Source of the DNA: a virus
DNA length: 24,428 bases
IMG/VR virus record: IMGVR_UViG_3300030106_002384
Span: 1-24,428 of that record
Strand: one strand, 5' to 3'
Within the stretch, counting starts at the first letter, position 1. Every line of letters begins with the position of its first letter. Positions 1 through 24,428 of the stretch are shown piece by piece. The notes beneath the pieces are model-generated. The model made no database searches and was not told where the DNA came from. It saw nothing but the letters and a program-made list of their open reading frames with translations. The translations under genes and the position numbers were made by a program.

Positions 1-297
1 TATATTGACGATCATTATGGCCTTGAGGCATGGCAAGTTTTGTATAGCTCGCCATCTAAAAGAATGGTAGAAATTTCCACTGAGCATCACCATGAGTATT
101 ATACTTATGAGAATGCACCAAATATTCTTGATGCGGCTATGGACTATATGCAGAGTGAGGAGGACTGCCAGTATTTCTCCACAGATGACACAGTAGAAAT
201 GTTTTCAGCAACGTCTTTACACCATGAATGGAGGGCTGAAAAATTAATTAACCAACAATTAGATGCAATCAAGGTACTTTATGCACCATTTAATTAA
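1..297 (+). CDS. Hypothetical protein, 5'-truncated by the window edge
   Basis: The reading frame is open from the first base of the window to the TAA at 295-297, so the true start lies upstream. A TTG at 40 is only an internal possibility. The 98 visible residues are acidic and rich in His and Tyr near the start (HHHEYYTYE), and I recognise no family. It precedes the series of small genes that share one start-site block and is followed by a 36-base gap to the next gene. It is probably another member of the early accessory region. Function unknown. Confidence 0.6.
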   Translation, partial: YIDDHYGLEAWQVLYSSPSKRMVEISTEHHHEYYTYENAPNILDAAMDYMQSEEDCQYFSTDDTVEMFSATSLHHEWRAEKLINQQLDAIKVLYAPFN

Positions 298-333
298 TAC
301 AACTGTATCAATGAGATAAAAAGGAGAACTAAA

Positions 334-507
334 ATGACTTACGAGGATTTAAGGCAATACCTCAACACGTTAAGCACTGAACAACTCAACGATGATGTGA
401 CGGTTTACATCAGAGAAAATGATGATTACTACCCGTCAACTAATGTATCCGTTGTTAGAGATTCGTTTGACGTATTGCATAAAGGTCACCCGTATTTAAT
501 AGTTTGA
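334..507 (+). CDS. Small conserved hypothetical protein (57 aa)
   Basis: The ATG at 334 follows an AAGGAGAACTAAA block with ideal Shine-Dalgarno spacing. The product begins MTYEDLRQYLNTLSTEQLND, continues with DVTVYIRENDDYY, and ends in GHPYLIV. This pattern (an N-terminal helix with L..L...QL, a VTVY strand, and a C-terminal GHPYL) resembles a widespread family of ~60-residue bacterial and phage proteins of unknown function. Codon choice leans to C-ending TAC and AAC, like the adjacent MORN-like genes and unlike the rest of the window. No catalytic motif is visible. The start is well supported and the role is unknown. Confidence 0.65.
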   Translation: MTYEDLRQYLNTLSTEQLNDDVTVYIRENDDYYPSTNVSVVRDSFDVLHKGHPYLIV

Positions 508-511
508 ATAG

Positions 512-526
512 GTGCAATGGTTGCAC
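512..526 (+). other. Small perfect hairpin in the leader of the first MORN-like gene
   Basis: GTGCAA at 512-517 pairs with TTGCAC at 521-526 around a 3-base loop. It lies just after the stop codon at 505-507 and 12 bases before the RBS block of the gene at 551. There is no T-run, so it is not an intrinsic terminator. It could be an mRNA processing or stabilising hairpin, or chance. Confidence 0.3.
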
Positions 527-550
527 TTAACACAATAAAGGAGAACTAAA

Positions 551-916
551 ATGACTGAAGAATGGGTTAGTTACTACGACAACGGTCAGTTATGGAGAAA
601 GGGTAACCTCAAGAACGGTAAGGAAGAAGGAACGTGGGTCGAATACTGGACGAACGGTCAGGTGAGTTCCGAGGGTAACTACAAGAACGGTAAGGAAGAA
701 GGAGAGTGGGTTTATTACTTCGACAACGGTCAGTTAGATTCAAAGGGTAACTACACGAAGGGTAAGAAAGAAGGAGAGTGGGTCCATTACAATTACAACG
801 GTCAGTTAGATGAAAAGGGTAAATACAAGAAAGATAAGAGAGAGGGAAAGTGGGTCTATTACTACGACAACGGTCAGTTATGGTACAAGGGTGACTACAG
901 TAACGGTAAAAAATAA
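551..916 (+). CDS. MORN/YwqK-like repeat protein 1
   Basis: A 121-residue protein made almost wholly of five 24-residue units, the last truncated. The consensus is WVxYYDNGQLxxKGNYKNGKxEGT. This matches the MORN-like repeats of the family annotated as YwqK-type toxin-antitoxin antitoxin, where each unit forms a beta-hairpin. No signal peptide, membrane segment or enzymatic domain is visible, so it is probably a cytoplasmic binding or scaffold protein. It has a close paralogue at 1104 separated by one 57-aa gene. Codon use is distinctive: Tyr is almost always TAC and Asn almost always AAC, whereas most genes here prefer TAT and AAT, which suggests recent acquisition. Repeat class is confident. 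Role is unknown. Confidence 0.85.
   Translation: MTEEWVSYYDNGQLWRKGNLKNGKEEGTWVEYWTNGQVSSEGNYKNGKEEGEWVYYFDNGQLDSKGNYTKGKKEGEWVHYNYNGQLDEKGKYKKDKREGKWVYYYDNGQLWYKGDYSNGKK
563..913 (+). repeat. Five tandem 72-bp coding repeats (MORN-like), array 1
   Basis: Units begin at 563, 635, 707, 779 and 851, each at the TGG codon of the repeat, and the last unit is cut short by the stop codon. Segments such as ACAACGGTCAGTTA and AAGGGTAAC recur nearly exactly in each unit. The length is a multiple of three, so gain or loss of a unit by slippage or recombination keeps the frame. The array shares long stretches with the array at 1116. Confidence 0.85.
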
Positions 917-928
917 AGGAGAACTAAA

Positions 929-1102
929 ATGTCACAACTATCTGCACCATTAAAACTTATTGTTGAAACAATACTCCCCAACTACAGTGATGGAGAACTG
1001 CAAGGTATGTTGTTGCAAAGGCAACACAATAAGAAATCTCTCTTATATCGAGCGGTAAAGATAGAGATGGCTAAACGTAACCTATTGAAAGAGGAGAACT
1101 AA
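929..1102 (+). CDS. Hypothetical protein between the two MORN-like genes (57 aa)
   Basis: The ATG at 929 follows the shared RBS block, and the TAA at 1100-1102 lies inside the next copy of that block, one base before the next ATG. The product starts MSQLSAPLKLIVETILPNYS and is predicted largely helical, with a basic C-terminal half (LLYRAVKIEMAKRNLLKEEN). I recognise no family. Position between two paralogous repeat genes suggests it arrived or duplicated with them, perhaps as a partner, but nothing in the sequence shows an interaction. Confidence 0.6.
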   Translation: MSQLSAPLKLIVETILPNYSDGELQGMLLQRQHNKKSLLYRAVKIEMAKRNLLKEEN

Positions 1103-1103
1103 A

Positions 1104-1475
1104 ATGACTGAAGAATTTGAATTTTACTACGACAACGGTCAGTTAGGTTTAAAGGGTAACTACAAGAACAATAAGAAAGAAGGAACGTGGGTTCGTTACC
1201 ACGACAACGGGCAGTTGAGTTCCAAGGGTAACTGGAAGAATGGTAAACCAGAAGGAACGTGGGTCCATTACTACTCAAACGGTCAGTTAAAAGCAAAGGG
1301 TAACATCAAGAGCGGTGAACCAGAAGGAACGTGGGTCGATTACCACGACAACGGTCAGTTATTGGAGAAAGGTAACTACACAAACGGTAAACGAGAAGGA
1401 ACGTGGGTCAATTACAACAGGGATGGTTCAAAGAATTTCCATTGGTCGGGTGTCTACCGTAACGGTAAAAGATAA
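1104..1475 (+). CDS. MORN/YwqK-like repeat protein 2
   Basis: A 123-residue paralogue of the protein at 551, again built from five 24-residue MORN-like units. Four are typical (YHDNGQLSSKGNWKNGKPEG and similar). The last is a diverged cap containing NYNRDGSKNFHWSGVYRNGK. Both proteins begin MTEE and use the same start block. The codon preference (TAC, AAC, GGT) matches the first paralogue. No signal peptide or enzymatic motif is visible. It could be a binding scaffold, an antitoxin-like protein or an inhibitor of a host factor, and the sequence does not decide between these. Confidence 0.85.
   Translation: MTEEFEFYYDNGQLGLKGNYKNNKKEGTWVRYHDNGQLSSKGNWKNGKPEGTWVHYYSNGQLKAKGNIKSGEPEGTWVDYHDNGQLLEKGNYTNGKREGTWVNYNRDGSKNFHWSGVYRNGKR
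1116..1472 (+). repeat. Five tandem 72-bp coding repeats (MORN-like), array 2
   Basis: Units begin at 1116, 1188, 1260, 1332 and 1404, and the fifth is diverged. The core ACAACGGTCAGTTA and the end motif GAAGGAACGTGGGT recur. The array is homologous to the one at 563, so recombination between the two would delete the 57-aa gene between them and leave a single in-frame repeat gene. Confidence 0.8.
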
Positions 1476-1487
1476 AGGAGAACTAAA

Positions 1488-1763
1488 ATGACTGAGAGAA
1501 GTGATGATTTAGATCAAGATGAAGTAGTTAATGGCTATACTTACAGATTAATACAGAGTCTTTTGAGAGACAAACAAGTGGCTGATGCGACTAGATTCAT
1601 AGAAGCTGAAACTATATTAAAAGATACCAAGAACTATCTACAACATCTCATAGATCGAGGTATGCTCACCAACTTTTCTGTTCGTAACGACGATTTAAGT
1701 GTGTCCAGTGCTCAAGAAATATGTGATGATATCGATGCATTTTTTGATACAGAGGAGAACTAA
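1488..1763 (+). CDS. Hypothetical acidic helical protein, paralogue of the next gene
   Basis: A 91-residue acidic protein starting from the shared RBS block. Residues 17-33 read YTYRLIQSLLRDKQVAD, and residues 75-81 read AQEICDD. The next gene has YTY and KQPAD at exactly the same residue numbers (17-19 and 29-33) and a similar AICKDI near its end, so the two look like a diverged tandem duplication. The last three residues, EEN, are encoded by the RBS of the following gene. No known family, cofactor motif or membrane segment was recognised. Confidence 0.65.
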   Translation: MTERSDDLDQDEVVNGYTYRLIQSLLRDKQVADATRFIEAETILKDTKNYLQHLIDRGMLTNFSVRNDDLSVSSAQEICDDIDAFFDTEEN

Positions 1764-1764
1764 A

Positions 1765-2070
1765 ATGACTGAGAATAATAAACACTTACTTACTTCAATT
1801 GGTCTTCTACAGTACACGTATAAAGATATCTTAGATTTGATTGAGCATAAACAACCTGCTGATCCTGAAAAAGTCAGAAGAATGTATGACGATATCTCCA
1901 TCACAAATTGTGAGTCTGAAGAACTCTTACGAAGTGCTTTGTGGTGCATTAGATATCTAACAAAATTAAATGAAGAAGATGAATTTCTTAACGTACACAT
2001 TGAAGAAAAAGCAGATGCTATCTGTAAAGACATAGAAGACCACTTGAAAGAGTGTGAGAAAATATCATAG
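1765..2070 (+). CDS. Hypothetical acidic helical protein (101 aa)
   Basis: The frame is open further upstream, to an ATG at 1699, but the ATG at 1765 is preceded by the shared block with the usual spacing and begins MTE like its neighbours, so I chose it. The product has YTYKDILDLIEHKQPAD at residues 17-33 and AICKDIEDHL near the end, matching the gene at 1488 in order and partly in exact position. It is Glu-rich and predicted mostly helical. Function unknown. Confidence 0.65.
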   Translation: MTENNKHLLTSIGLLQYTYKDILDLIEHKQPADPEKVRRMYDDISITNCESEELLRSALWCIRYLTKLNEEDEFLNVHIEEKADAICKDIEDHLKECEKIS

Positions 2071-2080
2071 GAGAACTAAG

Positions 2081-2221
2081 ATGACATACTACCTATGTGC
2101 TTGCTGTTATGCTATGAAAACGTGGGGCTTGCGAATAGAAAAGGACAAAGGAAAAATAGAAAACTCTCGACTGCCCCGGTGTGATGAGTGTACCAACAAA
2201 GCTGTAATTAAAGAGGAATAG
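2081..2221 (+). CDS. Very small putative zinc-ribbon protein (46 aa)
   Basis: The start is set by TAGGAGAACTAAG upstream of the ATG at 2081. The peptide has two CxxC knuckles, C6/C9 and C34/C37 (with an extra Cys at 8), separated by a basic linker. This is the spacing of a minimal zinc ribbon, so metal binding and a nucleic-acid or protein contact are plausible inferences. It ends in KEE at 2219-2221, directly before the next ATG. I cannot name a family. Confidence 0.55.
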   Translation: MTYYLCACCYAMKTWGLRIEKDKGKIENSRLPRCDECTNKAVIKEE

Positions 2222-2222
2222 A

Positions 2223-2387
2223 ATGCTTAAAACAAAGTACAAAAGCTGGTCATCCACAGAGATGAACTATAAAACAGATCAAGATCTTAGACTACAAAAA
2301 ATAGAAGATCAAATAAATATATTCAAAGAACAGATAGCTTTTCTCATTCGGATGGCTGATGAAAGTGTACCAAAAAAGGAGAAATAA
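2223..2387 (+). CDS. Small hypothetical coiled-coil protein (54 aa)
   Basis: The ATG at 2223 follows GAGGAATAG, so the upstream stop overlaps its ribosome-binding region. The segment LRLQKIEDQINIFKEQIAFL (about residues 22-41) has hydrophobic residues with heptad-like spacing, typical of a short coiled coil. The C-terminal codons AAG GAG AAA also form the RBS of the next gene. Family and function are unknown. Confidence 0.55.
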   Translation: MLKTKYKSWSSTEMNYKTDQDLRLQKIEDQINIFKEQIAFLIRMADESVPKKEK

Positions 2388-2388
2388 T

Positions 2389-2619
2389 ATGACTATCAAG
2401 CGCATACACGTAAACCAACACGTTATCAAAAAAAACCGTAAATATCCAGATCAAGATCCTTCACCAGTGCTTACTTGTAAAACGTCTAACAGCAATACAT
2501 ATGCCCATGAAATATATGTAGATGGGCCATGCCGAATAGTATATAGACCTCACAAGCCACTATCATGTGGAGCACAAGTATGGATCGAAACCACAGCCGA
2601 AGTAAGAAAGGAGAGATAG
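2389..2619 (+). CDS. Hypothetical protein (76 aa)
   Basis: An in-frame ATG exists at 2359, but the ATG at 2389 sits after AAGGAGAAATAAT and directly follows the upstream stop, so it is preferred. The product begins MTIKRIHVNQHVIKKNRK, is basic at the N-terminus, and has beta-rich middle segments (HEIYVDGPCRIVYRPHKP) with three Cys. A small all-beta fold is likely. No family recognised. Confidence 0.55.
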   Translation: MTIKRIHVNQHVIKKNRKYPDQDPSPVLTCKTSNSNTYAHEIYVDGPCRIVYRPHKPLSCGAQVWIETTAEVRKER

Positions 2620-2620
2620 C

Positions 2621-2791
2621 ATGAGCATAGTAGTATCCGCAGACGAATTTTGGGACAGAAAAGTAAATCAGTATATCACTCTTTGGAAGTATGGAAAGCA
2701 TAGCACTGAGCAACTTAGTGATAATCTTATTCGCATAGGGTATGACCCTACAGTTGTGAAAAAAACTATAGAGGAGTATCTAAATGGTTGA
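2621..2791 (+). CDS. Small hypothetical protein upstream of thyX (56 aa)
   Basis: The ATG at 2621 follows AAGGAGAGATAGC. The product (MSIVVSADEFWDRKVNQYI..., ending IEEYLNG) resembles a compact helical domain: the segment STEQLSDNLIRIGYDPTVV could form a small helix-turn-helix. Its stop overlaps the thyX start by 8 bases, implying translational coupling. No specific family can be named. Confidence 0.55.
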   Translation: MSIVVSADEFWDRKVNQYITLWKYGKHSTEQLSDNLIRIGYDPTVVKKTIEEYLNG

Positions 2792-3446
2792 GATGCTGGT
2801 AAAATTAATTACACACATGGGCAGTGATCTGTCTGTAGTTAATTCAGCAAGAGTATCTTTTGATAAAGTACATGAAACTTTTGATACAGATAAAGATACA
2901 CGGCTCATAAAATATCTTGCAAAGCATGGGCATTGGAGTCCCTTTGCCCATGCTTCTATGCAGTTTAGATTAAAGGCTCCGGTTTTTGTAGCAAGACAAC
3001 TTGTGAAGCATCAAGTGGGCTTGGCATGGAATGAGATATCTCGAAGATATGTAGACAGTGAGCCAGAGTTTTATGTACCTGATACATGGAGAGCTAAAGC
3101 AGATAACAAGAAGCAGGGTTCCTCTGACGAGGAGATAGATATAAATCCTCCTTATGATTCAGGACGTAGAATGCTAGATCCTTATCAAATACAAATATCT
3201 TCTACTGTAAAAACGTACAAACATTTATTAAAGCTAGGTGTATGTCCTGAACAAGCCAGAATGATTTTACCTATGTCAATGATGACAGAGTGGTATTGGT
3301 CTGGATCATTGTTTGCATTTAGTAGAGTGTGTAATCAAAGATGCAAAGCTGATGCACAAAAAGAGACACAAGAAATAGCATGGAAAATAGACAAACATGC
3401 GAGAGAATTATTTCCTGTGTCCTGGGCTGAATTAAGAAAGGAATAG
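2784..3446 (+). CDS. thyX: Flavin-dependent thymidylate synthase ThyX
   Basis: ThyX makes dTMP from dUMP using FAD, NADPH and methylene-tetrahydrofolate, feeding phage DNA synthesis. The 220-residue length fits the family. The signature lies at residues 75-89 (KHQVGLAWNEISRRY), and the C-terminal dUMP-binding region PEQARMILPMSMMTEWYW (about 155-172) is followed by SLFAFSRVCN..R, as expected. Compared with the textbook RHRx7S motif, the Arg residues of RHR are replaced (KHQ) and one residue is added before NExSxRY, as in other phage ThyX proteins I recall. The ATG at 2784 is set by GAGGAG seven bases upstream. It acts with the class II RNR encoded at 15516. Confidence 0.93.
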   Translation: MVEMLVKLITHMGSDLSVVNSARVSFDKVHETFDTDKDTRLIKYLAKHGHWSPFAHASMQFRLKAPVFVARQLVKHQVGLAWNEISRRYVDSEPEFYVPDTWRAKADNKKQGSSDEEIDINPPYDSGRRMLDPYQIQISSTVKTYKHLLKLGVCPEQARMILPMSMMTEWYWSGSLFAFSRVCNQRCKADAQKETQEIAWKIDKHARELFPVSWAELRKE

Positions 3447-3450
3447 TAAA

Positions 3451-3756
3451 ATGAAAGATCAGAGTGAAAGGTTCTACGAATTGTTGGACAGCATGAAAGC
3501 CCTGCATGATATTAAAAGGCATGACTATGCCAGTGAAGAAGATGTCTTTGCAAACTTTAGAACCTGCGAGATGGCTGGTATACCCTCTTGGAAAGGCTGT
3601 TGCGTTAGACTTGGCGACAAGTTTAGTCGCATCATGCAGTTTGCAAAGAGAGAAAAGTTACAGGTTAAAGATGAAAGTATTAAAGATACATTGCTCGACA
3701 TGGCAAACTACGCCCTGATAGCCATAGTCCTTTATGAACAAGAGAGAATAGAATGA
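3451..3756 (+). CDS. DUF1599-like (nucleotide-modification-associated) protein
   Basis: A 101-residue all-helical protein. The order HDIKRHDYASEEDVFANFR, then CVRLGDKFSRIMQFAK (about residues 50-65), then KDTLLDMANYALIAI (about 78-92) matches the small DUF1599 family. I recall that family as linked to phage nucleotide modification and resembling MazG-type NTP pyrophosphohydrolases in its helical acidic layout. The D..xR.xDK and DTLLDMANYA motifs could bind metal. Its place directly after thyX fits a role in nucleotide metabolism, but the reaction is unknown. RBS AAGGAATAG precedes the ATG. Confidence 0.65.
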   Translation: MKDQSERFYELLDSMKALHDIKRHDYASEEDVFANFRTCEMAGIPSWKGCCVRLGDKFSRIMQFAKREKLQVKDESIKDTLLDMANYALIAIVLYEQERIE

Positions 3757-3905
3757 TAGATGTAGTACGCCCTGTTAAATCTATTGTGAATATTTCAAAG
3801 TACTATATTAGAAAGAGAGGAGAGCTACGTAAAAAGATTAAACCTAAGACAGAGAAAAAGAAACCTGAACAAAAACGTGATGGAGGAGGTGGTACTTATG
3901 CTTGA
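3753..3905 (+). CDS. Small basic protein overlapping the lysin gene (50 aa)
   Basis: The ATG at 3753 overlaps the previous stop (ATGA). The peptide is strongly basic (KYYIRKRGELRKKIKPKTEK) and ends GGGGTYA. Those glycines are encoded by the GGAGGAGGTGGT that serves as RBS for the next gene, and the two frames overlap by 8 bases. Translation of this small gene may therefore control entry to the lysin start. Family and function are unknown, and a nucleic-acid-binding role is only inferred from charge. Confidence 0.5.
   Translation: MIDVVRPVKSIVNISKYYIRKRGELRKKIKPKTEKKKPEQKRDGGGGTYA
3882..3890 (+). promoter_or_regulatory. Strong RBS that sets the SleB hydrolase start
   Basis: GGAGGAGGT lies seven bases before the ATG at 3898. 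This favours that start over the upstream in-frame ATG at 3877, which overlaps the previous gene further and would add only seven residues. The site is inside the coding sequence of the small basic gene. Confidence 0.7.
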
Positions 3906-4446
3906 AGTATCTTTGGTAACTATTTCTGTATTAATTAATATAGTAACTGGCTTAACAAATTTAGAGGAGGATTATTATTTAGAAGATTATAATGAGATAT
4001 ATTGTTTAGCTATAAATGCTTACCATGAAGCTAGAGGAGAGGGCTTTGACGATAAACTTGCGACTACTCAAGTGGTAATGAATAGGGTAGATAGCTTTGA
4101 TTATCCTGAAACTGCTTGTGATGTCGTAACTCAAGGTCCAATCGTTGAGTCATGGAAAACAAGAAAAGATCCAACACTAACTGAGATGGAACGTGAATAC
4201 TATCCAAAGAGAAATCGGTGTCAGTTTAGTTGGTTTTGTGACGGTAGATCGGATCTGATCTACGACATGGAAGATGGCTTTGAAGACTCAGTGATTGCCG
4301 CTTACCTAACTCACAGTGGCTGGGGTGAAGACATAGTCAATGGTGCTACTCATTATTATGCTCACGATAAAGTCACACCTTCATGGGCAAAAGACATGAG
4401 AGTAACTATAAAATTAAATGGACACACTTACTTGAAAGAAAATTAA
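3898..4446 (+). CDS. SleB-type cell wall hydrolase with N-terminal signal-anchor (endolysin)
   Basis: A 182-residue member of the SleB hydrolase family, which cleaves glycan strands of peptidoglycan. It shows the catalytic segment AYHEARGEGF (E44 probable catalytic acid), VVMNRV (59-64), CQFSWF (108-113) and GATHYYAHDKVTPSWA (149-164). Residues 4-20 are hydrophobic (VSLVTISVLINIVTGLT) with no obvious cleavage site, so export as a signal-anchor-release lysin is possible. It sits far from the late structural genes, in the early/middle arm. Substrate and timing cannot be read from sequence. Confidence 0.85.
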   Translation: MLEVSLVTISVLINIVTGLTNLEEDYYLEDYNEIYCLAINAYHEARGEGFDDKLATTQVVMNRVDSFDYPETACDVVTQGPIVESWKTRKDPTLTEMEREYYPKRNRCQFSWFCDGRSDLIYDMEDGFEDSVIAAYLTHSGWGEDIVNGATHYYAHDKVTPSWAKDMRVTIKLNGHTYLKEN

Positions 4447-4447
4447 G

Positions 4448-4477
4448 TTGACAATGTGAAACAGTACATGGTAGAAC
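4448..4477 (+). promoter_or_regulatory. Possible sigma70 promoter before the DUF932 gene
   Basis: TTGACA at 4448-4453, just after the lysin stop, is a perfect -35 box. The best -10 at 18 bases is only TAGAAC (4472-4477), and a better CATAAT at 4477 is too far away. It shares ATTAxxTTGACAA with the stronger promoter at 12048, which also abuts a stop codon. The gap to the next gene is 59 bases. Confidence 0.3.
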
Positions 4478-4505
4478 ATAATCATTAATTAAAGGAGAAT
4501 ACAAA

Positions 4506-5390
4506 ATGTTAAACACATTCGCACTACCCGAAGCTCTTAAATTCAATCCTGTTCTTATGCCTATTGAACATAACGGTGTAAGATTACCTACTTCTATAGG
4601 ACAAAAGATAGTAAGAGATGATACCAACGAGGTTCTTGGTATAGTTAAATCTCGATATACTCCTCAACCTTATTCCTCTTTATGGGAACCGCTTGTCGAG
4701 GGGTTAGAAGAATCAGGTCTTGACCTTAAAGATGCAGAGATCAAGTGGAGTATTATGAACAATGGTGCTCGTATGATTGCTGACATTACTTTGAAAGCAT
4801 ATGACTATAGTCATATTGTAGGAGAGAAGACTGCTATTAATTTTACCATAGGTAATAGTGTAGATGGATCTTTGAAATATCATTTAGCTGCTTGCATTAA
4901 TAGGTTGGCGTGTCTCAATGGGCAATCTCGAATGGCCGAAAATACATCAGTTAGATTTAAGCACACTATGAGCACTGAGCCTGAGAAAATAGGTAAAGTA
5001 GCGAGTGCTTGGCCTTCTATTTTAGAGAATGACGCTCATCTCTTTAACCACATGCGGCGAGTGCCTATGGAGCGAGACACAGTACAAAACTTTATGGCTA
5101 CAAAGCTGTGTGTAACTAAGACAAAGACTAAGATTAAGGTTAACGACAAGTGGTTGGGGCGTATGATGGGACTGTGGGATAATTACAGTTCTACAATTGG
5201 TAAAAATGGGTATGCATTTTATAATGCTTTAACTCATTACGCTACGCACGTTGACAATGACAGCCTACGGGGGGCTGAGATAGGAAACGTGCGGTTGCGA
5301 CAGGAGCAAAATGTACAGTCTTTGGTGCGAGGCTCTGCGTTTAAGAAGCTCATTAAATATGATGACTTCGAGCAGCGATTAGCTGCGTAA
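4506..5390 (+). CDS. DUF932 phage/plasmid-like protein
   Basis: A 294-residue protein with the DUF932 pattern: a VKSRYTPQPYSSLWEPLVEG segment near residue 50, a central beta region (ADITLKAYD ... TIGNSVDGSLKYHLAACINRLACLNG, about 92-140) and a C-terminal NALTHYATHVDND segment. DUF932 proteins occur widely in phages and plasmids and are sometimes very abundant. Their biochemical role is not established, and replication or host takeover has been suggested. RBS AAAGGAGAATACAAA precedes the ATG. The gene is followed by a strong terminator and may have its own promoter, consistent with independent expression. Confidence 0.8.
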   Translation: MLNTFALPEALKFNPVLMPIEHNGVRLPTSIGQKIVRDDTNEVLGIVKSRYTPQPYSSLWEPLVEGLEESGLDLKDAEIKWSIMNNGARMIADITLKAYDYSHIVGEKTAINFTIGNSVDGSLKYHLAACINRLACLNGQSRMAENTSVRFKHTMSTEPEKIGKVASAWPSILENDAHLFNHMRRVPMERDTVQNFMATKLCVTKTKTKIKVNDKWLGRMMGLWDNYSSTIGKNGYAFYNALTHYATHVDNDSLRGAEIGNVRLRQEQNVQSLVRGSAFKKLIKYDDFEQRLAA

Positions 5391-5402
5391 CCTGTCGCTC
5401 AT

Positions 5403-5458
5403 GTGATGGCAGGTGCATAGGTTTTTGTTCTCCACCTGTGTACCTGCCATTACTTTTT
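5403..5458 (+). terminator. Rho-independent terminator after the DUF932 gene
   Basis: Bases 5403-5422 pair with 5434-5453 in a 20-bp stem with three G-T wobbles around an 11-base loop. TTTTT follows at 5454-5458. The core ATGGCAGGT/ACCTGCCAT is perfect. The stop codon ends at 5390 and the next gene starts at 5474, so the hairpin fills the gap and closes the left transcription unit. Confidence 0.85.
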
Positions 5459-5473
5459 AAAAGGAGATTCTCA

Positions 5474-5713
5474 ATGCAATATATAATTTTAATCACCATG
5501 TTATTTTTAAATCCTGCGGATGATGATGGTTCAATGCTAAAGGTTGATACTTATTATGGTAAACCTTTAGTGTTTACAAGTTTAGAAGAATGTATTCAGC
5601 ATGTGAAAATTAACGAACAGGATTTAAAAGACTATGCAAAGTATTATTACAGAAATATTTCTGGTTCTTCTGTAAACAAGATATTATGCGTTAAAAAAAG
5701 TGATTATGTTTAG
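5474..5713 (+). CDS. Small probable secreted protein (79 aa)
   Basis: The ATG at 5474 follows AAAAGGAGATTCTCA and avoids extending back through the terminator, so it is preferred to the in-frame ATG at 5438. Residues 1-13 (MQYIILITMLFLN) form a short hydrophobic signal-like segment. The rest contains two Cys (in EECIQHV and KILCVKK) that could form a disulfide. It starts a cluster of three small exported or membrane proteins. No family recognised; a periplasmic role is inferred. Confidence 0.6.
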   Translation: MQYIILITMLFLNPADDDGSMLKVDTYYGKPLVFTSLEECIQHVKINEQDLKDYAKYYYRNISGSSVNKILCVKKSDYV

Positions 5714-5731
5714 TTAGAGAGAGAGTATACA

Positions 5732-6025
5732 ATGTTAAAATTTATACATACTTCTTGGTTTGCTGTGATGGATAATAAAATTAATCCATTAAAACACATA
5801 CCTGATACGGCTGTGCGACATTTAGTGATGCAGTTACTGGCTTGGATGTGGTGCATTGTGTTTTCATTTTATATAGGATCGTGGGTAGTGTTTGGTATAT
5901 CTATTGTAGCTCACGTGATTTTGATAGCTACTATTTGTGTTACTGTAATCACCTTTGAAACAGCAAAAAGAAAACCAAATGTGTTTGCAGGTCTAGGTCG
6001 TAAATATAATGGAGAACATGAGTGA
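5732..6025 (+). CDS. Two-TM membrane protein (97 aa), holin candidate
   Basis: After a polar N-terminal segment (KINPLKHIPDTAVRH), about residues 32-50 and 52-75 form two hydrophobic helices (QLLAWMWCIVFSFYIGSW, then VFGISIVAHVILIATICV). A basic/polar tail with RKPNVFAGLGRKYNGEHE follows. I recall this architecture and the wording of the tail from uncharacterised marine phage membrane proteins. Two helices with a charged tail is also a holin-like layout, but the gene is not adjacent to the lysin. Function unproven. Confidence 0.6.
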   Translation: MLKFIHTSWFAVMDNKINPLKHIPDTAVRHLVMQLLAWMWCIVFSFYIGSWVVFGISIVAHVILIATICVTVITFETAKRKPNVFAGLGRKYNGEHE

Positions 6026-6150
6026 TGAATTATTATAAAAAATCTAGTACTGTGAGAATAAGCAAGATGGAAAAGTGGACAACACGATGCGCTGTAGTTG
6101 TGTTATTGTTATGTGTGGCTTTAATGTTTATATCAAACTATGTTAAGTAA
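6025..6150 (+). CDS. Single-TM peptide (41 aa)
   Basis: The ATG at 6025 overlaps the previous stop by one base, and GGAG at 6011-6014 can serve as RBS. A basic N-terminus (YYKKSSTVRISKMEKW) is followed by one hydrophobic helix CAVVVLLLCVALMFISNYV (about 22-40). This is an N-in membrane peptide. It could be a holin accessory or membrane-targeting factor. No homologue recognised. Confidence 0.5.
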   Translation: MNYYKKSSTVRISKMEKWTTRCAVVVLLLCVALMFISNYVK

Positions 6151-6301
6151 CGCAGAGCAGAACGTGTTACACATGTTAATTTCAGAGAGAGAGAATCTTG
6201 GTCTTCGATCTTTGAAGGATGACATTGAGTATCTGATTGTTGACAGGTGGTTAAAGACTCGAATACGTGAGTTACAGAATAGACAAAAAGGAGAGCTTTG
6301 A
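6140..6301 (+). CDS. Small hypothetical helical protein (53 aa)
   Basis: The gene overlaps the end of the previous one by 11 bases and its TGA overlaps the next ATG. It is charged and probably helical (MLISERENLGLRSLKDDIEY, then LIVDRWLKTRIRELQNRQKG). The last codons supply the AAAAAGGAGAG ribosome-binding site of the SET-domain gene. Tight overlap on both sides argues that it is real, but its start has no strong Shine-Dalgarno. Function unknown. Confidence 0.45.
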   Translation: MLSNAEQNVLHMLISERENLGLRSLKDDIEYLIVDRWLKTRIRELQNRQKGEL

Positions 6302-6759
6302 TGAGAGCATTGCCCAAAGAATTTACTATTGCATCATCTACTATTGATGGGTTAGGACTCTTTGCTAAAGAAGATATAGTAATTTTTCCTTCGGCCATAA
6401 CCCATATCTACCACCCGATACTGGGCTGGCTACGTACTGCTGTAGGGGCGTTTATAAATCATAGTGATAAACCTAATTGTGAAGTGGAGAAGCACACCAT
6501 TGAAATTCCTTTGAAGGCTTCCTTGAAAGACATTAATTTTTATGAGGATCTAGATCAATATCTGCTAGGATCTAGACACAGCGAAAAAGGAAAGTGTTTT
6601 GTTAAAACTAGGTATCTAACAACTTGCAAAGATATCTCTAAAGGTGAAGAAATAACAATTAAATATGAGGACGTATTATATCATGGACTTGGACCAATTG
6701 ACTATCCCCGAATTCCTTCGCAGGAAGAAGAGTTCTCCAAAAATTATGTTGGAAGATAG
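6301..6759 (+). CDS. SET-domain protein (putative lysine methyltransferase)
   Basis: A 152-residue protein consisting of little more than a SET domain: GLGLFAKEDI (17-26) for the N-terminal part, GAFINHSDKPNC (49-60) for the NHS/NPN-type cofactor loop, and KGEEITIKYED (114-124) for the G-E-x-T-x-x-Y end. SET domains transfer methyl groups from S-adenosylmethionine to lysine. The post-SET Cys cluster of many eukaryotic enzymes is absent. ATG 6301 is chosen over TTG 6298 because of RBS spacing. Targets could be host or phage proteins. Small stand-alone SET proteins occur in bacteria and viruses, but the role in this phage is unknown. Confidence 0.8.
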   Translation: MRALPKEFTIASSTIDGLGLFAKEDIVIFPSAITHIYHPILGWLRTAVGAFINHSDKPNCEVEKHTIEIPLKASLKDINFYEDLDQYLLGSRHSEKGKCFVKTRYLTTCKDISKGEEITIKYEDVLYHGLGPIDYPRIPSQEEEFSKNYVGR

Positions 6760-7090
6760 TGTTTCTTTTAGCACTAAAGACATATCTACTTGGGATACTT
6801 GGGATAAAATAAAGCAGGAGAAGTACGGCAAAAGATATGACATTGTGCTTGGAGATGAAGCACCTCGAATCGGAAACGGTTTCCGCATTGTATATGTGCG
6901 AGAAGGACGCAAGTGGGTTTACATGACCAGTCACAAGGGAGATCCTAGTGTACGTTCTGGTAAAGTCGTTAAACGATTGTCTCTAAAACAATGGCGTGAT
7001 ATAGAAAAACGTCACGATCAATACCTGAAAAGGAACAATCCCGATGAAGTTAATAGAAAGCTCAATCTCAGAAGTCGTAGAAAGGTATAA
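6683..7090 (+). CDS. Hypothetical protein upstream of integrase (135 aa)
   Basis: The N-terminus MDLDQLTIPEFLRRKK is a motif I associate with small phage and alphaproteobacterial proteins of unknown function. A basic C-terminus follows (KRLSLKQWRDIEKRHDQYLK...RKLNLRSRRK). ATG 6683 overlaps the SET gene by 77 bases; ATG 6665 and ATG 6746 are alternatives, and none has a strong RBS. The TIPEFLRR motif placed near the N-terminus decides for 6683. The basic tail suggests nucleic-acid binding, and the position invites an excisionase or integrase-accessory hypothesis, which the sequence does not prove. Confidence 0.6.
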   Translation: MDLDQLTIPEFLRRKKSSPKIMLEDSVSFSTKDISTWDTWDKIKQEKYGKRYDIVLGDEAPRIGNGFRIVYVREGRKWVYMTSHKGDPSVRSGKVVKRLSLKQWRDIEKRHDQYLKRNNPDEVNRKLNLRSRRKV

Positions 7091-8009
7091 GAAATCTCCA
7101 GAGTTTTGCACTAAAATAAGATCTAATAAAACTAGACAGCAGTATGCTTATCAGTTGCAAAGAATATGTGACTTAGTTTTAGATGGACATAAGGTAGGAG
7201 ATATTATTGTAAAAGATTTATCTCCTGCCACTTGCCAACATGTATACTGGACTTTGATAACTAATGTTCAAGAGGGTAGTGGAGGAGAGCGGTTTGCTAA
7301 CTATGCTCTTCAAGTTATAACTCGTGCGTGGAATGTCCTGCTCAAGTACGATCTGTTAGATAAGAATCCTTGGACTTACATAGAAAGAAGTAAACCTCCA
7401 CCTCGCAATGTGGTATGGAGAGATGAGGATTTTACCACGTTTTTAAAAGTTGCATTTAGTAAACCTAAATGGAGAAACGTAGGACTATTAGTAAGAATAA
7501 ATGTAGAGTTGGGACAAAGGATAGAGGATATTAGATTATCCAAATGGGAGAACTATGACTTAGAGAAAAAATTATATACAAGAGAAGTTATACTTAAAAC
7601 TAATGAACGCATTGCAGGTATACCCATGTCTGATTCCTTGGTTAAGATGCTTCTGGAACAAAAGAATATCTATGACTTTCAAGAATGGGTAGTGCCTAAT
7701 CCTTATACCCTTGATCCTTACAGTGAACAGAACATAACAACAGTCTTTAGAAATATAAGAAATCATACAGGTTTACCTGATCGATTACAGCTACGGGACA
7801 TTCGCCGTACAGTCCTAACCGATTTAGCTAATCACGGGGCTACTGATACAGAAATAATGGCTTACTCTGGACACAAAAGCAGAGAAAGTCTGATGCCCTA
7901 CGTGCGGATCAGCACTCAGCAAGCTCGTAATGCTGCCGCTAAAAGACAATTTGATTTACTTGAAGATGAAACTTGGCAAAGCTTGGATACTAATCTTAAT
8001 GATAAGTAA
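7044..8009 (+). CDS. Tyrosine recombinase (phage integrase)
   Basis: A 321-residue site-specific recombinase. An N-terminal SAM-like arm/core-binding region (about 1-115) is followed by the catalytic domain. The active-site set is R159 (ELGQRIEDIRL), K185 (VILKTNE), R254 (LRDIRRT), H277 (YSGHKS) and nucleophile Y286 (MPYVRIS). The first His of the usual HxxR box is Arg (R251), a tolerated variant in some members. RBS AAAAGGAAC lies within the overlapping upstream gene. It would cut and join DNA at attachment sites, giving lysogeny potential or genome resolution. I found no attP-like tRNA fragment nearby. Confidence 0.88.
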   Translation: MKLIESSISEVVERYKKSPEFCTKIRSNKTRQQYAYQLQRICDLVLDGHKVGDIIVKDLSPATCQHVYWTLITNVQEGSGGERFANYALQVITRAWNVLLKYDLLDKNPWTYIERSKPPPRNVVWRDEDFTTFLKVAFSKPKWRNVGLLVRINVELGQRIEDIRLSKWENYDLEKKLYTREVILKTNERIAGIPMSDSLVKMLLEQKNIYDFQEWVVPNPYTLDPYSEQNITTVFRNIRNHTGLPDRLQLRDIRRTVLTDLANHGATDTEIMAYSGHKSRESLMPYVRISTQQARNAAAKRQFDLLEDETWQSLDTNLNDK

Positions 8010-8760
8010 GTATATTGATTCATTAGGTTTGCAAATTGATGAAAGTTATCGAGGCGATTGCCCTCAATGTGGAGGTAAAAATACTTTTACTGTAACTAAA
8101 ACAACTGATGGTATACTGTACAATTGCTACAAATTAAATTGTTTTTTAAGAGGAACATCGTCTTATACTTTTACAGTTAATGACGCTAAGATACGTAAAG
8201 ATAAAAAAGAAACTTTAAGTAAAAATTTTATATTACCTAGTAGTGTACTATACAAAATAGATATTACTTCAAAGTGGGCAGAACAGTATGATATACCTGA
8301 TATTGATATTCTCTATGATGTTAAAGAAGATAGAATAGTATTTCCTATTTTACATGAAGCCGCCATAGTGGATGCGACAGGGAGAGCTGTTAATAGAAAA
8401 ACTATTCCTAAGTGGAAAAGATATGGTAACTCTGGGTATCCTTATGTAGTAGGCGAAGGTAGTATAGCGGTTGTTGTAGAGGATTGCATATCAGCGGCGG
8501 TAGTATCTACATTAAATAAAAATTTTACAGGCGTTGCTCTGCTTGGTACAGCTTTGTTATCAAATCATATTAAAGAGTTAGAAAAGTATTCTACTATTTT
8601 AGTTGCACTTGATCCTGATGCAGTTAAAAAAACAATTGAGTTTACTAGGCAGTTGCGAGGTAACTTATCTAGATCTAAGGTACATGCTGTAAAATTAAAG
8701 GATGACTTGAAATATAGAACTTACTTAGATATTATATCTTTACAAAATTATATATACTAG
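7999..8760 (+). CDS. T7-like DNA primase (stand-alone)
   Basis: A 253-residue primase equivalent to the N-terminal half of T7 gp4. The zinc-binding domain has C21, C24, C43 and C48 (CPQCGGKNTF ... YNCYKLNC), and the TOPRIM fold has E161 (VVVEDCISA) and the DPD acidic pair D205/D207 (ILVALDPDAV). It makes RNA primers for lagging-strand synthesis and reads its template through the zinc finger. The start at 7999 places a compact N-terminus MISKYIDSLGL before the zinc finger, and in-frame codons further upstream would lie deep in the integrase gene. Helicase is encoded separately just downstream, unlike fused T7 gp4. Confidence 0.85.
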   Translation: MISKYIDSLGLQIDESYRGDCPQCGGKNTFTVTKTTDGILYNCYKLNCFLRGTSSYTFTVNDAKIRKDKKETLSKNFILPSSVLYKIDITSKWAEQYDIPDIDILYDVKEDRIVFPILHEAAIVDATGRAVNRKTIPKWKRYGNSGYPYVVGEGSIAVVVEDCISAAVVSTLNKNFTGVALLGTALLSNHIKELEKYSTILVALDPDAVKKTIEFTRQLRGNLSRSKVHAVKLKDDLKYRTYLDIISLQNYIY

Positions 8761-8771
8761 GAGAACCCCAG

Positions 8772-9998
8772 ATGGAGATTGCGTTATTAAAAACGCTAAT
8801 GAACAGAGAATTCTACAATGATAATAAAAACGTAGCGAAAGATAAAATTTTTAGAAGTAAGGAGACACGGTCTATTAAGCAAGTGATCGATGAGGCAATG
8901 TCTGATTACGAAAATAAAATAGGTCCATCTGATATAGAAGCATTATTTTTTACAAAGAATACTTCTTTGACTACCTCACAAAAAGATTTGTATGAGAGTA
9001 TCTTTCGTAAAATAGACAATGCAGATACGTTAAATGATGATGTAGCACAGAATGTTTTACGTGAACTTAATCGAGAGGATGCCGCTAATGAACTAATGGA
9101 CATAGCTTTTAAAATGTCGAATGGTGAGGTCACTAGTCTTCATAAGATTTCACATTTTGTTGATAGGCATGAAGATGATTTTATGCCTTCGTTAAAAGTT
9201 TACTTTGAAAATATGGATATAGATTCTTTGTTACAACAAAATGAATTACAATTTAAATGGAAGATAAATATACCTTCTCTTTCTCAATTAGTTCCCGGTG
9301 TTAATTCAGGTCAAATAGTTGTAGGTGCGGCTAGACCAAACACAGGAAAAACTTCTAGTCATGCATACCTTTCCGCTGGCCCCGGAGGATTTGCCCACCA
9401 AGGTGCAAAAGTTATGGTGCTTGCAAACGAAGAGGCAACTAGTAGAGTGTCCTCACGATATCTCACTGCCGCCTGTGGTATGACCATTAAAGAAATAGTT
9501 AAAAACAGAAAACGTGCAGAGGAATTATTCACTCCAATCAAAGATAGGCTTAAAATTACTGATGCCACAGGTTGGGATCTTGACCGTGTAGAGAGAGCAA
9601 TCAAAGCTTACCAGCCAGATATAGTTGTAGCTGACATGGCAGATAAGTTTAATCCAGAAGGTAAGTATACAGCACACCATGAGCAACTCAAAGCAGCGTA
9701 CATTAGATTTAGAATCATAGCAAAACAGTACGGGTGTGTGCTCTTTGCAATGTCTCAATTGTCTGCTGAAGCCGAAGGTAAAGTCTTTGTTAACATGTCA
9801 ATGTTAGAGGGCAGTAGAACAGGTAAGGCTAGTGAAGCTGACATTTTATTTTGTATTACAAAACCTCCCATGGTTGAAGGTCAGTATGAAGATGACAGTC
9901 CAGAGAGACATTGGTTAGTTTTAAAAAATAAACTGACAGGTAGACACGGTAAAGTTTTAACTCTACTTAATCCTGAAACTGCTACGTACAGCGCATAG
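8772..9998 (+). CDS. DnaB/gp4-like replicative helicase
   Basis: A 408-residue RecA-fold hexameric helicase. Walker A is GAARPNTGKTS (185-195), the catalytic Glu region is ANEEATSR (218-225), Walker B is DIVVADMAD (283-291), the sensing motif is MSQLS (327-331), and the C-terminal KNKLTGRHGK carries candidate Arg-finger and lysine contacts. The N-terminal ~150 residues are helical and lack a primase domain. It unwinds DNA 5'-3' at the fork with the primase and polymerase encoded on either side. The stop of primase TAG forms part of the RBS TAGGAGAAC, giving tight coupling. Confidence 0.9.
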   Translation: MEIALLKTLMNREFYNDNKNVAKDKIFRSKETRSIKQVIDEAMSDYENKIGPSDIEALFFTKNTSLTTSQKDLYESIFRKIDNADTLNDDVAQNVLRELNREDAANELMDIAFKMSNGEVTSLHKISHFVDRHEDDFMPSLKVYFENMDIDSLLQQNELQFKWKINIPSLSQLVPGVNSGQIVVGAARPNTGKTSSHAYLSAGPGGFAHQGAKVMVLANEEATSRVSSRYLTAACGMTIKEIVKNRKRAEELFTPIKDRLKITDATGWDLDRVERAIKAYQPDIVVADMADKFNPEGKYTAHHEQLKAAYIRFRIIAKQYGCVLFAMSQLSAEAEGKVFVNMSMLEGSRTGKASEADILFCITKPPMVEGQYEDDSPERHWLVLKNKLTGRHGKVLTLLNPETATYSA

Positions 9999-10008
9999 AG
10001 AGGTAAGT

Positions 10009-12051
10009 GTGAAGTTAACTATAGATATAGAAAACACAGTGCAGAGATTACCAACAGGTAAACTCATGCTTGATCCTTTTACAGAAGGTAATCAATTAGT
10101 TTTGGTTTGTGCTAAAACAGACACTGGTCAAGAACATTCTTTCTGGTTTAATCATTGCACTCATAGCACAGACAATGCTCATTCTTTGTTACAGTCTTTG
10201 TTAGATAACGCTACAATTCTAATATGCCATAATGCACAACATGAACTGACTTGGTTATGGGAAACAGGCTTTAAATATGATGGCCCTGTATTTGATACTA
10301 TGCTAGTTGAATATTTATTTCAACGTGGTGTTAAACAACCCCTATCACTTCAAGCTGTTGCGGAGAGATATGAGTTAGACAATCAGAAGATGTCTACGTT
10401 AAAGGATAGCTTCGATCAGGGTCTATCAGTAGATGAGATCGAGGGAGATTCTCTATTAGAATATTGTATGGCTGACGTAAGGGCCACACAAGAACTCTCT
10501 AATAAACTTAGAATTAAAATGTATGGAGACTATAAATGTTTGCACCACATAATTGAACTCACAAACGATCTGTGTGTTTTGTTGTCTAAAATATATTGTC
10601 GAGGCTTTACCGTAGATAAAAAACAGTTAGACACAGTTCGTATGGAGTTCAAGCTAGAACAGAATACTATTAGAAGAGAGCTTGATAAACAGGTAAGTGA
10701 ATTGATGGGAGATACTCCTATAAATTTATCTTCACCAGAGCAATTAAGTATGGTGGTGTACAGCAGAAAACCCACAGATAAATCTACTTGGTCTGCTAGC
10801 TTTTCAAAGTATATGAATAATAAAGACTTCAAGAATCAAGTAGAGAAAAACTCTGAAGTAGTATATAAAACCAGAGCCATTCAGTGTAAAGAATGTTTAG
10901 GCGTGGGTTATACTCTAGCTAGAAAGAAAGATGGCACGGTAGGTAAAGCTAAAAGAATTTGTTCTGTCTGTAACAAAGCAGGTATTGTTTATGTAGATAC
11001 TAATAAAATAGCAGGGTTAAAATTCTCTGCACCTTCAGCTAGTTGGGTTGCCAACCATGGATTTAGTACAAGTAAAACTAACATAGAAATCTTAGAGGAG
11101 ACTGCGAAACGGAAAGGTATGCAAGATGCAGAAAGTTTTTTGTATAAAGTAAGAAGACTCTCTGCACTAGATACTTATATATCTGCTTTTGTGGATGGTA
11201 TAAATTTATTTACTAAGTCTGATGGCAAGCTACATGTAAGATTGGTTCAGCATAGAACATCGACAGGCAGATTAAGCTCTGACTCTCCTAACTTACAGAA
11301 CATGCCCCGTGGTAATACCTTTCCTATAAAGAAAGTTTTTAGATCTCGTTGGCCTGAAGGATCTATATTAGAGGCTGACTTTGCTCAACTAGAATTTAGA
11401 GCCGCTGCATTTTTAAGTGATGATGAAGTGGCTAAACAAGAAATTGAAACTGGGTTTGATGTACATAGTTATACTGCTAAAGTTATTACAGATTCTGGTC
11501 AAATAATTAGTCGGCAAGAAGCTAAAGCTCATACCTTTGCTCCACTCTTCGGTGCTACAGGATTTGGTAGGAGTAGATCAGAGGCCATGTATTATCAACA
11601 GTTTACAAAAAAGTATGGAGGGATTGCCAAATGGCATTCAAAGTTAGCTAATGAAGTTATGTCAACTGGCATGGTTACAACTGCCACTGGTAGGCAGTTT
11701 GCTTTTCCAAACGCAGAGCGTAGAAATGGTGGTGGGATCACACATTTCACTGCTGTTAAAAATTATCCAGTACAATCTATTTCAACAGATGTAGTGCAAT
11801 TAACTTTGTTACTAACTGAAAAACTAATGAGAAGAAATGATTTAAAAAGTGTAATAGTAAACACTGTTCACGACAGTATAGTTATAGATGTCCATCCTAG
11901 TGAGGTTGAAGCTGTAAAAAATACTGTTGAGGAGGTAGAAAAAATTCTTAGAGAATCTTTTTTATATACTTTTGAGGTTGACTTTTCTATCCCTCTTATT
12001 TTAGAGAGTAAGATAGGTAAGAACTGGATGGATTTACAAGAATTAGTTTGA
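10009..12051 (+). CDS. Family A DNA polymerase with DnaJ-like zinc-finger insertion
   Basis: A 680-residue replicative polymerase starting at GTG (RBS GAGAGG). The 3'-5' exonuclease shows D6/E8 (IDIE), CHNAQHELTWL (73-83; the usual Asp is E79) and YCMADV with D156. A zinc knuckle insertion with C293, C296, C318 and C321 (CKECLGVG ... CSVCNKAG) precedes the polymerase domain. Motif A is DFAQLEFR (457-464), the O-helix is RQEAKAHTFAPLFG (502-515), and motif C is HDS (621-623). By alignment to E. coli Pol I, position 762 is Phe, 766 is Phe rather than Tyr, and the Glu after HD is Ser. The DnaJ-type insertion is the hallmark I know from HMO-2011-type phages. Confidence 0.93.
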   Translation: MKLTIDIENTVQRLPTGKLMLDPFTEGNQLVLVCAKTDTGQEHSFWFNHCTHSTDNAHSLLQSLLDNATILICHNAQHELTWLWETGFKYDGPVFDTMLVEYLFQRGVKQPLSLQAVAERYELDNQKMSTLKDSFDQGLSVDEIEGDSLLEYCMADVRATQELSNKLRIKMYGDYKCLHHIIELTNDLCVLLSKIYCRGFTVDKKQLDTVRMEFKLEQNTIRRELDKQVSELMGDTPINLSSPEQLSMVVYSRKPTDKSTWSASFSKYMNNKDFKNQVEKNSEVVYKTRAIQCKECLGVGYTLARKKDGTVGKAKRICSVCNKAGIVYVDTNKIAGLKFSAPSASWVANHGFSTSKTNIEILEETAKRKGMQDAESFLYKVRRLSALDTYISAFVDGINLFTKSDGKLHVRLVQHRTSTGRLSSDSPNLQNMPRGNTFPIKKVFRSRWPEGSILEADFAQLEFRAAAFLSDDEVAKQEIETGFDVHSYTAKVITDSGQIISRQEAKAHTFAPLFGATGFGRSRSEAMYYQQFTKKYGGIAKWHSKLANEVMSTGMVTTATGRQFAFPNAERRNGGGITHFTAVKNYPVQSISTDVVQLTLLLTEKLMRRNDLKSVIVNTVHDSIVIDVHPSEVEAVKNTVEEVEKILRESFLYTFEVDFSIPLILESKIGKNWMDLQELV

Positions 12052-12075
12052 CAAAGTTTTATAAATAAATATAAT
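12048..12075 (+). promoter_or_regulatory. Consensus sigma70 promoter at the polymerase stop codon
   Basis: TTGACA at 12048-12053 and TATAAT at 12070-12075 are separated by 16 AT-rich bases. The polymerase stop codon TGA (12049-12051) lies within the -35 box. Transcription should start near 12082, about 26 bases before the next ATG at 12108, leaving a short leader with AAAGAAAGG as RBS. It is the only perfect -35/-10 pair I found in the window and implies strong expression by host RNA polymerase of the recombination and nucleotide genes to the right. Confidence 0.8.
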
Positions 12076-12107
12076 GGTGAGACTTTTAATAAAAGAAAGG
12101 TTTGAAT

Positions 12108-13034
12108 ATGCAAAATGAAGTAGTTTCTCTAGACAATGCTGACTATAGTTTGATTGCAAGTATGATGGGTATCGAAACCAGCGGCAAGACCGTTGCACCC
12201 ATGGATACGCTAACCAGACTACGCATTTGGAACAGACCAGTAATGGGAAGTATTGAAAAATCTGGCAAAGTTCGTCAAATGGAAGTAGTGCCGGGAGGGA
12301 CTTACAGGTTTGACTACGGGGAAGGTAAGTTTCATTATTGTGAAAGTATTCAGCTTAGACCTTTTTTACAACGCTTTAGATACAGTCGTTGGGTTCCTTA
12401 TCCCACACCTGATAAAGAAGGTAGAAAAGGTAAATACGTAAAGTCTATTTTTGTTACTGATTATAAAAAATTTAACAACACTGATTTGATGGATGAGTCA
12501 GGAGGATTTAATTGTGGTAGACAGTCAGGATATATCTCTAATTGGAAGGAACTTCCTGAGTCTACGAAGAAACTTATTACCTCTGTTAAGAGAGTAAGAA
12601 GTATTTTTGGAACAGTTACTCTCGAAGGTGCAATGGATAGTTCCGGTGAAATTGTTTCAGAGGAAGGAACAACCGTGCCTGTAATATGGGAGATTGAGAA
12701 TAACACTGCATTTAAAATAATGGGTCAAGCCTTATCTAAGTATGGAGATTCTAATAGACTGTTTCCACAACATCTTATAGATCTTTATACCGAAGGCTCT
12801 CCTATGACAAATGGTAACATGTTATATCAACCAGCCTTTAATATAGATTTTACAAAGAGTATCGCTCTTAAACCAGAAGATAATGATTACCTTAGTAAGT
12901 TTCAAAGTTGGGTAGACAACTACAATAAATATATAAAGGATAGTTACGATAAAAACTCTGGCAGTAAAAACAATATAGATGATGAAGATAAAAATATTAT
13001 TGATTCATTTATAACGGTGGAGGAAGCTGTGTAA
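12108..13034 (+). CDS. Hypothetical replication protein, candidate ssDNA-binding protein
   Basis: A 308-residue protein directly behind a strong promoter and between polymerase and nuclease genes. It is rich in aromatic and basic residues in the first half (RPFLQRFRYSRWVPYPTPDK about 84-103) and ends in a low-complexity acidic tail (NNIDDEDKNIIDSF). Such a tail is typical of single-stranded DNA-binding proteins, which use it to contact partners. No OB-fold signature is certain, so the function is inferred from context, tail and expression. ATG 12108 is preferred to TTG 12102 because AAAGAAAGG gives normal spacing only to the ATG. Confidence 0.7.
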   Translation: MQNEVVSLDNADYSLIASMMGIETSGKTVAPMDTLTRLRIWNRPVMGSIEKSGKVRQMEVVPGGTYRFDYGEGKFHYCESIQLRPFLQRFRYSRWVPYPTPDKEGRKGKYVKSIFVTDYKKFNNTDLMDESGGFNCGRQSGYISNWKELPESTKKLITSVKRVRSIFGTVTLEGAMDSSGEIVSEEGTTVPVIWEIENNTAFKIMGQALSKYGDSNRLFPQHLIDLYTEGSPMTNGNMLYQPAFNIDFTKSIALKPEDNDYLSKFQSWVDNYNKYIKDSYDKNSGSKNNIDDEDKNIIDSFITVEEAV

Positions 13035-13036
13035 AT

Positions 13037-13897
13037 ATGGAACACTCTGCGGAGTTGCTCGTACATTCTTACATAGAAAGTTGTAAAGACATACCTAAAA
13101 GTATGTCTGAAACAACTATACAATCTGTTGTTGAACACGTAAAAGATTCATTAGGCAAGCAGTTTAATAGTAAAATATCAAATGAAAAATTTCGTCTACG
13201 TGCTAGTAACATAGGCAAAGCTCCTTGCCAACTCTGGTTTCAAAAAAATAATCCAGAAGCTGCTCTTCCCTTGCCTTCACATTTTTTAATGAGAATGTTG
13301 ATAGGTGATATTACAGAAGCTGTTTTTAAAGGAGTGCTAAAAGAAGCTGGCGTTGTGTTTGAACAGCCAGAAAAAGTTGAAGTAGATATAGCAGGAGAAA
13401 AGATACAAGGGGAGTATGATCTTATAATTGATGGGAGAGTTGATGATATTAAATCAGCAAGCCCTTGGTCTTACAAAAACAAATGGATTGATGGTGACAC
13501 AGTAGAAAGTAGCGATCCATTTGGTTACGTTGGACAACTAACTATTTATGCAAAAGGAAAAGGAGTTCAACCCGGTGGATGGTGGGTAGTTAATCATTCT
13601 ACCGGGGAGTTTAAGTATATAAAATATACTAGCAATCCCGATGAAGTTACTAAAAGGTTAGAAAATACTGTTGAATTTTTAAAAGGTCCATTCAAACGCT
13701 GTTATAGTCCTGTTAAAGAAACTTTTTATAACCAAGAAACAGGCCGTTATGTGTTAGCCAGTGAGTGTAAATTTTGTAGTTTTAAATATACTTGTTGGGG
13801 TGACAGATTAAAAGAAGAACCTTCTAAAGTCAGCAAAGCAAAAATCAAACCTTTAGTAAGCTATGTTTCTAAGGGAAATGAAGACGGGCATGATTGA
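13037..13897 (+). CDS. Cas4/RecB-like PD-(D/E)XK nuclease with Fe-S cysteines
   Basis: A 286-residue exonuclease-like protein. The PD-(D/E)XK core is visible as GDITE (90-94), GEYDLI (125-130), VDDIKSAS (135-142, D137 and K139) and a QLTIY motif (167-171, QxxxY). Four Cys in the Cas4/AddB arrangement, C64 plus C244, C247 and C253 (CKFCSFKYTC), should bind a 4Fe-4S cluster. It probably degrades or processes DNA ends in recombination or host DNA breakdown. No CRISPR array or other cas gene is present, so it serves the phage's own DNA metabolism. It begins 2 bases after the previous stop. Confidence 0.82.
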   Translation: MEHSAELLVHSYIESCKDIPKSMSETTIQSVVEHVKDSLGKQFNSKISNEKFRLRASNIGKAPCQLWFQKNNPEAALPLPSHFLMRMLIGDITEAVFKGVLKEAGVVFEQPEKVEVDIAGEKIQGEYDLIIDGRVDDIKSASPWSYKNKWIDGDTVESSDPFGYVGQLTIYAKGKGVQPGGWWVVNHSTGEFKYIKYTSNPDEVTKRLENTVEFLKGPFKRCYSPVKETFYNQETGRYVLASECKFCSFKYTCWGDRLKEEPSKVSKAKIKPLVSYVSKGNEDGHD

Positions 13898-14330
13898 TGG
13901 TGGAGCTTACAAAGCATTCGATAGAAGTTTATACATTAAAGCAGATACAAAAGGTAAAGATGTTATATCTAATCTGCTTATAAAGAAGGGTCACACTTTA
14001 ACTAATATAAAAGAAACTTATAGCTGTGATATAGTCACAGAAAAAAATGGTGTTACTCATAACTCAGAAGTAGAGATAAAGTTTTCTTGGAAAGAAGAAT
14101 GGCCTTTATCTTGGGAAGAAATAAGAATACCTTACCGGAAACATAAACTTTTAGGTAAACCTAATTTAACTTTTTATGTTTTAAGATCTGACTGTAAACA
14201 AGCTTGGGAAATAGATGCGGATATATTAGCTAATGTAGCTACGATAAAGGAAGTACCTAATCGGTATATAAGAAAAGGAGAAAAGTTTTTTCATGTGCCA
14301 GTACAACATGCTAAACTTTTAGAAGTATAA
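13890..14330 (+). CDS. Possible PD-(D/E)XK-like nuclease (146 aa)
   Basis: The start is ambiguous: ATG 13890 overlaps the upstream gene by only 8 bases and begins MIDGGAYKAFDRSLY, while ATG 13878 and 13863 overlap more. The protein has CDIVTEKNG ... HNSEVEIKFSWKEEW, where D and E-x-K (VEIKF) could be a nuclease core, and a strand-helix pattern with NLTFYVLRSDCKQAWEI. It lies between two recognised nucleases, which favours a DNA-processing role. The family is not certain and it could be a structural DNA-binding protein. Confidence 0.6.
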   Translation: MIDGGAYKAFDRSLYIKADTKGKDVISNLLIKKGHTLTNIKETYSCDIVTEKNGVTHNSEVEIKFSWKEEWPLSWEEIRIPYRKHKLLGKPNLTFYVLRSDCKQAWEIDADILANVATIKEVPNRYIRKGEKFFHVPVQHAKLLEV

Positions 14331-14815
14331 TGTCTACAAAAAGAAGACATAAAAAAATAGAGGTAAATGGATATCGTTCTGGTCTTGAGCATTTAGTGTC
14401 AAAGCAAATTAGACATGCTAGAAACAAGATAAGATATGAAGCTATGAAAATTCAATGGGTAGACTTTTCTGTAAGATCTTACACGCCAGACTTTATACTT
14501 GATAACGGAATCATATTAGAGGTTAAAGGTTTCTGGGACACAGCAGACAGACGCAAGCATGTTGAAATAAAAAGACAACATGAAAATTTAGACATAAGAT
14601 TTGTTTTTGAAAATAGCAGAAAGAAAATACGCAAGGGTTCTAAGACTAGTTACGGAGATTGGTGCGAGAAAAATAATATATTATTCTGTGATCGGGTTGT
14701 TCCTAAAATGTGGTTACAAGAAAAGCTAATACAGATGCCTTCTAAAATAGTTCAAGTGCCTATAGAAAATAACTTAATAATGATTGAGGAAAAATTTCAT
14801 GCAGAATCTACATAA
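14330..14815 (+). CDS. Endonuclease I (T7 gp3-like Holliday junction resolvase)
   Basis: A 161-residue enzyme very similar in layout to T7 endonuclease I. The catalytic residues align as E20 (YRSGLEH), D54 (YTPDFIL), E64 and K66 (ILEVKGFW), against E20, D55, E65 and K67 in T7. Downstream motifs NLDIRFVFENS and GSKTSYGDWC also fit. It resolves four-way junctions and branched replication products and helps degrade host DNA. The ATG shares its A with the previous TAA (TAATG), so translation is coupled. Confidence 0.93.
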   Translation: MSTKRRHKKIEVNGYRSGLEHLVSKQIRHARNKIRYEAMKIQWVDFSVRSYTPDFILDNGIILEVKGFWDTADRRKHVEIKRQHENLDIRFVFENSRKKIRKGSKTSYGDWCEKNNILFCDRVVPKMWLQEKLIQMPSKIVQVPIENNLIMIEEKFHAEST

Positions 14816-15125
14816 TTTTTTAGCTTCAGATGATTTCGTTATAGTGGTTCGCCCTGTAAAAGAAAGTGAAGAGTGGACAGGTGAAGTGCAGGTATCCATA
14901 GTGACAAACTTAGAGGAAACAACTTTAAATTCATTTGAATATGAAAGCATGGTAGCTTTATGTAATTGTGCGGCAGCATCTATCCCTGCTATGGAGGAGA
15001 ATGCTTTTATACGAAATGTTATTGAGACTTATGCATCAAAGCATATGCTATCCCCTCTAACGGAAGATAGTATAGATATGGAAAGTATGCTCATGTTTGA
15101 TACAGATACTAAGGGAAGTGCTTAA
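14799..15125 (+). CDS. Hypothetical protein (108 aa)
   Basis: ATG 14799, nine bases after TGAGGA, is chosen over TTG 14784. The product starts MQNLHNFLASDDFVIVVRPV, has a beta-rich first half and a helical, acidic C-terminal part with many Met and Glu, and contains CNCAAAS in the middle. It overlaps endonuclease I by 17 bases and its stop overlaps the next ATG, so it belongs to the replication operon. I recall similar uncharacterised proteins in related marine phages but can assign no function. Confidence 0.6.
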   Translation: MQNLHNFLASDDFVIVVRPVKESEEWTGEVQVSIVTNLEETTLNSFEYESMVALCNCAAASIPAMEENAFIRNVIETYASKHMLSPLTEDSIDMESMLMFDTDTKGSA

Positions 15126-15349
15126 TGAAGTCTAAAAAAATAGATATGGTAAACAATCCACCTCACTACAATAAGCATGGTATTGAATGTATCACAGCGA
15201 TAGAGGCTGCACTTACAGAAGAAGAATTTAAGGGTTACGTAAAAGGTAATGTGTTAAAATATACATGGAGAGAAAACTACAAAAATAAAATAGAAGATTT
15301 AAGGAAAGCTTCATGGTATTTGAATAGGTTAATAGAAAGTATGACATGA
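15125..15349 (+). CDS. DUF3310 protein (T7 gp1.7-related domain)
   Basis: A 74-residue stand-alone DUF3310 domain with the diagnostic VNNPPHYNKHGIECITAIEA (9-28), GNVLKYTWR (41-49) and IEDLRKASWYLNRLIE (56-71). The domain is known from T7 gp1.7, a nucleotide kinase acting on dTMP and dGMP, although in many phages it stands alone with unknown activity. Its position just before RNR supports a role in nucleotide supply. Start and stop overlap both neighbours by one to four bases. Confidence 0.85.
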   Translation: MKSKKIDMVNNPPHYNKHGIECITAIEAALTEEEFKGYVKGNVLKYTWRENYKNKIEDLRKASWYLNRLIESMT

Positions 15350-15519
15350 GGGCAAAAGTAAATATTCTATTAAATATAGATGCAGAGGAGTTTATTATGC
15401 CTGTCGATAATAATCCGACAGAAGAGTTACATGACATGATTGAAGATTCAATAAGCTATATTGAGGGAGTCAGTATTATAAATATAAATGTTAAATGCAC
15501 TGGAAGGAGGACTGAATGA
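15346..15519 (+). CDS. Small hypothetical protein coupled to RNR (57 aa)
   Basis: The ATG at 15346 overlaps the previous TGA and the TGA at 15517 overlaps the RNR ATG, the ATGA arrangement typical of translational coupling. The peptide begins MRAKVNILLNIDAEEF, continues through an acidic helix to a strand GVSIINI NVKC, a ferredoxin-like beta-alpha-beta arrangement in miniature, and ends CTGRRTE. The final codons GGAAGGAGGACT supply the RNR ribosome-binding site. The family is unknown. It could simply set RNR translation or bind RNR, neither shown. Confidence 0.55.
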   Translation: MRAKVNILLNIDAEEFIMPVDNNPTEELHDMIEDSISYIEGVSIININVKCTGRRTE

Positions 15520-17441
15520 GTAACCAAATGAGTGATTATCAAAATATTATAGCTATGTCTCGCTACGCCAGATGGAATGAAGAGGAGCAAAGAAGAGAGA
15601 CTTGGCAGGAAACAGTTACTCGTTTGTTAAATTTTTACACCGAATACTTAAAAAATAAATATTCTTTTGATCTTCCGAAAGAAACATTTAGTGATTTATA
15701 CTCCTCTATAGTTACACTTAATGTTATGCCTTCTATGAGAGCTATGATGACTGCTGGCCCTGCGCTTGCTCGTAACCACATTGCAGCGTACAATTGTTCC
15801 TATCTACCTGTGTCTAGTCCTAGAGCTTTCGATGAATGCTTATATATTCTCATGCATGGAACAGGAGTAGGCTTCTCTGTAGAACGTCAGTTTATTTCTC
15901 AGCTACCTAAAATAGCTGACGAGTTTGAAAACAGTGAGACAACGATTATAGTACAAGATAGTAAAGAAGGTTGGTACAAAGCTTTTAAGGAGCTTATAAA
16001 TTTACTTTACGCTGGCATGATTCCTCAGTGGGATATGTCTCGTGTGAGGCCAGCAGGGTCAAGATTAAAAGTGTTTGGAGGCAGAGCTAGTGGACCTGCT
16101 CCCTTAGACAATTTATTTTCTTTTACAGTAAACCTGTTTGTCAAATCAGCAGGTAGAAAATTAACTAGCGTAGAATGTCACGACCTTATGTGCAAGATAG
16201 CTGATGTAGTAGTAGTTGGTGGAGTTCGTAGGTCTGCTCTAATCAGTCTGTCTAATTTATCTGATGATCGGATGCGACATGCTAAATCTGGATCATGGTG
16301 GGAGACAGAACCTCACCGTGCTCTAGCTAATAACTCAGTATGCTACACTGATGGATCAGCAGACATGGGATCATTCCTAAGAGAATGGACTGCTCTCTAT
16401 GAAAGCAAGTCAGGTGAACGAGGTATATTTAATCGTCAAGCTGCACAGAAACAAGCTGCTAGGTATGGTCGTAGAGAAGAAAATATACAGTATGGCACTA
16501 ATCCATGCAGTGAAATTATTCTTAGACCAAAGCAGTTTTGTAATCTATCAGAGGTTGTAGTACGAGAAGAAGATACTGAAGAAACTCTTGAAAGAAAAGT
16601 AGTTTTAGCTACTATTCTTGGAACTATTCAATCTTGCTTCACAGAGTTTAAAGGTATTAGTCGCCAATGGACACACAATACAGAAGAAGAAAGACTATTA
16701 GGAGTGTCCTTAACTGGTATTATGGACAATAAGTTATTATCTAACTTGTGTGAAGAAGAGCTGGGACCATTGCTTACTAGACTGAGAGAGGTAGCTGTAG
16801 CTACAAATAAAGAGTGGGCTAACCTGTTAAGTATAGAACCCAGCGCTGCAATAACTTGTGTTAAGCCAAGTGGCACAGTGAGTCAACTTGTAAATGCTTC
16901 TAGTGGAATACACCCTCGACATAATGAATACTACATTAGGACAATCAGAGCAGATAAAAAAGATCCACTAACTCAGTTTCTTATTGATCAAGGTTTTCCA
17001 TATGAAGATGCATTAGAAAAGCCTGACTCTATGACTGTATTTTCTTTTCCTATGAAGTCTCCCTCTGGAGCAATTACAAGAAAAGAAGTATCTGCTATTG
17101 ACCATTTAAGATTGTGGAAGTTGTACGCTAATTATTGGTGTGAGCACAAACCCTCTATTACAGTAAGTGTAAAAGAAAATGAATGGTTAAAAGTAGGTAG
17201 TTTTGTTTACGATAATTTTGAAGATATGTCAGGTATAAGTTTTCTTCCAATGAGCGAACATACTTACAAGCAAGCTCCTTATCAGGATTGCGATAAACAA
17301 CAGTATGAAGAACTTTTAGAGAGGATGCCCACTGACGTAAATTGGTTAGCTCTTAGTAATTATGAAAAAGAAGATTTAACATCAGGTTCACAAGAGCTTG
17401 CTTGCACTGCCGACAGTTGTGAGGTGGTGGATATAGTCTAG
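15516..17441 (+). CDS. nrdJ: Class II (adenosylcobalamin-dependent) ribonucleotide reductase, monomeric
   Basis: A 641-residue reductase that converts ribonucleotides to deoxyribonucleotides using a B12 radical. The catalytic set is complete: C94 (AYNCSYL), N329, C331 and E333 (GTNPCSEI), C342 (QFCNLSE), and the C-terminal redox pair C630/C635 (ACTADSC). Spacings of 11 between C331 and C342 and 5 between C630 and C635 match the Lactobacillus leichmannii monomeric enzyme. CVKPSGTVSQL (448-458) is the phosphate-binding loop. It needs cobalamin from the host or its surroundings and forms a dNTP pathway with ThyX and the DUF3310 protein. RBS GGAAGGAGG. Confidence 0.95.
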   Translation: MSNQMSDYQNIIAMSRYARWNEEEQRRETWQETVTRLLNFYTEYLKNKYSFDLPKETFSDLYSSIVTLNVMPSMRAMMTAGPALARNHIAAYNCSYLPVSSPRAFDECLYILMHGTGVGFSVERQFISQLPKIADEFENSETTIIVQDSKEGWYKAFKELINLLYAGMIPQWDMSRVRPAGSRLKVFGGRASGPAPLDNLFSFTVNLFVKSAGRKLTSVECHDLMCKIADVVVVGGVRRSALISLSNLSDDRMRHAKSGSWWETEPHRALANNSVCYTDGSADMGSFLREWTALYESKSGERGIFNRQAAQKQAARYGRREENIQYGTNPCSEIILRPKQFCNLSEVVVREEDTEETLERKVVLATILGTIQSCFTEFKGISRQWTHNTEEERLLGVSLTGIMDNKLLSNLCEEELGPLLTRLREVAVATNKEWANLLSIEPSAAITCVKPSGTVSQLVNASSGIHPRHNEYYIRTIRADKKDPLTQFLIDQGFPYEDALEKPDSMTVFSFPMKSPSGAITRKEVSAIDHLRLWKLYANYWCEHKPSITVSVKENEWLKVGSFVYDNFEDMSGISFLPMSEHTYKQAPYQDCDKQQYEELLERMPTDVNWLALSNYEKEDLTSGSQELACTADSCEVVDIV

Positions 17442-17457
17442 ATGCGAGGACATTAAA

Positions 17458-17646
17458 ATGAAAGCGAAAAAGAAAGCAAGGGAGAGGCAACCTCCTTTGA
17501 GTATTCAGGTAGAAATAGGTCGTCAAGCGTTCTATAGAGGTAAGCTTAATAATCCATTTAGACCTAATACAGCTTTTTACAGAGAGTGGGAGAGAGGATT
17601 TAATCAAGCTTATTTTAAAAACTTGGAAAAAATAAATGCAAATTGA
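17458..17646 (+). CDS. Rmf/CrpP-like small basic protein (62 aa)
   Basis: The pattern GRQAFYRGKLNNPFRPNT followed by REWERGFNQAY matches the short Rmf/CrpP fold (G..A...G...NP...... W..GF..A). In bacteria, Rmf (ribosome modulation factor) dimerises ribosomes into hibernating 100S particles, and CrpP is a related small protein reported in drug modification. A phage copy might modulate host ribosomes, but the family is broad. It is the last + strand gene before the convergent junction, 16 bases after RNR, with RBS GCGAGGA. The family match is by motif only. Confidence 0.6.
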   Translation: MKAKKKARERQPPLSIQVEIGRQAFYRGKLNNPFRPNTAFYREWERGFNQAYFKNLEKINAN

Positions 17647-17668
17647 AAAGGATGCAAAAGAGTGGATC

Positions 17669-17694
17669 AAAAAAAAGGAGGGCATTAGCCCTCT
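17669..17694 (-). terminator. Intrinsic terminator of the leftward late operon
   Basis: GAGGGC at 17678-17683 pairs with GCCCTC at 17688-17693 around a 4-base loop, with a G-T pair extending it. On the - strand the stem is followed by eight T (the A-run at 17669-17676), the classic intrinsic terminator. On the + strand no T-run follows. It lies about 70 bases beyond the stop of the last - strand gene and separates the convergent arms. Confidence 0.85.
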
Positions 17695-17761
17695 AAAAAA
17701 GTTTAGTAGATATAAAACTTTATTGTGTCATTTCTACGTTGTGTACTTTTTACTATTGTTA

Positions 17762-18055
17762 CTAACTTTTTCTTTGTTTTTTTAAAGTTTCTTTAGCTTT
17801 CTTTGCTAAAGCAGCTTGCTGTGGTTTACCACCAAACTTACTTCTTTGTTCAAGCACAGTCAGTATTTGTATCTTTCGAGCGTAAGGCTTCTTAATACGT
17901 TTTACTTTTGCTATAGTAGCACGAGCATCAGCAACTGTAGCGTATTTTATAGATACAGTATCTTTAGGGTTTTCGTCAGTGTACAATCTACGTCCACTGC
18001 CCTTTGGCTTTTTGCCTGTACCTACTTTAGGATCTTTTCTTTTTCGTAGAGCCAT
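17762..18055 (-). CDS. Lys/Arg-rich small protein (97 aa), last gene of the late operon
   Basis: ATG 18055 is preferred to the in-frame upstream ATG at 18097. The protein is very basic at both ends (MALRKRKDPKVGTGKKPKGS, ending AKKAKETLKKQRKS) with a middle region SIKYATVADARATIAKVKRI and an IQILTVLEQRS helix. It looks like a small DNA- or RNA-binding protein. It overlaps the preceding gene by 29 bases and is the last of four basic genes. I recall similar small basic genes near the end of late arms in marine phages, without known function. Confidence 0.65.
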   Translation of the reverse strand: MALRKRKDPKVGTGKKPKGSGRRLYTDENPKDTVSIKYATVADARATIAKVKRIKKPYARKIQILTVLEQRSKFGGKPQQAALAKKAKETLKKQRKS

Positions 18056-18329
18056 TCTTTTTTCTCGGAAATGTAGGAACATTTCTAGGTTTACCACCGG
18101 GATTACCTGCTGCTCTTTTTCTTTTCACAGCACTTGTTATCTGAGACTTAGTCATTCTATTAGCTTTAGCTCTAGGCACACATTTCGGGTATTTTCTCTT
18201 ACTTGATTTAGCAGATTTTCTACCGCAAGATTGAAACTTACCTTTTTTCTTGGGAGCGCCAATATCTACCCAATCACCCTTCGGGCCTTTACCAAACCAT
18301 GCTGTAAGTCCACCAGTAGGTTTAGCCAT
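18027..18329 (-). CDS. Basic Cys-containing small protein (100 aa)
   Basis: The product starts MAKPTGGLTAWFGKGPKGDW, then VDIGAPKKKGKFQSCGRKSA, KYPKCVPRAKANRMTKSQI and a Lys/Arg-rich tail. The motifs WVDIGAPKK, CGRKSA and RKYPKC are typical of a small protein seen repeatedly in marine viruses that I believe is annotated only as a DUF family; I will not name it with certainty. Two Cys and strong positive charge suggest nucleic-acid binding, possibly in the virion. The start overlaps the upstream stop (TAATG). Confidence 0.65.
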   Translation of the reverse strand: MAKPTGGLTAWFGKGPKGDWVDIGAPKKKGKFQSCGRKSAKSSKRKYPKCVPRAKANRMTKSQITSAVKRKRAAGNPGGKPRNVPTFPRKKNGSTKKKRS

Positions 18330-18508
18330 TATGCACTCCTATACCCACCGCCACGTTTCTTATACGTCCTAACTAACCATGCGTTTGCGTAAGCTGAAGG
18401 ATATACATCAAATTTTCTTTTTGCTTCAGCTTTAACTCTGGCATATAGTTTAGGATTAGTAGGTTTTGCTCCTGATTTTTTAGCTGGTTTCTTTTTTGTT
18501 TTAGACAT
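18329..18508 (-). CDS. Small basic YPSAYANAW-motif protein (59 aa)
   Basis: Read on the - strand, ATG at 18508-18506 opens a 59-residue frame closed by TAA at 18331-18329, overlapping the next ATG by one base. The N-terminus is lysine-rich (MSKTKKKPAKKSGAKPTNPK), followed by LYARVKAEAKRKFDVYPSAY and ANAWLVRTYKKRGGGY. This second half is a conserved motif in marine phages and algal viruses (tentatively DUF5872-like). RBS GGAGGTG precedes it. The gene fills the gap between two longer basic genes exactly. Function unknown. Confidence 0.65.
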   Translation of the reverse strand: MSKTKKKPAKKSGAKPTNPKLYARVKAEAKRKFDVYPSAYANAWLVRTYKKRGGGYRSA

Positions 18509-18805
18509 TTAACACCTCCATCTTCTACGTGCTTGTCTCAATCGGCTGTTAGGATTCTTTGCAGCTTTTGGAAACTTTTTCATTTGTCCAGCAGATCTAG
18601 CGCAAAAACTTTTACGTCTAGCTGCTCTCTCTTTGGTGCGAGGCTTACCCTCTGTAACAGCAGTTTTAAGTTTACTGCCGGGGTTTTGTTTACGATACTT
18701 AGCTACACCTTTGGCAGTCATACCTGCACCAGCTTTGGTAGGAAGTTTATGACCACCCTTTATGGTTAAGCCTTTCATGCCTGTTGACTTTTTTCTAGTC
18801 GCCAT
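18509..18805 (-). CDS. DUF6321-like Lys/Arg-rich protein (98 aa)
   Basis: ATG 18805 gives MATRKKSTGMKGLTIKGGHK, followed by AGAGMTAKGVAKYRKQNPGS, RRKSFCARSAGQMKK and the end NPNSRLRQARRRWRC. The order TAKGxAKYR...NPGSKLKTAVT...RRKSFCARxxG...NxRLRxARRRWxC matches a small family I know as DUF6321, common in marine podoviruses and of unknown role. Charge and two Cys suggest DNA binding. It overlaps the membrane-anchored coiled-coil gene by 11 bases and ends one base before the next small gene. Confidence 0.7.
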   Translation of the reverse strand: MATRKKSTGMKGLTIKGGHKLPTKAGAGMTAKGVAKYRKQNPGSKLKTAVTEGKPRTKERAARRKSFCARSAGQMKKFPKAAKNPNSRLRQARRRWRC

Positions 18806-19214
18806 TAGTTTTACCTGCATCTTTTATCTGTTCATTAAGCTCGTCTACAGTCTCGTGACGAGTTTTTTTACGAAGTGCTCTATTTAATCCATGCACTGCA
18901 CGTACAGTTTCATCATGCTCAATAAAATTAATCTCAAGAACACGTACTCTGTCTATTAAACGAACTACCATTAAACGTACTTCATCTAATGTCTTTCCAA
19001 TTTGTACTCTTGTGTCACGAGTCTCCTCGTCAAGTTCTTGTTTTAAGTGGTCAATAGTTCTAACTATTTCCTGATGTTCATCATTAAGTTCTTGTTTAAA
19101 GTTTCCTGTTATCCATCTGATTAACCACCATAAAGCATATCCTGCAGAAGCTGCTGTAAGCACGGGTATGCCTACAGTCTCAAACATTTTTATAAATTCA
19201 TTTATAGACATCAT
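18795..19214 (-). CDS. Membrane-anchored coiled-coil protein (139 aa)
   Basis: One transmembrane helix near the N-terminus (GIPVLTAASAGYALWWLIRW, about 15-34) is followed by about 70 residues of charged heptads (NDEHQEIVRTIDHLKQELDE ... VRLMVVRLIDRVRVLEINF), a long coiled coil, and a polar tail. Holin- or XhlA-like accessory proteins and spanins can look like this, and the position after the big virion genes fits lysis. It could instead be a minor virion protein. The start is ATG 19214 or 19211, and it overlaps the previous gene's stop. Confidence 0.65.
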   Translation of the reverse strand: MMSINEFIKMFETVGIPVLTAASAGYALWWLIRWITGNFKQELNDEHQEIVRTIDHLKQELDEETRDTRVQIGKTLDEVRLMVVRLIDRVRVLEINFIEHDETVRAVHGLNRALRKKTRHETVDELNEQIKDAGKTNGD

Positions 19215-22200
19215 AAGCTTTTTGTAATTGTTTAGCTATGCTTAAAGCACTTATAAAATCATTTTCATCTTTGCCTAATCGTTTCAATTCTTTTAATGTA
19301 GATGTTCTCAATTCTTCAGGTAAAGCATAAAACCTTTCCTTATTTTTAAGTTGTTGTAGCTCTGTGCTTAATCCTAACATGCCTCTTTTATTAGCTTGTT
19401 TTTTTGCACTCTTTAAGGCATTGGTTAATTGTATCTTTTGATTTTCAACAGTATTATTTTGATACCTATTAGAATTTATTAAACCCAAAATTTTAAATTC
19501 TTCATTAGCCATATGTTCTTTTTTAAATCTTTCTATTTCTGGTATTTTATCTCTAGGAGTAAGTAAATTTCTAGACAAACCTAGTCGGGTAGCTTCTCTT
19601 TCTATCATAGGTTTTCCCATAAAATCATACTTTGGGCTTACTCCTGTTAATTCTCTAACAAAAGGAGTTACTCTAGTTCTGGTTTTTCCAATAGGAAATC
19701 GCTGCTCTACTTGTTTACCTCGTAAGCCCTCTATAAAATCTGAAAATCCTGAGTCAAATTCTTTTTCATTTGTATAAGCACCATAAACTTGAGAACCTTC
19801 AGGCATAAGAAATTTACCAGTGTTTCTTAATGCTTCTGTGTTAGGCAATGATCTGAGTGCATAATTCCAAAAATACTGATTTAAATCTATTCTATCATTG
19901 TCCATTATTTTACGACCTTCAGGATCAAATGTAGATTGAAGTTCTGTGAACATTCCTACAGGAATAGTAAAAGTATTTACCCAATCTGCCGCTACCTTTG
20001 TCAGTATTCTTTCAAAAGCAGGGTTGGCAACTCCCTCGTCTGTGCTAACTAAACTCTTTTTGTCAGTTAAAACACTATCTACTAAAGAATCTAAGAAATA
20101 TAATCCTGTACCTGTTCTAGCTTGTATGCCTGTAAAAGCTTGTATGCCTGAACGTATTACATCTTTTGCTGAAGAAGGCCTACTAAGTTTAACATCATTA
20201 TTCTTAGCAAGATTAGGGACAATAGGTAATTTTATGTTACCTTCATTAAATCTATACCATAAATCAACAGCAAAAAACATAGCAGCGAATGGACCAAGTA
20301 AAGCAGTTAAGTCATACACTTGACCATCTTTATTTTTAAATTCATTCCAAGCCATGTCTGGCCCTTGACCAATTTTAAATTGCATGGCAGTATACATTAG
20401 TCCTAAACCACTTACCTGTTCAGACATTCTTTTTCTAAAATCTCTGTTAAAAGCTTTAGCCTCTTCAGTAAGTTGTCCTGCTTTTTTACCTTTTGTATAA
20501 GTTTTTCTACCTGTTTGAAATACAAATTTTTTTGTTAAAGGAGCAATCGCTGCAATCACTGGGGTATGTTTATAAATAAACTCTGTTTGGTTTGCTAGAT
20601 ATCTAGGAAATGGTATCACAATACTAGTAAGTAAAGAGAATTTAGATTGAGAAAAAAGTTCTATAAACCTACCGCCTATACTTCCTTTCTTATATCCTTT
20701 TTGGTATACTAGAGACAAAGTATCTGACATACTTTCTTCAACAAGTTTACGATTTTTATTTAGAAAACTTTTAAATTGTCCTTTAGCTATTACATCTTCA
20801 AATAAATCTTGTCCTTGAGATCTTGCTATTTTTCTAAACTCGCCTAATAAGACTGCTTTTTTCACCGTGTTATCTACAAAAGTATTATGAGCATTAACCT
20901 TTCTTCCTAAACTAGTAAGTTTACCTCCTACAAATCCTAAACCTGCACTTGCTTCTATGTCCATAGCATCTCTAAATATTTGTTTAAATTGCTTTGGGTT
21001 TGCTCTCTCAAATACAGTAGCTAAAATTTCACTTTCTGTTTTGTCAAACAAAAGATCAAAAGGTATTCTAGCTGCATCAACTATGCTTCCACCTGTACCA
21101 ACATATTCAATCATATGCATAGGTAATCTAAGTCCTACGTTAGCAGCGTTTCTGATTGTAGTGGTTAATTTAGAAGTCATAAGACCTAATCTTAATTTAT
21201 TTAATCCTAAAAGAGTTCCTCCTATTTGTGTATTAAAAAATTTCCTAGCAGTATTACCCATCTCTGATACACGGAAAATTTTATCTGCCATTTCAGCAGT
21301 TGCTGGAGTACCAAATCTATCATTAACAAATTTTATAAGAGTATTTATTTCATCCCTCTTCATTTTTGATGCTTCATTTATAGGCAAATCTGCAACACCT
21401 TCTTTTACCTTAGTGAAAGGAGACTCTCCTATATCTTTAATTGTTCTAGCCGACCTTAAAGTTCTAGCTGCTTCGGATATTTCTGCAGCCCAAAGAGAAC
21501 CTAAATCTTCTCTTGTTAAATTAAATCTCTCTGCTAACCCATCTAATACATCTATAGAAAATTCTACTTTATTACCTGATGCGTCAATTACTTCTCCTTC
21601 TGACAAAGCTCTTGCCACTCTCTCAGTAATTCTTTCTTTTGAATCTGTGCTTTTCCATCCTACAAGTTTTCCAATTTCAACTCCTGCAGCTACAACTGAT
21701 TGCACTGTTTCTCTTGATAATCCTGCTACAAGTGCCTCATCTAAAGTATCTGCTCCTAAAGTTTTTTTAATATCTATTCCTGCGGATACGAGATCTTCAT
21801 CAAGAGATTTTAATTTATCAGCAAAAAACTTTACTTCAGTGTCTGTGACAGCATCAGTTTCTCCTTTTATATAAGCGTGTGGATCTTGTTGTGTCTTTGC
21901 TTTTTTACTTTTTAGTACTTGTTCTGTTTGTTTTTTTGCTTCTGCGGCAAGTACCTTTTCAGCTTCTTGACCTTTTGCTAAAACACTTTCTCCAAGTCGA
22001 GCACCTTTTTTTGCAGCATAAAATCCTAAAGCACCCCCTGTTACAAGTGCTCCTGCTCCTCGAATAGTTCCTTCTTTTAAAGCACCTGTTTTCCAATTGC
22101 TCTCAGTATCACCAAGAAGTCTTCTTGTTTCTCCTTTAGTTGCTCCAACAAGAGCACCTGTAGAACCTTCAACAGCTACTGTCTTTAACGAATCTCTTAA

Positions 22201-22662
22201 TGCTAACCCAATAAATTTTTTTAATCCTATCTTAACTCCTTGTGAAGCAAGCATAGCTGCTACTTTACCTGACCCTCCTGTAAACACCCCTGCTATAGTA
22301 GAGGGACTCTCCGTAGGATCTAATGCAGGAATAACATAATCTGTTATCTTGTCTAAAGTTTCTAAACTAAGAAAATCTTCACTGCCATTGTACCTGTCAA
22401 ATACATTTTGTAAGGCTCCATATTCTGCTCTTTCCTTTGGATTAGCATCTGAAGCATATTGCCAATTACCAAAAGGGGTTACATCTCCTACTTCAGATTT
22501 ACGCATATGATCTAAAAAAGCATTAAAAGTTTCTTCATTTGTATCAAAGGCTTGATTATTTCTTTTTAGTAAAAAATCACGAGTGTGCCTCATAAAGTCT
22601 TTATTCTTAATTAAATTTTCTTTATTAATTTTTTCATCAGGAAGAGTTACGTACGATACCAT
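19198..22662 (-). CDS. Large probable internal virion (ejection) protein, 1154 aa
   Basis: The second-largest virion-type protein in T7-like phages is ~1300 residues (gp16), and this one is close in size and position. It has Gly/Ala-rich hydrophobic stretches (GALVGATKG, GAGALVTGGALGFYAAKKGA about 203-222), a Lys/Glu-rich helical segment (about 227-262), LRLGLMTSKLTTTIRNAANV in the middle and more hydrophobic helices later (ALLGPFAAMFFAVDLWY). Such mixtures fit proteins ejected to span the host envelope. I see no transglycosylase motif. Assignment is by size, composition and context, so moderate. It starts 6 bases after the upstream stop. Confidence 0.7.
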   Translation of the reverse strand: MVSYVTLPDEKINKENLIKNKDFMRHTRDFLLKRNNQAFDTNEETFNAFLDHMRKSEVGDVTPFGNWQYASDANPKERAEYGALQNVFDRYNGSEDFLSLETLDKITDYVIPALDPTESPSTIAGVFTGGSGKVAAMLASQGVKIGLKKFIGLALRDSLKTVAVEGSTGALVGATKGETRRLLGDTESNWKTGALKEGTIRGAGALVTGGALGFYAAKKGARLGESVLAKGQEAEKVLAAEAKKQTEQVLKSKKAKTQQDPHAYIKGETDAVTDTEVKFFADKLKSLDEDLVSAGIDIKKTLGADTLDEALVAGLSRETVQSVVAAGVEIGKLVGWKSTDSKERITERVARALSEGEVIDASGNKVEFSIDVLDGLAERFNLTREDLGSLWAAEISEAARTLRSARTIKDIGESPFTKVKEGVADLPINEASKMKRDEINTLIKFVNDRFGTPATAEMADKIFRVSEMGNTARKFFNTQIGGTLLGLNKLRLGLMTSKLTTTIRNAANVGLRLPMHMIEYVGTGGSIVDAARIPFDLLFDKTESEILATVFERANPKQFKQIFRDAMDIEASAGLGFVGGKLTSLGRKVNAHNTFVDNTVKKAVLLGEFRKIARSQGQDLFEDVIAKGQFKSFLNKNRKLVEESMSDTLSLVYQKGYKKGSIGGRFIELFSQSKFSLLTSIVIPFPRYLANQTEFIYKHTPVIAAIAPLTKKFVFQTGRKTYTKGKKAGQLTEEAKAFNRDFRKRMSEQVSGLGLMYTAMQFKIGQGPDMAWNEFKNKDGQVYDLTALLGPFAAMFFAVDLWYRFNEGNIKLPIVPNLAKNNDVKLSRPSSAKDVIRSGIQAFTGIQARTGTGLYFLDSLVDSVLTDKKSLVSTDEGVANPAFERILTKVAADWVNTFTIPVGMFTELQSTFDPEGRKIMDNDRIDLNQYFWNYALRSLPNTEALRNTGKFLMPEGSQVYGAYTNEKEFDSGFSDFIEGLRGKQVEQRFPIGKTRTRVTPFVRELTGVSPKYDFMGKPMIEREATRLGLSRNLLTPRDKIPEIERFKKEHMANEEFKILGLINSNRYQNNTVENQKIQLTNALKSAKKQANKRGMLGLSTELQQLKNKERFYALPEELRTSTLKELKRLGKDENDFISALSIAKQLQKAYDVYK

Positions 22663-22668
22663 GATTAA

Positions 22669-24348
22669 TTACTCAAAAGCTCCCTGTACCTTTTTTACTA
22701 AATCTGAATCTATTTTATTTTTTCCAGAAAAGACTTGACTTAAAGATTTAGTCCCAGTGCCTAAAACATCTATAGCAAAAGATCTTGATTCATATACCTT
22801 CGATGCGGCGTCATTCCCATTTATAAGATTAGTATATTTTCGTTTAAGATCAGAGTCTAATTGACTATTTTTTATTAAGACAAGTAATTTAGGTTTAATG
22901 TCTTTATCAAAATTTGCTTCAAAAGCATTTCTAATATTAACTGAACTGCTTCTTTGTCCTGTTTTTGAATACCTTCCTATTTCACCTAAGAAGTTAAGAC
23001 CCTTTGGAGATACTTCCTCTACTGATCCATATCCAACTGGTCCAAGTCCAGAAGCACCGCCTGTATTAGGTCCACGGTTTTCTTGATAAGTGTTTTTAAA
23101 GATGTTTTTAAGAGATGTATTTCCTATACTATTAAGCAAAACATTTTTATAATTTTCTCCACCTTCTGCCTGATCATAAGCAGCCGCTGCTGCAGCCATT
23201 GATCCAACGATTCTTTGTTGGTTATTTAAACTTTTCATAATCTCACCTAGCCCATTAATAGAGTCCTTTTGATTTTGGGATGACCATGCCCTTCCTGCGT
23301 CAGCATAGTCTCCAAAAAACTGAGTGGTTACAGCTTGTATAACAGATGTCAATCGTTGATTATCATCCGAACCTTCTTGTTGTGCAAATCCAGCTAGTTG
23401 CGCTGGACCTCCACCGTCTGGGATTGTGTATCTTAATCCTACTATAGCAGTAACAGTATTTTGATGAAGGGAATAACTTTGATTTAATTTTTTTAAAAGT
23501 TCTTTTTGACCTAACTCTGGTTGTGTCTCTGCAACAGCCCTTGCGTTGTTATAAGCAATTGTACTTAAACTAGCTTCAAGACCTATCTCTGCTTCGGCAG
23601 CCTGATAATTAGGAAATGTCCTTGGTTTCCCATTAACAATAAAAGTGATTGGCTTGCTTAAATATTTAGCCGTTTTAAGAGCAGATCGATCAGCTACTCC
23701 TTGCGCTTGTAATTTAAGATTCTCAGGTAATAAAACATTAAATCTATTTTCTGATTGTACTCTTTCTCTATCTGCTTCAATACTTGCTCGTATATTATCT
23801 ATGTTTGTGTCTCCTAGTATTGCACCAACATTTTCATAAATACTGTTCTTTAATAAATCTGGGTTTAGTGTACCAAAATGTCTAGCTTGCTCTCTTTCTA
23901 ACTCTGTAAAATCAGTGCTATTTCCTTTTCCTTTTGCTAAACCAACAATACTTTCCTTAAACCATTTATCAAAAGGTCTAGAAACTTTTTTCTCTACAGC
24001 TTGTTCTTCTGAAATTATACCTGCATCTACAAGATCCTTTAGTGATTCTATTTTTGTGCCTTCAGTTAATAAATATTCTTGTGTTTGTTTAATGTAGTCT
24101 TTTGTAAACTCTTCTCCACTTTCCATTATAGATCTAGATATAGCAGGTGTAAGACCTAAATTTTTTAATTGATTATTGTATTCAACATACCTTTGTTCTT
24201 TTTCTTTATTTTTTTTACGTTCTGCTAACACCAAAGGAAGGGTTACCGCTACGCCTTTTGATACTAAAGATTGTCTGTAATCTTTATCCTCTTTAATTAA
24301 CCTACTTCCCTCTTTTGCTGCTCCTCCTGCAAACGCTAACAAACTCAT
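22669..24348 (-). CDS. Probable virion-associated/internal protein, 559 aa
   Basis: A 559-residue protein beginning MSLLAFAGGAAKEGSRLIKE, with a charged helical N-terminal part, an alanine-rich stretch SMAAAAAAYDQAEGG (about 385-399) and repeated Gln/Asn-rich helices. It starts inside the upstream stop codon (TAATG) with AAGGAGAAGAA as RBS. Its place next to the 1154-aa protein resembles the gp15/gp16 pair of T7-type ejection proteins. There is no recognised catalytic motif. Internal virion protein is inference from order and size. Confidence 0.6.
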   Translation of the reverse strand: MSLLAFAGGAAKEGSRLIKEDKDYRQSLVSKGVAVTLPLVLAERKKNKEKEQRYVEYNNQLKNLGLTPAISRSIMESGEEFTKDYIKQTQEYLLTEGTKIESLKDLVDAGIISEEQAVEKKVSRPFDKWFKESIVGLAKGKGNSTDFTELEREQARHFGTLNPDLLKNSIYENVGAILGDTNIDNIRASIEADRERVQSENRFNVLLPENLKLQAQGVADRSALKTAKYLSKPITFIVNGKPRTFPNYQAAEAEIGLEASLSTIAYNNARAVAETQPELGQKELLKKLNQSYSLHQNTVTAIVGLRYTIPDGGGPAQLAGFAQQEGSDDNQRLTSVIQAVTTQFFGDYADAGRAWSSQNQKDSINGLGEIMKSLNNQQRIVGSMAAAAAAYDQAEGGENYKNVLLNSIGNTSLKNIFKNTYQENRGPNTGGASGLGPVGYGSVEEVSPKGLNFLGEIGRYSKTGQRSSSVNIRNAFEANFDKDIKPKLLVLIKNSQLDSDLKRKYTNLINGNDAASKVYESRSFAIDVLGTGTKSLSQVFSGKNKIDSDLVKKVQGAFE

Positions 24349-24428
24349 TATTCTTCTCCTTCTTGTGGTATAGGTCTAGACATCAATCCTGTTTCTGCTT
24401 GAGCAATACCCTCTTCAGCGATACTTAT
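24348..24428 (-). CDS. 3' end of another late gene, truncated by the window
   Basis: On the - strand the frame is open from the right edge of the window to TAA at 24350-24348, giving the last 26 residues (... GIAQAETGLMSRPIPQEGEE). The codons for QEGEE hold the RBS of the next gene, and the stop overlaps its ATG. The protein lies upstream in the late operon, probably another virion protein. Its identity cannot be told. Confidence 0.55.
   Translation of the reverse strand: MSIAEEGIAQAETGLMSRPIPQEGEE

Follow-up and report, generated by a model that had tools for sequence, protein, structure and literature searches.

What do genes built from short tandem repeats do in the early region of a marine phage, and where do they come from? 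The question is raised by a 24,428-nt stretch of viral DNA (the window; positions 1 to 24,428 of IMG/VR record IMGVR_UViG_3300030106_002384), in which an initial annotation had described two tandem genes of five 24-residue repeats flanking a 57-residue gene, and had suggested that they encode YwqK-like binding proteins acquired recently by the phage.

MORN genes in an operon with replication genes

The features on which the argument turns are as follows (window coordinates unless stated).

1..374, no strand: terminal overlap; the 54,523-nt record ends in the same 374 nt, with one mismatch
539..553, plus strand: initiation block AGGAGAACTAAAATG of MORN-A, with exact copies also at 322, 917, 1092, 1476 and 1753
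551..916, plus strand: MORN-A, 121 residues, five 24-residue MORN_2 repeats, no signal peptide
929..1102, plus strand: 57-residue gene between MORN-A and MORN-B, no family match
1092..1106, plus strand: initiation block of MORN-B, same as AGGAGAACTAAAATG
1104..1475, plus strand: MORN-B, 123 residues, four MORN_2 repeats and a C-terminal cap (DGSKNFHWSGVYRNGKR), no signal peptide
Record 53092-53481 (L011:8093-8482): MORN-C, a third paralogue of 129 residues, found by a whole-record MORN_2 search

The coordinates, the repeats and the Pfam matches confirm the arrangement of two five-repeat genes around the 57-residue gene, the last of the five repeats being truncated or cap-like. In a profile search, PF07661 (MORN_2) matches MORN-A at E = 7.3e-22 (75.3 bits) and MORN-B at E = 1.3e-19 (68.4 bits); both scores lie above the curated cut-off of 29.6 bits, and the matches far exceed chance. 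The MORN genes also show a 72-nt periodicity in their DNA. An AlphaFold2 model of MORN-B (mean pLDDT 97.5) is an all-beta solenoid that matches axonemal MORN proteins, the MORN4/Myo3a complex, MORN1 and junctophilin-2 in the PDB, with Z scores of ∼8 to 11.3. Given the Pfam matches, the model and its PDB matches, the identification as MORN repeats is secure; PHROGs returned only weak matches for the MORN region, mostly to families of unknown function. The earlier description was thus right about the repeats but not about the number of genes, since there are three MORN genes, with MORN-C lying outside the window. MORN-B and MORN-C are alike in start, architecture and C-cap, and MORN-A ends with an ordinary repeat.

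Because the two ends of the record overlap by 374 nt, MORN-C lies upstream of the window, with 669 nt between its end and position 1, and the genome is probably complete, with a unique length of 54,149 nt once the overlap is removed (IMG/VR classes the record as linear). The DNA polymerase shows 55.3% identity, over 100% of its length, to the enzyme of roseophage CRP-345 and 54.5% to the enzyme of HMO-2011, and, from the polymerase and the ∼54-kb genome size, the phage is an HMO-2011-type podophage, a member of a described group that is dominant and widespread among marine viruses (PMC9038755). Near the record join, a frameshift seems to have divided a single gene into a 98-residue frame (L011:8924-9220) and the frame at window 1-297, and a short near-duplication (ATTATGGCCTT) is found at the same place.

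The three genes belong to a rightward operon that starts near L011:5500, facing leftward genes, and that runs in the order MORN-C, MORN-A, MORN-B, thyX, integrase, primase, helicase and DNA polymerase. Judged from position alone, the MORN operon is presumably early, and its place ahead of the replication genes supports the original assignment to the early region of a marine phage. The common start block of MORN-A, the 57-residue gene and MORN-B is likewise present, but it is not special to them: there are eight exact copies of AGGAGAACTAAAATG, with near matches at 2069 and 2377, and every plus-strand copy falls inside the one operon. We therefore do not regard the block as peculiar to this group of genes but as the standard, operon-wide ribosome-binding site. 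A scan of viral contigs with a 20-nt start block returned six contigs, none with a homologue of the window proteins tested.

Other repeated elements lie upstream of window position 1, where L011:5605-8706 holds six intergenic hairpin copies of 50-60 nt that lie in the leaders of the first small genes. The six share an identical GTTCTTACGAAC apex, and their stems covary between copies (four pairs changed on both sides); the three copies that were folded gave about -26 kcal/mol, with z from -7 to -9.5. The exact hairpin core is absent from the other viral contigs searched. The early regions of CRP-345, CRP-1 and HMO-2011 each carry a dispersed short palindrome in three copies, of the type TGTCCAACGTTGGACA in CRP-345 and CRP-1 and AGTCCGACAGCGGACT in HMO-2011, so that the arrangement is common to all but the sequence is not. 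These palindromes may act as operators or as RNA hairpins.

Occurrence among phages and other viral contigs

We fetched 80 related polymerase loci and searched 50 HMO-2011-type records whole, five of which are complete isolates. None of the 50 has a MORN_2 match at E = 0.01 (many of the records beyond the isolates are fragments, in which absence is weak evidence), and the trio thus appears to have been gained as accessory genes of a variable operon, in support of the earlier proposal that the phage lineage acquired these genes. The same comparison across related marine phage contigs, also proposed at the outset, yielded no homologue of the 57-residue gene in the fetched relatives. With the exception of a 54-residue gene after MORN-C, the other small genes tested around the MORN genes are equally without homologues in these relatives, which marks the region as hypervariable and accessory. 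Searches by polymerase, hairpin and start block recovered no close relative with the same early region.

Phage records gave no match to MORN-A at 1e-3 and only weak matches to MORN-B (best 4e-4), although low-complexity masking may hide further matches. MORN-A is, nevertheless, 50% identical over 114 residues to the MORN stretch of phage contig L021, and MORN_2 genes are found in several other viral contigs, with no HMO-2011-type polymerase in the records searched. In L021 (98 kb; 3298-5610), MORN repeats are fused to an apparent phage lysozyme domain, as read from the sequence. The 155-kb contig L171 has, at 1-4322, at least six MORN_2 paralogues of 80-107 residues that have no signal peptide, share a C-terminus (like FYARM) and are interleaved with other small repeated genes. 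Contig L182 (72 kb) carries ∼12 consecutive small MORN-like paralogues at 4462-9554, most of them overlapping, and L022 has three related repeat genes.

It should be noted that MORN_2 in phages is already known from BFVD annotations and from PMC9238414. What appears to be new is the trio in an HMO-2011-type phage, the missing export signal relative to the marine bacterial family described below and the fact that arrays of signal-less paralogues turn up repeatedly in viral contigs; in the open-access literature searched, we found no prior description of any of these.

Bacterial relatives, export signal and repeat evolution

A bacterial genome scan gave 38 loci, with the best matches in marine proteobacteria at 50-63% identity. 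The exported relatives include the following.

SAR116: protein of ∼194 residues
Rhodospirillales: L104 and L112
Nitrosomonadaceae: L105 and L107-L109 (Nitrosomonadaceae-like)
Porticoccus: L103

Most bacterial homologues consist of a signal peptide, an N-cap (like VeRdGlyYkKFsdvPFTGkVtG), several repeats and a C-cap ending like GtfKNGKkisD. The SAR116 family of genome G056 has a homologue in 36/58 genomes at E = 1e-8; in a broad sample of the same class, 1/385 genomes passes a stricter E of 1e-22. The phage proteins have kept the repeats and, in MORN-B and MORN-C, the C-cap, and the signal peptide and N-cap are absent. Phage frames begin MTEE with few codons upstream (that of MORN-A opens just 12 nt before its ATG), which leaves no room for a signal peptide or an N-cap, and without these the phage MORN proteins should stay cytoplasmic. 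By a crude hydropathy rule, a signal-like segment is present in 54/60 bacterial versus 6/55 viral MORN_2 frames; by eye, only about three of the six viral ones look like true signal peptides, and two of these three come from a single short contig, L170, which is possibly host DNA. The trio was probably acquired from a marine proteobacterium, the direction from bacterium to phage being read from the distribution rather than from a tree.

Two further observations concern the bacterial genomes. In unrelated proteobacteria (L105, L107 and L114), MORN genes lie downstream of glmS, accompanied in L107 and L114 by a short recombinase-like gene (PF07508), and the glmS site is a possible common insertion hotspot. 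Separately, a 97-residue membrane-like protein without a Pfam match (window 5732-6025) has homologues in other HMO-2011-type contigs, in Methylophilales phages and in 29/58 SAR116-family genomes; in ∼8 of the latter, a MORN gene lies no more than a few kb from the homologue.

The date of the acquisition is another matter. C-ending Tyr and Asn codons had been taken as a sign of recent transfer, and the skew itself is real, with TAC at 33/41 in the MORN genes versus 79/237 and AAC at 33/39 versus 97/351. It exceeds that of the neighbouring early genes, which also lean to TAC for Tyr, and a weaker form of the skew is present in bacterial MORN genes when these are set against their own neighbours (Mantel-Haenszel odds ratios of 2.39 for Tyr and 1.73 for Asn). 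Moreover, since a single ancestral unit gave rise to all the repeats, the codons are not independent and their effective number is small. We therefore do not accept the skew as proof of recent transfer: it partly belongs to the repeat family as such, and the nearest bacterial proteins recovered share no more than ∼57-63% identity.

Codons of the framework hardly change among the trio's 12 repeat units (TAC for Tyr4, GGT for Gly14 and CAG for Gln9, each in 12/12), and positions 3, 5, 6, 11, 12 and 21 vary, with pN at the variable sites (0.46) above framework pS (0.22). Variation is found at these positions in one other viral array, too, and inside bacterial proteins (Spearman 0.74 for the comparison with bacteria), and surface tolerance is thus enough to explain the variability of the trio. 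We accordingly make no claim of diversifying selection or of an arms race.

These data also bear on the least probable reading that we considered, in which the trio are tandem-repeat genes that serve no specific function and that recombination, among repeats and among identical initiation blocks, has propagated: the near identity of framework codons between units and the eight exact blocks would fit it, but all three frames are open, nonsynonymous change in the framework is low (pN 0.08 vs. pS 0.22) and unrelated viral contigs repeatedly carry MORN arrays that mostly lack a signal, making it very unlikely.

Proposed role and comparison with known systems

The best functional reading of the trio, in our analysis, would be that of binding scaffolds, given the fold matches and the published view of MORN repeats as protein-protein interaction modules (PMC7725318). 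Several of the structural matches of the MORN-B model are protein-protein binders, and MORN4 binds myosin 3a in its groove (cited in PMC7725318). We consider it an evenly balanced proposition that the three proteins are cytoplasmic protein-binding scaffolds, derived from an exported bacterial family and made early for host (or phage) proteins. Each would form a rigid, groove-bearing beta solenoid in which the six variable positions sit on a constant framework; expressed early, they would attach in the cytoplasm to proteins of the host (or of the phage), the three copies would have different specificities, and binding might inactivate a host factor or divert it as the phage takes over the cell. 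Against this, the variability may reflect plain surface tolerance, and the trio may instead have a lysis, virion or regulatory role.

The chief rival makes the trio decoys of the host's exported MORN protein. Here, a phage MORN protein would act as a dominant negative by pairing through its C-cap with freshly synthesised host MORN preproteins in the cytoplasm, or by taking their partner, with a block of a host envelope function as the outcome. MORN-B and MORN-C share their C-cap type with SAR116 and Rhodospirillales proteins, possible host groups carry the exported version (the 36/58 SAR116-family genomes), and published MORN1 proteins dimerise through their C-termini (PMC7725318). MORN-A, however, has another cap type, and the C-terminal dimer is not known outside eukaryotic MORN1; we judge both the decoy mechanism and its envelope outcome to be unlikely.

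Proteins labelled YwqK carry MORN_2 repeats, and phage antitoxins against defence toxins exist, so the trio could be YwqK-like antitoxins or immunity proteins directed against a toxin-based host defence, as the initial annotation had raised; PMC8321402 treats YwqJ and YwqK of B. subtilis as a toxin and its antitoxin. However, no toxin gene was found among the scanned neighbours of the phage MORN genes or of the marine bacterial homologues examined, and those homologues are exported. An NCBIfam search reported no YwqK model (the library may lack one), its sole match being a sub-cut-off adhesin, NF033566 (43.9 vs. 250 bits), and the only match to a defence model is a weak one, to DruL4 (E = 0.012). 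The YwqK link is therefore not supported, and an antitoxin role seems improbable. A tail or adhesin gene was rejected: the LIC20035-family adhesin match is below cut-off, and the MORN genes sit among small genes that precede the replication genes, away from the structural ones.

An equally improbable reading is that of peripheral membrane proteins, serving, for example, superinfection exclusion or inner-membrane remodelling through lipid-binding MORN repeats. Although MORN repeats were first described at membranes, in junctophilins, lipid binding has been re-evaluated in favour of protein-protein interaction (PMC7725318), and the trio has no strongly basic sequence, with equal acidic and basic counts in MORN-A and MORN-C and a small basic excess in MORN-B.

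The scaffold reading could be generalised, more doubtfully, to phages that repeatedly turn the exported bacterial MORN_2 family into cytoplasmic, amplified and swappable cassettes of host-protein binders, with the trio and the viral arrays as examples. If so, the trio and arrays of up to ∼12 genes would be one unrecognised kind of phage accessory module, and, were the switch from exported to cytoplasmic general, it would define a class of phage tools made from host envelope proteins. Such modules are probably under-counted, given that MORN repeats are 37 times more frequent in marine long-read viral data than in assemblies (PMC9238414). Most small genes of HMO-2011-type phages are without known function, and a defined scaffold that has clear bacterial homologues, and that one phage carries but its relatives lack, offers a direct handle for pull-downs.

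Among known systems, the eukaryotic proteins MORN4/retinophilin, MORN1 and junctophilin-2 share the MORN solenoid fold (Z of ∼8 to 11) at ∼20% identity, a likeness of fold that shows no common function. YwqK of Bacillus subtilis, the antitoxin of the LXG toxin YwqJ, has MORN_2-type repeats too, by general annotation knowledge, but the trio has no toxin partner in the neighbours scanned and no YwqK model was reported for it. The exported marine proteobacterial proteins resemble the trio in the 24-residue repeat (50-63% identity for the best matches), in the C-cap type of MORN-B and MORN-C, in the variable positions and in often occurring as several paralogues; they have a signal peptide and an N-cap, whereas the phage proteins have neither. 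Other viral MORN_2 systems (L021, a 708-residue protein of L009, L171, L182 and giant-virus MORN proteins in BFVD) are, like the trio, mostly signal-less and often present as several paralogues, but, unlike it, they extend to arrays of up to ∼12 genes and, in L021, to a fusion with an apparent lysozyme domain.
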